NCBI RefSeq assembly: GCF_024582815.1
Contig: NZ_CP102099.1
Location: 744,001 to 808,000, forward strand
Direction of reading: 5' to 3'
Source of the DNA: Acinetobacter colistiniresistens
GTDB taxonomy: Bacteria > Pseudomonadota > Gammaproteobacteria > Pseudomonadales > Moraxellaceae
Length of the DNA stretch: 64,000 nt
This document shows, one piece after another, positions 1 to 64,000 of the stretch (position 1 is the first letter of the stretch; the number at the start of each line of letters is the position of its first letter). Made by a program: the position numbers and the translations under genes. The notes beneath the pieces are model-generated. The model was not told the origin of the DNA. It worked only from the letters and a program-made list of their open reading frames with translations, and did no database searches.

Positions 1-873
<873 letters not shown>

Positions 874-1048
874 TACAACACCCAAACAGTTGTTGTATTC
901 AAGGTAAATTCAATACATAACTTGATTTAGTGTGAAAACTAGTTACAATACCGACTCAATTAACTAATCCGTTAATAACTCTTTGGACCGTAAGTAAGGC
1001 ATACGATGAATACATCGTGATTAAGACCCGAAAGCACCACAACAGTTT
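874..1048 (+). other. 23S-5S internal transcribed spacer
   Basis: A spacer of about 175 bases between 23S and 5S rRNA. I see no tRNA cloverleaf in it. It probably contains RNase processing sites, but none can be pinpointed by eye. Confidence 0.7.
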
Positions 1049-1162
1049 GCTGGCGACAATAGCAAGAGTGAACCACCTGATCCCTTCCCGAACTCAGAAG
1101 TGAAACCTCTTAGCGCTGATGGTAGTGTGGCACTTGCCATGTGAGAGTAAGTCATCGCCAGC
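1049..1162 (+). rRNA. rrf: 5S ribosomal RNA
   Basis: A 5S rRNA of about 114 nt. The ends GCTGGCGAC and GTCATCGCCAGC pair to form helix I, and the internal CCCGAACTCAGAAGTGAAAC segment is the universal loop B/C region. It is the last gene of the rRNA operon and is followed at once by a strong terminator. Confidence 0.97.
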
Positions 1163-1173
1163 TTTTAAATACT

Positions 1174-1211
1174 AAACACCCCAGTCTCGAGAGAGGTTGG
1201 GGTGTTTTTTA
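1174..1211 (+). terminator. Rho-independent terminator of the rRNA operon
   Basis: The arms AAACACCCCA and TGGGGTGTTT form a 10-bp stem around a purine-rich loop. A run of T follows. It lies 12 bases after the 5S gene. Confidence 0.92.
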
Positions 1212-1255
1212 TGCGCGAAAGTAATGTATTGTTTGAATTTTAAACAGATATTAAA

Positions 1256-1888
1256 ATGAAAGATTTACAAAAAATTTATACTGATAAAGTAAATGAGGCA
1301 CTTTTTAGATTACAGAAGTGTGAAAGTCTTATAGAGTCATATTTTGAAATTAAAGATTTATTAGATTTAGAATCCTCAATATTACATTTACGTAAAGCAT
1401 TAGAAATATTTGCTTTAGCTTCGATCGCCCCAAATAAAATTAAATATCAAGAATACCGTGCTCAAGCTGATAAAAATCCTGACTATACAAAAGATTATAA
1501 AGCTAGCTCAATTTTAAAAGCTTTAAGTGGAATAAATTCTGACTTTTATCCTATACCTTTGTTACCAGCTGAAAAGTTAGAGAATGGAACTTGGCATTTT
1601 GATAGAAAAACAGGGAAATTCTTTGACAAAAATCAGTTTATTAAATTGTATGATCGATTAGGAAAATATTTACACGCTGATAATCCTTGGGGAAACAATA
1701 AAGAATGGGAAGATTTTGCTTTAGTAGTAAGGGATGGTATAAGTTCCATCCGTGATCTTTTTAAATTGTATTTTACTGTAATACGGGCACCAGAATTTAC
1801 AGGTGTATGGGTTCTAGAGACACGTGATAATGTGGTTCAATTTCTTGTTGCTGAATCTCAAGGTGAATTTATCGTTGAGAATTATTAA
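1256..1888 (+). CDS. Hypothetical protein, possibly HEPN-like
   Basis: A 210-residue protein I do not recognise by name. It is mostly helical and hydrophilic, without a signal peptide or membrane segment. Two things resemble HEPN/DUF4145-type proteins: an LRKALE helix at residues 45-50, and R134-x5-H140 (RLGKYLH), which fits the R-x4-6-H motif of HEPN ribonucleases. This is motif inference only. The gene is clearly more AT-rich than the core genes and sits between the rRNA terminator and an ankyrin gene, 24 bases upstream of it. The TTAAA-rich start region has only a weak ribosome site. Acquisition by transfer is likely, and a role in defence or as a toxin is possible but unproven. Confidence 0.6.
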   Translation: MKDLQKIYTDKVNEALFRLQKCESLIESYFEIKDLLDLESSILHLRKALEIFALASIAPNKIKYQEYRAQADKNPDYTKDYKASSILKALSGINSDFYPIPLLPAEKLENGTWHFDRKTGKFFDKNQFIKLYDRLGKYLHADNPWGNNKEWEDFALVVRDGISSIRDLFKLYFTVIRAPEFTGVWVLETRDNVVQFLVAESQGEFIVENY

Positions 1889-1912
1889 TTTGAAAGGTTA
1901 TTAAAGAGAATT

Positions 1913-2227
1913 ATGATGAAACTTAACGCTTTCACTCCACTACCTGACGATGATGAGGAACTGCATCTTCCTGAACTTGTGTATTGGGCTTCTCTTGGTG
2001 ATGTGGAACAAGTAGAGCAACTATTGGCAGAGGGGATAGACCCGAACCAGACCGATGACGAAGGCTATAGTGCGTTACAGGCTGCTGCCGAGAATGATCA
2101 TCTAGCGGTAGTAAAGCTGTTAGTGAGTAAAGGTGCGAATGTGGAGTATAAAGGCGAATATACAGCGCTACAGCTTGCCGAAATGGCAGAGCATCATGAT
2201 GTAGTCGCGTATCTTAAAAGTCTTTAA
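1913..2227 (+). CDS. Small ankyrin-repeat protein
   Basis: A 104-residue protein built almost entirely of ankyrin repeats. The units begin near residues 22, 50 and 83; recognisable pieces are ALQAAAENDHLAVVKLLVSKGANV and the C-terminal LAEMAEHHDVVAYL. Ankyrin repeats bind other proteins, and the partner is unknown. There is no signal peptide, so it is probably cytosolic. It starts at ATG-ATG, so either Met may be used. Its last 19 codons and its terminator are duplicated at 3345-3456, which marks a recombination boundary. Confidence 0.8.
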   Translation: MMKLNAFTPLPDDDEELHLPELVYWASLGDVEQVEQLLAEGIDPNQTDDEGYSALQAAAENDHLAVVKLLVSKGANVEYKGEYTALQLAEMAEHHDVVAYLKSL

Positions 2228-2283
2228 ATCGCAGATAAAAATGGTAGATAAAAAGAAGCCCCATCATCCTGATGGGGCTTCTT
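2172..2283. repeat. 112-bp direct repeat, copy 1
   Basis: The 3' end of the ankyrin gene, its stop codon and most of the following terminator. It matches 3345-3456 over 112 bases without gaps, with 9 mismatches counted by eye (about 92% identity). Six of the mismatches cluster in codons near the end of the gene. The two copies enclose the HTH gene. Confidence 0.93.
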
Positions 2284-2286
2284 TTT
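2250..2286. terminator. Bidirectional terminator
   Basis: A perfect 17-bp stem with a 3-base loop; the left arm is 2250-2266 and the right arm 2270-2286. A-tracts and T-tracts on the two sides let it end both the ankyrin transcript (plus) and the HTH transcript (minus). Confidence 0.92.
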
Positions 2287-2292
2287 ATATTT

Positions 2293-3255
2293 TTAGTGTC
2301 CAAGCTTAAGATCTGATGGGTCTAATTTGAACTCATCGTAAATTTCTAACTTTTTCATAATTACTGGTAAAACTTGGTGTAATGTGCGCATTCCCACTAG
2401 TAATTCGTTCATATAAATATCTGGATGAATACGTCTTTCATTAAAGCCAAGGCTTTCTGCTTCAGCTTCATAACTAATCTCTTCTTGAGAATCATAAATA
2501 AGATTTAATAGTTCTGCTCTAAGCGGAATATTTGCACGAAAGGCATTGTCTTTAACAATATTGAGCCATTTCTTATAGTTTTCTAAAGTTTCATATCTAA
2601 ATTCATTAAAATTAGGAGCTATTTCTGCTGAAATATCAATTTTACATGCGGCTAATTCCATTAAACAAGGTTCGATATTGACTGCATCTGTCTCAAATAA
2701 ATCTAAACTTTCATCATCAATAATTTCTGCGATATAAGCAGCATAAAAACCGTAAACATCATTTAGAGCTAAAAATATATTCCAAATTAAATGAGAAATA
2801 GGATGGTTTTCTATATTTCCCATGAATATTTCATATGCTTCCTCATCTGAATTTTCATAGTCAATATCTAGTTCTACTGGGAAATAGAAAGGCGAAGCAA
2901 GTCCTAGTTGCTTAAGTATATGAAATGTATGCCAACTTAAGTTTCCCAAATCATCTTGTAAAGGTACTGTGTTATATCCTGTTTCAGCTTCGTCATGAGC
3001 AACTCTTGCAAGAAAATGAATTAATTTATTCCATTTCTTCGCATCTTCTAATGAACCTGCCCTAAGAATAAATTCTGGTGATAATTCACTAATGTTTAAT
3101 AATTTTTTAAAATTATTTTGCATATCAGATGATATGTACTCTCCTTTTTTCCATTTGCTTATTTGGGTTGGAGAGACGTTAAGACGAGTAGCGAGTTCTT
3201 TTTGAGTACATGAGAGCAATTTCATTGCTAATTCTATAAGTGCTTTGCTATCCAT
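2293..3255 (-). CDS. HTH domain protein with unknown C-terminal region
   Basis: A 320-residue protein. Residues 1-50 form a Cro/cI-type helix-turn-helix (QKELATRLNVSPTQISKWKKG), so it should bind DNA. The remaining 270 residues are acidic, helical and match no family I can name. The chosen start, ATG at 3255, has an AAAGAG ribosome site about 9 bases upstream. An in-frame upstream start at 3312 would add 19 residues but lacks such a site. The gene is AT-rich and enclosed by the 112-bp repeats. It may be a regulator, an antitoxin-like protein or part of a defence module. Confidence 0.75.
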   Translation of the reverse strand: MDSKALIELAMKLLSCTQKELATRLNVSPTQISKWKKGEYISSDMQNNFKKLLNISELSPEFILRAGSLEDAKKWNKLIHFLARVAHDEAETGYNTVPLQDDLGNLSWHTFHILKQLGLASPFYFPVELDIDYENSDEEAYEIFMGNIENHPISHLIWNIFLALNDVYGFYAAYIAEIIDDESLDLFETDAVNIEPCLMELAACKIDISAEIAPNFNEFRYETLENYKKWLNIVKDNAFRANIPLRAELLNLIYDSQEEISYEAEAESLGFNERRIHPDIYMNELLVGMRTLHQVLPVIMKKLEIYDEFKLDPSDLKLGH

Positions 3256-3343
3256 TTGAATATCTCTTTTATTTACTAAATTAATTTTATATTTAGTAAA
3301 TTTATAAATCAATTAAATTATATGAAACTCTGTATGGGATTTA

Positions 3344-3400
3344 AAGCTTGCAGAAATGGCAGAGCATAGCGAAGTGGTTGCGTATCTTAAAAGTCTTTAA
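3344..3400 (+). pseudogene. 3' remnant of a second ankyrin gene
   Basis: Reading in frame to the TAA at 3398-3400 gives KLAEMAEHSEVVAYLKSL, nearly the same as the C-terminus of the ankyrin protein encoded at 1913-2227. Homology begins abruptly at 3345, and no start codon or upstream repeats are present. This is a truncated ankyrin gene end left by recombination. Confidence 0.85.
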
Positions 3401-3456
3401 ATCGCAGATAAAAATGATAGATAAAAAGAAGCCCCATCATCCTGACGGGGCTTCTT
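3345..3456. repeat. 112-bp direct repeat, copy 2
   Basis: The second copy of the ankyrin 3' end plus terminator, in the same orientation as 2172-2283 and offset by 1173 bases. Its terminator hairpin (AAGAAGCCCC and GGGGCTTCTT arms, 3427-3456) is kept, with a compensation-free C in place of T in the stem. Confidence 0.93.
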
Positions 3457-3683
3457 CATATTCAGTTTATGTCGTTGATATCCTATTAACGACCACGTCC
3501 TGTATCTGTTCTTATTCTCAATGAGACTTCCTGTCTCTCTATGGTTTATATGATAGGTGAAAAGTTTGTATTGGGATATTCGCCAATTGCTGCGATTGTT
3601 GTAGGTTTTTGCGTACATTGATATGGATAATTATTATCCATAAAAACATAATCAAGAGATTCCCTTTCTGTTTTATTCGGATC
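3457..3683. other. Intergenic stretch with a 21-bp palindrome
   Basis: No convincing gene is present. At 3622-3642 there is a perfect inverted repeat: TATGGATAAT, one T, then ATTATCCATA. A minus-strand frame of about 44 codons ending near 3545 is open and reads smoothly, but it has no start or ribosome site. It could be a gene remnant. Confidence 0.55.
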
Positions 3684-4445
3684 TTAGAAATGAATATCTA
3701 AGCCAATATACGGACCTTTAAAGTCAAACTTAAGGTCATTTTTCTTGTAGTCATCTAATTTGATATCGAGAATACGATAGCCTGCTTTTAAACCCACATC
3801 GACCAATAAATTATCAATAAAGTTGTATTGTAATTCGGCTTGCGCATCTGTGATTTTGGTATCGTTAAAATTGCTATACAACAACTCGCCCTTGGCACTG
3901 AGACCAGTAAATGGAAGTTTGACGCCCGCAGAGCCATAGATGACAGGAACTGTTTTATCGATATCTGTTTTACTGACATTCAGTGTTTTGACATCACCAT
4001 TTAAATTGGTTGCACCCAGACCGACATCTGCGCTGACGATGGTGTCCAAGATTTCATAATAGAGAATGAAATCGGTGTGATCGATGTTCAGATCGTAGAC
4101 AGGTTGTCCAGCCACTGTATTTTCAGTTTGTGATTTCAAATTTACATAGCGAATTTTGGCATTTGGAATCAATGGAATCGGGTGTTCAAATGCAAGTGAT
4201 ATCTGAGCTGAACCTTTACGATCTAAATTTTCTTCAGGTGCTGAAAGACCTGCATAAGGATTTAATAAAAGGTCATCTACACCTGTTTGATTCGATAATG
4301 ATGAGGTATTTGGTTTTGGTTGAACTTTTGCCTTCCCATCATAAAACCAATAACTCGCATCCGCTTTCACGCCTAGCATATCCGCTTGTGCCAGACTGCA
4401 AATGCCTGTCCCTAACGCAAACATTGATATTTTTAATATTTTCAT
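3684..4445 (-). CDS. TIGR04219-type outer membrane beta-barrel protein
   Basis: A 253-residue precursor. Residues 1-21 are a Sec signal peptide ending in LAQA, with cleavage expected before Asp22. The mature part alternates polar and hydrophobic residues in strands and ends in Phe (GLDIHF), the usual outer-membrane assembly signal. Length and the N-terminal sequence (ADMLGVKADASYWFYDGK) fit the TIGR04219 barrel family, which has no established substrate. It is monocistronic on the minus strand with no obvious terminator beyond the palindrome at 3622-3642. The function is probably structural or porin-like. Confidence 0.82.
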   Translation of the reverse strand: MKILKISMFALGTGICSLAQADMLGVKADASYWFYDGKAKVQPKPNTSSLSNQTGVDDLLLNPYAGLSAPEENLDRKGSAQISLAFEHPIPLIPNAKIRYVNLKSQTENTVAGQPVYDLNIDHTDFILYYEILDTIVSADVGLGATNLNGDVKTLNVSKTDIDKTVPVIYGSAGVKLPFTGLSAKGELLYSNFNDTKITDAQAELQYNFIDNLLVDVGLKAGYRILDIKLDDYKKNDLKFDFKGPYIGLDIHF

Positions 4446-4577
4446 TGCATTGTCCTAATCAGTATCAAAAACAGTAATGAATTGTTGTGAATTCATCTGT
4501 GAATGGGCGAATCATATAGTGATCTTGGAAAATATGCAGTAGTCTAAATTTAAATTTTTATAACGGGATCAAGAATA

Positions 4578-6020
4578 ATGACAGATACAAAAAATGTGGT
4601 GGATTACCCACTTTATGTCGCAGGCAAAGCAGCCACCACAGGCCAATGGCTTGAAGTTCATGATAAGTATCACAATACCGTGTATGCACGTGTCGCCTTG
4701 GCCGATACCAAAGTGCTTGAAAAAGCGATTGCAGCTGCGGTGAAAGCTGAAGCAGAAATGGCGGCCTTAAAACCCTTTCAAAAACAAAGAATCCTATTGC
4801 ACTGCGTGAAGCGTTTTAATGAACTGCGTGAAGAGTTAACAGATATTCTGATTGCAGAAGGGGGGAAACCTCGCGGTGCAGCAAGTGCCGAAGTTGAACG
4901 TCTGATCAATACCTTTCAATTGGCCGCAGATGCCGTGATACAGCTCGATGATGGGCGAATGTTAGCTCTAGCAGTGACACCTGCAGCTGCCCAGTTCAGA
5001 GGGATGGTCAAACATGTACCCATCGGTGCAGTTTCCTTAATCAGTCCGTTTAATTTTCCTCTCAACCTCGTTGCACATAAGATTGCACCAGCCATTGCTG
5101 CGGGTTGTCCTTTTGTGTTGAAACCTGCCAGTTTGACTCCGATCAGTGCCTTAATGATTGCCAAGGTATTAGCCGAAACCGATTTACCGAAAGGTTCGTG
5201 GTCGGTATTGCCTTGTGAGCGTCAGGCCGCTGATATTCTGGTCACGGATGATCGCTTCAAGTTGTTAAGCTTTACAGGTTCCGATCAGGTGGGGTGGGAC
5301 ATGAAAGCCCGTGCTGGTCGTAAGAAAGTCACCTTGGAATTGGGCGGGAATGCTGCGGTTCTGATTGATGCGGATACAGTGATTGATGACGCTTTGATTG
5401 ATCGTTTAATCAGTGCAGCCTATGGGCATGCGGGGCAGATCTGTATCAGTGTGCAGCGGATTTTAATTCATGCTGACTTATATGCCGAAGTGAAAAAGAA
5501 ACTCATCGCCAAATTGAAAAAAATTAAAGTGGATGATCCCACTTCAAGTACCACATTGGTTGGCCCCATGATTAAGGAGGCTGAAGCGATCCGTCTGAAA
5601 AAATGGCTGGATAAGGCCGAGAAAAAAGGAGCAAAAATACTGACAGGAGGACGTTTAGAAGGGGTTTTGTTCGAGCCCACTTTACTGGAAAATGTAGATG
5701 CCAAGCTGGAAATCTATAAGGATGAAGCATTTGGTCCAATTGCAATCTTGGAGAAATTTAAGGACTTTCAGCAGGGGATTGCGACCATCAATCAAAGTCG
5801 TTTTGGCTTACAGGCAGGCGTATATACGCAAAATCTGAATAAGATGCTATATGCATGGGATCATTTACATGTTGGAGGTGTGATTATTAATGATGTCCCG
5901 ACATTCCGCGTCGATAATATGCCGTATGGTGGGGTGAAGGATTCGGGCCTTGGCCGTGAAGGGATTCAGTTTGCTATTCGGGATATGCAAGAGGAAAGAT
6001 TATTAGCCATCAAACAATAA
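4578..6020 (+). CDS. NAD(P)-dependent aldehyde dehydrogenase
   Basis: A 480-residue soluble enzyme of the aldehyde dehydrogenase superfamily, oxidising an aldehyde to its acid with NAD(P). The visible active-site set is complete: oxyanion Asn159 in SPFNFP, cofactor Lys182 in LKPAS, general base Glu254 in LELGGN and nucleophile Cys289 in GQICIS. SFTGSDQVG at residues 231-239 is the usual glycine motif of the coenzyme site. Length is normal for the family. The substrate cannot be read from the sequence. It stands alone, ends in a hairpin terminator and has a weak AAGAAT-type ribosome site. Confidence 0.9.
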   Translation: MTDTKNVVDYPLYVAGKAATTGQWLEVHDKYHNTVYARVALADTKVLEKAIAAAVKAEAEMAALKPFQKQRILLHCVKRFNELREELTDILIAEGGKPRGAASAEVERLINTFQLAADAVIQLDDGRMLALAVTPAAAQFRGMVKHVPIGAVSLISPFNFPLNLVAHKIAPAIAAGCPFVLKPASLTPISALMIAKVLAETDLPKGSWSVLPCERQAADILVTDDRFKLLSFTGSDQVGWDMKARAGRKKVTLELGGNAAVLIDADTVIDDALIDRLISAAYGHAGQICISVQRILIHADLYAEVKKKLIAKLKKIKVDDPTSSTTLVGPMIKEAEAIRLKKWLDKAEKKGAKILTGGRLEGVLFEPTLLENVDAKLEIYKDEAFGPIAILEKFKDFQQGIATINQSRFGLQAGVYTQNLNKMLYAWDHLHVGGVIINDVPTFRVDNMPYGGVKDSGLGREGIQFAIRDMQEERLLAIKQ

Positions 6021-6034
6021 AAAGAGAGTGGCCC

Positions 6035-6065
6035 AAGCGGAGTAAATGCTTCGCTTGATTGTTTT
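6035..6065 (+). terminator. Terminator after the aldehyde dehydrogenase
   Basis: The arms AAGCGGAG and CTTCGCTT form an 8-bp stem with one G-T pair around TAAATG. A T-rich stretch follows. It lies 15 bases after the stop codon. Confidence 0.7.
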
Positions 6066-6397
6066 ATGTACTTGATTTTTATAGCTTGACTGTAAGGTCA
6101 AAATTACAGGCTGTTGAAAAATAATCAGTTGTTTAAAAAAGATGATTTTTTCTTGCAGAATTTACAGTAAAAAGAAATAAAAACAGGTATTGTTCGGCTA
6201 TTAAAAGCAGAAAAACAACGCCCGATCTTTAAGGAAGATGGTTTGGTTTTTTGTTTGTTTGTGCATGGAAATAACACACTCACAAGGTTGAATTTTCATA
6301 CAAACAAGACAAGATTTTTATGGCATTTTTCATGTCTGTTGGACAATAACAAACCACAAACAGTATGGAAAGGCCAGCAGGACAATTTAGGTGTTTT
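6066..6397 (+). other. Intergenic leader of the NSS transporter
   Basis: About 330 AT-rich bases with no coding potential I trust. The promoter of the transporter must lie here, but I could not pick one -10/-35 pair with confidence. No riboswitch fold is obvious. Confidence 0.45.
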
Positions 6398-7876
6398 ATG
6401 ACAGATACTCGTGAAAACTGGACATCACGATCTGGTTTTATTATTGCAGCTGTAGGTTCAGCTGTCGGTTTAGGCAATATTTGGCGTTTCCCTTACGTTG
6501 CCTATGAAAATGGCGGCGGGGCGTTTCTTATCCCTTATTTACTGGCGTTGATTACCGCTGGTTTACCTCTTTTATTCCTGGACTATGCAACGGGTCATCG
6601 TGCGCGTAATTCTCCACCAAAGGCGTATCGTGCGCTATTTAAAGGCGGAGAGACGCTGGGTTGGTGGCAGGTTTGTGTCTGTATCATCATTGGCCTGTAC
6701 TATGCCAGTGTACTGACGTGGGCGGGGAGTTATGTGTACTTCTCGATCGGTCAGACATGGGGGAGTGACCCGGAAAGTTTCTTCTTCAATACGTATTTAC
6801 AGACCTCGAAAGCGGCAGGTTTTGACCTTAATTTCGTGAGTCATTTGTTCTGGCCAATCGTCGGAATCTGGGCACTGACCTTGATCATTTTATATGGTGG
6901 GGTGAAGAAGGGCGTTGAATTATCCAACAAGATTTTCATGCCATTGTTATTCGTGTTGTTCACCATTCTGGTGGTTCAGTCATTACGTTTACCAGGTGCG
7001 GTGCAAGGCTTAAATGCTTTCTTTACCCCGAACTGGTCGGCCATGATGGATTATAAAGTGTGGTTAGCCGCATATGGCCATACTTTTTTCTCACTGTCTG
7101 TGGGCTTCGGGATCATGGTGACCTATGCCTCTTATCTCAAACCTAAAACCGATTTAACTGGCTCGGGCCTGATTGTTGGTTTTGCCAATGCCTCGACTGA
7201 AATTTTGGCAGGCATCGGAATCTTTGCAGCCTTGGGCTTTATGGCGCATACGGCAGGTAAAGAAGTACAGGACGTAGTGAGTGGTGGTATTGGTCTGGCA
7301 TTCATCGCTTTCCCGAAAATCATTTCAAGTTTGGGTGCAGGTGCTGACTTATTCGGTCTGCTGTTCTTTTCATCACTCTTCGTTGCGGGTATCTCGTCAA
7401 TGGTGAGTATCTTGGAAGTGCCGATTGCCGCAATGCAAGACAAATTGAAATGGGGGCGTACCAAAGCCGTGACCATTATTGGTGGCGGTAGTGCCTTGGT
7501 TTCGGTGTTCTTATTCTCCAGTGTCAATGCGATTAAACTGGTCGATATCGTCGATCACTTCATCAATAACATTGGTATTGTTGGCGGAGCACTCGTTTCT
7601 ATTCTGTGGATTACATGGTTTAAGCGTTCGGCTTTGATTGAACTGCGTGATCATATCAACCGCATTTCAACGATTCAACTGGGTAAAGGCTGGGCATTTA
7701 CCTTAACGGTGATCACTTCTTTGATCTTGTTAACCACCTTAAGCATGACGGTATTTAACTTGGTGAAAAACGGTTACGATAGTTATAGCATGAGCTTACA
7801 AGGCATCTTTGGATGGGGCAGTGTGATTTTCTGTGCTGTTGTTGCAATCGTCCTCAGCAAGCTCAAAGATCGCTAG
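6398..7876 (+). CDS. Sodium-dependent NSS-family amino acid transporter
   Basis: A 492-residue inner-membrane transporter of the neurotransmitter:sodium symporter (LeuT-like) family. The signature GSAVGLGNIWRFPY lies in the first membrane helix and forms the sodium and substrate site. Eleven to twelve hydrophobic helices are visible. The start at 6398 is preferred because AGG lies 6 bases upstream and the protein then begins MTDTRENWTSRSGF, as in relatives; an in-frame ATG at 6365 has no ribosome site. It is followed 10 bases later by a MetS-type small subunit, which points to methionine or alanine uptake as in the Corynebacterium MetP/MetS pair. Substrate assignment is inferred. Confidence 0.92.
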   Translation: MTDTRENWTSRSGFIIAAVGSAVGLGNIWRFPYVAYENGGGAFLIPYLLALITAGLPLLFLDYATGHRARNSPPKAYRALFKGGETLGWWQVCVCIIIGLYYASVLTWAGSYVYFSIGQTWGSDPESFFFNTYLQTSKAAGFDLNFVSHLFWPIVGIWALTLIILYGGVKKGVELSNKIFMPLLFVLFTILVVQSLRLPGAVQGLNAFFTPNWSAMMDYKVWLAAYGHTFFSLSVGFGIMVTYASYLKPKTDLTGSGLIVGFANASTEILAGIGIFAALGFMAHTAGKEVQDVVSGGIGLAFIAFPKIISSLGAGADLFGLLFFSSLFVAGISSMVSILEVPIAAMQDKLKWGRTKAVTIIGGGSALVSVFLFSSVNAIKLVDIVDHFINNIGIVGGALVSILWITWFKRSALIELRDHINRISTIQLGKGWAFTLTVITSLILLTTLSMTVFNLVKNGYDSYSMSLQGIFGWGSVIFCAVVAIVLSKLKDR

Positions 7877-7886
7877 GAGAAAGAAT

Positions 7887-8030
7887 ATGAATACTTCTGC
7901 AATCGTGATGATGGTTATTGCTATGTTGTTTGTTTGGGGGGGATTGGCTTTGTCGATCCTGCACCTGATGAAGCATCCAGAAGAACTCGATGAGGTTCTG
8001 GAAGAAGTCAAAGATCAACATACGCTTTAA
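7887..8030 (+). CDS. MetS-type NSS transporter small subunit
   Basis: A 47-residue membrane protein. Residues 4-27 form one hydrophobic helix (AIVMMVIAMLFVWGG...), followed by an acidic tail that starts at the HPEELDEVLEE segment. This matches the small subunit family that accompanies NSS-type methionine/alanine importers. ATG at 7887 has a strong AGGAGA site 6 bases upstream and lies 10 bases after the transporter stop, so the two form an operon. A longer frame opens at 7833 inside the transporter gene, but that start is spurious. Confidence 0.88.
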   Translation: MNTSAIVMMVIAMLFVWGGLALSILHLMKHPEELDEVLEEVKDQHTL

Positions 8031-8041
8031 AACAGATTTAA

Positions 8042-8070
8042 AAAAAAGCAGGCTTCAAGCCTGCTTTTTT
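8042..8070. terminator. Bidirectional terminator between metS and rsmB
   Basis: A 13-bp perfect stem (AAAAAAGCAGGCT and AGCCTGCTTTTTT) with loop TCA. It ends the converging metS-type and rsmB transcripts. Confidence 0.93.
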
Positions 8071-8071
8071 A

Positions 8072-9379
8072 TTATGCCAATTTTTTAATCCGGCAATAAT
8101 AGAAACCATCACCAGCGTGTGCAGAAGGAAGCAACTGACGACCATGCGTCTGCTCAATCCCCCAATCGGCTTCGATTTTGACTTCTTCGGCATCGGTATG
8201 TTCAGCAAAGAAAGTTGCCATTTGCTGCTCATTTTCAGCTTTAAGTATTGAGCAGGTAATATACAGCAAGGTGCCACCGACTTTAAGCTGTTGCCACATC
8301 TGCTGCAAAATCTGCTGTTGTAGTGCCACGGTTTGTGCAATATCGGTTGATTGTCTCAGCAGACGAATATCGGGATGACGACGGATCACGCCTGTTGCAG
8401 AGCAGGGTGCATCCAACACGATACAATCGACAAGTTCTGGTGCCTGCCACGTGGTCGCATCTGCTGTCACAATCTCTACAAGCTTCTGATCTAGGACAAG
8501 ACGTTCTAAATTTTCAGAAACACGCAGTAAACGTTTTGCATCATGATCAAGTGCAATCAATTTTTTCGGATTAAAGCGCTCAAGGATATGCGCGGCTTTA
8601 CCTCCTGGTGCAGCACAAGCATCGATCACCACTTGGTTATTTAAGTTGGGTAAAAGCGTGGCACATAATTGAGCATGCTCATCCTGAACAGAAAAACCGC
8701 CTTCTTCAAAACCGGGTAAATGGGTAATATTGCCGGTTTGTTCCAAAACAATACCTACATTTGAAAGCATACAAGGACGAGCATCAATCTGTTCTTCGTC
8801 CAAAATCTCTAAATATTCGTTACGACTGACTTGGCGTTCATTGACGCGCAGCGTCAGTGGCGCGACTTGTTTCAAGGCTTGGCATAGCGACTCTGCTTGC
8901 TCAGGCCAATCTTTTTTGAGCCGTTTGAATAACCAGCTTGGTAAACCATGCGTATTATTCAAAGCGGTTTGAAATTCATCTGTTTCACGTGAAACACGAC
9001 GTAGAATTGCATTGACCAAACCACTCATTGGCTCAAAACCGAGTTGCTTAGCCGCATTTACGGTTTCTGAAATCGCAGCATGTACAGGAACACGCGTACA
9101 TAAAATTTGATATAAACCCAGATATAAACAACTTTCGAGTGCTTCATTATCTAATGGTTTTGTGAGCAAGGGTAAGGTAATGGCTTTTAAGGAATACCAT
9201 TGGCGTAAACAGCCTAAAGTAAGCTCGTGATATAAACCACGGTCACGTTCAGAAACCATATTGAGATGTTGATTCAGAACAGAAGACAAAGATTGCCCAT
9301 TTTGAACAGCCAAAAGAGTTTTGACCACTTGCGCACGCAGATTCAAATTTTTTGCAGCTGATTGATTCGATTGGCTCAT
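8072..9379 (-). CDS. rsmB: 16S rRNA m5C967 methyltransferase RsmB
   Basis: A 435-residue enzyme that methylates C967 of 16S rRNA using S-adenosylmethionine. The N-terminal third resembles NusB (RNA binding). The methyltransferase part shows the SAM motif DACAAPGGKA, then DAPCSATGVIRRHPD with the release Cys, and ITCSILKAENEQQ with the catalytic Cys. The ATG at 9379 overlaps the fmt stop codon in an ATGA arrangement, so translation is coupled. A longer frame reaching 9493 would run into fmt and is rejected. The fmt-rsmB pair is common in gammaproteobacteria. Confidence 0.96.
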   Translation of the reverse strand: MSQSNQSAAKNLNLRAQVVKTLLAVQNGQSLSSVLNQHLNMVSERDRGLYHELTLGCLRQWYSLKAITLPLLTKPLDNEALESCLYLGLYQILCTRVPVHAAISETVNAAKQLGFEPMSGLVNAILRRVSRETDEFQTALNNTHGLPSWLFKRLKKDWPEQAESLCQALKQVAPLTLRVNERQVSRNEYLEILDEEQIDARPCMLSNVGIVLEQTGNITHLPGFEEGGFSVQDEHAQLCATLLPNLNNQVVIDACAAPGGKAAHILERFNPKKLIALDHDAKRLLRVSENLERLVLDQKLVEIVTADATTWQAPELVDCIVLDAPCSATGVIRRHPDIRLLRQSTDIAQTVALQQQILQQMWQQLKVGGTLLYITCSILKAENEQQMATFFAEHTDAEEVKIEADWGIEQTHGRQLLPSAHAGDGFYYCRIKKLA

Positions 9380-10338
9380 GGGAGAATTTGTCCAATATGT
9401 AATTTCTGGGTTTGTGCAATTTGTACTGGATTTAAGGCTTTCGCGCCGGGCCATTGCAAGCTGGTGAGGCACACGGCTGCATTGTCGCCACACGCCACAT
9501 GCACGCCTTGTTTATCCAAAGCCAAGATTTCACCTGCTTGAGCATCGGCTTTGCGGTGTTGGGAAAGCATTGAGCCCCAAACACGTAAAGCATTGTTTTC
9601 ATCTAACTGAATAAACGCCACTGGCCAAGGATTAAAAGCACGAATATTACGGTCGATTTGCACTGCACTTTGCTTCCAGTCAATACGCGCTTCGGCTTTG
9701 ACTAACTTATGCGCATAGACCGTCAGTGTCTCATCTTGCACTTCACGTTTTTCGATGAAATCCTGCAAGCTTTGTTCTGATTCGAGTACTGTACAAATCG
9801 CTTCTGCACCTTGAGCAGCCAATTTGTCATGCAAGCTGGCAGAGGTATCTTCCGCAGTAATTGGACAATAGGTTTTATACATCATATCGCCCGTATCTAA
9901 ACCTGCCGCCATTTGCATGATGGTAATCCCCGTTTCTGCATCACCTGTGGCGATGGCACGTTGAATTGGGGCAGCCCCGCGCCAGCGCGGCAGCAATGAA
10001 CCGTGAATATTCAGACAGCCGTACTTTGGAGTGTCTAACACGGCTTGCGGCAAGATCAAGCCATAAGCGGCCACCACCATCACATCCGCGCCTAAGGCTG
10101 CAAGTTGTTGTCGGGCTGCCAAGCCATCTTCCGTCGACGCTTTAAAATTCAAAGGTTGATAAACGGGCAAACCATGTTCAAGTGCCAATTGTTTAACAGG
10201 AGAAGGTGTTAATTTTTGCCCACGGCCCGATTTACGATCCGGCTGGGTATAAACCGCAATAATCTGGTGGGATGTTTTTAATAATGCCGCCAATGCGGTT
10301 GCCGCAAATTCAGGCGTACCAGCAAAAATGATTTTCAC
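9376..10338 (-). CDS. fmt: Methionyl-tRNA formyltransferase
   Basis: A 320-residue enzyme that formylates initiator Met-tRNA with 10-formyl-tetrahydrofolate. It starts MKIIFAGTPEFA. The catalytic residues are Asn110 and His112 in CLNIHGSLLPRWRG and Asp148 in AGLDTGDM. The C-terminal OB-like domain (about residue 205 on) binds the tRNA. Length is standard. It is the first gene of the fmt-rsmB unit. In many relatives def lies upstream, but here the neighbour is the divergent ilvD, 210 bases away. Confidence 0.97.
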   Translation of the reverse strand: MKIIFAGTPEFAATALAALLKTSHQIIAVYTQPDRKSGRGQKLTPSPVKQLALEHGLPVYQPLNFKASTEDGLAARQQLAALGADVMVVAAYGLILPQAVLDTPKYGCLNIHGSLLPRWRGAAPIQRAIATGDAETGITIMQMAAGLDTGDMMYKTYCPITAEDTSASLHDKLAAQGAEAICTVLESEQSLQDFIEKREVQDETLTVYAHKLVKAEARIDWKQSAVQIDRNIRAFNPWPVAFIQLDENNALRVWGSMLSQHRKADAQAGEILALDKQGVHVACGDNAAVCLTSLQWPGAKALNPVQIAQTQKLHIGQILP

Positions 10339-10548
10339 AAATGGAATCCAAACAAAACTTACCTCAAATTATAAGCGAAAAAGCGACGAGTCCCTAATTC
10401 ACTGCCTGAATTGCTTTTGTGCAAAAAAAGATAGGCCTGTTGGTCATCTGTTAAACGATAACTTGTAGTATGATGCAGAGAGCTCAGTATCATTTCGCCA
10501 GAGCGAATGTCCTATTCGTCTCGAGCACACACTTGTTGGGAATAAAAA

Positions 10549-12378
10549 ATGCCTGATTATCGTTCGAAAACATCGACACATGGAAGAAATATGGCTGGCG
10601 CACGTGGTTTATGGCGTGCGACGGGTATGAAAGATGAAGATTTTGGCAAGCCCATTATTGCAGTGGTCAACTCATTTACCCAATTTGTGCCAGGTCATGT
10701 GCATCTCAAAGATTTAGGTCAACTTGTTGCACGAGAAATTGAAGCGTCTGGTGGTGTGGCAAAAGAATTTAATACCATTGCCGTTGATGACGGGATTGCC
10801 ATGGGTCATGACGGGATGCTGTATTCACTGCCATCACGTGATTTGATTGCCGATTCTGTAGAATATATGGTCAATGCCCATTGTGCCGATGCAATGGTAT
10901 GTATCTCGAACTGTGACAAGATCACACCGGGAATGTTGATGGCAGCAATGCGCTTGAACATCCCTGTGGTATTCGTGTCTGGTGGGCCGATGGAAGCGGG
11001 TAAAGTCAAATTCCGTGGTGATGAAAAAGCAATCGACTTGGTTGATGCGATGGTGGTTGCAGCCGACGAAAGCTATACCGATGAAGAAGTCGCTGCGTTT
11101 GAACGCTCAGCATGCCCAACCTGTGGTTCTTGTTCAGGCATGTTCACCGCGAACTCGATGAACTGTTTAACCGAGGCTCTGGGTTTGTCTTTACCGGGCA
11201 ATGGTTCTATTGTGGCGACGCATGCCAACCGTGAAAAATTGTTCTTGAGAGCAGGGCGTTTAGTGGTTGAACTGGCGAAGCGCTATTATGAGCAGAATGA
11301 TGACAGCATCTTGCCGCGTTCGATTGCCACCAAAGCTGCTTTTGAAAATGCCATGACCTTGGATATCGCCATGGGTGGTTCGACCAATACGGTATTACAT
11401 TTGCTGGCTGCTGCACATGAAGCAGAAGTTGATTTCACCATGGATGATATCGATCGTTTGTCACGTCAGGTTCCAGTCTTGTCAAAGGTTGCACCTGCAA
11501 AACAAGACGTACATATGGAAGATGTACACCGTGCGGGTGGGATCATGGCGATCTTGGGTGAGCTCGATCGTGCCAACTTACTCAATACCTCATGCCCAAC
11601 CGTACATGAAAAAACCCTGAAAGATGCTTTGGACAAGTGGGATATTATCCGTACCGAAGATGCAGATGTTTATGAATTCTATCGTTCATCTCCAGGGGGG
11701 ATTCCAACCCAAGTCGCGTTCTCACAGAACCGTTATTATTCAACCTTAGATGGTGACCGTGAGAAAGGTGTGATTCGTAATGCTGAACATGCCTTCTCTA
11801 AAGATGGCGGTTTGGCTGTGCTTTACGGCAACATCGCTCTAGATGGCTGTATCGTCAAAACCGCAGGTGTGGATGAGTCGATTCTTAAATTCACTGGTAC
11901 AGCCCGTGTGTTTGAGAGTCAGGATTCGGCAGTTGAAGCAATTCTGGATCATAAAATCGTGGCGGGTGACATCGTGGTGATTCGTTATGAAGGCCCACGT
12001 GGTGGACCCGGGATGCAGGAAATGTTGTACCCGACCAGTTACCTGAAATCGAAAGGTTTGGGTAAAGACTGTGCCTTGATTACTGATGGTCGTTTCTCGG
12101 GTGGTTCCTCAGGTTTGTCGATCGGTCACGTATCTCCAGAAGCTGCCGAAGGTGGTGCAATTGGTTTGGTTGAGGATGGTGATACGATCCAGATTGATAT
12201 TCCAAATCGTACCATTCACCTTGATATTGACGATGCCACCCTGGCACATCGCCGTACGGTTCAGGAAGCCAAAGGCTGGCATCCGGCAGAAGAACGTAAA
12301 CGCAAAGTGTCTAAGTCATTGAAGATTTACGCATTGCATTCAACCAGTGCAGCCAAAGGCGCAGTACGAGTTTTGTAA
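10549..12378 (+). CDS. ilvD: Dihydroxy-acid dehydratase
   Basis: A 609-residue iron-sulfur enzyme of valine, isoleucine and pantothenate synthesis. It removes water from 2,3-dihydroxy-acids to give 2-oxo acids. Cluster cysteines are visible in [12 protein letters not shown] and [17 protein letters not shown]; the C-terminal half holds [14 protein letters not shown]. Length equals the family norm. It is monocistronic with a clear terminator. A TATGAT at 10469-10474 could be its -10 box, but no good -35 box is seen. Start: ATG at 10549 after TTGGGAATAAAAA, with a GGGA ribosome site. Confidence 0.97.
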
Positions 12379-12386
12379 TCCCTTTG

Positions 12387-12418
12387 AGTCCCTCTTTCAA
12401 TTAAGGGGGACTTTTTTG
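12387..12418 (+). terminator. Terminator of ilvD
   Basis: The arms AGTCCCTCTT and TAAGGGGGACT form a stem of about 10 bp with one G-T pair, followed by TTTTTTG. Confidence 0.9.
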
Positions 12419-12521
12419 TTATTTTATAAGATACTGAACATATTTATTGGCTCACTTGTTCCGACACAAGTTTGAGTATATCCATCCATATTTCAATTTA
12501 TGACCATTAGAGGCTGTCGAC

Positions 12522-13811
12522 ATGTCTTTGTTACGTCGTTGGTTTGATCCCATACGATCGAGTTGGTACTATCAGAAACCTTCTCGTCAGGCGGAGTTAC
12601 CCACGGAACAGGGTTTAAGTATTTACCTGCGTCTAGACGATGTTTATAGCTATCTTGCAGTGCAACAACTTGGTCAGCTCAATGAAATCCTGAGTGATGA
12701 ACTCAAACCGTTAAAGGTGATTATTTCGAGGCAAGACGCTGAACCTCCTAATGAGATGTCGAAGCAAGACTGGCAAACTTATTGTTTAAATGATGCCAAA
12801 ATTCTCGCCAAGCAACATCGTTTTGGTTTTGATGACACCCCAGAAATCCCCAGCGCAGAAGCCTTACAACAAGCTGAAACCATTCTTAGAAACACGCCAT
12901 TGCGTGAGCAGAACTTCTTACATTTGCTCGAAGACGTCTTTCATATGTTGTGGCAACAACAATATGGCAAATTGCGTACCTTGCATGCCATGGCTAGCCA
13001 GCATCAAAGCCCTCAAGATTATCCTGAACGCATTTTTAAAGATGTGCCTGTAGCCGCCAGTTATTTCGAGTTTGGCGAGCGTAAATATCAAGCCGTTGAT
13101 GACTTACTCCGCTTGACCCGTCGGCTAAAACAACAGAAATTGCTGACAGGAAATCCAATTTTCCTGATCAACCATATCGAATGGCGTGAGCATTTGATTA
13201 ATGATGGTGAAGCGCTGAGCGAAGTTCAAGCCATGCATTCTGAGTTGGATCTGTATATTGCGCTTGAAGATCCAATGAGCTGGTTATTATTGGCATATAT
13301 CAAAGAAGAACTGGCGGATTATTATAATATTCAGTTGAAAGTTTACCCATTGAGTTATCATGGGCGAGACTGGTTTGACTGGAGTCTGGCCACTCGCGTC
13401 TCCAAGCGGACACAAGTCGCATTTACACCATTCTGTCGCCCAACCAAAGACGCAACCTACGAGATGGCACGGCTGTTTTATAGTGTGCCTGAAGAACAGC
13501 AAGTGGACTGTATTCATCAGATATTAGAAGGCGTGTGGACACGCGGTAGAGACCTGTCATTTAAAGCCCATTTTCAGCGTATGCAGAGACGCTTGGAGAT
13601 CGATCAGATAACTGAACAGGATGTGGAGGCTCTATTGCAACAGAATGATGAACTGTGCCAGCAAAAGCATCAGCCTGATTTTCCAGTTCTGGAATTGCGC
13701 ATTGATGGACAGAGCTATGTATTTAATAGCTTATACCGGGTCTGGATGATTGAAAGTATTATTAGCAATGTGTTGGAAGATAAATACCGAATAGCCTCAA
13801 GCTCTGCCTGA
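12522..13811 (+). CDS. Tandem DsbA/HCCA-isomerase-like thioredoxin-fold protein without CXXC
   Basis: A 429-residue soluble protein that looks like two copies of a DsbA-type fold. Copy 1 starts near residue 32 (LSIYLRLDDVYSYLAVQQL) and copy 2 near residue 243 (LDLYIALEDPMSWLLLAYI). Both begin with a beta strand followed by a D-x-x-S-x-L helix, where 2-hydroxychromene-2-carboxylate isomerases have their Ser. No CXXC redox motif is present, so it is not a disulfide oxidoreductase. There is no signal peptide. It may act as a glutathione-dependent isomerase-like enzyme or may be a binding protein. The downstream TauE gene starts 80 bases later. Confidence 0.65.
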   Translation: MSLLRRWFDPIRSSWYYQKPSRQAELPTEQGLSIYLRLDDVYSYLAVQQLGQLNEILSDELKPLKVIISRQDAEPPNEMSKQDWQTYCLNDAKILAKQHRFGFDDTPEIPSAEALQQAETILRNTPLREQNFLHLLEDVFHMLWQQQYGKLRTLHAMASQHQSPQDYPERIFKDVPVAASYFEFGERKYQAVDDLLRLTRRLKQQKLLTGNPIFLINHIEWREHLINDGEALSEVQAMHSELDLYIALEDPMSWLLLAYIKEELADYYNIQLKVYPLSYHGRDWFDWSLATRVSKRTQVAFTPFCRPTKDATYEMARLFYSVPEEQQVDCIHQILEGVWTRGRDLSFKAHFQRMQRRLEIDQITEQDVEALLQQNDELCQQKHQPDFPVLELRIDGQSYVFNSLYRVWMIESIISNVLEDKYRIASSSA

Positions 13812-13890
13812 GGCCAGCTCCCAAAAATAAGAATAGGGGGAGCCCCCGTTTTTTCGTAGCATAACTCCGGTGCAACATCGGAGATCGCGC

Positions 13891-14622
13891 ATGACTTTTT
13901 TAGCAATCATTATTGTAGTATTTGCCTTTGCAGGCATGATCAAAGGTATGATTGGTCTAGGCTTGCCTGCGGTATCCATGGGGCTACTGACCATTGCCAT
14001 GAGTCCCTTTCAGGCTGCATCCCTGTTGATTGTTCCTTCCATGGTGACCAATATTTGGCAACTGTTTGCTGAGGGGCGGGTCTGGATGTTTATCCGGCGT
14101 TTCTGGACCTTACTTGCAGGCATTATTGTGGGTTCGATCTGGAGCTTTTTACCGACCTTAAACCAGAGTCATGGGCATAGCAGCGAAATTTTATTGGGAT
14201 GCATGCTGGCCTTATACGGATGTTATGGCCTCTGTGTCAAAAAGCTGCCCCATCTGGCCAAATATGAGCGTTGGCTATCTCCTGTCGTGGGCTATATTGG
14301 TGGTGCAGTCACAGTCGCAACGGGCGTGGTGATTATTCCCGTTGTGCCGTATTTGCAGTCTTTGCATTTAAAACGAGATGAACTGGTACAAGCCTTAGGA
14401 TTGACCTTTACCGTATCTACGATTTGTCTGGCGGTATTTCTACAGCATAACCCGATGGCTGGCATGCACCTGGATTATCGACTCTCTGCCGTAGCTTTAG
14501 TGGCGGCATTGGTTGGGATGTGGCTCGGTAAAAAGATCCGTTACCAACTCAATGAGCAACGCTTTCGTCGCCTGTTTTTTATTGGGTTAATGACTTTAGG
14601 GATGTATATGATTGCGCATTAG
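13891..14622 (+). CDS. TauE/SafE-family permease
   Basis: A 243-residue inner-membrane protein with about eight hydrophobic helices. The N-terminal helix carries the GMIKGMIGLGLPAV motif typical of the TauE/SafE (DUF81) family, and the second half repeats it as GYIGGAVTVATGVV. Family members export sulfite, sulfonates or other anions; the substrate here is unknown. ATG at 13891 is chosen because GGAG sits 7 bases upstream. An earlier GTG at 13870 overlaps that site and is not needed. The stop is 6 bases from the converging LysR stop. Confidence 0.85.
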   Translation: MTFLAIIIVVFAFAGMIKGMIGLGLPAVSMGLLTIAMSPFQAASLLIVPSMVTNIWQLFAEGRVWMFIRRFWTLLAGIIVGSIWSFLPTLNQSHGHSSEILLGCMLALYGCYGLCVKKLPHLAKYERWLSPVVGYIGGAVTVATGVVIIPVVPYLQSLHLKRDELVQALGLTFTVSTICLAVFLQHNPMAGMHLDYRLSAVALVAALVGMWLGKKIRYQLNEQRFRRLFFIGLMTLGMYMIAH

Positions 14623-14628
14623 CATGGA

Positions 14629-15525
14629 TCAGTTGGTGGGTTGATGCTGTAGTAAAAATTCAGCAAATTGTTGATAGCCAAGCGGCAGTTGGGAAAAGTC
14701 CTGTGCGGCCAAAAGCAGCTTACGATTGGCCCATGCACCCAGTAACTGCACGGTATGGAAAGCGTAATCGGCCTGTAAGCGCTGTGCCGCACGGGCAGGC
14801 ATAATGGCAATGCCGACCCCTTTCGCCACCACTTCTGCAATTGCAGCAAAATTGGGCAAACGCAAACGGTATTGGATATTAAAGCCCAGCAATTTGGCTT
14901 GGGTTTCAATCGATTGCTGTAATGAATGATGCGGCATCAAGCCAATAAAGCCGTAATTTAAGGCCTCGATCAGGTTCAGGGCTGCCTGTTGGGCTAAGGC
15001 ATGTTCTGCTGGACAAATCAGCACCAGCGGGTCGCTGGCAAATTCTTGGGTGTGTAAATGCTGGGTATCAAAAAAGCTGGATACCAATCCCAAGCGTGCA
15101 ATGCCTTGGGTCAGGGCTTCAACAATTTCAGAGCTTTCCGCTTCGTGTAGATCAAGATTAATGGTTGGATGTAACATCAGATATTGCGGCAAGAGTGGGG
15201 GTAAATACTCACTTTGAGCAGAAGAGTTACACCAGAGCGTCAGAGCTTCAGGTTGCTGTTGCCGAAAGCGTTGCATGTCATGTTCAAGCACCGCTTTTTG
15301 TTTCATTAAACGGCGGGCATGTTCTGCCAAGGCATGACCCGCAGTGGTCAGTTCAAGGCCATTGCTATGACGAATAAATAAGGGGGTATCGAAATAGAGT
15401 TCAAGTTTTTTTATGCGTTCGCTGGCGGCCTGCAAAGAAATTGCAGAGCATTCCGCGCCTTTGGTCAGACTGCCGGTACGGATGATATGTAGAACAAGCT
15501 GTAAATCAAAAAAATCAAAACGCAT
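14629..15525 (-). CDS. LysR-family transcriptional regulator
   Basis: A 298-residue regulator. The N-terminal winged helix (residues 1-60, SLQAASERIKKLE recognition region) is followed by a periplasmic-binding-protein-like effector domain that includes LGLVSSFF and GVGIAIMPARAA. It converges on the TauE/SafE gene, a common pairing in this family, and may control it. Effector unknown. ATG at 15525 is chosen by alignment with family starts. Confidence 0.88.
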   Translation of the reverse strand: MRFDFFDLQLVLHIIRTGSLTKGAECSAISLQAASERIKKLELYFDTPLFIRHSNGLELTTAGHALAEHARRLMKQKAVLEHDMQRFRQQQPEALTLWCNSSAQSEYLPPLLPQYLMLHPTINLDLHEAESSEIVEALTQGIARLGLVSSFFDTQHLHTQEFASDPLVLICPAEHALAQQAALNLIEALNYGFIGLMPHHSLQQSIETQAKLLGFNIQYRLRLPNFAAIAEVVAKGVGIAIMPARAAQRLQADYAFHTVQLLGAWANRKLLLAAQDFSQLPLGYQQFAEFLLQHQPTN

Positions 15526-15626
15526 GATGGCAACGTATTGAAATGTAAAAATTCATCATACTAAATATCGCTTCAGGAAAGATAGTGGACTGAAGTGTGG
15601 CACAAACTGTTTTTGGTAAGGCGATT

Positions 15627-16529
15627 TTAACTTTGATCCAAAGGATGATCTTTAAACAACTGTATGATCCATTCTATAAATACGCGTTGTCGGGGTGAAA
15701 CCCATGTTTTTGAAGGGTAAAGCAAAGAAACGGGTAAAGAGGGAACCGTGTATTGGGGTAATACAGGGCAAAGCTGACCATTTTCGATTTGTTGTAAATG
15801 AGCATAACGTGGCACCTGAATAATACCAAAGCCTTGTTCTGCTGCAGCCGAATAGGTATGCGCCCCATTGACTTGAATTAAGGAACTGAGGTCATAAAAT
15901 GCAAGCTGATGATTGATGATGAATTCTAGGGGAAGCTGTTTTTGGCGTGCGCTGGAGTAAAAACCCACCATAAAATGCTGTTTTAAATCGCTGAGTAGCT
16001 TCGGTGTGCCGTATTTGTTGAGGTATTCAGGACTCGCAAGCGTGATTTGCGGGATCTGGCCCAAGGATCTGACCACCAGTTCACTATTATTTAAATGACC
16101 AATCCGAATCACACAGTCTATGCCTTCTTTAATCAGATCAACATAGCGATCACTTTCAGTCAGTTGTAATTGTATTTGAGGATATTCACCGAGAAACTGA
16201 TGTAGTTTGGGCAGAATAAAATGCGCAGCAAAGAGACCGTGAACTTCCACCTTTAACGAGCCTTGCGGTTTGGCATGTAAAAAATCATGATCTGATTCAT
16301 TAATATAAGTCAGAATATATTTACAGCGCTGATAGTACAAATGGCCTTCGTCAGTCAGATTGACCTGTCGTGTGGTCCGAAACAGTAAGCGGGTATTTAG
16401 CTGCGATTCCAATTGTTTAATCGCATCTGTCAGGGTCGAGCGTGGCAGACTCAGAATATGAGCTGCTTTGGTAAAACTGCGCTGCTCAACCACATGCACA
16501 AATGCTGACATTGCATTTAACTTGTCCAT
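15627..16529 (-). CDS. LysR-family regulator divergent from an SDR
   Basis: A 300-residue LysR protein of the group that starts MDKLNAMSAFVHVVEQRSF. The HTH covers residues 1-60 (RSTLTDAIKQLESQL), and the effector domain follows. It is divergent from the short-chain dehydrogenase at 16653, with 123 bases between them, so it probably regulates that gene and itself. I saw no clean T-N11-A operator by eye. Confidence 0.9.
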   Translation of the reverse strand: MDKLNAMSAFVHVVEQRSFTKAAHILSLPRSTLTDAIKQLESQLNTRLLFRTTRQVNLTDEGHLYYQRCKYILTYINESDHDFLHAKPQGSLKVEVHGLFAAHFILPKLHQFLGEYPQIQLQLTESDRYVDLIKEGIDCVIRIGHLNNSELVVRSLGQIPQITLASPEYLNKYGTPKLLSDLKQHFMVGFYSSARQKQLPLEFIINHQLAFYDLSSLIQVNGAHTYSAAAEQGFGIIQVPRYAHLQQIENGQLCPVLPQYTVPSLPVSLLYPSKTWVSPRQRVFIEWIIQLFKDHPLDQS

Positions 16530-16652
16530 AGGCTTGATTGTTTTGTTCGCTCTATTCGGATAAAGAAGCCGAAATTTGATGGATTATCTTGTTCTCACTG
16601 AACAGTATCATAGATCGTATTCCGTGATAAGTTGACTTGAGTGAGGTTAAAC

Positions 16653-17399
16653 ATGAATATGCCATCAAATCATAAGAAAGTAATTTTGATTACAGGAGCA
16701 TCCCGAGGAATTGGTGCTTTTACCGCAACCTTATTGGCACAGCAAGGCCATCAAATCGTGATTAATTATGCACGCAATGATTTAGAAGCAAATCAGGTCG
16801 TTGAAAAAATTACAGCTGCGGGTGGTACAGCAAGTGCATTTAAAGCAGATATCAGCCAGTCGCATCAGGTTGAGCGGCTATTTGACTATGTCATGCAAAA
16901 CTACGGGCGAATGGATATTCTGATTAATAATGCAGGCATTATGTGCTTTCAAAAAATTGAAACTTTAGATGATGAAACTATTGAGAAGGTTCTGGCGATT
17001 AATTTAAAAGGTAGTTTATATACCATGCGAGAAGCGGCGAAACGACTTGAGCAGGGTGGGAAAATTATCAATCTCTCTAGTAGTGTGATTGGTATGAAGC
17101 TGGAAGGGTATGGTATTTATAGTGCCTCTAAAGCAGCCATAGAAGCTTTGACGGCTATCCTTGCCAAAGAATTAAGAGGCAGAAACATTAGCGTTAATGC
17201 GATTGCACCAGGACCTACAGCAACTGAACTATTCTTTGAAGGGAAGAGTGAGGCATTAATTGAACAGTTGGCCAAAGCAGCCCCTTTAGAGCGTTTAGGC
17301 ACAGTGGAAGATATTGCTGCGGTGCTTGATTTTGCTGTGAGTGATGCGAGTAACTGGATTAATGCACAGGTGATTAGAGCCAATGGAGGCATTATCTAG
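16653..17399 (+). CDS. Short-chain dehydrogenase/reductase
   Basis: A 248-residue SDR with the Rossmann motif TGASRGIGA near residue 14, NNAG in the middle and the catalytic Y-x-x-x-K as YSASK with the preceding Ser. It reduces or oxidises a carbonyl with NAD(P)H, probably NADPH given the ARND segment after strand 2. Start ATG at 16653 follows GAGG by 6 bases; a GTG at 16641 overlaps this site. Substrate unknown. The divergent LysR gene is its likely regulator. Confidence 0.9.
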   Translation: MNMPSNHKKVILITGASRGIGAFTATLLAQQGHQIVINYARNDLEANQVVEKITAAGGTASAFKADISQSHQVERLFDYVMQNYGRMDILINNAGIMCFQKIETLDDETIEKVLAINLKGSLYTMREAAKRLEQGGKIINLSSSVIGMKLEGYGIYSASKAAIEALTAILAKELRGRNISVNAIAPGPTATELFFEGKSEALIEQLAKAAPLERLGTVEDIAAVLDFAVSDASNWINAQVIRANGGII

Positions 17400-17422
17400 T
17401 CATGTATCCTTCTCAACATAAA

Positions 17423-17444
17423 AAAAGGCAGCTTGTGCTGCCTT
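17423..17444 (-). terminator. Terminator of the RutG-like permease
   Basis: A perfect 8-bp stem AAGGCAGC/GCTGCCTT with loop TTGT, followed on the minus strand by a run of T. It may also end the SDR transcript weakly. Confidence 0.85.
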
Positions 17445-17451
17445 GAATATT

Positions 17452-18747
17452 TTAGTTTTTGTCTTTTAAATTAAACAGCAAGTTTAGGAAAATCGCAGCA
17501 AAAGTTGCAGTGCCGATCCCACCTAAATTGAAGCTACCAAATAACAATTCAAAGTTACCTGCGCCGAGGATAATCGTAACAGAAGCGATGATCAGGTTTT
17601 TATTGTTTGAGAAATCGACTTTGTTTTCGATCCAGATTTTCGCACCTGCAATGGTAATCAGACCAAACACCACAATCGATGCGCCAGTGAGTACCGCATT
17701 TGGAATGGTGCTGATGACGGCACCAAATTTAGGGGAAAGGCCCAAGAAAATAGCAAACACACCAGCAATCACAAAGACCAGCGTCGAGTAAACGCGAGTG
17801 ACAGCCATCACCCCAATGTTCTCGCCATAGGTGGTCATTCCGGGTGCTCCGACACCGCCTGATAAGGTGGTTGCAACGCCATCGGCAACAAAAGCTTTAC
17901 CCAGTTGCGGTGTGAGGTTTTCACCTGTCATTGCGCCAACGGCTTTGATATGGCCCAGATTTTCTGCCACCAAAATTAGTGCTACGGGTGCAATGATCAG
18001 AATCGCATTTAAATCAAAAGTTGGGTGTGACAAGCTCGGAATACCGAACCAAGGCGCGGCCGAGATTTGGGAGAAATCAATCGGTTTGCCATAACCTAAA
18101 CCATTACTGGCGATTGCATAAATCGCATAGGCAATTAAAAGGCCAATTAGCAGTAATAGACGTTGTAATAGCCCTTTGGTAAAGACGGCGATGATGCCCA
18201 TGCTGAGTACCGTAATCAGCGCCATCCACATTTCAAACGGCTGACCTGCAACCGCTTTGATGGTCACGGGAGCCAGATTAAGGCCAATAATCATGACGAT
18301 CGCACCTGTCACCACAGGGGGCATCAGTTTCTCAATCCAGCGTGTACCAGTCAGCATCACTGCAAAACCGATGAGGGCATAAACAATCCCGCAGACCACG
18401 ATCCCGCCCAAAGCGACTGACAGGTTTGGATTGGTACCCGAGCCGGTAATATGACCTGTTGCTGCCGCAACCACCCCGATAAAAGCAAAACTTGAACCTA
18501 AATAACTCGGAACACGACCACCTGTCATAAAGAAGAACAGGATGGTACAGATTCCTGACATTAAGATGGCCAGATTGGGGCTAAAGCCCATCAATAAAGG
18601 TGCAAGGACGGTTGAACCGAACATTGCAAATGCATGTTGGACCCCGAGCACCGCACTTTGTAAGGGCGGTAAATATTCATTTGTTGCAACAGGGCGATGA
18701 TCAACCTGTCCCTGATACGGCTGCCATTTTGGAAACCAACTTGACAT
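17452..18747 (-). CDS. RutG-like NCS2 uracil/xanthine permease
   Basis: A 431-residue inner-membrane transporter with about 14 hydrophobic segments, family NCS2/NAT (SLC23). The family signature region reads GGRVPSYLGSSFAFIGVV near residues 75-95, and GVQHAFAMFGSTVL near residue 38. From memory it resembles E. coli RutG (pyrimidine permease) more than UraA, for instance in LMPPVVTGAIVMIIGLNLAP. No rut catabolic genes lie nearby, so it may serve general uracil or xanthine uptake. It stands alone with its own terminator. Confidence 0.85.
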   Translation of the reverse strand: MSSWFPKWQPYQGQVDHRPVATNEYLPPLQSAVLGVQHAFAMFGSTVLAPLLMGFSPNLAILMSGICTILFFFMTGGRVPSYLGSSFAFIGVVAAATGHITGSGTNPNLSVALGGIVVCGIVYALIGFAVMLTGTRWIEKLMPPVVTGAIVMIIGLNLAPVTIKAVAGQPFEMWMALITVLSMGIIAVFTKGLLQRLLLLIGLLIAYAIYAIASNGLGYGKPIDFSQISAAPWFGIPSLSHPTFDLNAILIIAPVALILVAENLGHIKAVGAMTGENLTPQLGKAFVADGVATTLSGGVGAPGMTTYGENIGVMAVTRVYSTLVFVIAGVFAIFLGLSPKFGAVISTIPNAVLTGASIVVFGLITIAGAKIWIENKVDFSNNKNLIIASVTIILGAGNFELLFGSFNLGGIGTATFAAIFLNLLFNLKDKN

Positions 18748-19053
18748 AAATTAGACTCATTATGTGATATCAGCGCGTATGATACCCTGTCTTAAAACGC
18801 GCTTTCACCTATAAGTCATTGAGGGGATTGCCAGATCAGCCTTTTAGCGTTTGTATTTTTACCTTTTGGTAAAATTTATTTCAAAATAAGCGTGTGGATT
18901 TATTATTGATTTTGTCGAGATTATTTGAAAAGTTAAATATCTTATTTTCAAAATAATTTTTTGAATTTTTCTCATTTTTTATTGAAATGGCATATTTTGC
19001 CAGCCTTGCCATCAACAGGAGCCTTTCTATTGATGGCAAGGCTGAGGTGCGAC
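18748..19053. other. Intergenic region with a long hairpin at the ppc end
   Basis: 306 bases between permease and ppc. The permease promoter must be here on the minus strand, but no clear -10/-35 pair was chosen. The AT-rich part (18840-18990) shows no gene. The ppc-proximal end carries the hairpin at 19002-19043. Confidence 0.5.
19002..19043 (-). terminator. Long hairpin after ppc
   Basis: A perfect 14-bp inverted repeat, AGCCTTGCCATCAA (19002-19015) and TTGATGGCAAGGCT (19030-19043), around a 14-base loop. It starts 10 bases after the ppc stop on the minus strand. There is no U-run behind it, so it may be an RNA-stabilising or Rho-assisted end rather than a classic intrinsic terminator. Confidence 0.7.
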
Positions 19054-21735
19054 TTAACCTGTGTTACGCAGACCTGCGGCAATCCCTGCAATACTGACCA
19101 TGAGGGCATGATCGACAGGGCTGTGTTCGGTCTGGTGTTCGGCCAGATACAGGCGGCGACGTTTCATCAACTCGGCTTGGAGTAAATGTAACGGCAATAA
19201 ATACGGTTTACGCACCTGCATGGACTGATCCAGTACATCATTATTACTCAGCAGTTTCGATTCCCCTTTCAGGCTGAGCAGGGTATCCACTGCATTTTGT
19301 AAGCGTTGCCGTAATTCCACGCCAAGCACTTTTAAATCCTGATCTTGGGTTAGATGAGATTCATAATACAGGGCAATATCAGCATCGGATTTAGACAACA
19401 CCATTTCCAGCATATCAATCAAAGTCTGGAAATATGGCCATTGTTCCAGCATCTCGTTTAAGGTGCTTTTATGTTGCTCGTGCACCTGATTAATCGCGGT
19501 ACCTGTCCCCAGCCAAGCCGGTAGCATCAAGCGGATTTGAGTCCATGCAAATACCCAAGGAATGGCGCGCAGCGATTCAATACCACCACTGACTTTACGC
19601 TTAGCAGGACGTGAACCGAGTGGTAGCATTTGTAATTCCAGCTCAGGTGTGACGGTACGCAGGTAGCTGACAAAGTTAGGATTTTCACGCACGGTTTGAC
19701 GATACACTTTGACCGATAAATCCGTCATGTGGTTCATTAGCTCACGCCATTCCTGTTTCGGTTCGGGTGGCGGCAACAAGGTCGCCTCTAAAGTCGCTGC
19801 GGTATAAATTTCCAGATTTTGTAGCGCGATACCTTCCAAGCCGAATTTGAAGCGAATCATCTCACCTTGTTCGGTCACACGGATGGCACCAGAAATTGAA
19901 CCTGGTGGTTGTGAAAACAGGGCTTGCTGCGTTGGCGCACCGCCACGGCTAATAGAACCACCACGACCATGGAACAGGGTCAATTGCACACCATGCTGTT
20001 TGGCGATGGCGGTCAGCTCTTCCTGAGCACGATATTGCGCCCAGTTGGCCGACATAAAGCCAGCATCTTTGGCTGAATCTGAGTAACCAATCATCACTTC
20101 ATGTTTGCCTTGAATATGCTGTTTGTACCAATGCATATTGAACAAGGTATTCATGGTTTTGGCCGCGCCGTCCAGATCCTTTAAGGTTTCAAATAAAGGC
20201 ACCACACGCAGTGGATGTTGAATCCCAGCCTCTTTTTGCAGCAGCAACACGGCCAGCACATCACTTGGATATTCTGCCATGGAAATAATATAGGCACCCA
20301 AGCTCTCGGTGGGCTGTTCCGCCAAAGTGCGCATGGTAGCAAACACTTCCAGAACATCGGGGTGTTGAATCAGGCTGCCTTCAGGTTCATTGAAGAATTT
20401 CGGTAATAATGGGCGCTTGCTCTGTAATTCTTGAATCAGAAAGTTCTGACGTGCTTGTTCGGTCCATGATTCAAAATTACCCAGACCTAAATATTCGGTA
20501 ATCGCAGAAATGGCTTGGCGATGGCGGCCGGACTCCTGACGGATATCCAGTTTGAGCAGTTCAATGCCGAAGCAATTGACGCGATAAATAAAATCCAGCA
20601 ATTGCCCATTGGCAATCTCGGCCAGATTGCTGTCGATCAGTGAGCGGTAGCAGAGGAGCAATGGCGCCAACAATTCATCTTTGCTTTTGATGATATTGCT
20701 GTCATCGGCTTCAGTGCCTTGAAGGCGGTGTGCCAACCACGAACGGGTGGCTTTTAAACGCTCACGGGTGTCACGTAAATATTCACGATAGGGCTCAGGG
20801 TGTTCATAGCCCAATGCTTGAGTCAGTTCTTCAGAACAGCTCTGAATTGACAATTCCCAACGTAGATTTTCAATATCACGCAGGTATAGGTCGGCTGCTT
20901 GCCAACGTGATAACCACAATACTTCTTGGGTCACCTGATGGGTGACATTCGGGTTGCCATCACGGTCACCGCCCATCCAGGAGGCAAAACGAATCGGTGC
21001 GATGTGCAGGGGTAAGGCTTGCGCACAATGTTGCTGGGTCAGCTCATTCAGTTCGCGTACAAATTTAGGTACGGCATTCCAGAGCGATTGTTCTATCGTA
21101 GCAAAGCCCCATTTGGCTTCATCGACAGGGGTTGGACGATGCTGGCGGATTTCATCGGTTTGCCATGCGGAGCTAACCAGTTGTTTCAGGGTGGCGATGG
21201 TCTGTTGACGTTCTTTGGGTGTCAGCTTTTGCTGATCGAGTTGTGATAGGCAATCGGTAATATCATCATATTTTTGAATAAGAGTACGGCGGCTGACTTC
21301 AGTTGGATGAGCCGTTAGCACCAGTTCAATTTTTAAATCACAGATCTGTTGAAACAGTTGCTTTGCGTTGATCTGTTGGGTTTTGAATTTTTCAAATAGA
21401 TGCGGGAGCGGATTTGGACTGGGTGCATGTTCATCAAACTCGGCCTGACGACGGCTACGTACCACATGATACTGTTCAGCAATATTGGCGAAGTTAAGAA
21501 AATGTGAGAATGCGCGAGTCAGTGGCAAAATCTCTTCATCTTTTAAACCGAGAAACAATTGTTCGAGCTGTTTTTCCGCTTCGATCTGGCCGTCACGTGC
21601 GCCTTTGGCTAATGCCCGAATTTGCTCAATCTGATTAAACAAATCTTGCCCAGCATGTTGCTTTAAGGTCTCTCCAAGTAAATTGCCGAGTAAACGGACA
21701 TCTTCACGTAGTGGAGCAGTGATTTGCTGAATCAT
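19054..21735 (-). CDS. ppc: Phosphoenolpyruvate carboxylase
   Basis: An 893-residue cytosolic enzyme that adds bicarbonate to PEP to make oxaloacetate, refilling the TCA cycle. Catalytic His143 lies in VLTAHPTEVSRRT. Other family motifs are GYSDSAKDAGF, FHGRGGSISRGG (the phosphate-binding loop) and the C-terminal end GIAAGLRNTG. Length is normal. Monocistronic; the end hairpin is annotated separately. Start ATG at 21735 has an AGGAGAATT ribosome site. Confidence 0.98.
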   Translation of the reverse strand: MIQQITAPLREDVRLLGNLLGETLKQHAGQDLFNQIEQIRALAKGARDGQIEAEKQLEQLFLGLKDEEILPLTRAFSHFLNFANIAEQYHVVRSRRQAEFDEHAPSPNPLPHLFEKFKTQQINAKQLFQQICDLKIELVLTAHPTEVSRRTLIQKYDDITDCLSQLDQQKLTPKERQQTIATLKQLVSSAWQTDEIRQHRPTPVDEAKWGFATIEQSLWNAVPKFVRELNELTQQHCAQALPLHIAPIRFASWMGGDRDGNPNVTHQVTQEVLWLSRWQAADLYLRDIENLRWELSIQSCSEELTQALGYEHPEPYREYLRDTRERLKATRSWLAHRLQGTEADDSNIIKSKDELLAPLLLCYRSLIDSNLAEIANGQLLDFIYRVNCFGIELLKLDIRQESGRHRQAISAITEYLGLGNFESWTEQARQNFLIQELQSKRPLLPKFFNEPEGSLIQHPDVLEVFATMRTLAEQPTESLGAYIISMAEYPSDVLAVLLLQKEAGIQHPLRVVPLFETLKDLDGAAKTMNTLFNMHWYKQHIQGKHEVMIGYSDSAKDAGFMSANWAQYRAQEELTAIAKQHGVQLTLFHGRGGSISRGGAPTQQALFSQPPGSISGAIRVTEQGEMIRFKFGLEGIALQNLEIYTAATLEATLLPPPEPKQEWRELMNHMTDLSVKVYRQTVRENPNFVSYLRTVTPELELQMLPLGSRPAKRKVSGGIESLRAIPWVFAWTQIRLMLPAWLGTGTAINQVHEQHKSTLNEMLEQWPYFQTLIDMLEMVLSKSDADIALYYESHLTQDQDLKVLGVELRQRLQNAVDTLLSLKGESKLLSNNDVLDQSMQVRKPYLLPLHLLQAELMKRRRLYLAEHQTEHSPVDHALMVSIAGIAAGLRNTG

Positions 21736-21818
21736 TCTAATTCTCCTGTTGTTCTCACTCGACTATAGCGCGATTGCGAGACATTCCAAGAGCAGAACGT
21801 AAAAAATGTGAATATTCT

Positions 21819-22442
21819 CTAATTTTTCGGTTGATATTTAAGCAAAAAAATCTCAATCGCGTGCTGAATCATCTGGTCAATTTCAGTTGCTGTTGGCACA
21901 GGGGCTAGACCCAGTAACACTTGTTGATGACGGATGCCCAACATTAGCGAGATGATCAGCTCAGTTTGTTTTATCGGTTCATCGGCTTGAATAAATTTAA
22001 AGGCGATGGCTTGCTCGAAAAAATCACACCAGACATGGCACATGCGGCTATGCGAGGCATCAAAGAATTGTTTGGCTAACGGACTTTGTTCGGCCGCCAA
22101 TTCAAACAGCAAGCAGTCCAGTTTCAAGGCTTCTGGCAGATAAATAATACTTAAAGCCCGGTGGCACATCAGTACCAAGGCCTGCTTAAAGTCGGAATCC
22201 GCAGTGAGTTCAAACTGTTTGGCACGAATCGATTCTTCACAGCTTTCTTCAATCGCGCACATAAACAGATTACTTTTGTCCTGAAAGTGATTGTACACCG
22301 TGAGTTTGGTGACGCCCGCTTCTTTGGCAATCTGATTCATATTGGTGGCGTGATAGCCCATTTTTAAAAAAATAGATTTTGCGGCTTGTAAAATTTTGGC
22401 TCTTTTCTCTAAATCTTTAGGACGGCCACTGCTGATTTGCAC
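21819..22442 (-). CDS. TetR-family repressor of an RND pump
   Basis: A 207-residue TetR/AcrR-type regulator. The HTH lies at about residues 30-50 (MNQIAKEAGVTKLTVYNHF), and the rest is the helical ligand domain. It is divergent from an adaptor and RND permease pair; the 151-base gap holds a near-perfect 38-bp palindrome that should be its operator. By analogy it represses both the pump and itself and is released by a pump substrate. Confidence 0.9.
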   Translation of the reverse strand: MQISSGRPKDLEKRAKILQAAKSIFLKMGYHATNMNQIAKEAGVTKLTVYNHFQDKSNLFMCAIEESCEESIRAKQFELTADSDFKQALVLMCHRALSIIYLPEALKLDCLLFELAAEQSPLAKQFFDASHSRMCHVWCDFFEQAIAFKFIQADEPIKQTELIISLMLGIRHQQVLLGLAPVPTATEIDQMIQHAIEIFLLKYQPKN

Positions 22443-22491
22443 GTTATCGTTCTCTGTTAATCAATTTTAAAAATCAGAATTCTAGCTTTAT

Positions 22492-22529
22492 TTTTTAATT
22501 AATGTACCCATGAGTATATTAATTAAAAA
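22492..22529. promoter_or_regulatory. Probable TetR operator
   Basis: The left arm TTTTTAATTAATGTAC (22492-22507) is the reverse complement of the right arm GTATATTAATTAAAAA (22514-22529) except for one base; the spacer is CCATGA. A TATGAT or GATAAT -10-like element follows at about 22539-22547, so the palindrome would cover the -35 region of the pump promoter. Confidence 0.8.
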
Positions 22530-22593
22530 TAAACAATCTATGATAATGCTCATATCACGCCTTAAAAATCAATTTGAATAAGAGCGCCATTAG

Positions 22594-23694
22594 ATGAATC
22601 AGATCAATCGTATCATATTGGGCTTACTGGTTGTCAGTAGTGTAGTCCTCAGTGCTTGCCAAAAAGAAACACCCAAGACTGAAGAAATCCCTTATGTCAT
22701 GGTGACCCAGCCGAATAGCAATCATATCGAGCAAAAGAGCTATGCGGGGAATGTACAGGCACGGCAGCAAACGGCTTTGGCTTTCCGTGTCGGGGGACAG
22801 ATTACCGAACGTTATGTCGATGTCGGTGATCGGGTGAAAGTCGGGCAGGTGCTGGCCAAGCTGGATGTCAAAGATGCACAACTGCAAATGAATGCAGCCA
22901 AGGCACAGTTACAGAGCGCCGAAGCAGCGGCCAAAATTGCCGCTGAAGAATATCAGCGTTATCAGCAACTTCTACCTGTCAATGCCGTGAGTCGCTCACA
23001 ATTTGATGCGGTCAAGAATCAATATGAATCGGCACAAGCCAGTTTGCAGCAGGCCCGTTCGAATTATCAAGTGTCCTCAAACCAGACGGGCTATAACCAG
23101 CTGATTTCGAATAAGAATGGGGTGATTACCCAACGCCAAATTGAGATTGGACAAGTGCTTGCCGCAGGGCAGGCGGCCTATCAATTGGCGATTGATGGGG
23201 AGCGTGAGGTGGTTTTCGGAGTACCTGAACAAGCCGTCAGTACCATCAAAGTCGGGCAACCGGTATGGGTGACCTTGTGGTCGCAACCCGACGCCCGTTT
23301 TGCGGCCAAAGTGCGGGAAGTATCACCCGCTGCCGATCAGTCACGAACTTTCACCGTTAAGGTGTCTTTGCTTGAAGGGCAGTCCAGCATTCAACTAGGT
23401 CAAAGTGCACGGGTATTTTTTGTTGCACATGACAACAATGTTTTGAGCGTGCCGTTATCCAGTGTTACCGCCAATGATCAGCAAGCCTATGTCTGGGTGG
23501 TCAATGCCAATCAAACCATTCGTAAAGTGCCTGTGACCTTGGGCAACTATGCACGTGACAGTGTCCCTGTGCTCTCGGGCTTAAAAGCCACGGATTGGGT
23601 GGTGGTTGGCGGAGTACACTTATTGCGTGAGCAACAAAAGATTCATCCGGTTGATCGTGATAATCGCGATGTTAGTGTCAAAACGGGAGGTTAA
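22594..23694 (+). CDS. RND efflux periplasmic adaptor lipoprotein
   Basis: A 366-residue membrane fusion protein. The signal peptide ends in the lipobox LSAC, so Cys22 should be lipidated and the protein anchored to the inner membrane. After it come a beta-barrel/lipoyl half (ALAFRVGGQITERYVDVGDRVKVGQVLAKLD), an alpha-hairpin (about 95-150), the second lipoyl half and a membrane-proximal domain. It links the RND permease to an outer-membrane channel. It is 2 bases upstream of the permease gene. No outer-membrane factor gene is adjacent. Confidence 0.93.
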   Translation: MNQINRIILGLLVVSSVVLSACQKETPKTEEIPYVMVTQPNSNHIEQKSYAGNVQARQQTALAFRVGGQITERYVDVGDRVKVGQVLAKLDVKDAQLQMNAAKAQLQSAEAAAKIAAEEYQRYQQLLPVNAVSRSQFDAVKNQYESAQASLQQARSNYQVSSNQTGYNQLISNKNGVITQRQIEIGQVLAAGQAAYQLAIDGEREVVFGVPEQAVSTIKVGQPVWVTLWSQPDARFAAKVREVSPAADQSRTFTVKVSLLEGQSSIQLGQSARVFFVAHDNNVLSVPLSSVTANDQQAYVWVVNANQTIRKVPVTLGNYARDSVPVLSGLKATDWVVVGGVHLLREQQKIHPVDRDNRDVSVKTGG

Positions 23695-23696
23695 AG

Positions 23697-26600
23697 ATGA
23701 AATTTAACCTTTCAGAATGGGCGCTTAAGAATAAAGGCATCATCCTTTATTTTATGCTGTTGCTTGGCATCGTGGGCATTATGTCCTATTCCAAGTTGTC
23801 ACAAAGTGAAGATCCACCGTTTACCTTTAAAGTCATGGTGGTACAGACCTATTGGCCGGGAGCAACGGCCAAGGAAGTCTCGACGCTGGTGACCGACCGC
23901 ATTGAAAAAGAATTAATGACCACCGGGCAATATGACCGCATCATGGCCTATTCGCGGCCAGGTGAATCGTTGGTGACCTTTGTCGCCAAAGACAGTTTGC
24001 CTTCGAGCGCCATTCCTGATGTCTGGTATAACGTGCGTAAAAAGGTCAATGATATTCGTTCACAATTGCCGAGTGGTGTACAAGGACCGTTCTTTAATGA
24101 TGAGTTTGGCGATACCTTCGGTAACATCTATGTACTGACAGGGCACGACTTTGACTATGCGGTGATGAAAGAATATGCCGACCGTTTGCAGCTGCAATTG
24201 CAACGGGTTAAAGATGTCAGCAAGGTTAATCTGGTGGGTCTGCAAGATCAGAAAATCTGGGTTGAGCTATCAAATACCAAGGCGGTGCAGTTAGGTGTGC
24301 CTGTTAGCGCCATTCAGGAAGCGATTCAAAAACAAAATGATATGGCAGGTGCAGGTTTTTTTGAAACCGGCACAGACCGGATTCAAATTCGGGTCAGCGG
24401 GCATTTACACAGTATTGATGATCTGAAAAAAATGCCGTTGCTGGTGGGAGATAAAACCATTCAGCTGGGGGATGTGGCAGAGGTTTATCGTGGTTTTAGT
24501 GAACCTGCGCAACCGCGCATGCGTTTTATGGGCGAAAACGGTATCGGAATTGCAGTCTCGATGCGCAAAGGGGGAGACATTATTGCGCTCGGTAAAAATC
24601 TGGAAACCGAATTCAACCGCCTGCAAAAAAGCTTGCCTTTGGGCATGAAGCTGCAAAAAGTTTCGGATCAGCCAGTCGCCGTACAACGCAGTATTCACGA
24701 GTTCTTAAAAGTTCTGGCTGAAGCAGTAATCATTGTTTTATTGGTGAGTTTCTTCTCGCTCGGTTTCCGTACTGGTTTGGTGGTGGCGCTGTCTATTCCA
24801 TTGGTACTGGCCATGACCTTTGCAGGCATGAATCTGTTTGATGTCGGGTTGCATAAGATTTCACTGGGAGCATTGATTCTGGCACTGGGCTTGCTGGTTG
24901 ATGATGCCATTATCGCCGTGGAAATGATGGCGATTAAAATGGAACAAGGCTACAGCCGCCTTAAAGCTGCGGGTTTTGCTTGGCAAACCACCGCCTTTCC
25001 AATGCTGACGGGGACATTAATTACAGCCGCCGGATTTTTGCCGATTGCTACGGCGCAATCTGGGACGGGGGAATATACCCGTTCTATTTTCCAAGTGGTG
25101 ACCATTGCGCTGATGGTGTCATGGATCGCGGCAGTGTTATTTGTACCGTATTTGGGTGAAAAATTATTACCCGACTTCAGCAAACAGAAGCAACAAGCCG
25201 CGTGGTACTTACGCTTGTGGGCAAGATTGCGCAAGCAACCTACACCTATCGTGGAAGCACATGGTCAGCATCATGACCCGTATCAGTCCAGATTTTATCA
25301 ATCTTTCCGCCGTGTGGTGGAAATCTGTATTAGCTATCGTAAAACCGTGATTGCCGTGACAGTCGGGCTCTTTGTGCTATCGGTCGCGATGTTTAAATTG
25401 GTGCCACAACAGTTCTTCCCGCCATCGAATCGGGCTGAAATTTTGGTGGATTTAAAACTGGAAGAAGGTGCATCACTGACCGCCACGGAACAGGCCGTGC
25501 ATAAGGTGGAACAGTTCCTGTCTAAACAAAAAGGCATTGATAACTATGTGGCCTATGTCGGTACTGGGTCACCGCGTTTCTATTTGCCTTTAGATCAGCA
25601 ATTGCCGCAAGCCAGTTTTGCCCAGTTTGTGGTATTGGCTTCGTCGTTGGACGATCGTGATGAAATTCGCCGCTCTCTGGACCAACAGATTAAGCAGTTA
25701 TTGCCTCAAGTACGAACTCGCGTGTCTTTATTGGAAAATGGCCCCCCAGTCGGTTATCCATTGCAGTATCGTGTCTCTGGTGAAGATTTGGGGACGGTGC
25801 GTCAATGGGCGCAGAAAGTGGCTAAAGTGCTGAGTCAAGACCCGAATACCACCAATGTACATCTGGATTGGGGTGAGCCGAGCAAAATCATTGCCATTGA
25901 AATTGATCAGGATCGTGCACGTCAAATGGGCGTTTCCAGTGTTGATTTGGCCAATTTCCTCAATGCTTCGGTCACGGGTGCGGTGATGAATCAATATCGT
26001 GAAAAGCGTGAATTGATTGAAATCCGTTTGCGTGGTGATAAATCAGAACGGGTTGAAGTGGCTTCTTTAGCCAGTTTGGCCGTCCCGACCAGCAAGGGCA
26101 CCACCGTACCTTTGGCTCAAATTGCCACAATCGAACCCCGTTTTGAAGAAGGCTTGATCTGGCACCGCAATCGTTTGCCGACCATTACTGTTCGTGCTGA
26201 TATTCGGACCCATTTACAACCCGCCACGGTGGTACAGCAGCTGGCTGATCAGATGCAGCGTTTACGTGCTGATTTACCAAGCGGTTATCTGCTTGAAGTG
26301 GGGGGCACGGTCGAAGAGTCAGCCAAAGGACAAAACTCGGTCAATGCGGGTATGCCCTTATTCTTGGCGGTGGTGATGACCTTATTGATGATTCAATTGC
26401 GTAGTATGTCACGGGCGACCATTGTGTTACTGACAGCCCCTTTGGGATTGATCGGTGTGGTGGCGTTCCTGTTATTGTTGAATAAGCCCTTTGGTTTTGT
26501 GGCAATGCTAGGCACGATTGCACTGTCAGGCATGATTATGCGCAACTCGCTGATCTTGATTGATCAGATCGAGCAGGATATTCAGGCAGGGCATGAGCCG

Positions 26601-26825
26601 TGGGACGCGGTGATTGATGCGACCATGCGTCGTTTCCGTCCCATTGTGCTGACTGCACTGGCTGCGGTATTGGCCATGATCCCGTTATCACGCAGTATTT
26701 TCTTTGGTCCGATGGCCGTTGCGATTATGGGCGGATTGATTGTTGCCACATTATTGACCTTATTTTTCCTGCCTGCGCTCTACGCGGCATGGTTTAAGGT
26801 CAAAAAAACAACACAACTATCGTAA
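23697..26825 (+). CDS. RND efflux permease, TriC-like
   Basis: A 1042-residue inner-membrane proton-driven pump with the duplicated RND layout: TM1, a large periplasmic loop, TM2-6, then TM7, a second loop and TM8-12. The proton-relay aspartates are visible in LGLLVDDAIIAVEMM (TM4). The N-terminus NLSEWAL, the segment EDPPFTFKVMVVQ and GVQGPFFNDEFGDTFG resemble, from memory, Pseudomonas TriC rather than AcrB. TriC uses two adaptors, but only one is encoded here. Substrates are unknown. Regulation by the divergent TetR is likely. Confidence 0.93.
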   Translation: MKFNLSEWALKNKGIILYFMLLLGIVGIMSYSKLSQSEDPPFTFKVMVVQTYWPGATAKEVSTLVTDRIEKELMTTGQYDRIMAYSRPGESLVTFVAKDSLPSSAIPDVWYNVRKKVNDIRSQLPSGVQGPFFNDEFGDTFGNIYVLTGHDFDYAVMKEYADRLQLQLQRVKDVSKVNLVGLQDQKIWVELSNTKAVQLGVPVSAIQEAIQKQNDMAGAGFFETGTDRIQIRVSGHLHSIDDLKKMPLLVGDKTIQLGDVAEVYRGFSEPAQPRMRFMGENGIGIAVSMRKGGDIIALGKNLETEFNRLQKSLPLGMKLQKVSDQPVAVQRSIHEFLKVLAEAVIIVLLVSFFSLGFRTGLVVALSIPLVLAMTFAGMNLFDVGLHKISLGALILALGLLVDDAIIAVEMMAIKMEQGYSRLKAAGFAWQTTAFPMLTGTLITAAGFLPIATAQSGTGEYTRSIFQVVTIALMVSWIAAVLFVPYLGEKLLPDFSKQKQQAAWYLRLWARLRKQPTPIVEAHGQHHDPYQSRFYQSFRRVVEICISYRKTVIAVTVGLFVLSVAMFKLVPQQFFPPSNRAEILVDLKLEEGASLTATEQAVHKVEQFLSKQKGIDNYVAYVGTGSPRFYLPLDQQLPQASFAQFVVLASSLDDRDEIRRSLDQQIKQLLPQVRTRVSLLENGPPVGYPLQYRVSGEDLGTVRQWAQKVAKVLSQDPNTTNVHLDWGEPSKIIAIEIDQDRARQMGVSSVDLANFLNASVTGAVMNQYREKRELIEIRLRGDKSERVEVASLASLAVPTSKGTTVPLAQIATIEPRFEEGLIWHRNRLPTITVRADIRTHLQPATVVQQLADQMQRLRADLPSGYLLEVGGTVEESAKGQNSVNAGMPLFLAVVMTLLMIQLRSMSRATIVLLTAPLGLIGVVAFLLLLNKPFGFVAMLGTIALSGMIMRNSLILIDQIEQDIQAGHEPWDAVIDATMRRFRPIVLTALAAVLAMIPLSRSIFFGPMAVAIMGGLIVATLLTLFFLPALYAAWFKVKKTTQLS

Positions 26826-26958
26826 TTATTTTGTGAATAAAGGTGCGAAACATTGAAAATTTCAATATAGTAGCACCTATATTTTAAGACCAAAAAATAA
26901 TTGAATTTCATTGCATGATAAATTCTGCAAGATGCAGTGAATCGAGGTGATATAGAGC

Positions 26959-27336
26959 ATGGGGCAAGACAATATTGAGCAGCATCGCCGCTATGTGGCG
27001 ATTTCTTACGTGTTCATGTTTCTTGCATTATTTACAATCGTGTTTGCAGCGTTTGCATACCTGTTAGCACGAAAAGTTGCAATTGTGGATAATGCTGAAG
27101 TATGGATACATGCGCATGCACTCTGGATTATGCGTAATGTGCTGTTATTTCTGGTGATGGCGTTCTTTGCAGCTCTATGGTTTATTCCACTGTTCTTTTT
27201 CGCATGGAACAGCATTCTCTGGGTTACCGCAATGACGGTTGCCGGTGTGGTGTTTAGTTCGATTGCATGGTTGTTTTTATTGAATGCATGGTTAAAAGGT
27301 ATTGCCAAATACTTTAAAAATAAAGCAGTTTTTTAA
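26959..27336 (+). CDS. Small integral membrane protein
   Basis: A 125-residue protein with four hydrophobic segments (about 12-36, 49-72, 74-88 and 89-110) and a basic C-terminal tail ending KGIAKYFKNKAVF. The N-terminus MGQDNIEQHRRY is hydrophilic. I do not recognise a named family. It stands alone between the pump and dnaJ. The GAGGTG site 9 bases before ATG is good. A terminator overlaps its stop codon. Confidence 0.75.
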   Translation: MGQDNIEQHRRYVAISYVFMFLALFTIVFAAFAYLLARKVAIVDNAEVWIHAHALWIMRNVLLFLVMAFFAALWFIPLFFFAWNSILWVTAMTVAGVVFSSIAWLFLLNAWLKGIAKYFKNKAVF

Positions 27337-27350
27337 TTTTCTGCTTTTTT
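27322..27350 (+). terminator. Terminator overlapping the end of the small membrane protein gene
   Basis: The arms AAAGCAG and CTGCTTT enclose a 12-base AT loop that includes the stop codon; a T-run follows. Confidence 0.65.
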
Positions 27351-27391
27351 ATTGCAATAGACCTTGTAAATTTATCGTACAGTCCCTATTA

Positions 27392-27436
27392 AGGCTCTGT
27401 TGACTTTTTATTTGTTAAGTCGGCAGAGCCTATTTG
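27392..27436 (+). promoter_or_regulatory. Long hairpin upstream of dnaJ
   Basis: The arms AGGCTCTGTTGACTT (27392-27406) and AAGTCGGCAGAGCCT (27417-27431) pair over 15 bp with two G-T pairs and a 10-base loop. ATTTGTTTTTT follows. It lies about 43 bases before the dnaJ ATG. It may terminate read-through from upstream, or act as an attenuator if the dnaJ promoter is further upstream. Confidence 0.65.
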
Positions 27437-27478
27437 TTTTTTAGATTTAAATAAATTCCGTGAGGAGCATCGCCAACC

Positions 27479-28594
27479 ATGGCTAAACGTGATTATTATG
27501 AGGTTTTAGGCGTTTCGAAAACCGCAAGTGATGATGAGATCAAAAAAGCCTATCGTAAGTTGGCGATGAAGTATCATCCAGACCGTAACCCAGACAACGC
27601 AGAAGCAGAAGAAAAATTCAAAGAAGCGGCAGAAGCGTATGAAGTGCTGTCTGATGAAGAAAAGCGCAGCATGTATGACCGTGCTGGACATAGTGCCTTT
27701 GAAGGCGGCTTTGGCGGCGCAGGTGGTGGCTTCGGCGGTTTTAGCGCAGAAGACATCTTTAGTCAGTTTGGCGATATCTTCGGTGGTGCATTTGGTGGCG
27801 GTGGCCGTCAGCAACAACGTCAACGCCGTGGTTCAGACCTCCGTTATGTGATGGAACTGACGCTTGAAGAAGCGGTCAAAGGGGTGAAAAAAACCATTAC
27901 CTTTACTGCACCAGCACCATGTGAAACCTGTGATGGTAAGGGATCTAAAAATCCGAATGATGTTGAAACCTGTCGTACCTGTCATGGTGCGGGTCAAGTG
28001 CGCATGCAACAAGGTTTCTTCTCGGTTCAGCAGACCTGTAGCACCTGTCGTGGTCAAGGTAAAATCATCAAGAACCCATGCACGAGCTGTCATGGTTCAG
28101 GCGTTGCAGACCGTCAGCAAACCCTTGAAGTCACCATTCCTGCAGGCGTAGACAATGGTGACCGAGTACGCTTAACTGGCAAAGGTGAAGCGATTCGTGA
28201 TGGTCAAGCGGGTGACTTATATGTTGAAGTGGTGGTTCGTGAACACGAAGTCTTCCAACGTGATGGTGCAGATCTGTATATGGATGTACCTGTCAGCATT
28301 GCAGATGCAGCTTTAGGGAAAGAAATTGAAATTCCGACCCTTGATGGTCGTGTCAGCTTAAAAATTCCAGAAGGAACGCAAACCGGTAAATTATTCCGCT
28401 TACGTGGTAAAGGTGTTCGTCCTGTACGTAGCAGCATGGTTGGGGATTTACTCTGCCGTATCGTGGTGGAAACCCCAGTGAACTTAAACAGTCGCCAACG
28501 TGAATTGTTAAAAGAACTGCAAGCGTCTTTTGATGGTGATGGCCATGCTGCATCGCCAAAGAAAAAATCATTCTTTGATCGCCTATTTGATTAA
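27479..28594 (+). CDS. dnaJ: Chaperone DnaJ
   Basis: A 371-residue Hsp40 co-chaperone of DnaK. J-domain residues 1-70 include H33-P34-D35. A Gly/Phe-rich linker spans about 75-120. The zinc domain has four CxxCxGxG repeats ([32 protein letters not shown]). The C-terminal substrate domain completes the type I layout. dnaK is not next to it in this window. ATG at 27479 follows GAGGAG, an excellent site. Heat-shock control is expected, but no sigma-32 promoter was identified with confidence. Confidence 0.98.
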
Positions 28595-28605
28595 TTGGCA
28601 TTCAT

Positions 28606-28633
28606 AAAAAAACCTGCTGCGGCAGGTTTTTTT
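28606..28633 (+). terminator. Terminator of dnaJ
   Basis: Stem AAAAACCTGC/GCAGGTTTTT, loop TGCG, followed by T residues. Confidence 0.93.
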
Positions 28634-28675
28634 ATGGGAAATTTTTAGCGCAGCCAAAGAGTTTTGCTATAGTAG

Positions 28676-29530
<855 letters not shown>

Positions 29531-29626
29531 AACGCTACGATTTGCTACTATAAAAGCGCTTGTTGAGCTTGGTTTCCAGTTAGAGTGAGACAGGCGCTTA
29601 CCATCATTAAAACAATTGAGCATGAC

Positions 29627-30277
29627 ATGAATAAAAAACATATTGTTCTTGCTACACTGCTAAGCGTGACCAGCTGGGCTGCAAGTGCTGCGACAGACAC
29701 TGCCAAACTGAGTTTAAACCGTAATAATATTAAAGTCTGGACGTATCAGGCCGAAAATAATCCGATTATTCAATATAAAGCTGAAACCACCTTTGATGTG
29801 CCTTTAGAACGCGCTGTTGCCGTGGTCTTGGATGTTGAGCGTACCCCACAATGGGTACCTTATGTCGGTAAAGTGCAGATGCTGTCTCGAGATGATAAAA
29901 AGGGTGAGTTTACCTTGTACATGGTGCTGGATTTCCCTTTTCCTTTAAAAGACCGCGATGTGGTGATTAAAGGAAAAATGAGCAAAAATGCAGATGGCAG
30001 CATCAGTATTAAAAATAATGCCATTCAGAATAACTACCCTGAGCAGCCTGATGTGGTGCGTTTAACCAAGTATGCGGGCGATTGGACTTTCCAGAAACTC
30101 GCCAATAATAAAGTGAAAGTCACCACCAATGGTTATGCCGATCCTGCGGGTTCAATTCCATTGAGCTTTGTGAATATGTTTGTGCAGCAGCAGCCCTATC
30201 AAATGCTGATGAAGATGAAAAAAGAAGTCAATAATCCAATCTATGCGCAACCGAAATTACCGGATGTATTAAAATAA
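29627..30277 (+). CDS. Periplasmic START/SRPBCC-fold protein
   Basis: A 216-residue precursor. Residues 1-22 are a Sec signal peptide ending in AASA. The mature part has the START-like helix-grip fold pattern (AETTFDVPLERAVAVVLDVERTPQWVPYVGKVQML) and the strand FPLKDRDVVIKG, which is typical of proteins annotated as START domain. These bind hydrophobic ligands such as lipids. ATG at 29627 is chosen because it opens the signal peptide; an in-frame upstream start at 29585 would add 14 residues that do not look like one. Ligand unknown. Confidence 0.8.
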   Translation: MNKKHIVLATLLSVTSWAASAATDTAKLSLNRNNIKVWTYQAENNPIIQYKAETTFDVPLERAVAVVLDVERTPQWVPYVGKVQMLSRDDKKGEFTLYMVLDFPFPLKDRDVVIKGKMSKNADGSISIKNNAIQNNYPEQPDVVRLTKYAGDWTFQKLANNKVKVTTNGYADPAGSIPLSFVNMFVQQQPYQMLMKMKKEVNNPIYAQPKLPDVLK

Positions 30278-30310
30278 AACAAAGCCTGATTTTAATCAGG
30301 CTTTGTTTTA
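30276..30310. terminator. Bidirectional terminator
   Basis: A 15-bp inverted repeat (AAAACAAAGCCTGAT and ATCAGGCTTTGTTTT) around a short loop, between the converging START and MFS genes. Confidence 0.93.
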
Positions 30311-30321
30311 TTTGGGGAAGA

Positions 30322-31509
30322 TTAAGCTTGCGGACATTGTTGTAATTGCGCACTGGATTTGGCCGCCAGTTTGATTTGAATCAGAACCAAGATCAGACCG
30401 ATACCTGCCAACATAGCGCCGATTATCGAGACTGCTGCGTAGTTCAAGCCGAGACTTAACACCGCACCGCCTGCAGCTGCACCAATGGCATTGCCGAGGT
30501 TAAAGGCGCCGATATTGACTGAAGAGGCAAGACCAGAGGCCTCATGCGCAACTGACATCACTCGCATTTGTAATGGCGGAACGATGGCGAAGGCTGCAGC
30601 TCCCCAGATCACTAAAGCAAACGCTGCCCCCAATTGTGTTTGAGCAAGGATTGGGAAAATCAGCATTAAGCTCATCAGCAACAACAGGAAGCCAATCAGG
30701 GTTTTGTTCACGGATACATCTGCAAACTTGCCACCGAAATGGTTACCGATTGAGAAACCAATCCCGATCAAGACCAACATCAGGGTTATAAAGGTCGGTG
30801 AAGCATGAGTGAACTCCACCAGACTTGGCGCGATATAGGTATACAAGGTAAACATGGCTGAGGCACCAAACACGGTGGTCAGTAATGCCAAAACGACAGG
30901 CAGGCGCGTCAAAACTTTGAGTTCCATTTTTACATTCGGCTTTTGACCCACAGCACCGATGGGTAGGGCTTTCCAGAGTGCCAGCATGGTAATGACCCCG
31001 AGCACAGAAATGGCAAGGAAAGACATGCGCCAGCCAATATTTTGTCCCACCCATGTTGCCAGTGGTACGCCACCAATATTGGCGATGGTAAGGCCCATAA
31101 ACATGCTGGCCACCGCACTGGCCTGTTTATTTGCTGGAACAACACTGGCGGCCACCACAGAGCCAATTCCGAAGAAGGCACCGTGATTCAGACTGGTAAT
31201 CAGGCGAGCGCCCATCAAACTCATATAGTTGGGTGCAAAGGCTGCGATCAGGTTACCAAGGGTGAAGATTGCCATGAGCAGAATCAGGGCATTGCGACGG
31301 GCAAAGCCACCAAACCATAAGGTCATGATCGGTGCACCAAGCATCACGCCGAGCGCATAACCCGTAATCAGCATGCCTGCACTTGGGATCGAGACCCCAA
31401 GATCATTGGCAATATTGGGCAATAGCCCCATGGGAGAGAACTCTGTTGTACCAATGGCAAATGCACCAATAGCCAGTGCCAGCAACGGAAGGTTGAGGCG
31501 GCTGCTCAT
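30322..31509 (-). CDS. ydhP: YdhP-like MFS exporter
   Basis: A 395-residue inner-membrane transporter with twelve hydrophobic helices, Major Facilitator Superfamily, DHA1 branch. The N-terminus LPLLALAIGAFAIGTTEFSPMGLLP and the segment SLNHGAFFGIGSVVAASVVP match, from memory, E. coli YdhP/AraJ-type exporters closely. Substrate unknown. The start at 31509 lies 1 base downstream of the dkgB stop, so the two genes are co-transcribed and probably translationally coupled. A longer frame to 31533 would overlap dkgB and is not preferred. Confidence 0.88.
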   Translation of the reverse strand: MSSRLNLPLLALAIGAFAIGTTEFSPMGLLPNIANDLGVSIPSAGMLITGYALGVMLGAPIMTLWFGGFARRNALILLMAIFTLGNLIAAFAPNYMSLMGARLITSLNHGAFFGIGSVVAASVVPANKQASAVASMFMGLTIANIGGVPLATWVGQNIGWRMSFLAISVLGVITMLALWKALPIGAVGQKPNVKMELKVLTRLPVVLALLTTVFGASAMFTLYTYIAPSLVEFTHASPTFITLMLVLIGIGFSIGNHFGGKFADVSVNKTLIGFLLLLMSLMLIFPILAQTQLGAAFALVIWGAAAFAIVPPLQMRVMSVAHEASGLASSVNIGAFNLGNAIGAAAGGAVLSLGLNYAAVSIIGAMLAGIGLILVLIQIKLAAKSSAQLQQCPQA

Positions 31510-31510
31510 G

Positions 31511-32317
31511 TTATTGGTCCCATTCAGGTGCAAAAGGGTCAGGGCTCACTTCTCGACCATTACGTTCCAGTTGAGCGATCAGCTGCATTTCCTCTGCACT
31601 TAAAATTAAGTCTTGTGCTTTTAAGTTGCTGATCAGGTTTTCGCGTTTGGTGGATGATGGAATCACAGCAAAACCGTTTTGTAAGGCCCAAGCCAATGCC
31701 ACTTGTGCGGTGGTTGCCTGATGTTGTGCTGCAATCTCCGATAAGGTTGGATCATGTAGTACTTTGCCATAGGCCAGTGTCATATATGAGGTCACATCAA
31801 TATTTTGTTCACCTAAAAAATTGACCAAGGTGCGGTTTTGTAGATACGGGCTTAACTCAATTTGGTTGGTGGCAATGTGTTCTACACCAATGCTGTCAAT
31901 CGCTTGCTGAGTCAAAGCAATATTGAAATTCGAGATACCAATTTGTTTGGTCAAACCTTGTTGTTTCGCTTCTAACAGCAATTGCATCACACTGGGGATG
32001 GACACACCGAGTTGTGGCGCAGGCCAGTGGATCAGGGTCAGATCAACAGCATCGGTACGAAGTTTTTGTAAGCTGTCTTTTAAGCTGGGAATGAATTTGT
32101 CTTCAGCAAAGTTATCGACCCAGATTTTTGTGGTGAGGAACAGATCTTGACGAGCGACGCCACTTTCAGCAATGGCTTGGCCAACCGCAGCTTCGTTTGC
32201 ATAAATTTGAGCAGTATCAATGGCACGATAGCCTACTTCTAGGGCAGTTTTAACTGAATCAATCACTACTTGATCTTTAAGACGGAAAGTACCTAAGCCA
32301 AATTGAGGGATACGCAT
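31511..32317 (-). CDS. dkgB: 2,5-diketo-D-gluconate reductase B (methylglyoxal reductase)
   Basis: A 268-residue NADPH-dependent aldo/keto reductase. Visible family features are [10 protein letters not shown] near the start, DTAQIYANE with catalytic Tyr, LTTKIW with catalytic Lys, LIHWP with His, and [13 protein letters not shown] near the coenzyme site. Much of it matches E. coli DkgB from memory. It reduces 2,5-diketogluconate, methylglyoxal and other small carbonyls. The start at 32317 (MRIPQFGL) has AGGTG 6 bases upstream; a GTG inside that site is not used. The divergent LysR gene probably regulates it. Confidence 0.93.
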
Positions 32318-32454
32318 ATTTTTCACCTAATCTTGTATTGCTCAATGGAGCGTTTTCTGTGGATGGCTGCTATTTTGCGATGATTATTGTTGCTAAAAAA
32401 TAGAGGAATTTGCAAAATACAGTTGACTAAATATCAATAATTGAGAGGGTGGCA

Positions 32455-33357
32455 ATGAAGTCTACGGTAGAAGAACTGCTTGCTTTTATGACCATCGTCG
32501 ATACAGGTTCATTTATTGCCGCAGCTGAACGATTGGGACAGACCGCATCGGGGCTCAGTCGTTCACTCAGCCGTTTAGAATCCAAGCTCGAAGTGACCTT
32601 GCTGGAACGCACCACGCGCAAATTAAAACTTACCCAAGAGGGGCAACAGTTTCTACAACAGGCACGTAAAATCCTCAGTGATCTGAATGCGGCCGAAGAG
32701 GCTTTACAAAAATCAGATCAGGATACTTCGGGGGTAATTCGAATTGACTCGGCCACACCGTTTATTCTGCATGTGATTACGCCGTTAGTACACAAGTTTC
32801 GGCAGTGCTATCCCAATATTGAGGTCGAGCTGAATAGCAATGATTTGGTGATTGATCTGCTGGAACATAAAACCGATGTGGCGTTTCGTTTTGGTGAATT
32901 ACATGATTCCAGTCTGCATGCCAAATTGGTGTGTAAAAGCCGGATCTATATCGTTGCCAGTCCTGAATATCTAAAGCGTAAGGGTAAACCCGTACAGCCT
33001 CAGGCATTGTCTGAACATGATGTGATAGGTTTTACCCGTCCGACCTATATCAACACTTGGCCGATTAAAATTGAGGGTGAATATTTTCAGGCACAACCCA
33101 AAGTCAGAGCCTCAAGTGGTGAAACCGTGCGACAACTCTGTTTACGTGGGCAGGGGATTGCCCGACTGTCTGAATTTGAGATTTGGCAGGACATTAAACA
33201 AGGGCGCCTTGAGGCATTGTTTGAGGACCAGATTGAACATTCTTATCAAAGCATCCATGCGGTGTATTATCAGCAAGAGCACTTGCCGAAACGGGTCCGT
33301 TTATTTATTGAGTTTTTGACTGAGCAACTAAGTCAGGGCTTCTCGGTGTGCCAATAG
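32455..33357 (+). CDS. LysR-family regulator divergent from dkgB
   Basis: A 300-residue LysR protein. The HTH region covers residues 1-60 (AERLGQTASGLSRSLSRLE), and the effector domain follows (VIRIDSATPFILHVITPLV). The start at 32455 follows GAGAGGG by 5 bases; an in-frame GTG at 32449 sits too close to it. It faces dkgB across 137 bases, so it likely controls the dkgB-ydhP unit. Its last 53 bases overlap the 3' end of the convergent lipoprotein gene. Confidence 0.9.
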   Translation: MKSTVEELLAFMTIVDTGSFIAAAERLGQTASGLSRSLSRLESKLEVTLLERTTRKLKLTQEGQQFLQQARKILSDLNAAEEALQKSDQDTSGVIRIDSATPFILHVITPLVHKFRQCYPNIEVELNSNDLVIDLLEHKTDVAFRFGELHDSSLHAKLVCKSRIYIVASPEYLKRKGKPVQPQALSEHDVIGFTRPTYINTWPIKIEGEYFQAQPKVRASSGETVRQLCLRGQGIARLSEFEIWQDIKQGRLEALFEDQIEHSYQSIHAVYYQQEHLPKRVRLFIEFLTEQLSQGFSVCQ

Positions 33358-33715
33358 CTTCATTTTGCAGTTGTACATTCAGCACTGGAATTGACGGTCC
33401 TGCTTTTTGGATCACTGACACCACAATCTGTTGCTGCTGTAGCTTACATTCAAGTTCGACCGTTGGCAGAAATGTGCTTGAGAGCATTACGCCATTTTCA
33501 TTGGGCTTTTTATAGGTTAGTTTGATGATCTGAGCGTGTGCTGGGGCTGTAGCTTGTTCCATTTTCCATAATTCATAGGTCGGTTGGTTCTGAATTTGCA
33601 GATAGCCCTGTGAGAGTGATTTACACACTTGTTGTTGCTGATAGGTGGCTTGTTCGGTGAAATGGCAGCCTGTAAATAAAATGGCACTTAATATAAATAA
33701 AATATTATTTTTCAT
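33305..33715 (-). CDS. Putative lipoprotein
   Basis: A 136-residue precursor with a short signal peptide and lipobox FTGC, so the mature protein should start at a lipidated Cys. The rest is a small beta-rich domain with many Gln residues (TYQQQQVCKSLSQGYLQIQ and LQQQQIVVSVIQKAG). I do not recognise the family. ATG at 33715 is chosen because it begins the signal peptide; the frame itself extends upstream to 33769. The 3' end overlaps the LysR gene by 53 bases. Confidence 0.65.
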   Translation of the reverse strand: MKNNILFILSAILFTGCHFTEQATYQQQQVCKSLSQGYLQIQNQPTYELWKMEQATAPAHAQIIKLTYKKPNENGVMLSSTFLPTVELECKLQQQQIVVSVIQKAGPSIPVLNVQLQNEAIGTPRSPDLVAQSKTQ

Positions 33716-33805
33716 AATCTTATCCTTTGGCTGTTGATTTTTGTAGCTTAACGGTGTTGTATAAACCAATACAGATACAGAAATTTATAAAAAAGCAGTA
33801 CAGAA

Positions 33806-35233
33806 ATGACTTTCCAATATCAACGTTTAGCAGAACAGCTGGCGCGTAAAATTTACCAGCATGAGTTACAGCCCCAACAAAAGTTAAGTTCTTTAAGGGA
33901 ATTTGCACGTCAGCAAAGCATTAGTTTGAGTACTGCCCAGCAATGCTATGAACTGCTAGAAGCCAAGGGACTGATCTATGTAAAAGCCAAATCAGGCTAT
34001 TTCGTTAATTCGAGACAATATCAAAGTGCTGTTCCTGATAGCCCGCAGTTTGAATCCAAAGCTCGACAGGTTTCAAATTTAGATTTGCAAAACCAAATTC
34101 AAACCGCATCGATTCAAAACAATTTAACGCCTTTGGGGGCAATTCAATTGTCTCCTCATTTGATTCCTGTGGATGGTCTACGTCGTTCTCTGCAACGTGC
34201 CTTGAAACACTGCCAACCTGAGGATTTTTTATATTGTAATAAACAGGGACATCAACATCTGCGCCAAGCGTTGTCCGATCATTGGCGTGAAGATGGGATT
34301 TATGTGGCGACAGAAGATATTTTTATTAGCAATGGCTGTATGCCCGCTTTATCGCTGTTGATTCAACAGATCAGTCAAGAAGGCGACAGTATTTTGCTTC
34401 CAACTCCGACCTTTAATGGTCAGTTGCAAATGTTGGCCAGCCTGAAGCGCAACATTATCGAAATTCCTGCCGATCATCGTGGTATTGATCTGGAACGTTT
34501 AGAGTTTTTTATGCAGCAGGGCAGTGCCAAGCTGTGTTTGCTTACCGCCAATTTCCAGAATCCATTGGGCTACTGTCTCAGCAATGAACAGAAACAGCAG
34601 ATCGCGCGACTGGCACAGAAATATCAATGCTTTATTTTGGAGGATGATATTTATGGCGAATGTAGCTTCCAAAAAGAACGGCCTTTGCCAGTGCGTTATT
34701 GGGATCAGGAAGGCTATGTCATCTGGTGTGGCTCGGTGTCTAAATCCTTATCCACCGCCTATCGAGTAGGATGGTTTTGTTTAGGGCGACAGTTACAGCA
34801 TTTACGTCCGCAGCTTTTGGCCAATAATGTCGGTGTGAATACACCACTACAGTTGGGCTTGGCAGATTTTATTTACAGTCGTGGTTATCGGGAGCATCTG
34901 GATCGCTTAAGACCCAAGTTGATGCAGCAGGTGGAACAGTATCGAGCCTATATTCTAGAGTGCTTTCACGGTATTCCGATTGCGCTGAGCCAATCACAAG
35001 GTGGCTATGCCTTATGGATGCAACTACCAGAAAGTATTACGGGTTTGGAGCTCTATTATATGGCGCAAGCACAGGGGATCAATATTGTACCTGGCGAGGT
35101 GTTTGGCGAAGACCGTCGTTATCAGCATTTTATTCGATTAAATGCAGGGCATGCATTAACGGCAGAAATCCGTCATGCCATTCAAAAGTTAGCGCAGTGG
35201 ACACAAGCCAGTTTGAGTTCATTAGAGCGTTAA
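33806..35233 (+). CDS. MocR/GntR-type regulator with aminotransferase-like domain
   Basis: A 475-residue protein with an N-terminal GntR winged helix (residues 1-70, SLREFARQQSISLSTAQQCYELLEAKGLIYV) fused to a fold-type I PLP aminotransferase-like domain. The PLP Lys lies in SVSKSLSTAYRVGW. Such MocR proteins use PLP as effector or cofactor to control amine, vitamin B6 or amino acid genes. It is 39 bases upstream of a PEP-mutase-family gene in the same direction and may be in one operon. The target is unknown. Confidence 0.9.
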   Translation: MTFQYQRLAEQLARKIYQHELQPQQKLSSLREFARQQSISLSTAQQCYELLEAKGLIYVKAKSGYFVNSRQYQSAVPDSPQFESKARQVSNLDLQNQIQTASIQNNLTPLGAIQLSPHLIPVDGLRRSLQRALKHCQPEDFLYCNKQGHQHLRQALSDHWREDGIYVATEDIFISNGCMPALSLLIQQISQEGDSILLPTPTFNGQLQMLASLKRNIIEIPADHRGIDLERLEFFMQQGSAKLCLLTANFQNPLGYCLSNEQKQQIARLAQKYQCFILEDDIYGECSFQKERPLPVRYWDQEGYVIWCGSVSKSLSTAYRVGWFCLGRQLQHLRPQLLANNVGVNTPLQLGLADFIYSRGYREHLDRLRPKLMQQVEQYRAYILECFHGIPIALSQSQGGYALWMQLPESITGLELYYMAQAQGINIVPGEVFGEDRRYQHFIRLNAGHALTAEIRHAIQKLAQWTQASLSSLER

Positions 35234-35272
35234 GGTCCAATCCACCATCAGAATGAAAAGAGGGATAAAACA

Positions 35273-36090
35273 ATGCAACCTACAATTGCTGAGAAAAGAA
35301 AATATTTCGTGACCTGCATCAGACAGGCTGTTTTGTGTTGCCCAATCCATGGGATGCAGGCAGTGCCAGAATGTTGCAGCAACTTGGTTATCACGCCTTG
35401 GCAACAAGCAGTGCAGGTTATGCTTGGTCGTGTGGCAAGACCGATGGGCAGTTGTCACGCGCAGAGGTACTGGCTCATCTGCGCACTCTGGTTCAATCAA
35501 CCGACCTGCCGGTAAATGCAGATTTTGAAAGTGGTTTTGCCGAGACCATTGAGGGCGTGTTTGAAAGCGTCAGTATGGCAATCGCAACGGGTGTTGCGGG
35601 TATTTCGATTGAAGACTCGACCGGCAATATGGAACAACCCTTACGAGAGCTTGAAGATGCGGTTGCGCGGATAGCTGCCGCACGTCAAGCGATTGATGCA
35701 AGTGGTGAAGATGTGATGCTGATCGGACGTGCTGAAAACTTCTTTGTTGGTGTTCCTGATCTAGAGGATACCCTTACGCGACTGAAAGCCTATGCTGCTG
35801 CGGGTGCAGATTGTCTTTATGCACCTGGTATCAAAACAGCTGAGCAAATTGTTGCGGTGGTACAAGCTGTGGCCCCCAAGCCCGTCAATGTTCTGATCGC
35901 TTGGGACAGTGAACTGAGTGTGCAAACACTGGCATCCTTAGGCGTTCGCCGAATCAGTGTCGGGAGTGCATTGGCGCGGACGGCATGGAACAGTTTTATT
36001 CAGGCAGCCAGCTCGATTGCTGAAACCGGCCGTTTTAACTGTTTTGCAGAGAATATCTCTGGGGCGGAACTGAATAAAAGATTGGGCTAA
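35273..36090 (+). pseudogene. Isocitrate lyase/PEP mutase family gene with frameshift
   Basis: Related proteins of about 270 residues read through NPWDAGSARM in one frame. Here the start MQPTIAEKRKYF (ATG at 35273, AGAGGG site upstream) is in one frame, and RDLHQTGCF followed by VLPNPWDAGSARM to the stop at 36090 is in another. One base is missing at about 35306-35308, next to a TTT run, so the gene is split after 12 codons. The rest, including NADFESGFAET, EDSTGN and the C-terminus, is intact. Either the gene is dead or the assembly lost one T. Translation from GTG at 35335 would make a shortened protein. Confidence 0.85.
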
Positions 36091-36140
36091 TAGCCGCCAA
36101 GCGATTGGCGCATTGACGGACCATAATGAAATCAGCTGAA

Positions 36141-37166
36141 TTAATCGAAATCGGCTTTGAGCACGATACGATAACGGGCTTGCCCTGAATGCAGTCGTTC
36201 AATGGCTGCATTCAGTTGTGACATTGGGAACAACTCAATTTGTGGTGCAATGTTTTTTCGCGCCGCAAACTGTAACAACTGGCGTAGTGCCAAAGGAGAA
36301 CCTGTGGGTGAGGAGGTGACTGATTTGGCACCGCCCATGATTGCACCCACGGAAACTGGGATCGGTTCTAAAGTCACGCCAAGGAAATGAAGACGACCTT
36401 TGGGTGCAAGGGTATTCAGATAGGCTTGCCAGTTCAAGGTCACATTGACAGTGCTAAGTAATAAATCAAATTTGCCGCGTTGTGCCTTGATGGCTTGTGC
36501 ATCGCGACTATTCACCACATGGTCAGCGCCCATGGCTTTGAGTTCTTCAGTTTTGTCAGGGCTTGAACTAAAGGCGGTAATTTCACAGCCCCATGCTTTC
36601 AGCAATTTAATCGCAATATGACCGAGACCACCAATACCGATCACGCCGACATGATGCGTGGCTTGAATTTTATGTTTGAGTAAAGGATCAAAGACTGTAA
36701 TACCACCACACAGCAGTGGACCTGCACTTTCAGGATCTAAGTCCTCAGGCAGGGGAATGACCCACTGCCAGCCCGCACGGACTTTATCAGCGAAACCACC
36801 AGCATGACCCACAATGGTCGAGATCTTTCCGCCCGTACAGAGCACCTGATTGCCACCGATACACGGATCGCAAGCTTGGCAGGTTTCTGCGGTCCAGCCA
36901 ATACCGACGCGTTGACCAAGCTTAAGCCCCTTGGCTTCCGACCCTAGTGCAATAATGGTACCAATGATCTCATGACCTGCAACAGCAGGGTAAACCGAGG
37001 ATTGCCATTCATTATTGATGATGGAAAGGTCAGAATGACACAGTCCGCAATATTCGACTTTGACTTCAACCTGATGGGCTGCTAACTCACCCGCATCAAA
37101 TTGGTAGGGCACCAGTGGCTGACCTGCTTGCATTGCAGCATAAGCTCGTACTTGATTTTGACTCAT
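36141..37166 (-). CDS. ahr: Zinc-dependent NADPH aldehyde reductase Ahr
   Basis: A 341-residue medium-chain zinc dehydrogenase. The catalytic zinc ligands are Cys in YCGLCHSD and the GHE motif. The structural zinc is bound by Cys residues around [15 protein letters not shown]. The cofactor motif [11 protein letters not shown] is in the middle. Much of the sequence matches E. coli Ahr (YjgB) from memory, for instance [11 protein letters not shown] in that protein. It reduces a wide range of aldehydes. Start at 37166 follows GGGAG by 5 bases; an earlier ATG at 37178 contains that site. Confidence 0.92.
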
Positions 37167-37202
37167 GACAACTCCCATTCAAGGAAAATCGATGAAGATT
37201 GG

Positions 37203-37757
37203 TTATTTAAACTGACAACTATTTTCATGGTCATTGACCATGCCGACCGCTTGCATAAAGGCATAGCATGTGGTGGGACCTACAAATTTAAAGCCACGTT
37301 TTTTTAAGGTTTTGGATAGTTTCTGGCTGATCTCGGTCTGGGCGGGCGCATCACGATAATGAACGACATCATTATTTGATGTTTGATGATCGACAAAACT
37401 CCATAGCCAAGCAGGCACATCTTCAACGTCATCCTTAAGTTCTAGCCAGGCAATCGCATTATCCCGAATGGCTTTGAGTTTACCGAAATGACGGATTAAA
37501 CCGGCATCGCTGAGTTTGAGTTCGAGTTGATCATCACTGAGCGCTGCGACTTCGGCAATCGGATGTTGAAAGAAATGTTTACGGTAGTGTTCACGTTTTT
37601 TTAACACCGTGATCCATGATAAACCCGCTTGTTGTCCTTCCAGACAGAGCATTTCGAATAGATGTGCTTCCTCATGTTGTGGCTTGCCCCATTCTTGATC
37701 ATGGTAAGCCATATAGAGAGGATCATCGGAGCACCAGCCACAGCGTTGAGTTGTCAT
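37203..37757 (-). CDS. tag: DNA-3-methyladenine glycosylase I
   Basis: A 184-residue repair enzyme that removes 3-methyladenine from DNA. It begins MTTQRCGWCSDDPLYMAYHDQEWG, with zinc-binding Cys and His, and has SWITVLKKREHYRKHF and the C-terminal FKFVGPTTCYAFMQAVGMVNDH. Length fits Tag. It is followed by ahr 36 bases later on the same strand. Confidence 0.96.
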   Translation of the reverse strand: MTTQRCGWCSDDPLYMAYHDQEWGKPQHEEAHLFEMLCLEGQQAGLSWITVLKKREHYRKHFFQHPIAEVAALSDDQLELKLSDAGLIRHFGKLKAIRDNAIAWLELKDDVEDVPAWLWSFVDHQTSNNDVVHYRDAPAQTEISQKLSKTLKKRGFKFVGPTTCYAFMQAVGMVNDHENSCQFK

Positions 37758-37793
37758 ATTTGATGCTCCTTGTTGTTATTAGAACAGAATGAA

Positions 37794-38039
37794 TTAGAGT
37801 TTGAATATCACCCATTCATTTGGGCGAGTATCCCAATAATACAATTCTGCATCGCTTAAATCAGCAAATTTAAGCCAAAAGTCTTTACCTGATTTATCGG
37901 CAAAGCCGGTACTGATGAGTAAGGCATCTTCAGTAATTTCCATGATCCAACCCTGATAGCTGGCGCCATTCAGGATGATTTTTTGCTGATTTCCAGACTC
38001 TGCAAATTCAACCAGACGTTTAATCAATGCTTCTGACAT
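37794..38039 (-). CDS. Conserved small hypothetical protein
   Basis: An 81-residue soluble protein with a beta-rich middle (QKIILNGASYQGWIMEITEDALLIST), typical of a small strand-based fold, and an acidic, Trp-containing C-terminus. No motif I recognise. It lies between tag (37 bases downstream) and an M23 lipoprotein gene whose stop is 10 bases upstream, so it is probably co-transcribed with them. Confidence 0.7.
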   Translation of the reverse strand: MSEALIKRLVEFAESGNQQKIILNGASYQGWIMEITEDALLISTGFADKSGKDFWLKFADLSDAELYYWDTRPNEWVIFKL

Positions 38040-38048
38040 TGTGTGTTC

Positions 38049-38585
38049 CTAACGTAAATATGGGTATGGGTTGACTGCGCCACGGCCCTTGCCATTCAAA
38101 TAAATTCCGTAGTGTAAATGCGGAGCGGTATAGCGGGCATTTCCAGTATTGCCCACATAGCCGATCAGATCACCTTTGCGCACATAATCTCCTACATTGA
38201 GACCACGTTTGTGTCCATCCAGATGCGCATAATAGTGCCAAGAGCCTGCTGGCCCCATGATCCAGATGACTTTGCCACCTAAATTATTATTACGTAAATC
38301 AGCAACTAAGCCCTCGGTTGCACTATACACTTTCGTGCCTCGCTCTGCCATGATATCAATGCCTTCATGACTACGACCCTGACTACGTGCGGCACCCCAA
38401 GTATCACTTAATTGGTTTCGACTCACCCCTTTGACTGGCACGGGTAAACGGCTGTCTAAACGCATCGTTTTAAGTTTATTCACCTGAGCATCGGGTAATG
38501 GGGTAGGTTTCTTTGGCGCAGTTGCACATGCTGATAGTAGAATCATCAACATACCTAGAACCGTATAGGAAATCGAATGACGCAC
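38049..38585 (-). CDS. M23-family peptidase lipoprotein
   Basis: A 178-residue lipoprotein with lipobox LSAC at about residues 17-20. The C-terminal half is a LytM/M23 peptidase domain: HEGID supplies zinc ligands His and Asp, GSWHYYAHLDG is the central motif, and HLHYGIY holds the catalytic His and second zinc His. All ligands appear present, so it is likely an active endopeptidase on peptidoglycan. It is followed by the 81-residue gene at 37794. Confidence 0.9.
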   Translation of the reverse strand: MRHSISYTVLGMLMILLSACATAPKKPTPLPDAQVNKLKTMRLDSRLPVPVKGVSRNQLSDTWGAARSQGRSHEGIDIMAERGTKVYSATEGLVADLRNNNLGGKVIWIMGPAGSWHYYAHLDGHKRGLNVGDYVRKGDLIGYVGNTGNARYTAPHLHYGIYLNGKGRGAVNPYPYLR

Positions 38586-38614
38586 ACAAACTCCTTGCGT
38601 TTTGAGCTACAGCA

Positions 38615-39661
38615 TTAACAGGACTCAGCCTTTTGTTTTGCTGTAATCAATTTTTTCATGGCTGTGGGAATGCCTTTGGCAATCGCGGTTTCTGGGCTCA
38701 GCCATATGCCATTTAATTCGATACTGAGTTGTTCTTTTTGATCGTGTTCCACGTGGAACAGCTGTTCGTATAACAACCAAGTAAAGTGAGTAAAGCTATG
38801 GCTAATCTGCAAAGATGATACTTGAGCTTGGAGTTTAAAGTGCTGTTCGATCTGTTGTAATTCGGTTGCTTGCTCAATAATGGGTAGGCAATACAGCCCA
38901 CCCCAAAGTCCATGTGCTTCACGTTGCTGCCACAACCATTCATCACCTGACTGAATCAGGAGGACATTCGCCGTTTTCACGGGAACAGGTTTCTTGGCTT
39001 TTTTAAATGGCAGTTCATTTTCTAAGCCTTGTTGATAGGCCTGACAGTGTTGCTGCATGGGACAGTATAAACACAGTGGTTTTTTCGGGGTACACACGGT
39101 TGCCCCTAAATCCATAATCGCTTGGGTATAATCATGATTGCGCTCTTTTGGGCAGAGATCTTCCGCAATTTGCCAGAGTGCCCGTTCATGTTGGGGCTTG
39201 GATAGATCATCCTCGATGGCAAAAAAACGAGCCAATACACGTTTCACGTTACCATCCATAATCACGCCATACTGACGTAAGCCCAGTGACATGAGCGCCC
39301 CAGCCGTGGAACGTCCAATGCCCGGTAATTCGATCCATTGCTCTAGCGTTTCAGGGAAGTGACCTTGTTGGCTAACAATGCCTGCTGCTTTGTGCAGATT
39401 GCGTGCACGGGCGTAGTAACCGAGACCTGCCCAATAGGGCGCGACATCATCCCAACTGGCTTGACCTAAGGTTTCGACGCTTGGGAAGCGTTCAATAAAA
39501 CGATCAAAATATTGTAGTACGGTTTTGACTTGCGTCTGTTGCAGCATGATTTCTGAGACCCATACTTTGTAGGGATCATCGGCCACTTGCCACGGGAGGT
39601 CGTGACGACCATGTTGGTCGAACCAGGTAAGCAGTGCATCAGAAAATGAGAAATCAGGCAT
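38615..39661 (-). CDS. mutY: A/G-specific adenine glycosylase MutY
   Basis: A 348-residue repair enzyme that removes adenine mispaired with 8-oxoguanine. The catalytic Glu is in SEIMLQQTQV, the helix-hairpin-helix is LPGIGRSTAGAL, and catalytic Asp is in MDGNVKRVLAR. The 4Fe-4S cluster cysteines follow the C-x6-C-x2-C-x5-C pattern in CTPKKPLCLYCPMQQHC. The C-terminal MutT-like domain (about 230-348) recognises 8-oxoG. ATG at 39661. It heads a minus-strand run with the M23 gene. Confidence 0.97.
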   Translation of the reverse strand: MPDFSFSDALLTWFDQHGRHDLPWQVADDPYKVWVSEIMLQQTQVKTVLQYFDRFIERFPSVETLGQASWDDVAPYWAGLGYYARARNLHKAAGIVSQQGHFPETLEQWIELPGIGRSTAGALMSLGLRQYGVIMDGNVKRVLARFFAIEDDLSKPQHERALWQIAEDLCPKERNHDYTQAIMDLGATVCTPKKPLCLYCPMQQHCQAYQQGLENELPFKKAKKPVPVKTANVLLIQSGDEWLWQQREAHGLWGGLYCLPIIEQATELQQIEQHFKLQAQVSSLQISHSFTHFTWLLYEQLFHVEHDQKEQLSIELNGIWLSPETAIAKGIPTAMKKLITAKQKAESC

Positions 39662-40107
39662 GAATCAGAACAGTAAAAAGCAGAGGCGTAGTATAGCCGA
39701 AATAGGTTTTTTTAGGCGTTAAAATTCTATTGGAACATCAACGAGATGTAGGGCGTCAAAGACAAAGTGTGAAATTCGCTGAGAACTTGGCAAGACTCCG
39801 TTAAGTTTGCACTGCCCAATTTTTTGAAAGTTTATATATTTACGTGCAGGCAATGTCTTACTTTTGACAGGGCAAAAGTAACAAAACCTCTTTGTTCGGC
39901 TGACTGCATATTCTGCGCAATTTCAAAGCAAGGCTTTGAAAGCAGCGCAAGGCAACCAAACAGGCAACATCCATGTCGCCTCTACTCCAGCAAACGTTTA
40001 CGAGCGTCTAAATTTGGGATTTGCCTAAGCAGATGTAATCAAGAGCTTAATGGATGTAATTATTTAATTTAGACGTTTGTTTAGATGCCGTTGGATAACC
40101 TTTCACA
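39662..40107. other. 446-bp spacer with repeat-like coding remnant
   Basis: No intact gene. The central part (about 39850-40025) reads without stops in one plus-strand frame, giving LTAYSAQFQSKALKA, then GNQTGNIHVASTPANVYER and a stop after NLGFA, but it lacks a start and is preceded by a stop. I recall similar peptides from several Acinetobacter annotations, so this may be a dispersed degenerate repeat. A 10-bp inverted repeat (CGTCTAAATT at 40005, AATTTAGACG at 40066) flanks its end. The mutY promoter should lie at 39662-39720. Confidence 0.5.
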
Positions 40108-40845
40108 TCACTTTAAATGTTTATCTAACAGTTCATACATCGCTTCAAGACTTTGACGCTCTGCTTCGGCGTTATAGCCTAAGTCAACATTATTGGCCTT
40201 GGCGCGTTCATCTGCGAGTGGATTGCTAAAACCATGTTTGGCATCTTCAAAAATAATGACTTCATGATCTACGGCTGCATCATGCATTTCCTGACGGAAG
40301 CTCGCGACATTGTCCAAGGTGACCATGCTGTCGAGTTCACCATGCAGCACTAAAATCTCGGCTTTGACTTTGCCTTTCTCAGCAGGCGCTTTCGGACTTA
40401 ATATCGCATGGAAGGTGGCAACGGCTTTGATATCTGCGCCTGAACGCGCCAAATCGAGTACTACTTTACCGCCGTAGCAGAAACCAACCGCTGCCAATTT
40501 GTCGGGATTCACTTCTGCTTGAGCCGCTAAAGCATTTAAACCTGCTTGAGCACGGTCAACAATGGTATCAGCATGCTCAAAAGTCTGGTTCATCCATTCA
40601 GAGGCTTGTGGAACATTGGTTGTAACTTTCTTATCACCATACATATCAATGGCCAAAGCGGCAAAGCCATGTTCTGCAAGTTCACGGGCACGTTGTTCGG
40701 TATATTCATTACGGCCCCACCATTCCGGTGCAACAATGACACCTGCAACAGGCATATCAATTGCAGGTGCAGCGAAATAACCAATCAGGTGTTGACCATC
40801 TGGCGCGGTATATTCAATTTCACGTGTATTAATCGGGAAGCTCAT
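40108..40845 (-). CDS. Dienelactone hydrolase family protein
   Basis: A 245-residue alpha/beta hydrolase. The nucleophile is the Cys in GFCYGGKVVLD, the acid is probably in LHGELDSMV, and the His is in KHGFSNP, giving the Cys-Asp-His triad of dienelactone hydrolases. No signal peptide. There is no aromatic-degradation cluster around it, so the substrate is open; many such proteins are general hydrolases. ATG at 40845, with an AGGAT-like site. Confidence 0.9.
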   Translation of the reverse strand: MSFPINTREIEYTAPDGQHLIGYFAAPAIDMPVAGVIVAPEWWGRNEYTEQRARELAEHGFAALAIDMYGDKKVTTNVPQASEWMNQTFEHADTIVDRAQAGLNALAAQAEVNPDKLAAVGFCYGGKVVLDLARSGADIKAVATFHAILSPKAPAEKGKVKAEILVLHGELDSMVTLDNVASFRQEMHDAAVDHEVIIFEDAKHGFSNPLADERAKANNVDLGYNAEAERQSLEAMYELLDKHLK

Positions 40846-40956
40846 TCTATAATCCTGATCTGTATTTTTAAAAATGTATTGATTAAAGCATAAAAAAGAA
40901 AAATTGATGACATCATCACCACAAAAATGCGGCTGTCATTGAGAGGGTTGAGACAT

Positions 40957-40988
40957 AAAAAAAGAAGAATACCAAGATTCTTCTTTTT
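40957..40988. terminator. Bidirectional terminator
   Basis: Arms AAAAAGAAGAAT and ATTCTTCTTTTT with loop ACCAAG, between the dienelactone hydrolase start side and the DUF1328 stop. It ends the minus-strand DUF1328 transcript. Confidence 0.85.
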
Positions 40989-41010
40989 CTTGTTCAATGC
41001 TATTTAGCCT

Positions 41011-41169
41011 TTAGACTTTGCCTCTGGATAAGAAACCGACGATTGCTAAAATCACGGCAACCACCAGTAAAATAACGGCAAAATCTTTAGATAAACCTGC
41101 CACGCCACCAAAGCCCAATAAGCTGGCAATGAGTGCGATTACAGCAAAAATAATGGCCCAGCGAAACAT
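41011..41169 (-). CDS. DUF1328 small membrane protein
   Basis: A 52-residue protein, [20 protein letters not shown] and onward, with two hydrophobic helices (residues 3-21 and 30-47) separated by a Gly-rich turn ([10 protein letters not shown]). This is the DUF1328/YtjA family. Such proteins are often stress-induced and of unknown function. AGGAGG lies 7 bases before ATG, an excellent site. It is divergent from the YcgN-type gene and has a terminator 22 bases after the stop codon. It is below the usual size cut-off, so it is easy to miss. Confidence 0.9.
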
Positions 41170-41355
41170 GATGTGTCCTCCTATTTTTTCGTTATTTTTT
41201 TACTATAACGCGTGTTTTTTGCACAAAATGTGGTGTTTATGTGGTTTAAATGTTCAATTCTTAAAGAGATGTTCAAGCAATTAAAACAGATTCGGTCAAG
41301 CAGATCCTCGATGAGTGCTATAATCAAAAAGTCATTTAAGATTGAAACAGCTGGT

Positions 41356-41808
41356 ATGTCCATCGAACTACGCCCTAATTTCTGGAAACACTATCCCCTT
41401 GATCAGCTGAGTAATGCTGAATGGGAAGCATTGTGCGATGGCTGTGGTCTATGTTGTTTGGTCAAGCTTGAGGATGAAGAAACGGCAGAGGTGGCTTATA
41501 CCAAAGTATCTTGCAAGTTACTCGACTGTAAAACGGCGCGTTGCTCGGATTATGCCAATCGCCAGCAACAGGTTCCTGATTGTATCCAGTTGACCCCAGC
41601 GCGTCTTGCAACCATCTCATGGTTACCGCCGAGTTGTGCTTATCGCCGTTTAAGCGAAGGTAAGAATCTACCTTCATGGCATTATCTCAATACGGGCTCG
41701 CGTCAAAGTGTGATTAAGGCCAAAAAATCTGCAGCTGGGCGTTGTATTTCAGAAACGGATGTTGATGAGGAGCAGATTGAAGACTACATCGTCCGCTGGA
41801 TCCGTTGA
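41356..41808 (+). CDS. YcgN-family cysteine cluster protein
   Basis: A 150-residue protein. Cysteines cluster in CDGCGLCC near residue 28, then in VSCKLLDCKTARCSDY and PSCAYRR, as in UPF0260/YcgN proteins, which probably bind a metal or iron-sulfur centre. The family aligns from SIELRPNFWKHYPLDQLSNAEW, so ATG at 41356 is preferred although its ribosome site is weak. Frames opening at 41311 or 41212 would add residues with no family match. Function unknown. Confidence 0.85.
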   Translation: MSIELRPNFWKHYPLDQLSNAEWEALCDGCGLCCLVKLEDEETAEVAYTKVSCKLLDCKTARCSDYANRQQQVPDCIQLTPARLATISWLPPSCAYRRLSEGKNLPSWHYLNTGSRQSVIKAKKSAAGRCISETDVDEEQIEDYIVRWIR

Positions 41809-41915
41809 TTTTTGCAGGCAATGGATAAGTCGTGCTGATCATAGACACAACACTTTTACAGTATTTTTATTGATTAAACTCCCTAAGATAAATTTTATAA
41901 AGAGGGAGATAAGCA

Positions 41916-43079
41916 ATGAATAAACTGTTAATGACACCTTTGCTCTGTAGTAGCTTTTTATTTTTGTTGGCCTGTGGTCCAAACCATACCAATTCAAAAC
42001 CGCCTGAAAATAATACCGCTCAGCAAAGCTCACCCCAGACACTCAAGCAGACCTATCAACTTGAATCCGTCACAGGCTTGAATGAGCCTTGGGCAATTGC
42101 AGTTTTGCCCGATCAGCGTTTACTCATTACAGAGCGCAAGGGACAATTAAAACTCTTTGATCCAAAAACCAAAACCAGTCTGAATGTTTCAGGTGTACCT
42201 AAGGTTAGCTACGGTGGCCAGGGGGGCTTGGGGGATGTGGTCCTGCATCCTGATTTTCGCAACAATCATCGGCTTTATCTGAGTTATGCCACACAAGGAC
42301 AAGGCGGGTATGGGGCGATGATCTCAACTGCAAAATTGGACTTATCCAATCCTCAACAACCGAAACTTACGGATTTAAAAGCAATCTGGCAACAAGTACC
42401 GAAGGTTTCTGGTCAGGGACATTATGGACATCGCATGTTATTTGGTGCTGATGGCAAACTGTGGGTCAGTTCGGGCGAGCGGCAAAAATTTGATCCCGCC
42501 CAAGATTTAAAAAGTAATTTGGGCAAAATTCTACGTTTAAATGAGGATGGAACAGCTGCTGAGGGTAATCCTTTTGCTGCGCAAGGTGGAGTCACTGCGG
42601 AAATCTGGTCATTGGGTCATCGTAATCCGCTCGGTATGGCATTTGATGAACAAGGACAGCTGTGGGTGGTTGAAATGGGTCCCAAAGGTGGTGACGAGCT
42701 GAATCTGATTCTGAAAGGGGCCAATTATGGCTATCCAAAAGTTTCGAATGGTGATCATTATTCGGGTTTACCGATTCCTGATCATCATACCCGTCCTGAG
42801 TTTAAAGCCCCTGAAATTGATTGGACGCCAGTGATTTCACCTTCCAGTTTGATCATTTATTCAGGTCAGCAGTTGCCTTTATGGCAACATAAGGCACTCA
42901 TTGGAGGCCTCTCCTCCAAGGCAATTGTGGTTGTCGATCTAAAATCTCGACCTGTGCAAGAGGTACAACGACTTGAGATGCAACAGCGTATTCGAGGATT
43001 ACAGCAGGCACAGGATGGTTCGATCTGGGTAATTGAGGATGGCCCTGAAGCCAGACTACTCAAGTTGAGTGCAAAATAA
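41916..43079 (+). CDS. PQQ-dependent aldose sugar dehydrogenase, YliI-like
   Basis: A 387-residue lipoprotein precursor (lipobox LLAC at residues 17-20) with the beta-propeller of soluble PQQ sugar dehydrogenases. Visible family segments are LNEPWAIAVLPDQRLLITERKG, VLHPDF, GHYGHRMLFGADGKLWVSSGER, WSLGHRNPLGMAFDEQG and EMGPKGGDELNLILKGANYGYP. The His of the first blade region and the RNPLG motif are likely PQQ and sugar contacts. It is shorter than the classic soluble glucose dehydrogenase and closer to YliI. GGGAG site 8 bases before ATG. It ends 27 bases before the beta-lactamase gene. Confidence 0.9.
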   Translation: MNKLLMTPLLCSSFLFLLACGPNHTNSKPPENNTAQQSSPQTLKQTYQLESVTGLNEPWAIAVLPDQRLLITERKGQLKLFDPKTKTSLNVSGVPKVSYGGQGGLGDVVLHPDFRNNHRLYLSYATQGQGGYGAMISTAKLDLSNPQQPKLTDLKAIWQQVPKVSGQGHYGHRMLFGADGKLWVSSGERQKFDPAQDLKSNLGKILRLNEDGTAAEGNPFAAQGGVTAEIWSLGHRNPLGMAFDEQGQLWVVEMGPKGGDELNLILKGANYGYPKVSNGDHYSGLPIPDHHTRPEFKAPEIDWTPVISPSSLIIYSGQQLPLWQHKALIGGLSSKAIVVVDLKSRPVQEVQRLEMQQRIRGLQQAQDGSIWVIEDGPEARLLKLSAK

Positions 43080-43106
43080 AAGTGAATGGATAGTGAATGG
43101 AAAATG

Positions 43107-44291
43107 ATGAAATTGAATAATATCTCTAGGACTTCGAAACAGCTGTTATTCATGACGGGCTTGGTGTGTGCTAGCCCAATGTTATGGGCGCAACCGTTAA
43201 ATGAGCCGCAGGTAAAAGCCATCGTGGATCAGCAATTTAAGCCACTGCTCGCACAATACAATATTCCGGGGATGGCGGTTGCTGTGACTCTGAATGGACA
43301 ACATTATTTTATCAATTATGGGGTGGCTTCTAAACAAAGCCAGCAAGCTGTCAGCAACGATACCTTATTTGAACTGGGTTCAGTGAGTAAGACCTTTAAT
43401 GCAACCTTGGCAAGTTATGCCCAAGCACAAGGGCAGTTGTCCTTGTCTGATCACCCGGCCAAGTATTTTCCTGAACTAAAAAATACTGCCGTGGATCGTG
43501 CCACCCTGTTGAATCTTGGGACCTATACTGCAGGTGGTTTTCCATTGCAGTTTCCCGATCAGGTGGTTCAACAGCAGGATATGATTCAGTATTTCCAAAG
43601 CTGGAAACCAAAAACCAGCATAGGCGCTGCTCGCCAATATTCCAATCCAAGTATTGGTTTGATGGGCTATGTCACGGCGCGGGCAATGAAAAAACCCTAT
43701 GCAGAGCTGCTTGAAAAAACACTGTTTCCGCAGCTCGGTTTGACCCAAAGTTTTATACAGGTGCCTGAACAACAGATGCCACAATATGCATGGGGATATA
43801 AAGCCGATCAAGCCCTACGTGTTTCACCGGGAATGTTGGATGCGGAAGCGTATGGTGTGAAAAGTAGCAGTGCCGATATGCTGAGATTTCTGGATGTACA
43901 AATCAATCCACAACACTTGAAACAGCCGTTACGCAAAGCGATTGAAAATACACATGTCGGTTATTTTAAAGTGGGTGCCATGACGCAAGGTTTGGGTTGG
44001 GAGCAGTATGCTTATCCTGTTAAGCTAGAGACGTTATTGCAGGGTAATTCAAGCAAAATGGCGTTAGAAAGCCATCCAGCAATTGCAATTAAACGGCCAA
44101 AGATTGCCCCAGCCGCCACCTATTTTAATAAAACAGGTTCAAGTAACGGTTTTGGCGCCTATGCTGCATTTATTCCAGAACAAAAAATTGGAATTGTGAT
44201 GTTGGCCAATACCAACTTTCCGAATGAAGCACGGATTCAGGCCAGTTATACGGTTATACAACAGCTGCTTCAAGCCAATACTGCGCAATAG
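43107..44291 (+). CDS. ADC-like class C beta-lactamase
   Basis: A 394-residue periplasmic serine beta-lactamase. The signal peptide ends near PMLWA (residue 28). The catalytic Ser92-V-S-Lys95, Tyr178-Ser-Asn180 and Lys342-Thr-Gly344 motifs are all intact. Large parts, such as FKPLLAQYNIPGMAVAV, YSNPSIGLMGYV and FGAYAAFIP, match the intrinsic ADC cephalosporinases of Acinetobacter, but many positions differ. It hydrolyses cephalosporins. ATG at 43107 or 43104 with weak GGAAA site; no strong promoter or insertion sequence lies upstream, so expression is probably low and may depend on the gene before it. Confidence 0.92.
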   Translation: MKLNNISRTSKQLLFMTGLVCASPMLWAQPLNEPQVKAIVDQQFKPLLAQYNIPGMAVAVTLNGQHYFINYGVASKQSQQAVSNDTLFELGSVSKTFNATLASYAQAQGQLSLSDHPAKYFPELKNTAVDRATLLNLGTYTAGGFPLQFPDQVVQQQDMIQYFQSWKPKTSIGAARQYSNPSIGLMGYVTARAMKKPYAELLEKTLFPQLGLTQSFIQVPEQQMPQYAWGYKADQALRVSPGMLDAEAYGVKSSSADMLRFLDVQINPQHLKQPLRKAIENTHVGYFKVGAMTQGLGWEQYAYPVKLETLLQGNSSKMALESHPAIAIKRPKIAPAATYFNKTGSSNGFGAYAAFIPEQKIGIVMLANTNFPNEARIQASYTVIQQLLQANTAQ

Positions 44292-44374
44292 AATGTCGCA
44301 GCGATTGCAGATTCAAATTGTAGATTTGGGTCAGACACAATAGACTAGGGTAAAAGATCATAAAGCCAGTGATG

Positions 44375-45652
44375 ATGTCAGATACGCATATTCCTTTACC
44401 TGAACGTTTACGTCCACGTGACTTGTCCGAAATTATCGGACAAGATCATTTGCTGGGTGAGCATGCTCCTTTACGCCAGATGATTGATCAGGGGCATTTG
44501 CCTTCAATCATCTTCTGGGGCCCACCAGGGGTAGGCAAGACCACGATTGCATTGTTATTGGCTCAAGCGGTGGATCGTCCTTTTATTAGCTTGTCTGCGT
44601 TGAATACAGGGGTAAAAGAGCTGCGAGAGGTGATTGCGGAGAGTGGTGATCTGTTAACCCCCGTGGTCTTTATTGATGAAATCCATCGCTTCAATAAATC
44701 GCAGCAAGATGCGTTGCTAAATGCGGTAGAGAAAGGCAAAATTACGTTGATTGGCGCAACCACCGAGAATCCATCCTTTGAAGTCAACAGCGCGCTGTTG
44801 TCGCGCTGTCAGGTTTATACCTTAAACAATTTGAGTGCTGAAGCAATTCAAACGCTACTGAATAAGGCGATTCAAAACGATAAGTTTTTAAAAGAGCGTT
44901 TTATTCAGATCGAAGAATACGATGCGTTGGTGCAATTCGCTGCGGGTGATGCACGTAAGGCACTTAATCTGATTGATCTGATTGCCAGTACTTTTGAGCC
45001 TGATGTCGAAAATATCGTGACCAATGCGATTGTGGTCAAAGTGGCGCAGCAAAATATTGCACGCTATGACAAATCGGGTGAGCAGCATTATGATCTGGTT
45101 TCGGCCTTTATCAAATCGATTCGCGGCAGTGATCCAGATGCAACGCTATACTGGATGGCACGCATGTTAAAAGGTGGTGAAGATCCGGTCTTTATTGCAC
45201 GTCGGATGTTGATTGCCGCCTCAGAAGATATTGGCAATTCCAACCCGAATGCCTTATTGCTGGCGGGAGAGTGTTTCCGTTCAGTACAAGCTGTGGGGAT
45301 GCCTGAGGCACGGATTATTTTGGGTCAATGTGCCGTATATCTGGCCACCAGTCCGAAAAGTAATAGCACCTACCTCGCGATTAATAAAGCGCTGGAGCTG
45401 GCTGAGAAAACGGCAAATCTGCCTGTGCCATTACACTTACGCAATGCCCCGACCAAGTTGATGAAGCAACAAGGCTATGGGGTCGATTATCTGTATCCGC
45501 ATAACTATCCAGAGCATTTTGTTCTGCAAGAATATTTGCCACCTGAATTACGTGGTACCAAGTTGTATGAACGCGCCTTAAATAAACGTGAAGTTGAAGG
45601 TGAGCGTTTGCAACAACGACGCTGGCAGCAGGAACAGCAACAGCAGCAGTAA
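44375..45652 (+). CDS. rarA: Replication-associated recombination protein A
   Basis: A 425-residue AAA+ ATPase (RarA/MgsA) acting at stalled replication forks with RecA and SSB. Walker A is GPPGVGKTT, Walker B VFIDEIHRF, sensor 1 region GATTENPSFEVNSALLSRC, and the C-terminal domain resembles clamp-loader subunits. Length and order fit the family. ATG at 44375 is chosen; GTG at 44369 and ATG at 44372 are alternatives. It ends in a Gln/Arg-rich tail (QQRRWQQEQQQQQ) not needed for the ATPase. Confidence 0.95.
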   Translation: MSDTHIPLPERLRPRDLSEIIGQDHLLGEHAPLRQMIDQGHLPSIIFWGPPGVGKTTIALLLAQAVDRPFISLSALNTGVKELREVIAESGDLLTPVVFIDEIHRFNKSQQDALLNAVEKGKITLIGATTENPSFEVNSALLSRCQVYTLNNLSAEAIQTLLNKAIQNDKFLKERFIQIEEYDALVQFAAGDARKALNLIDLIASTFEPDVENIVTNAIVVKVAQQNIARYDKSGEQHYDLVSAFIKSIRGSDPDATLYWMARMLKGGEDPVFIARRMLIAASEDIGNSNPNALLLAGECFRSVQAVGMPEARIILGQCAVYLATSPKSNSTYLAINKALELAEKTANLPVPLHLRNAPTKLMKQQGYGVDYLYPHNYPEHFVLQEYLPPELRGTKLYERALNKREVEGERLQQRRWQQEQQQQQ

Positions 45653-45672
45653 GGATTCAACTCGAATCCTTA
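45650..45672 (+). terminator. Hairpin after rarA
   Basis: A perfect 9-bp stem TAAGGATTC/GAATCCTTA with a 5-base loop overlapping the rarA stop. No T-run follows, so termination strength is uncertain. Confidence 0.5.
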
Positions 45673-45753
45673 CGGGTCATTTACAACTATCCAAAGCAAG
45701 TTTTTGAGTGAAAGCGGAATTTTGCTTTGGTTTAAATGTCTATTTGTATAAAA

Positions 45754-46638
45754 ATGAACGCAAAAAAAGCAACACTGATTGGACTGGTGGCCATCTTTTT
45801 ATGGAGCTTGATCGTTGCCTTGATCAAGGATGTCAGCAGTCATTTTGGTGCAGTCGGTGGCGCGGCCTTAGTCTATACATTGGCTTCAATTTTTCTGTTG
45901 TGCTCAGTGGGTTGGACCCGCCTGAAAAGCTTTCCCAAAGCTTATTTAATTTGGGGCAGCATTTTATTTGTTGCTTATGAGCTTTGTCTGTCACTGTCGA
46001 TTGGTTATAGCAGTAATAATCGGCAAGCTATTGAGGTGGGCATGGTCAATTATTTATGGCCCACCTTTACCATGGTCGCTGCGATTTTGTTTAACCAACA
46101 GAAAGCCAATTTTCTGATCATTCCTGGTTTTGCCATTTCTTTGCTGGGGATTGGCTGGGTGCTGGGAGGCGAGCAGGGCTTTGACTTGGCAGGCATGTTG
46201 CAAAACATACAGCAGAATCCGCTGAGCTATGGTCTTGCCTTTATTGGAACCTTGCTATGGGCGGCTTATTGTACGCTCACAGCGAGAATTGCAAAGGGTG
46301 TAAATGGCATCACTTTATTTTTTATGCTGGTTGCCATCGTACTTTGGATTAAATATCTGTTGATGGGGGGCGGAAGCTTTGATTTCGATTGGTCATCTTC
46401 GCTTTCTTTGTTGTTTGCTGCGGCTGCGATGGGTTTTGGCTATGCCGCATGGAATGTTGGGATTCTGCATGGCAATGTGACTTTGTTGGCTGGAGCTTCT
46501 TATTTTATTCCTGTTTTTTCAGCTCTTTGTTCAGCAATTTTACTGAGCACTCCATTGACGCTTTCATTCTGGTCAGGTGCCTTGATGGTCTGTTTAGGCT
46601 CTATTTTATGCTGGATTTCGACACGGACACAGCACTAA
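45754..46638 (+). CDS. yddG: Aromatic amino acid exporter YddG
   Basis: A 294-residue inner-membrane DMT-family exporter with ten hydrophobic helices. Segments NRQAIEVGMVNYLWPTFT, PLSYGLAFIGTLLWAAYCT and GYAAWNVGILHGNVTLLA align closely with E. coli YddG, which exports Phe, Tyr and Trp. ATG at 45754 (MNAKKATLIG) matches the family start; an earlier ATG at 45736 adds six residues. Neither has a clear Shine-Dalgarno site. Confidence 0.92.
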   Translation: MNAKKATLIGLVAIFLWSLIVALIKDVSSHFGAVGGAALVYTLASIFLLCSVGWTRLKSFPKAYLIWGSILFVAYELCLSLSIGYSSNNRQAIEVGMVNYLWPTFTMVAAILFNQQKANFLIIPGFAISLLGIGWVLGGEQGFDLAGMLQNIQQNPLSYGLAFIGTLLWAAYCTLTARIAKGVNGITLFFMLVAIVLWIKYLLMGGGSFDFDWSSSLSLLFAAAAMGFGYAAWNVGILHGNVTLLAGASYFIPVFSALCSAILLSTPLTLSFWSGALMVCLGSILCWISTRTQH

Positions 46639-46767
46639 AGGCTAGGTGGCTTGATGCCGTATTTGAGATGCGTCGCTACAGTCACTGTATTTTTGTAAGT
46701 GCCCTCTAGACACTGCCGATAAAAGGTCGCATCATCATCCGCTTATCAAGGATGATTAAGTTTCACC

Positions 46768-47886
46768 ATGACCACAAACAAAATTAATGCCGCGGAAAGT
46801 ATCCGAGGCTTGGCATGTCTCGCCGTTGTGTTGTCACATATCTCACTGACTTTCTTCCCACAGCTGCATAATTTTGATGCCAGTAGGGTGCCGCAATATG
46901 AGTTTCTTGCGCAGCTCCATCATTCTCCTCTGGCATTCTTTTATTCGGGTACAGGGGCGGTTTTTGTTTTTTTTGTGCTAAGTGGATTTGTACTGAGTTT
47001 ATCCAGTTTTAAGAAGCAAAATAGTGCAGCACAGTTGAAAACATCCTTAATTAAGCGCTATCCACGTTTGGCCATTCCGACCTTTGTGTCTTGTGTGATT
47101 GCCTATCTGGTGTGTTTTATCCCTGTCGATGTGTCTCATGTTTCAGAATGGGGCGCAGCGTTGGCCAATCCACATCCACAACTGAGTACAGCACTTTATG
47201 AAGGCAGTATCGGTGCATTCTTATTTGGGGATTCCAGCTATAACTGGGTGCTGTGGACCATGCAAATTGAGTTACTTGGGTCACTGGTCATTTATCTTGC
47301 CTGTTATTTTTATGGCAAGTTGCCTATTCTCTGTGGTCTGTTTTTGATCTTGAGTGTGATTACTGCTTATCTGATTTCACAAACGGTATTACTTGGCATC
47401 CTGAGTTTTATTTTGGGGATGGGACTGTTTCTGTATGCCGTAGAGCTGAGTACCGTCGTTTCGGTTGTGCTGTTTATATTGGGCTTATATTTGTGTGGTG
47501 CGCATAACAGTAGTGCCAGCTATCAGTTTTTCACCCGCTTTTTAGGTGAACAAACGTACGACTACCTCAACTTTGTCGGTGGTTTTTGTATTGTGTATGC
47601 GGTGCTTAAAGGTCAATGGCTCGCCCAATGTTTTGATCGAACCGTTTGGGTGTTTTTAGGTAAGATTTCATTTTCGATTTATCTGATCCACTTAGCGGTA
47701 CTGTATGCTTTGGGCATTCCATTGTTTAATTTCTTCTACGTACAAGGCGGCTTGTCTTATCTCAATGCGGGATTACTGGCGAGTGTAGTGATTATGTTGC
47801 TGAGTATTCTTTTGGCACAACCCTATAGTCGTTATGTCGATGATGCCGCGATTAAAATCTCGAATAAGCTGGCAAAAATGTTTTAA
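46768..47886 (+). CDS. Acyltransferase 3 family membrane protein
   Basis: A 372-residue inner-membrane protein with about ten hydrophobic helices. The N-terminal RGLACLAVVLSHIS carries the conserved His of membrane O-acyltransferases (OatA/WecH type, Acyl_transf_3). These enzymes acetylate sugars of the cell envelope or small molecules. The acceptor is not evident, and no polysaccharide cluster lies around it. Basic SLIKRYPRLAIPTF after TM2 is typical of the family. Confidence 0.87.
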   Translation: MTTNKINAAESIRGLACLAVVLSHISLTFFPQLHNFDASRVPQYEFLAQLHHSPLAFFYSGTGAVFVFFVLSGFVLSLSSFKKQNSAAQLKTSLIKRYPRLAIPTFVSCVIAYLVCFIPVDVSHVSEWGAALANPHPQLSTALYEGSIGAFLFGDSSYNWVLWTMQIELLGSLVIYLACYFYGKLPILCGLFLILSVITAYLISQTVLLGILSFILGMGLFLYAVELSTVVSVVLFILGLYLCGAHNSSASYQFFTRFLGEQTYDYLNFVGGFCIVYAVLKGQWLAQCFDRTVWVFLGKISFSIYLIHLAVLYALGIPLFNFFYVQGGLSYLNAGLLASVVIMLLSILLAQPYSRYVDDAAIKISNKLAKMF

Positions 47887-48033
47887 CTGCTAAGTTATGC
47901 CGTCGCTATCCGTTGGCTTGCGGCATATTGAAAAATTGAACAAACATTACAAAAATCATCAGACAAAGCTTTCTATTGTCGCCAGAATCAGTTTTAATCA
48001 AAAAAGACATAATAAAAATATGGGTTTTAATAC

Positions 48034-49773
48034 ATGAACCGTACTCATCTCAAACACTTTAGCCTATTCACTTCGATTTCGGTGGCGATGGCAGGCTGCG
48101 CAAGCACAGCAGTACCCGTCACAGCAACAGAACAGCTGTTTTATGGTGGTCCAATTCTCACTATGTCGGGCGATGCACCTGAATATGCAGAAGCCATCCT
48201 GGTCAAAGATGGAAAGATTCGTTTTGTCGGGTCTAAGCAGCAGGCAGTACGCTTGGCGGATCGAAAAGTTCAGTCGATTGATCTAAAAAATAAAACCTTA
48301 TTACCGAGCTTTATTGATGCGCATAGTCATGTGAATATGGTCGGTTTCCATCAAATGGTCGCCAATCTCTACCCGATGCCTGATGGGCAGGTTTCAGATA
48401 TCAATTCTCTGGTGAATGTATTGACGCAATGGAAAGCTCAGAATCCTGCTGTAATTAAAACCATGGGCGGCTGGATTCTGGGTAATGGTTATGATGATGC
48501 GCAACTGACTGAGCAACGCCATCCGACAGCAACCGATCTAGACCGGGTCTCCAAAGATCAGCCAGTGATGATTTTGCATCAATCGGGGCATTTGGCTTCG
48601 GTCAATCATAAGGCACTGGAATTACTGAAGATCGATCAACAGACCCCAAATCCAGCGGGTGGGGTGATTCGCCGTGAAGCAGGTTCAAATGTACCAAATG
48701 GTGTATTGGAAGAATCGGCGTTATTTAGCGCAATTGGCTCAATTTTTAAAGATGTTCCCCCTGCGGTGATGTTTCAGATTGCAGAAAAAGGCATTGCTGC
48801 TTATGTGAAAAATGGCTTCACCACAGTACAAGAGGGACGGGCTGATCAGGGCACCACGGAAATGTGGCATGCTTTGGCTCAGCAAAATCGGTTGCCGATT
48901 GATGTGGTGTCTTACCCTGATATCACCACCAGTCAAGACTATATGCTTAAGCAAGGCAGTAGCCACCAGTATGATCATCATTTTCGTATTGGCGGAATCA
49001 AAATTAGCTTAGATGGCTCACCTCAGGGGAAGACCGCTTGGCTGACACAGCCCTATTTAGTTCCACCTGAAGGTAAAGATAAGACTTATAGAGGCTATCC
49101 TGCGATCAGTAATGATCAACAGGTCAAGGATTATATCAATTTAGCCTTTAAGCAAGGCTGGCAAGTACTGGCCCATGCCAATGGTGACGCAGCCATTGAT
49201 CAGTTTATTGGCGCGGTAAAAGATGCCACAGCAAAACAAGGCAAAGCAGATCGCCGCAGTGTACTAATCCATTCGCAAACCATTCGGGATGATCAGCTGG
49301 ATCAGCTCAAAGCACTTGATATTATTCCGTCATTTTTCTCTTTACATACTTTTTATTGGGGGGATTGGCATCGCCAACAAACGCTTGGAGAGACCAGAGC
49401 TGCCCGTATTTCGCCAACGGCAACGGCATTCAACAAGCATCTGATCTTTACCGAGCACCATGATGCCCCGGTGGTACCACCGAGTAGCATGATGATGCTG
49501 GACGCCACGGTAAATCGAGTGACACGTACGGATTATGTACTGGGCGCAGATGAAAGAATTAGTCCTTATCTGGCATTAAAATCGATGACAGCTTGGGCGG
49601 CGTATCAATATTTTGAAGACCAGACCAAGGGCACATTAACTCAAGGCAAGTTGGCTGACTTGGTGATCTTGGATCAGAATCCGCTGACCGTACCGAGTCG
49701 TGAGATTAAAAACATTAAAGTGTGGGCCACCTATAAGGAAGGCAAGCTGATTTATCAGGATTCAAGCCATTAA
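48034..49773 (+). CDS. YtcJ-like amidohydrolase lipoprotein
   Basis: A 579-residue metal-dependent hydrolase of the amidohydrolase superfamily, YtcJ-like group. The signal peptide ends in the lipobox MAGC (residues 19-22), so it is lipid-anchored. The first metal site is FIDAHSHVN; later ligands are in LAHANGDAAID, LIHSQTI and EHHDAPVVP. The end TQGKLADLVILDQNPLTV is typical of the family. Substrate unknown, perhaps an amide or a cyclic compound taken from the medium. It faces the TonB receptor across a shared terminator. Confidence 0.88.
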   Translation: MNRTHLKHFSLFTSISVAMAGCASTAVPVTATEQLFYGGPILTMSGDAPEYAEAILVKDGKIRFVGSKQQAVRLADRKVQSIDLKNKTLLPSFIDAHSHVNMVGFHQMVANLYPMPDGQVSDINSLVNVLTQWKAQNPAVIKTMGGWILGNGYDDAQLTEQRHPTATDLDRVSKDQPVMILHQSGHLASVNHKALELLKIDQQTPNPAGGVIRREAGSNVPNGVLEESALFSAIGSIFKDVPPAVMFQIAEKGIAAYVKNGFTTVQEGRADQGTTEMWHALAQQNRLPIDVVSYPDITTSQDYMLKQGSSHQYDHHFRIGGIKISLDGSPQGKTAWLTQPYLVPPEGKDKTYRGYPAISNDQQVKDYINLAFKQGWQVLAHANGDAAIDQFIGAVKDATAKQGKADRRSVLIHSQTIRDDQLDQLKALDIIPSFFSLHTFYWGDWHRQQTLGETRAARISPTATAFNKHLIFTEHHDAPVVPPSSMMMLDATVNRVTRTDYVLGADERISPYLALKSMTAWAAYQYFEDQTKGTLTQGKLADLVILDQNPLTVPSREIKNIKVWATYKEGKLIYQDSSH

Positions 49774-49780
49774 AAGCATA

Positions 49781-49809
49781 AAAAAACCGAGCTAAAACGC
49801 TCGGTTTTT
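49781..49809. terminator. Bidirectional terminator
   Basis: Arms AAAAACCGAGC and GCTCGGTTTTT with loop TAAAAC, between the converging amidohydrolase and TonB receptor genes. Confidence 0.93.
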
Positions 49810-49813
49810 ATTT

Positions 49814-52222
49814 CTACCAACGATAATTGATCTTGCCGTAATAGAACGCGCCATTAAAGCCAAAAGGCGAGAACTGGCTATACGGTAAGCTTCCCCCAGT
49901 CGGTTGGTTGATGTCATATACATCCTTATCAGGATAAACATCGGTAATATTGTCGCCACCCACGGTAAAGTTCCAGTTTTGATATTGGTAAGACAGGGCT
50001 AAGTCCAGTAACCATTTGGCTGAGAATTTTTGGTCTTTGGCTGCGCCTGAATTATTAAAGGTCTTAAAACTGCCGTAGCGGGTGAGATTGGTATTCACAC
50101 TGAAATTTCCAAGCTTATAGTCATTCGCTAAACTGAATTTATGTTCAGGGGTACTCGCGGCAAGTAGACCATATTGCTCTCGGCGGTCCAATCGGGTCAG
50201 ATTGATTCCCAATGCATCTAAGATCGCAGGATTGCCATCTACATGAGTGACTTTATTTTTATTGTAGTTATAAGCCAAAGAGCTATTCAGTTCCCCATAA
50301 GGCAAGTCCGTCCACTTATAGGTCGCGACTAAATCAACACCGCGGGTGCGGGTATCGCTGGCATTGTTGAAATAACGGATGGTGCTGAAGTTGGTGTTGC
50401 TGATGCCATTTGAATTCAGATATTGACGTACTGTATTGCTACTGGCATTGATATTGGAAGACAGGCTAATGCGGTGATCAATGTCGATTTGATACGCATC
50501 CAGGGTCACATACAACTGATCTGTCGGCGTCAGTACCAGACCCACACTATAGTTTTTTGATTTTTCTGGTTTCAGCTGTTCGGCACCGAGTAATTGTGCC
50601 ACTTGTGAGGTGGTTGGAAAAGTGCCAGCTTCAACCAACTGACCATTGACCAGTTGAGAGGAGGTCTGAGCAAAATATTGTTGCGCTAAGCTTGGTGCAC
50701 GAAAACCTGAAGAGGCACTGCCACGGACTGCAAGCGTAGGATGAATGGCATAGCGTAAAGACAGGGATGCATTATCGGTGTGACCAAAATCATTGTAATA
50801 TTCATGGCGATAGGCTGTAGATGCAGACAATTTTTCAGTTAAATTGGCTTCTAAATCCAGATAAGCCGCATAACTGTCGCGTGACCATTCTCCTGCATCA
50901 GCAGCACGAAAACCGGCTAAACCAGAAGAGCCACTTTTATAATAAGAAGCAGGATCACCTGCTTGAATCTGATATTTCTGATTCAGATATTGCGTTCCAA
51001 AGGCAACATTCAGTGGGCTGGCGAGTGCTGCGAGATTAAACGCTCGAGAAAGATCAAAATTCACTACGGTTTGAGCATTTTTCAGCGTACCATTTTGGAA
51101 GCCAAAAGGGGTGGCAGCGGTGTCTTTATAGAGATCGACATTAATCGTTTTGGTATCGACATCATAACGATTTAAGCCATAATTGACCGAGGCATCATAA
51201 TGCCATGCTGACCAATCACCTTTGATCCCTGCCACCGCGCCAAAATCATCCAGTTGTCCTTGTATGATTGGCAGATAGCCATTTGGATAGAGGGCAGGAA
51301 TATTATTGGAGGCATTGCTTAAACGATAGAATCCCGCAGTCTCGGCATTACGGTGGCTATAGGTGGCAAAGGAATACAGTTCCGTGTTATCACTGAGATC
51401 GTAGCCCAGATTGATGGCTGCTTTGACTTCATCGGAATCTGGATCACCAAAGCGGAAAGTGCGTTGCCCATAGGTGCTTGATTTCGGATCACGCAAGTCA
51501 GGTCCTGCACGGTTGGTGGCTTGGCTATCCTGCCATTCTCCTGAAAAAATCGCATAGCCATAATGATTCAGTTGGGTGCCACCTGACACAAAAGATTGTT
51601 TTTGCTCACCATCGCCCTTGTTATAAATGCCGTATTTAATCCCTGCTTCGCCATGTTTTGGATTGGATTTCAAAATAATATTAATCACGCCTGCAATCGC
51701 ATCAGAACCATAGCGAGCCGATGCACCTTCACGCAACACTTCGACACGGCTAATCGCCGAGATGGGAATGGCATTTAAATCAGTGGGCGCAGAACCTCGG
51801 CCAATGGTCCCGCCGAGATTGATAAAAGCCCCTGTATGGCGACGTTTACCATTGACCAAAACCAGTACCTGATCAGGTGCGAGTCCTTTCAGTTGTGCAG
51901 GCCGAACCAGTTCAGTGCCATCGACGACGGTAGGGCGGGGAAAATTAATTGAAGGGATAATCCGTGATAAGGCTGTGCCCAGTTCGTTGGAACCGGTGCG
52001 TTCAGTTAGCTCTTTGGCACTAATCACATCAATCGGCTGTAATGATTCGGTTTGTGAGCGATTGTTGGCACGGGTTCCTGTCACCACAATCGTCGCGAGT
52101 GTTTTGACCTGTTCGGGTTCGATAGGATTGTTTTCTGCTGCATGTAGATTGCTATACAGGGCCAGTAGAATCAGACTCGTACTGAGACGAAAGGGAAAGG
52201 TTTTGGTCTGGGGAGTATTCAT
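49814..52222 (-). CDS. TonB-dependent outer membrane receptor
   Basis: An 802-residue outer-membrane receptor. The signal peptide ends near NLHA (residue 28). A TonB-box-like segment TLATIVVTGTRA is followed by the plug domain (about 55-180, including VLVLVNGKRRHTGA and VEVLREGASARYGSDAIAGVINI). The 22-strand barrel follows and ends in aromatic Trp (YGKINYRW). The substrate is unknown; no siderophore or metal gene is nearby, and members with this plug are often not iron-related. No ribosome-coupled neighbour. Confidence 0.93.
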   Translation of the reverse strand: MNTPQTKTFPFRLSTSLILLALYSNLHAAENNPIEPEQVKTLATIVVTGTRANNRSQTESLQPIDVISAKELTERTGSNELGTALSRIIPSINFPRPTVVDGTELVRPAQLKGLAPDQVLVLVNGKRRHTGAFINLGGTIGRGSAPTDLNAIPISAISRVEVLREGASARYGSDAIAGVINIILKSNPKHGEAGIKYGIYNKGDGEQKQSFVSGGTQLNHYGYAIFSGEWQDSQATNRAGPDLRDPKSSTYGQRTFRFGDPDSDEVKAAINLGYDLSDNTELYSFATYSHRNAETAGFYRLSNASNNIPALYPNGYLPIIQGQLDDFGAVAGIKGDWSAWHYDASVNYGLNRYDVDTKTINVDLYKDTAATPFGFQNGTLKNAQTVVNFDLSRAFNLAALASPLNVAFGTQYLNQKYQIQAGDPASYYKSGSSGLAGFRAADAGEWSRDSYAAYLDLEANLTEKLSASTAYRHEYYNDFGHTDNASLSLRYAIHPTLAVRGSASSGFRAPSLAQQYFAQTSSQLVNGQLVEAGTFPTTSQVAQLLGAEQLKPEKSKNYSVGLVLTPTDQLYVTLDAYQIDIDHRISLSSNINASSNTVRQYLNSNGISNTNFSTIRYFNNASDTRTRGVDLVATYKWTDLPYGELNSSLAYNYNKNKVTHVDGNPAILDALGINLTRLDRREQYGLLAASTPEHKFSLANDYKLGNFSVNTNLTRYGSFKTFNNSGAAKDQKFSAKWLLDLALSYQYQNWNFTVGGDNITDVYPDKDVYDINQPTGGSLPYSQFSPFGFNGAFYYGKINYRW

Positions 52223-52405
52223 GTTGATGTTCTAACTCAAGTTCTGTAAACATTTGTGAACATGGTAGGAGCATCAAAATATTTTCAAAAACAATATAAA
52301 AACATAAGATTAGAACAAAATTTGCAAAGCTGAAAATGATGTTTTTAAGTAAATTATTTATAGAATATTGATATTTAAAATGAAGTTGTTTTTTGAAACG
52401 AAAAT

Positions 52406-52434
52406 AAAAAACCAGCCCGAGCGGACTGGTTTTT
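52406..52434 (-). terminator. Terminator of the purC unit
   Basis: Stem of about 9 bp (AAAAACCAG and CTGGTTTTT) with a T-run on the minus strand, 27 bases after purC. Confidence 0.88.
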
Positions 52435-52460
52435 CAGAAGCAGTAACGGCCTAATCTAAC

Positions 52461-53180
52461 TTAGATATCGTCTAAGTTAATGCCTAAACGGGCAGCGACT
52501 TCTTCATAAGCTTCAACCACACCACCTAAACCTTGGCGGAAACGATCTTTATCAAGTTTCTTCTTGGTGTCTTTATCCCATAAACGGCAACCGTCTGGAG
52601 AGAACTCATCACCCAACACGATACGGTCATGGAACACGCCAAATTCAAGTTTGAAATCAACCAGAATCATATTACCTGCATCGAATAATGCTTTGAGTAC
52701 ATTATTCACTTGGTAAGTGAGTTCTTTCATTTTTTCAAGTTGTTCAGCGGTTGCCCAACCCAAAGCAATCGCTTGAGATTCGTTTACCATTGGATCGCCA
52801 AGCGCGTCATCTTTAAAGAACAATTCAAAGGTTGGAGGCGTTAATTCTTTACCTTCTTCAACGCCTAAACGACGGCACAGTGAACCTGCTGCGTAGTTAC
52901 GAATTACGCATTCAACCGGGATCATGTGCAACTTTTTCACCAATACTTCAGTTGGAGAAAGCAGTTTTTCAAAATGCGTTTCGATACCGGCTGCAGCCAA
53001 TTTGTCCATGATGAAGGCGTTAAAACGGTTGTTGACCTTGCCCTTACGATCGAGTTGCTCAATTTTTTCGCCATTGAATGCTGAAGCATCATCACGAAAG
53101 ACCAAAATCAGGTGATCAGCGCTATCTGTCTCGTATACAGATTTAGCTTTACCAGTATAGAGCAAGGTTTGTTTTAACAT
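52461..53180 (-). CDS. purC: SAICAR synthetase
   Basis: A 239-residue purine-biosynthesis enzyme that couples aspartate to CAIR with ATP. It starts [19 protein letters not shown]; the family signature VDFKLEFG and SPDGCRLWD are visible. Length is standard. It is the last gene of dapA-bamC-purC, an order shared with E. coli. AGGAGG-like site upstream (GGTTCCTCC on the plus strand). Confidence 0.97.
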
Positions 53181-53216
53181 GGAGGAACCTTTTGAAAAAA
53201 AATGCCTAGTAAACGA

Positions 53217-53822
53217 CTAGGCTGGCCAATTTTGGTAAATCTGGGTTAACACTTCAGTCGCAACCGCTGGGTCTGCGAACGTGGTGTCAGGTTTGAACAG
53301 GGCAATAGTATTGTTTGAGCCTACCGCAGACAGCTTTAACACGTAGTTCTGATCATTCACCTTAATCGTTGCTTCATAGCCATGATCTGCTTGCGAGATG
53401 ACTTTATAGTTGAGGCTGCTCACGGTAGCAAAGGCATATTGCCACGCAGTCGCCGTTGGGCCTTCCACCTTCAATAATGGATTTTTATTGCCATCCATCA
53501 CCAGTTGTGGACGCCCTAAGCGGGTTACTGTCGCTTCAGTGCTATTGCTTGTGGTTTGCATTGACTCTGGACGAGGTAATGCATAACGGTTGCCAGTTTT
53601 ATTCTCAAATGTTGGCGCATGTTGAATCGCAAGTGGGTCAACCGTTGGTGCTGGATACAATGGCGTGAATGGTCTTACCGTTGCATTCTCAGGGAATTTG
53701 AGAGGTTCAAGCGCTTGCGCTTTTTTATAATCTAAAGAATGATTATTGAGGGCAAAACGACCACAACCAGCCAAACTTAAAGCTGAAATGACAAGGACAA
53801 CACCAAGACGTAATTGCATCAT
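53217..53822 (-). CDS. bamC: Short BamC-like lipoprotein
   Basis: A 201-residue lipoprotein with lipobox LAGC (residues 17-20). After the Cys comes an extended Pro-rich segment (PLKFPENATVRPFTPLYPAPTVDPL), as in the BamD-binding N-terminus of E. coli BamC, then one small alpha/beta domain (about 115-200). E. coli BamC is much longer and has two such domains. The assignment rests mainly on position: dapA is 12 bases upstream and purC 36 bases downstream, as in E. coli. It should belong to the outer-membrane protein assembly complex. Confidence 0.75.
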   Translation of the reverse strand: MMQLRLGVVLVISALSLAGCGRFALNNHSLDYKKAQALEPLKFPENATVRPFTPLYPAPTVDPLAIQHAPTFENKTGNRYALPRPESMQTTSNSTEATVTRLGRPQLVMDGNKNPLLKVEGPTATAWQYAFATVSSLNYKVISQADHGYEATIKVNDQNYVLKLSAVGSNNTIALFKPDTTFADPAVATEVLTQIYQNWPA

Positions 53823-53834
53823 AAATTGCTCGTA

Positions 53835-54728
53835 TTAAATAATGCCCGCAGTTTTTAAATCTGTGCGGAGCGGTTCACGATATTGTTCTGCGAGAGCGGT
53901 TAAAGGCAGGCGTAAACCTGTACTAATGTATCCCATCTCATGCAACGCCCATTTCACAGGAATTGGGTTTGATTCGCAAAACAAAATATTGTGTAGATTT
54001 GCAATTTGTTGATTCAAATGCTGTGCTTTGGCTTGATCGCCAGCCAAGGCGGCTTCACAAACTTCGCTCATTTGTTTTGGTGCAACATTGGCCGTAACCG
54101 AGATGTTTCCTTTCGCACCCAGTAAAATCAGTTCCCAAGCAGTTTCATCATCGCCTGAGTACACTGCAATTTTACCTTTTAAACCTTCGATGAGCGCTTG
54201 ACCACGAGGTACATCACCTGTTGCATCTTTAATCCCAACAATGTTTTTAACATCAGCAAGACGAATCACGGTTTCATTTTGCATGTCAACGCCGGTACGG
54301 CCTGGAACATTATAAAGAATTTGTGGAATATCAACGGCTTCAGCAATCGCTTTATAGTGTTGATATAAGCCTTCTTGTGTGGGTTTATTATAATATGGTG
54401 TAACGAGCAATGCGGCATCGGCACCGAGTTCTTTGGCTGCTTTGGTGAGTTCGATTGCTTCGTGAGTCGAGTTTGCACCTGTACCCGCGATAATTGGAAT
54501 GCGTTTATTGGCTACACGAATCACTTCTTTGATGACTTGTGTGTGTTCTTCCATGTTTAACGTAGAGGCTTCGCCCGTTGTGCCAACAGCAACAATACTA
54601 TGTGTACCTTGTTGGATGTGCCACTCAACGAGCTTCTCAAGGCTCTTCCAATCTACGCGACCATCTTCAAACATAGGGGTGACGAGTGCGACAATTGAAC
54701 CTTGAATATTCTGTGCTAGCTGAGTCAT
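53835..54728 (-). CDS. dapA: 4-hydroxy-tetrahydrodipicolinate synthase
   Basis: A 297-residue enzyme joining pyruvate and aspartate semialdehyde in lysine synthesis. The Schiff-base Lys lies in GIKDATG, the Tyr in YNVPGRTG, and VTPYYNKPTQEGLY is the substrate region. N-terminal GSIVALVTPM is typical. It leads the dapA-bamC-purC operon. Its promoter should lie in the 280-base gap before pncA. Confidence 0.97.
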   Translation of the reverse strand: MTQLAQNIQGSIVALVTPMFEDGRVDWKSLEKLVEWHIQQGTHSIVAVGTTGEASTLNMEEHTQVIKEVIRVANKRIPIIAGTGANSTHEAIELTKAAKELGADAALLVTPYYNKPTQEGLYQHYKAIAEAVDIPQILYNVPGRTGVDMQNETVIRLADVKNIVGIKDATGDVPRGQALIEGLKGKIAVYSGDDETAWELILLGAKGNISVTANVAPKQMSEVCEAALAGDQAKAQHLNQQIANLHNILFCESNPIPVKWALHEMGYISTGLRLPLTALAEQYREPLRTDLKTAGII

Positions 54729-55008
54729 TTTAAAAAACTATCCTATTTTCCCATCCGAGATTGAATTAGTTGAAACGAAATATTGGATGGTTGCAGTATT
54801 TTGATTCGCCGTTCAATAATGAATTCGATTGAATGACAATTATGCAAATTATGACTGATCAGCGGCATAAGAACAATATGCTTTAGTCAAACAGCTGAAA
54901 ACTTTCCTTCATCTTTAAGCTGAATGATTTTCATCTTAAGAAAAGTTTATATCGGGTTGGCTAGCCAGATGAGATGAGGCAAGGTATTGTACTCGGGAGT
55001 AATCTAGA

Positions 55009-55653
55009 TTGAATAATGAGATGCAAACTGATTCAAAACACAGCGCCTTAATTGTGGTCGATGTGCAAAATGGATTTACCCCAGGTGGAAACTTGGCAGT
55101 CACGGATGCGGATCAGATTATCCCTGTGATTAACCAACTGGCACAACAGTTTGATACGGTAATCCTGACGCAGGACTGGCATCCTGATCAGCATGTCTCC
55201 TTTGCTGATAATCATCTAGATAAACGAGCTTTTGAGACCATCGAGTTGCCTTACGGGACTCAGGTCTTGTGGCCAAAGCATTGTGTACAGGGCACACAGG
55301 ATGCTGAATTTCATCCCAAGCTGGATATTCCCACCGCACAGCTGATTATCCGTAAAGGCTTCCATGTGGAGATTGATAGCTACTCTGCCTTTATGGAAGC
55401 GGACCGCAAAACTCCGACGGGTCTCCAGGGCTATTTAAAAGAACATCAAATCGATACGGTCTACCTTGTCGGGATTGCCACTGATTTTTGTGTCGCATGG
55501 ACGGCACTGGATGCTGCACAGATGGGATTCACAACCTATGTGATTGAAGATGCCTGTAAAGCGATTGATTTGAATGGTTCACTGCAACAGGCGTGGCAAC
55601 AGATGTTAGAGCAAGGGGTTCAGCGGATTCAATCGACTGTAATTTTGGCATAA
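55009..55653 (+). CDS. pncA: Nicotinamidase
   Basis: A 214-residue cysteine hydrolase that turns nicotinamide into nicotinate for NAD salvage. The catalytic Asp is in IVVDVQNGF, Lys in LWPKHCVQGT and Cys in GIATDFCV; metal ligands lie in TQDWHPDQHVSF. Length fits PncA. TTG at 55009 is the likely start because GGGAG lies 9 bases upstream; an ATG at 55021 has no comparable site. The Lrp-type gene follows 91 bases later. Confidence 0.93.
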   Translation: MNNEMQTDSKHSALIVVDVQNGFTPGGNLAVTDADQIIPVINQLAQQFDTVILTQDWHPDQHVSFADNHLDKRAFETIELPYGTQVLWPKHCVQGTQDAEFHPKLDIPTAQLIIRKGFHVEIDSYSAFMEADRKTPTGLQGYLKEHQIDTVYLVGIATDFCVAWTALDAAQMGFTTYVIEDACKAIDLNGSLQQAWQQMLEQGVQRIQSTVILA

Positions 55654-55744
55654 GCTTGAGCTATCTGATCTAAAGGCGCTAAACTTCGAAAGCGGGTGCA
55701 TCTGCATCTGTTAAATTATGCCTTAAACCTGAATTGAGCGTTTT

Positions 55745-56209
55745 ATGACTGTTGAACTTGATGATTTTGATCAAAAAATTATCCATCATTTACAGATGAA
55801 TGGACGCTTGGCCAATCAGGAACTCGCTGAATTGGTCGGGTTATCGACCTCTCAATGTTCACGCCGCCGTGTGCAGCTTGAGCAGAAGAAGATTATCACG
55901 GGTTATTATGCACAAATCGCATTGAGTGCTGATCCGGCACCGATTATGGGGATTATTGAGGTAAAATTGCAAAATTATAGTGATGCAACCCATGATCGCT
56001 TTGTTGAATTTTTAATGCATGAGCCAACAGTCAAAGATATTCATAAACTGACAGGCAGCTACGATTTTGCATTGAAAGTTGCAGTTAAAAATCTCGATGA
56101 AATGGTCAAGCTGATCGGGATTTTATCCTCCAAGAACTTTGGTGTCAGTAATCTCAATACTTCGATTGTGCTGGAAAAGTTGAAAGAAAACGGGATTGCA
56201 ATTAAATAA
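55745..56209 (+). CDS. Lrp/AsnC-family regulator
   Basis: A 154-residue regulator. An AsnC-type HTH at residues 20-45 (NQELAELVGLSTSQCSRRRVQLE) is followed by an RAM ligand domain (GIIEVKLQNY, TGSYDFALKV). Such proteins respond to amino acids. It may act on pncA or the YitT gene, but nothing shows this. Start ATG at 55745 with GAGCG 6 bases upstream. Confidence 0.92.
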   Translation: MTVELDDFDQKIIHHLQMNGRLANQELAELVGLSTSQCSRRRVQLEQKKIITGYYAQIALSADPAPIMGIIEVKLQNYSDATHDRFVEFLMHEPTVKDIHKLTGSYDFALKVAVKNLDEMVKLIGILSSKNFGVSNLNTSIVLEKLKENGIAIK

Positions 56210-56425
56210 AAAACGGATCTCGTTGTCACATTATCTACTACCAAGCCAAAGCAACACAGGTCAAAGCATATAGATTATTCGAAATGGATTATTTTGAATA
56301 TAAATTGCATTTATGCCAAAAATATAAGAATAAATTGCGAAATTTAAATAAAAATGATCAAATATGGCATGTCTTTGCTTGAAGACGTCTCTCCCTTCTG
56401 CTGTTCTGTTTTTGAGTTATGCCTT

Positions 56426-57064
56426 ATGAATACCGAGCAAAATGTATCTCTGGTAAGTCCAGTCGTGTCTGTCATCGACCAACATTCCAAGATTGAAGAT
56501 GCATTGGCCATGTTGACAGGGACATTTATCCTTTCTTTTGCCATGATCTTATTAAAACAAGCTGGCATTATGAGTGGAGGAACGGCTGGTCTATCTTTGT
56601 TACTCCATTACGTTACAGACATCAAATTTGGTACGCTATTTTTCCTAATCAATATTCCATTCTATTATTTTGCCTATAAAAAGATGGGGATAGCACTGGT
56701 GGTGAAAACCTTTATTGCCGTGACATTGCTAGCGGGATTTAGTGAGCTTATTCCGCAGTTTTTCCATCTTTCAGATGTCAATCCAATTTATGCCACAATT
56801 TTTGCCAATGTATTGATGGGGGTGAGCTTTCTGATTTTATTTAGACATCGTTCAAGTTTAGGGGGCATTAATTTGCTGGCCTTGTATTTACAGGAACGTT
56901 TTAATATTCCAGCAGGTAAAGTTCAGTTGGGGCTGGATATGGCAATCTTGTTCACGTCATTATTATTTGTGGACTGGAAATTGATTTTGATTTCGATTTT
57001 GGGTGTGATCATTTTGAATTCGATTATTCTACTGAACCATAAAACCACGCGCTATGTGGCATAA
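56426..57064 (+). CDS. YitT/DUF161-family membrane protein
   Basis: A 212-residue inner-membrane protein with five hydrophobic segments and the YitT motif GIMSGGTAGLSLLLHYV, repeated in part as RSSLGGINLLALYL. The family is widespread and of unknown function. ATG at 56426 (MNTEQNVSLV) has GAG 11 bases upstream; the frame extends to 56354, but the extra residues look like leader. It ends before the glmS terminator. Confidence 0.85.
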   Translation: MNTEQNVSLVSPVVSVIDQHSKIEDALAMLTGTFILSFAMILLKQAGIMSGGTAGLSLLLHYVTDIKFGTLFFLINIPFYYFAYKKMGIALVVKTFIAVTLLAGFSELIPQFFHLSDVNPIYATIFANVLMGVSFLILFRHRSSLGGINLLALYLQERFNIPAGKVQLGLDMAILFTSLLFVDWKLILISILGVIILNSIILLNHKTTRYVA

Positions 57065-57095
57065 AACCATTGTGTTGTTATTCTAATAAATAAAA

Positions 57096-57127
57096 AGATA
57101 GAAGAAGGGCAAACCCTTCTTCTATCT
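57096..57127 (-). terminator. Terminator of glmS
   Basis: A perfect 14-bp stem, AGATAGAAGAAGGG and CCCTTCTTCTATCT, with loop CAAA. The T-run lies on the minus strand. It starts 7 bases after the glmS stop. Confidence 0.95.
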
Positions 57128-57133
57128 CAAGGT

Positions 57134-58972
57134 TTATTCTACGGTCACACTCTTGGCAAGGTTTCGAGGCTGATCCACATCTGTTCCACGTAATACAGCA
57201 ACATGATAAGAAAGCAACTGCACAGGAATACTGTAGACAATAGGTGCTAACCATTCATTAACTGCTGGGACATGTACGACATGTTGGCGATCTTTGCCGT
57301 GAATGCCGCTGTTTTCATCTGCAAAGATAAATAACTCACCACCACGTGCTTGTACTTCTTCCATGTTGGATTTAAGTTTATCCAGCATATCGTCATGAGG
57401 TGCCAAGATCACCACAGGCATGTCATTGTCGACTAATGCCAATGGGCCATGTTTGAGCTCACCTGCGGCATAGCCTTCAGCATGAATGTACGAAATTTCT
57501 TTTAGTTTCAATGCACCTTCAAGTGCAATCGGGAAATTCGTACCACGACCCAAGAACAAGCAATGATTTTTTTCAACAAATAATGCAGACAGGCGAAGAA
57601 TTTCAGTATCACCTTGTAAGGTATCTAAAATAATTTTCGGGCAGTGCCATAACGCAGTTGCAATTTCTGTAAGCTTGTCCGCAGACAAACGTTGTTTCAC
57701 TTGACCCACTTTTAGTACCAATAACATCAATGCGGCAAGTTGGGTAGTAAAGGCTTTGGTTGATGCCACGCCAATTTCCGGCCCTGCCAGTGTCAGCAAG
57801 TGATGATTTGTTTCACGAACCATAGATGAAGTTGCAACGTTGCAAATCGTCATGGTGCTGATATCAAGGTTGTTGGCTTTCGCACGTTTTTGTGTTTCAC
57901 GTAATGCCGCTAAAGTATCCGCGGTTTCACCTGATTGTGAAATACAGATATATAGGGTATTGGCGACGATTACTGGATTGCGGTAGCGGAACTCGCTTGC
58001 AATTTCAACTTGGCAAGGCACGCCAATCAATGCTTCAAACCAGTATTTGGCAATCATTCCAGCATGGTAGCTGGTTCCGCAGGCTATGATTTGCACTTGT
58101 TGAATTTTTGCAAAATCAGCATTGGCATGACTGAGAAAATCATCACGTAAGCTATTGCCGTTGAGCGCTTGGGAAATTGTTTGCTGAATGGCTTCAGGCT
58201 GCTCATAAATTTCTTTGAGCATAAAGTGCTTATATTCACCTTTAGAGGCATTGCTCACCGTTGCATCCAATTCTTTCACTGGACGTTCAACAGCTTCACC
58301 ATTGACAAAAACTTCAATGCTAGTACGAGTTAAGCGTGCAATATCGCCTTCTTCCAAGTACACAAAGCGATTGGTCACTGGCAATAAGGCCAATTGGTCT
58401 GAACTGATAAAGTTTTCACCTATCCCTACGCCAATGACGAGTGGCGAACCTTCACGAACGGTAATCAGCTCATCAGGATGGGCCGTATGAATAATACCAA
58501 GCGCATAAGCCCCTCTAAGGCGAGGGGTGATGTTTTGCACCGCTTCGAGTAGGCTATCGGTTTGCTGCAATGCATGATGAACAAGATGTGCAACCACTTC
58601 GGTATCGGTTTGCGATGTAAATACATAGCCCAGTGCTTGTAATTCATCTTTCAGTTCTTGGTAGTTTTCAATGATCCCGTTATGAACCACGGCGACATTG
58701 CCAGAAACATGCGGATGCGCATTATTTTCGGTTGGTTTACCATGTGTCGCCCAACGGGTATGTGCAATACCGACATTTCCCGTTAAATTTTGTTCTGATA
58801 CCGCTTCAGCCAAATTAGCGACTTTGCCAACACGACGTTCACGTAAAATATTCTGATTATTCAGTAAGGCTAATCCTGCAGAGTCATAGCCACGATATTC
58901 GAGGCGTTTTAGGCCTTCAATGAGAATATCGGTTACACAACGTTCAGCAACGCCACCAACAATACCACACAT
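57134..58972 (-). CDS. glmS: Glucosamine-6-phosphate synthase
   Basis: A 612-residue enzyme that makes glucosamine-6-phosphate from fructose-6-phosphate and glutamine, the first step to UDP-GlcNAc. Residue 2 is the catalytic Cys (MCGIVGG). The glutaminase half has [13 protein letters not shown]. The isomerase half has two SIS domains ([14 protein letters not shown] and [12 protein letters not shown]). The C-terminus [13 protein letters not shown] is invariant in the family. It follows glmU by 12 bases on the same strand. Confidence 0.98.
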
Positions 58973-58984
58973 AATTTTATCCTC

Positions 58985-60349
58985 TTATTTTTTCAGTTTT
59001 TGGGGACGTTGATAATTTGCTTTTTCAAACTGTTTTGATCGTTCGACAGCTAAACTATGGTCAGCCACATCTCGGGTTAAGGTTGACCCCGCACCTGTGG
59101 TCGCACCTTGACCAATCTTGATGGGTGCAACCAGTGAGTTATTGGTTCCGATAAACACATTGTCTTCAATAATCGTACGGTGTTTATTGGCACCATCATA
59201 GTTACAGGTAATGGTACCTGCACCAATATTACAGCCTACACCAATCTCGGCATCACCTAAATAAGTGAAGTGATTGGCTTTAGATCCTAGACCAATTGTT
59301 GAGTTTTTAATTTCAACAAAATTGCCGATATGGACATCATTGGCAAGGTTGGCACCTGGACGTAGACGGGCGAAAGGGCCGATCTGGGCGTTTTCACCGA
59401 CTATAGCATTTTCAAAAATGCTATAGGCCTGAACTTTGGTACCCGCAGCAATACGGGTATTCTTTAAAATACAGCCTGCACCAAGATGTACGTTATCGCC
59501 AAGCTCACAGTCACCTTCAATAATGACATTGACATCGATTTGCACATCTTGACCACATTGCAGGCTGCCACGTAAATCAAAGCGATTTGGGTCAATCAGG
59601 TGTACACCTTGTTGCATTAATTCTTTGGCTTGCTGCTGCTGGAATTGACGCTCTAAGGTTGCAAGTTGTAAACGATCATTGACGCCTTCAACTTCGAATT
59701 CAAGCTCTGGTTGAATAGAGGCAATTTCTAAGCCATCTGCAACCGCCATTGCCACAATATCAGTCAGGTAATATTCACCTTGAACGTTATTGTTCGAGAG
59801 TTTTGGTAGCCATTGATGCAACTTGGCATTGCTGACACAATAGATTCCCGTATTAATTTCTTTGATCTGACGCTGTTCTTCATTGGCATCTTTATGTTCA
59901 ACAATGGCCTGAATTTTGCCCGCTTGACGAACGATACGACCATAACCTGTTGGATTTTCGACATTCAGGGTAATCATACCAATCCCTGATTGGCTTGATG
60001 CCTCGAGCAGTTGTTCCAGTGTACTTTGACGAACCAAGGGTACATCACCGTATAAAATCAATGAGATACCATCCTGCGGCAACACAGGCAAGGTCATCTG
60101 CACAGCATGGCCTGTGCCAAGTTGTTCAGCCTGTTCAACCCATTCAATTTGTTCCGCTGCAAAGCTTTGCTTGACCAAATCGCCACCATGTCCATAAATG
60201 GTAATGATGTTTTGGGCATGTAGTTTTTTTGCTGTTTGAATGACATGTCCAAGCAACGGACGGCCTGCGAGGGGTTGTAATACTTTTGGTAGTTGTGAAC
60301 GCATTCGCGTTCCTTTCCCTGCTGCAAGAATAATAACAGTTGTTGACAT
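58985..60349 (-). CDS. glmU: Bifunctional UDP-GlcNAc pyrophosphorylase GlmU
   Basis: A 454-residue enzyme with two activities. The N-terminal uridyltransferase has [12 protein letters not shown] and QLGTGHAVQ. The C-terminal acetyltransferase is a left-handed beta-helix of hexapeptide repeats with [12 protein letters not shown] and the [12 protein letters not shown] active site. ATG at 60349 follows GAG by 6 bases; the frame is open to 60436 into the pgpA region, which is rejected. glmU-glmS form an operon. Confidence 0.98.
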
Positions 60350-60371
60350 AACTAACTCTAAATGGCTTAAG

Positions 60372-60887
60372 TCAAAGGTAAGAGTGGAGAATAAAAATAC
60401 ACAGCGCTGCCCAGAGGCCAGCGATGATGTCATCAAGCATAATTCCTAAGCCGCCAGAGACTTTTTGGTCTGCCCAGCTGATTGGAAATGGCTTCCAGAC
60501 ATCAAATATACGGAATAAAACGAAGCCCGCAATGACCCATGGCCAGTTCATCTGCCCTAAGTAAAGCAAAGGAAGGAGGGTAATTGATTGTCCCGCAAAT
60601 TCATCCCACACAATACGTCCGTCATCATGCACATTGATGACTTTTGCGGTATGGCCACAAATATAAATGCCAATCACAGACATTAAAATGACCACCACCA
60701 AGCTGGCGGATAAACCAAGATATAACCAGAAGGGAATAAACAGCAATGCAAAGGCTGAACCAAAGGTTCCAGGGGCTTTAGGAGCTAAACCCGAGCCAAA
60801 CCCGACACCACAGAAAACGATGAAACGGTCTAGCCAGCTCATTTGGCTAAATTGAATGGGAGGCTTATGCAAAGTGTTGGTATCCAT
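60372..60887 (-). CDS. pgpA: Phosphatidylglycerophosphatase A
   Basis: A 171-residue inner-membrane enzyme that dephosphorylates phosphatidylglycerophosphate. [18 protein letters not shown] near residue 30 is the family signature; the Asp-rich DEFAGQSI and [11 protein letters not shown] segments bind metal. Three to four hydrophobic helices. ATG at 60887 lies inside the thiL end, overlapping it by 23 bases. Starts further upstream are less likely. Confidence 0.9.
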
Positions 60888-61782
60888 GAACATGTAATGG
60901 GGTAATTTCACCCATATACTCAAATAACAATCCTGTTTTTGGGGTAATTTCGCCGATTATTGTAAGCGGAACATCTAATTGTTGTCGCGACAGTTGTTTA
61001 AAGTTTTGCGGTGATATTGTAAAGCATAATTCGTAATCGTCACCACCTGCGAGTGCATAATGCCAAGCCTGTTGCAGATCCAGTTGTTTGAGCGAGGGAT
61101 CGAGGGGAAGTTGATCAAGCTGTAGTTTGGCACCGACATGAGAGGCTTTTAAAATATGTCCGAGATCTTGGGCAAGTCCATCTGATACATCAATCATACT
61201 TGATGCCAATCCCTTTAGCTGTTGGCCGAGCTGGCAACGTGGTGTTGGGTAATCTAAGCGTTGTTGTAAGGCATGCCCCAAATGCTGCAATCCAAAGGCG
61301 GCATCACCAATTTGTCCACTGACACAGATATAGTCACCCACCTGAGCGCCTGCACGGGTAATGGCCTGACCTTGTTCAATCCAGCCTAAAGCGGTCACAC
61401 TAATGCTGAGTTGAGTGCTTTGAGTGGTATCTCCGCCAATCAGACTCACAGCAAATTGATCGCAGCAATCAAATAAACCCTGACTAAAGCCAGTCAACCA
61501 GTCATGATCAATACTGGGCAGGCTAAGCGCCAGTAAAATACTGTGGGGTTTTGCTCCCATTGCCGCCAAGTCAGATAAATTGACAGCCACACTTTTCCAG
61601 CCAATTGCATGGGCAGCGGTATCTAGGGGGAAATGTCGTCCAGCAACCAGCGTATCTGCACAGATCACCAATTGTTGTAAGGGCGGGGGAGTAACGATGG
61701 CTGAGTCATCGCCGATACCCAAGCTCACATCGGAATTGGATGCTCGCTGAAAGTAACGCTCGATAATTGAAAACTCAGCCAT
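60865..61782 (-). CDS. thiL: Thiamine-monophosphate kinase
   Basis: A 305-residue ATP-dependent kinase making thiamine diphosphate. GIGDDSA near residue 26 holds metal-binding Asp; further sites are SDLAAMGAKP, LIGGDTTQS, VSDGLAQDLGH and GGDDYELCFT. Length is normal. ATG at 61782. It is 14 bases downstream of nusB in a common order (ribH-nusB-thiL-pgpA). Confidence 0.96.
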   Translation of the reverse strand: MAEFSIIERYFQRASNSDVSLGIGDDSAIVTPPPLQQLVICADTLVAGRHFPLDTAAHAIGWKSVAVNLSDLAAMGAKPHSILLALSLPSIDHDWLTGFSQGLFDCCDQFAVSLIGGDTTQSTQLSISVTALGWIEQGQAITRAGAQVGDYICVSGQIGDAAFGLQHLGHALQQRLDYPTPRCQLGQQLKGLASSMIDVSDGLAQDLGHILKASHVGAKLQLDQLPLDPSLKQLDLQQAWHYALAGGDDYELCFTISPQNFKQLSRQQLDVPLTIIGEITPKTGLLFEYMGEITPLHVHGYQHFA

Positions 61783-61796
61783 GTAACACAAGCCTA

Positions 61797-62246
61797 TTAT
61801 TTTGCTTGTTGTTTTTCAGCTTCACGAAGCTTCGATGAAAGACGGTCTAATACACCATTGATGTATTTATGACTATCTGCACCACCAAAGTGTTTAGCTA
61901 GCTCAATCGCTTCATCAAGTACAACGCGGTACGGAACTTCGAGGTGATCTCGGAGTTCATAGGCACCTAATCGTAAAGTGGCAAGTTCTACGCCATCCAG
62001 GGCATTTAACTCACGGTCAAGTACAGGGATGAGTAACTCATCTAAAGCTTCATGTTGAGCAACCACTTGAGTGAGCAATTCATGGTAATAGTTAAGGTCA
62101 ACTTTGTGCATGGCATTTTCAACACGGGTACGTGCTTCAATTTCATGGACTGGGTTATGACTCATTTGCCATTCATAAATCCCTTGTACAGCAAAACGAC
62201 GTGCTTTGCGTTTCGCTGCATAAGCGGCCTGAAGTGTTTGCGACAT
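61797..62246 (-). CDS. nusB: Transcription antitermination factor NusB
   Basis: A 149-residue helical RNA-binding protein that works with NusE in rRNA antitermination. [15 protein letters not shown] near the N-terminus and [23 protein letters not shown] near the C-terminus are family segments. It begins 3 bases after the ribH stop. Confidence 0.97.
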
Positions 62247-62249
62247 GCT

Positions 62250-62720
62250 TTAAATTGCCTTTAATAAGTTAACCATTTCGATTGCAGTCAATGCAGCTTC
62301 GCTACCTTTGTTACCTGCTTTCGTACCAGAACGTTCAATTGCTTGTTCAATACTGTCTGTGGTTAAGACACCATTGATCACCGGCATTGTGCTTTCAAGT
62401 GCAACCACACCTAAACCTTTTGCACATTCGCCTGCAACAAAATCAAAATGTGGTGTGCTACCACGAATCACTGCACCTAAAGCAATGATGGCATCAAATT
62501 TATTTGATGCAGCAAGTTTTTTTGCAACGATTGGCAGTTCCCATGCACCAGGTGCATGAATCACGGTAATCGCGTCTTCTGCAACACCATGACGTTTTAA
62601 GGTGTCGATTGCACCTTCGAGTAAATGTTCAACCACGAAGCTGTTGAAACGACCGACTAAGATCGCATAACGACCTTCGCTTGCGAGATGTAATAAACCT
62701 TCAATTCGGCGAATTGCCAT
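62250..62720 (-). CDS. ribH: 6,7-dimethyl-8-ribityllumazine synthase
   Basis: A 156-residue riboflavin enzyme that joins the RibB product with a ribityl-uracil. [33 protein letters not shown] and [19 protein letters not shown] are the active-site segments; the last contains the catalytic His. It follows ribB by 11 bases. Confidence 0.97.
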
Positions 62721-62731
62721 AGCAACCTCGA

Positions 62732-63853
62732 TTATTTTGCTGTGATTTGATCGGCAGTGATGTATTCCACTACCTCTAAATTAAATCCGGATAAGGCATT
62801 GAAGCGAAGCGGCGAGCTGAGCAGCTTCATCTTCTCAACACCTAAATCACGTAGAATCTGTGCACCGACACCAATCGTCTGGTATTGATGGGATAATGCT
62901 GCATTGGATTTCAGCGGTTTTGGCTGATTTAAGCTATTCAGTGCAGGCCCTAAATCTTCCAGATGATCCTGACCAATCCACACCAACACACCACGATCAC
63001 TTGCTGCAATGGTTTTCATTGCATGATCTAAATTCCAGGCAGATGAACCATCGGCTTTATTGAGTTTTAATAAGTCACGAATTGGGCTGAAACCATGAAC
63101 ACGGACCGTGGTCACCCCTTGCTTTGGGTCACCTTTCACCAACGCCACATGAATGTCTGGATTACCGATTTCACGGTATTTATACAGTTCAAATGCGCCG
63201 TATTCGGTTTCAATGCTTTCTTGAGACAGACGTTCAACGGTTTGTTCATTGGTCATGCGGTAATGAATCAGATCCGCAATAGTGCCAATTTTTAAGCCAT
63301 GTTTTTCTGCAAATACTTCTAAATCAGGACGACGCGCCATGGTGCCATCATCGTTAATAATTTCACAGATCACAGAGGCAGGTTCTAAACCCGCTAGGCG
63401 GGTTAAGTCACAGCCTGCTTCAGTATGACCTGCACGATGCAATACACCGCCAGGTTGTGCCATCAAAGGAAAGATATGACCTGGTTGCACGATATCACTT
63501 GGTTTGGCATGTGCAGCAACCGCAGTGCGAATGGTATGCGCACGTTCAGCTGCTGAAATCCCTGTGCTGATTCCTTCCGCAGCTTCAATGGAGAGCGTAA
63601 AGTTGGTCGCGTGTTGTGCGCCATTTTGATCAACCATCAATGGCAAGTTGAGCTGTTTGCAACGGTCACGACTCAGTGTTAGGCAGACCAGTCCGCGTGC
63701 ATGGGTGATCATGAAGTTAATATCTTCTGGACGAACATGCGTTGCAGCGATGACTAAATCACCTTCATTTTCACGATCTTCATCATCCATGAGGATGACC
63801 ATTTTGCCTGCACGAATATCTGCGACAAGCTCTTCAACACGACTCAGCGGCAT
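62732..63853 (-). CDS. ribB: DHBP synthase with degenerate RibA-like domain
   Basis: A 373-residue protein. Residues 1-205 are a complete DHBP synthase (RibB), with [11 protein letters not shown] and [17 protein letters not shown]; it makes 3,4-dihydroxy-2-butanone-4-phosphate from ribulose-5-phosphate. Residues 210-373 align in position with GTP cyclohydrolase II, but the zinc Cys cluster (expected as GSLRCDCG) and the R-x-x-C loop are absent, so this half is probably not a cyclohydrolase. A real ribA should lie elsewhere. It starts the ribB-ribH-nusB-thiL-pgpA run. Confidence 0.93.
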
Positions 63854-64000
63854 TCGCTTTCACCTTTGATGTTGCCTTTTCAGGCACTAGTATTCGATAA
63901 ATCTGGCATAGTTTACCGCATTTTAAAAAATTTCGCCTGTGCTTCTTTAGCAATAAAAAAGACAGGGGCGCCAAATTTCAAAGCAACACTTTAGCCTGCA
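63854..64000 (-). other. Upstream region of ribB, cut by the window end
   Basis: 147 bases of leader. I looked for the conserved core of an FMN riboswitch and did not see it in this part; it could lie beyond the window. No gene is visible. Confidence 0.5.

Follow-up and report, generated by a model that had tools for sequence, protein, structure and literature searches.

Gene turnover between the 5S rRNA and ankyrin genes of Acinetobacter, and a repeated ankyrin gene end beside an rRNA operon

The locus downstream of 5S rRNA

The window (the whole 64,000 nt stretch of an Acinetobacter colistiniresistens genome analysed here) starts within a 23S rRNA gene. Downstream of the 5S gene, the order is orf210 (+), an ankyrin gene (ank, +), an HTH gene (−), a second ank tail, a gene for a TIGR04219-family outer-membrane protein (−) and an aldehyde dehydrogenase gene (+). 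The features discussed below are as follows.

1..874, + strand: 3′ part of the 23S rRNA gene (Rfam RF02541, 973.6 bits), the proposed left recombination anchor
1049..1163, + strand: 5S rRNA gene (Rfam RF00001), the left edge of the hotspot
1164..1212, + strand: rrn terminator region, within which (near 1182) the closest genome diverges from the window
1213..1915, + strand: foreign block 1, orf210 with its leader, 97.7% identical to A. junii over 700 bp
1256..1888, + strand: orf210, 210 aa, possibly HEPN-type
1913..2227, + strand: ankyrin gene copy 1, complete and foreign, 104 aa (Ank_2, E 6.9e-15)
2248..2288, no strand: terminator copy 1, an inverted repeat forming a perfect palindrome between the convergent ank and HTH genes
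2284..3341, − strand: foreign block 2, the HTH gene with its upstream region, 83.7% identical over 878 bp to Acinetobacter sp. A47
2293..3255, − strand: Cro/C1-type HTH gene, 320 aa (HTH_3, E 3.1e-6; no C-terminal assignment)
3342..3400, + strand: native ankyrin stump, about the last 19 codons (3342–3620 is 96.1% identical to A. colistiniresistens NIPH 2036)
3421..3461, no strand: terminator copy 2, common to the ank stump and the small RNA
3423..3543, − strand: conserved core of a putative Rsm-type small-RNA gene (fold z −3.74), the right edge of the exchanged region
3684..4445, − strand: TIGR04219-family outer-membrane protein, the first conserved core gene (3684–7494 is 97.2% identical to NIPH 2036)

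An earlier note on this DNA had reported that 2172–2283 recurs at 3345–3456 in the same orientation, ungapped and with about nine mismatches. The count is exactly nine (103 of 112 positions identical), and a repeat search extended the match to 120 nt at 90% identity (2169–2288 and 3342–3461). When the next 10 kb was shuffled 20 times in dinucleotide blocks, no match to the 112 bp segment exceeded 50/112. The description of the segment as the last 19 ankyrin codons plus a terminator was borne out, as it forms the end of the 104 aa Ank_2 gene at 1913–2227, and the AT-rich HTH gene noted between the copies is the Cro/C1-type gene at 2293–3255 on the minus strand. The GC content of the patch, which the note had proposed comparing with the core, is 30.0% for orf210 and 31.7% for the HTH gene, against 44.8% for 3684–64000. 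The DNA after copy 2 belongs to a predicted minus-strand small-RNA gene that the note does not mention; the 112 bp repeat is therefore the ank end together with the terminator used by the convergent ank and predicted small-RNA genes. The copy-1 terminator, unlike that of copy 2, is a perfect palindrome and may represent two terminators joined head to head.

Origins of the ankyrin copies and the foreign blocks

The closest genome found was that of A. colistiniresistens NIPH 2036, whose contig begins at the equivalent of window position 974. It is 97.2% identical to the window over 3684–7494, 96.1% over copy 2 and the following DNA (3342–3620), and 86.7% over the copy-1 ank gene; neither orf210 nor the HTH gene had a match in the NIPH 2036 locus. 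Because NIPH 2036 matches copy 2 so much better than copy 1, it is copy 2 that, judged by identity, remains as a stump from the native ankyrin gene, and copy 1 is complete and of foreign origin. The earlier note's suggestion of a duplication that carried cargo is therefore not supported, the copies being of different origin, and the same identities disfavour a target-site duplication. Among the named loci (the best 80 of 105 confirmed stretches), the best match of the copy-1 ank gene was A. courvalinii (89.8%). For the 120 bp tails alone the order is less clear-cut, copy 1 matching A. courvalinii (94.8%), and copy 2 matching A. proteolyticus (96.7%) and NIPH 2036 (95.0%).

The window and NIPH 2036 agree for about 19 bases past 5S (to about 1182) and then differ within the rrn terminator, which would place the left crossover there or in the rRNA genes. 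The foreign stretch starts no later than the rrn terminator and stops within the native ank gene, near codon 85 (3341/3342). NIPH 2036 carries other cargo 5′ of its ank gene, a 148 aa ORF and, by eye, an acetyltransferase-like gene split by two transposase-like ORFs.

The identity of block 1 to A. junii (97.7%) ends at the ank start codon, and the ank genes there are just 82–88% alike. Both blocks are without a homologue at the same place in all four control genomes, and they are the only stretches of at least 300 bp after 5S missing from all four; for one control the segment compared began only downstream of 5S, and the count covers stretches of the window, not insertions in the other genomes. 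Three further accessory stretches of at least 300 bp occur in the remaining 60 kb of the window (15586–17418, 35201–36136 and 39707–40100), each absent from two or three of the four controls.

Relatives of orf210 were found in nine of 175 genomes of the genus, that of the window included, and all adjoin 5S or an ankyrin gene, at three of the six rrn operons (A, B and F of sites A–F). Six adjoin ank (five with 5S in view; the site A labels of genomes G073 and G160 rest mainly on the ank neighbour), one lies at site B (G089), and the two at site F (G156 and G158) are weak, broken fragments. In G089 the similarity begins just past the rrn terminator, with 95/100 identities over the first block. 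The G089 copy (locus L232, from about 305) is cut after 32–34 residues by unrelated DNA, maybe the end of an insertion sequence. In an alignment of 25 orf210 sequences, R134 is nearly invariant and H140 invariant, giving the R-x4-6-H pattern that is the HEPN motif, so that orf210 is possibly a HEPN-type (AbiU2-like) protein. Foldseek returned no structural match at E 0.001 or better, and a PHROG family of unknown function matches the protein.

Block 2 matched only Acinetobacter sp. A47 among the best 80 of 105 loci, at about 84%. In A47 the HTH gene lies between 5S and a complete ank gene, and its reading frame holds a stop inside the match. The HTH protein has 878 homologues, and its structure model has a pLDDT of 76.7, with residues 256–298 under 50. 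Relatives in two genomes (G065 and G071, 57–60% identity) have no rRNA or ank gene within the 13–14 kb read, so the HTH gene is not cargo of rrn flanks only. Carriage by mobile elements was considered and rejected: 72,556 plasmid records gave three matches to orf210 and five to HTH, all below 60% identity, and no record of a phage collection matched orf210 at E 1e-5. No recombinase or integrase was found among orf210, ank and HTH (Pfam, NCBIfam and PHROGs, E 0.001).

Variable zones and a predicted small RNA beside rRNA operons

The ank gene was found in 142 of the 175 genomes (E 1e-15). A 5S gene lies upstream of it in 55 of the 80 named loci (best 80 of 105), the other 25 reaching a contig edge first. 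The distance between 5S and ank in these 55 ranges from 118 to 5549 bp, and seven gaps under 250 bp are nearly empty. All 80 zones and the two window genes yielded 145 cargo ORFs of 60 aa or more (some of them not genes) in 74 clusters, 58 of which are singletons; one cluster, with an MFS transporter as its longest member, is stably resident at 22 loci. Cargo picked for closer inspection included a bSEFIR/TIR protein (280 bits; A. terrae, L129 2011–2769), the C-terminal part of Shedu SduA (199 bits; A. kyonggiensis, L168 1212–1640), and GNAT, GST and methyltransferase genes, many others being without a match. The defence scan covered three window proteins (PADLOC) and ten hand-picked cargo proteins and gives no estimate of enrichment. 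As the collections hold one genome per species, the comparison of cargo is between species.

These results support the 5S–ankyrin zone as a hotspot of gene turnover. The small integration hotspot put forward by the earlier note thus stands in so far as the flanks are conserved and the cargo differs, but its edges are 5S rRNA and ankyrin, not two ankyrin ends. Alignment of the locus downstream of 5S, which the note had proposed, gave variable cargo, but not between paired ankyrin ends; the ank–HTH–ank-tail layout was seen in the window alone among the loci compared. The contrary outcome, one arrangement everywhere with core-like divergence, did not occur.

The six 5S genes of the window's genome are 100% identical. 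A single rule was applied to both flanks of the six operons in six genomes. Of the 31 5′ flanks that could be measured, 30 are conserved right up to the operon and the remaining one gives 150 bp; five others gave no value, namely site A of G017, where the contig ends, and, in both G161 and G168, sites C and E, whose labels follow the downstream side. On the 3′ side (36 flanks) the variable zone spans 61–4615 bp with a median of 552, where 61 bp is a floor because the first 60 bases were left out. More than 300 bp of unshared DNA is present in 23 of the 36 (site A 6/6, B 6/6, C 2/6, D 3/6, E 2/6, F 4/6), and seven lie at the floor, with no measurable variable zone. The 3′ and 5′ flanks differ with p 5e-13 (Mann–Whitney, related genomes treated as independent). 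Eight genomes gave a like picture, except that site E of G076 gave no boundary. By a rough count, the upstream flank of rrn C in G161 and G168 (L269 and L285) resembles that of rrn E in other genomes, as if both operons had recombined.

Copies or remnants of ank occur at site B in nine genomes (G018, G179, G176, G189, G163, G193, G027, G166 and G076) and at site C in one (G195); one ank gene of G176 is without a site assignment, and a second in G131 was left out since it may be one locus on two overlapping contigs. The orf210 and ank families each occupy more than one rrn site, and rrn 3′ zones look like parking places for swappable genes. Broken ank genes at sites A or B (G018, G189, G163 and G076; L239, L190, L076 and L083) are signs of repeated decay. 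A second rrn operon of the window's genome (site B, about 678–680 kb on contig G000:C1) is followed by a cargo gene whose N-terminal part is like HNH defence effectors (L084 6475–7197, minus strand), then by an ank remnant and the small RNA. This site-B cargo is unrelated to that of site A.

The minus strand after copy 2 folds with a z-score of −3.74 into a structure that presents AGGA in hairpin loops and includes a terminator. As repeated GGA motifs in loops, together with an own terminator, mark CsrA/RsmA-binding small RNAs, the gene at 3423–3543 is predicted to encode an RNA of Rsm type. Its scores against the Rsm families of Rfam fell below cut-off (RsmY 18.5 bits, cut-off 57), and at its cut-offs Rfam found rRNA only in the whole window. 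The 48 rrn flanks compared contain 28 relatives, of which 26 carry exactly four GGA motifs. These relatives lie beside the operons of sites A and B (e.g., L084 6166–6294, at B) and, once or twice, within the core that follows site D (e.g., L195). A 90 bp element after copy 2, which recurs at a second rrn site and had been considered as a site-specific recombination site, proved to be part of this gene.

We take ACIAD0018 of A. baylyi ADP1 to be this ank gene. In the available part of Fakhry et al. (2017, PMC5568370), small RNAs that regulate RsmA are predicted in ADP1, one of them between ACIAD0018 and ACIAD0019. The ADP1 RNA of that account has GGA motifs and the same orientation (→ ← ←) as ank, small RNA and outer-membrane protein gene here, and the present family differs from it in occurring beside two rrn operons and within the core at a third. 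A C4-type ‘Group 1’ RNA was rejected as an identity, the available part of PMC5320573 describing the phage-C4 type and Rfam giving only rRNA for the window.

The small-RNA cores at sites A and B of one genome are 97.2% identical, against 94.5% over all A–B pairs, and 720 of 40320 pairings reach 97.2%. The figure of 720 hinges on the identity of the A cores in four genomes, and a genome's own B strictly beats every foreign A in only two of eight cases. These values hint at concerted evolution of the small RNA.

Routes to the present arrangement

We consider it probable that cargo is exchanged by recombination anchored in the rRNA genes, without an integrase of its own, and that in the window the right end was non-homologous. 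The window is a mosaic of foreign block 1, the foreign copy-1 ank gene and foreign block 2 set in native DNA, the native sequence taking over again at 3342, within the former ank gene. Also in favour are the differing cargo of relatives, the variable zones on the 3′ side of other operons and the presence of the orf210 and ank families at several rrn sites. Some observations weigh against such exchange: the HTH relatives in G065 and G071 lie away from rRNA and ank genes in the 13–14 kb read; the best match of the copy-2 tail is A. proteolyticus, the sister genome coming second; seven of the 36 3′ flanks have no measurable variable zone and site C is variable in just two of six genomes; and two of the three orf210 cases at sites B and F are weak, broken fragments.

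A Campbell-type insertion, in which circular DNA with the HTH gene and an ankyrin end enters the resident ank gene by a single crossover, would yield an HTH gene between ank and a directly repeated ank tail, and block 2 is indeed bounded by the repeat. It is close to the earlier note's idea of insertion via a shared ankyrin 3′ end, which is possible. However, the whole copy-1 ank gene is foreign (86.7% to the sister) and abuts foreign block 1, so that a second event would be needed, and no integrase or replication gene is among the matches of orf210, ank and HTH; we regard this route as unlikely. Somewhat less probable still is that the rrn flanks within one cell exchanged DNA with each other, by gene conversion between operons, in place of import from another species. 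The ank remnants at sites A and B of several genomes and the closer within-genome identity of the small-RNA cores (97.2% against 94.5%, reached by 720 of 40320 pairings) are in its favour, but the latter figure depends on the four identical A cores, with the own B strictly best in only two of eight. Moreover, the near identity of block 1 to another species (A. junii) calls for transfer between species, the ank genes at two sites of G179 differ greatly (89% and 70% to that of the window), and the site-B cargo of the window's genome (L084) is unrelated to site A. Tandem duplication of ank with cargo, followed by decay of one copy, would account for two copies in direct orientation that are 91% alike over 115 bp, but each is nearer to other species (94.8% to A. 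courvalinii; 96.7% to A. proteolyticus and 95.0% to A. colistiniresistens) than to the other (90%), making this origin highly improbable.

Under rRNA-anchored exchange, donor Acinetobacter DNA would be taken up, most simply by natural transformation, for which the genus is known, and the rRNA end of the donor fragment would pair with one of the near-identical operons. Crossovers in rRNA would not be visible, because rRNA is nearly identical everywhere. The other crossover could produce a clean swap by falling in shared DNA (ank, terminator or small RNA), or it could lie at a point without homology. The window's right end would have fallen inside the native ank gene, leaving the last ~19 codons of that gene, the terminator and the small RNA as a second ‘copy’. 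The orf210–ank pair and the HTH gene may have arrived together, or HTH may have been inserted separately; no donor with orf210–ank–HTH was found among the genomes compared. Judging by titles in the references of PMC8116780, homology-facilitated illegitimate recombination is documented for Acinetobacter transformation. That process has the same combination of one homologous and one non-homologous end that the right junction at 3341 suggests, although here it is inferred from sequence.

Integrase-borne islands restore the 3′ end of their target gene and, as here, have that gene end repeated at both ends of the inserted piece. They differ in that no integrase was found here (Pfam, NCBIfam, PHROGs) and the complete upstream copy is itself foreign; an integrase-borne island or prophage was rejected, as the piece holds no integrase or recombinase and the repeats, of separate origins, are not one duplicated attachment site. 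Chromosomal hotspots are known in which genes turn over between conserved neighbours, and the present zones share with them constant flanks and cargo that differs by genome, with small AT-rich, sometimes defence-like genes. Many of the hotspots described so far rely on tRNA genes and integrases. Here, in contrast to the known chromosomal hotspots, the constant flank is an rRNA operon, and such zones occur at other rrn operons too, with one cargo family at several. A search of titles and abstract openings, outside which most subscription papers lay, found no publication on a hotspot 3′ of rRNA operons in Acinetobacter among the entries listed.

More tentatively, the rrn 3′ flanks of Acinetobacter may be shared addresses for swappable genes: as multi-copy homology anchors, they could, with no mobile element involved, allow a single fragment to enter next to any one of six operons in whatever species, with cargo that includes single-gene antiphage-like cassettes (bSEFIR, Shedu, HNH effector-like and possibly HEPN). 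Draft genomes would miss such cargo, since contigs tend to break at rRNA operons, as in the 25 of 80 loci (best 80 of 105) that ended before 5S. If, as it appears, the rRNA operon itself is the constant anchor, this would explain how small, partly defence-like genes pass between species without a mobile element.
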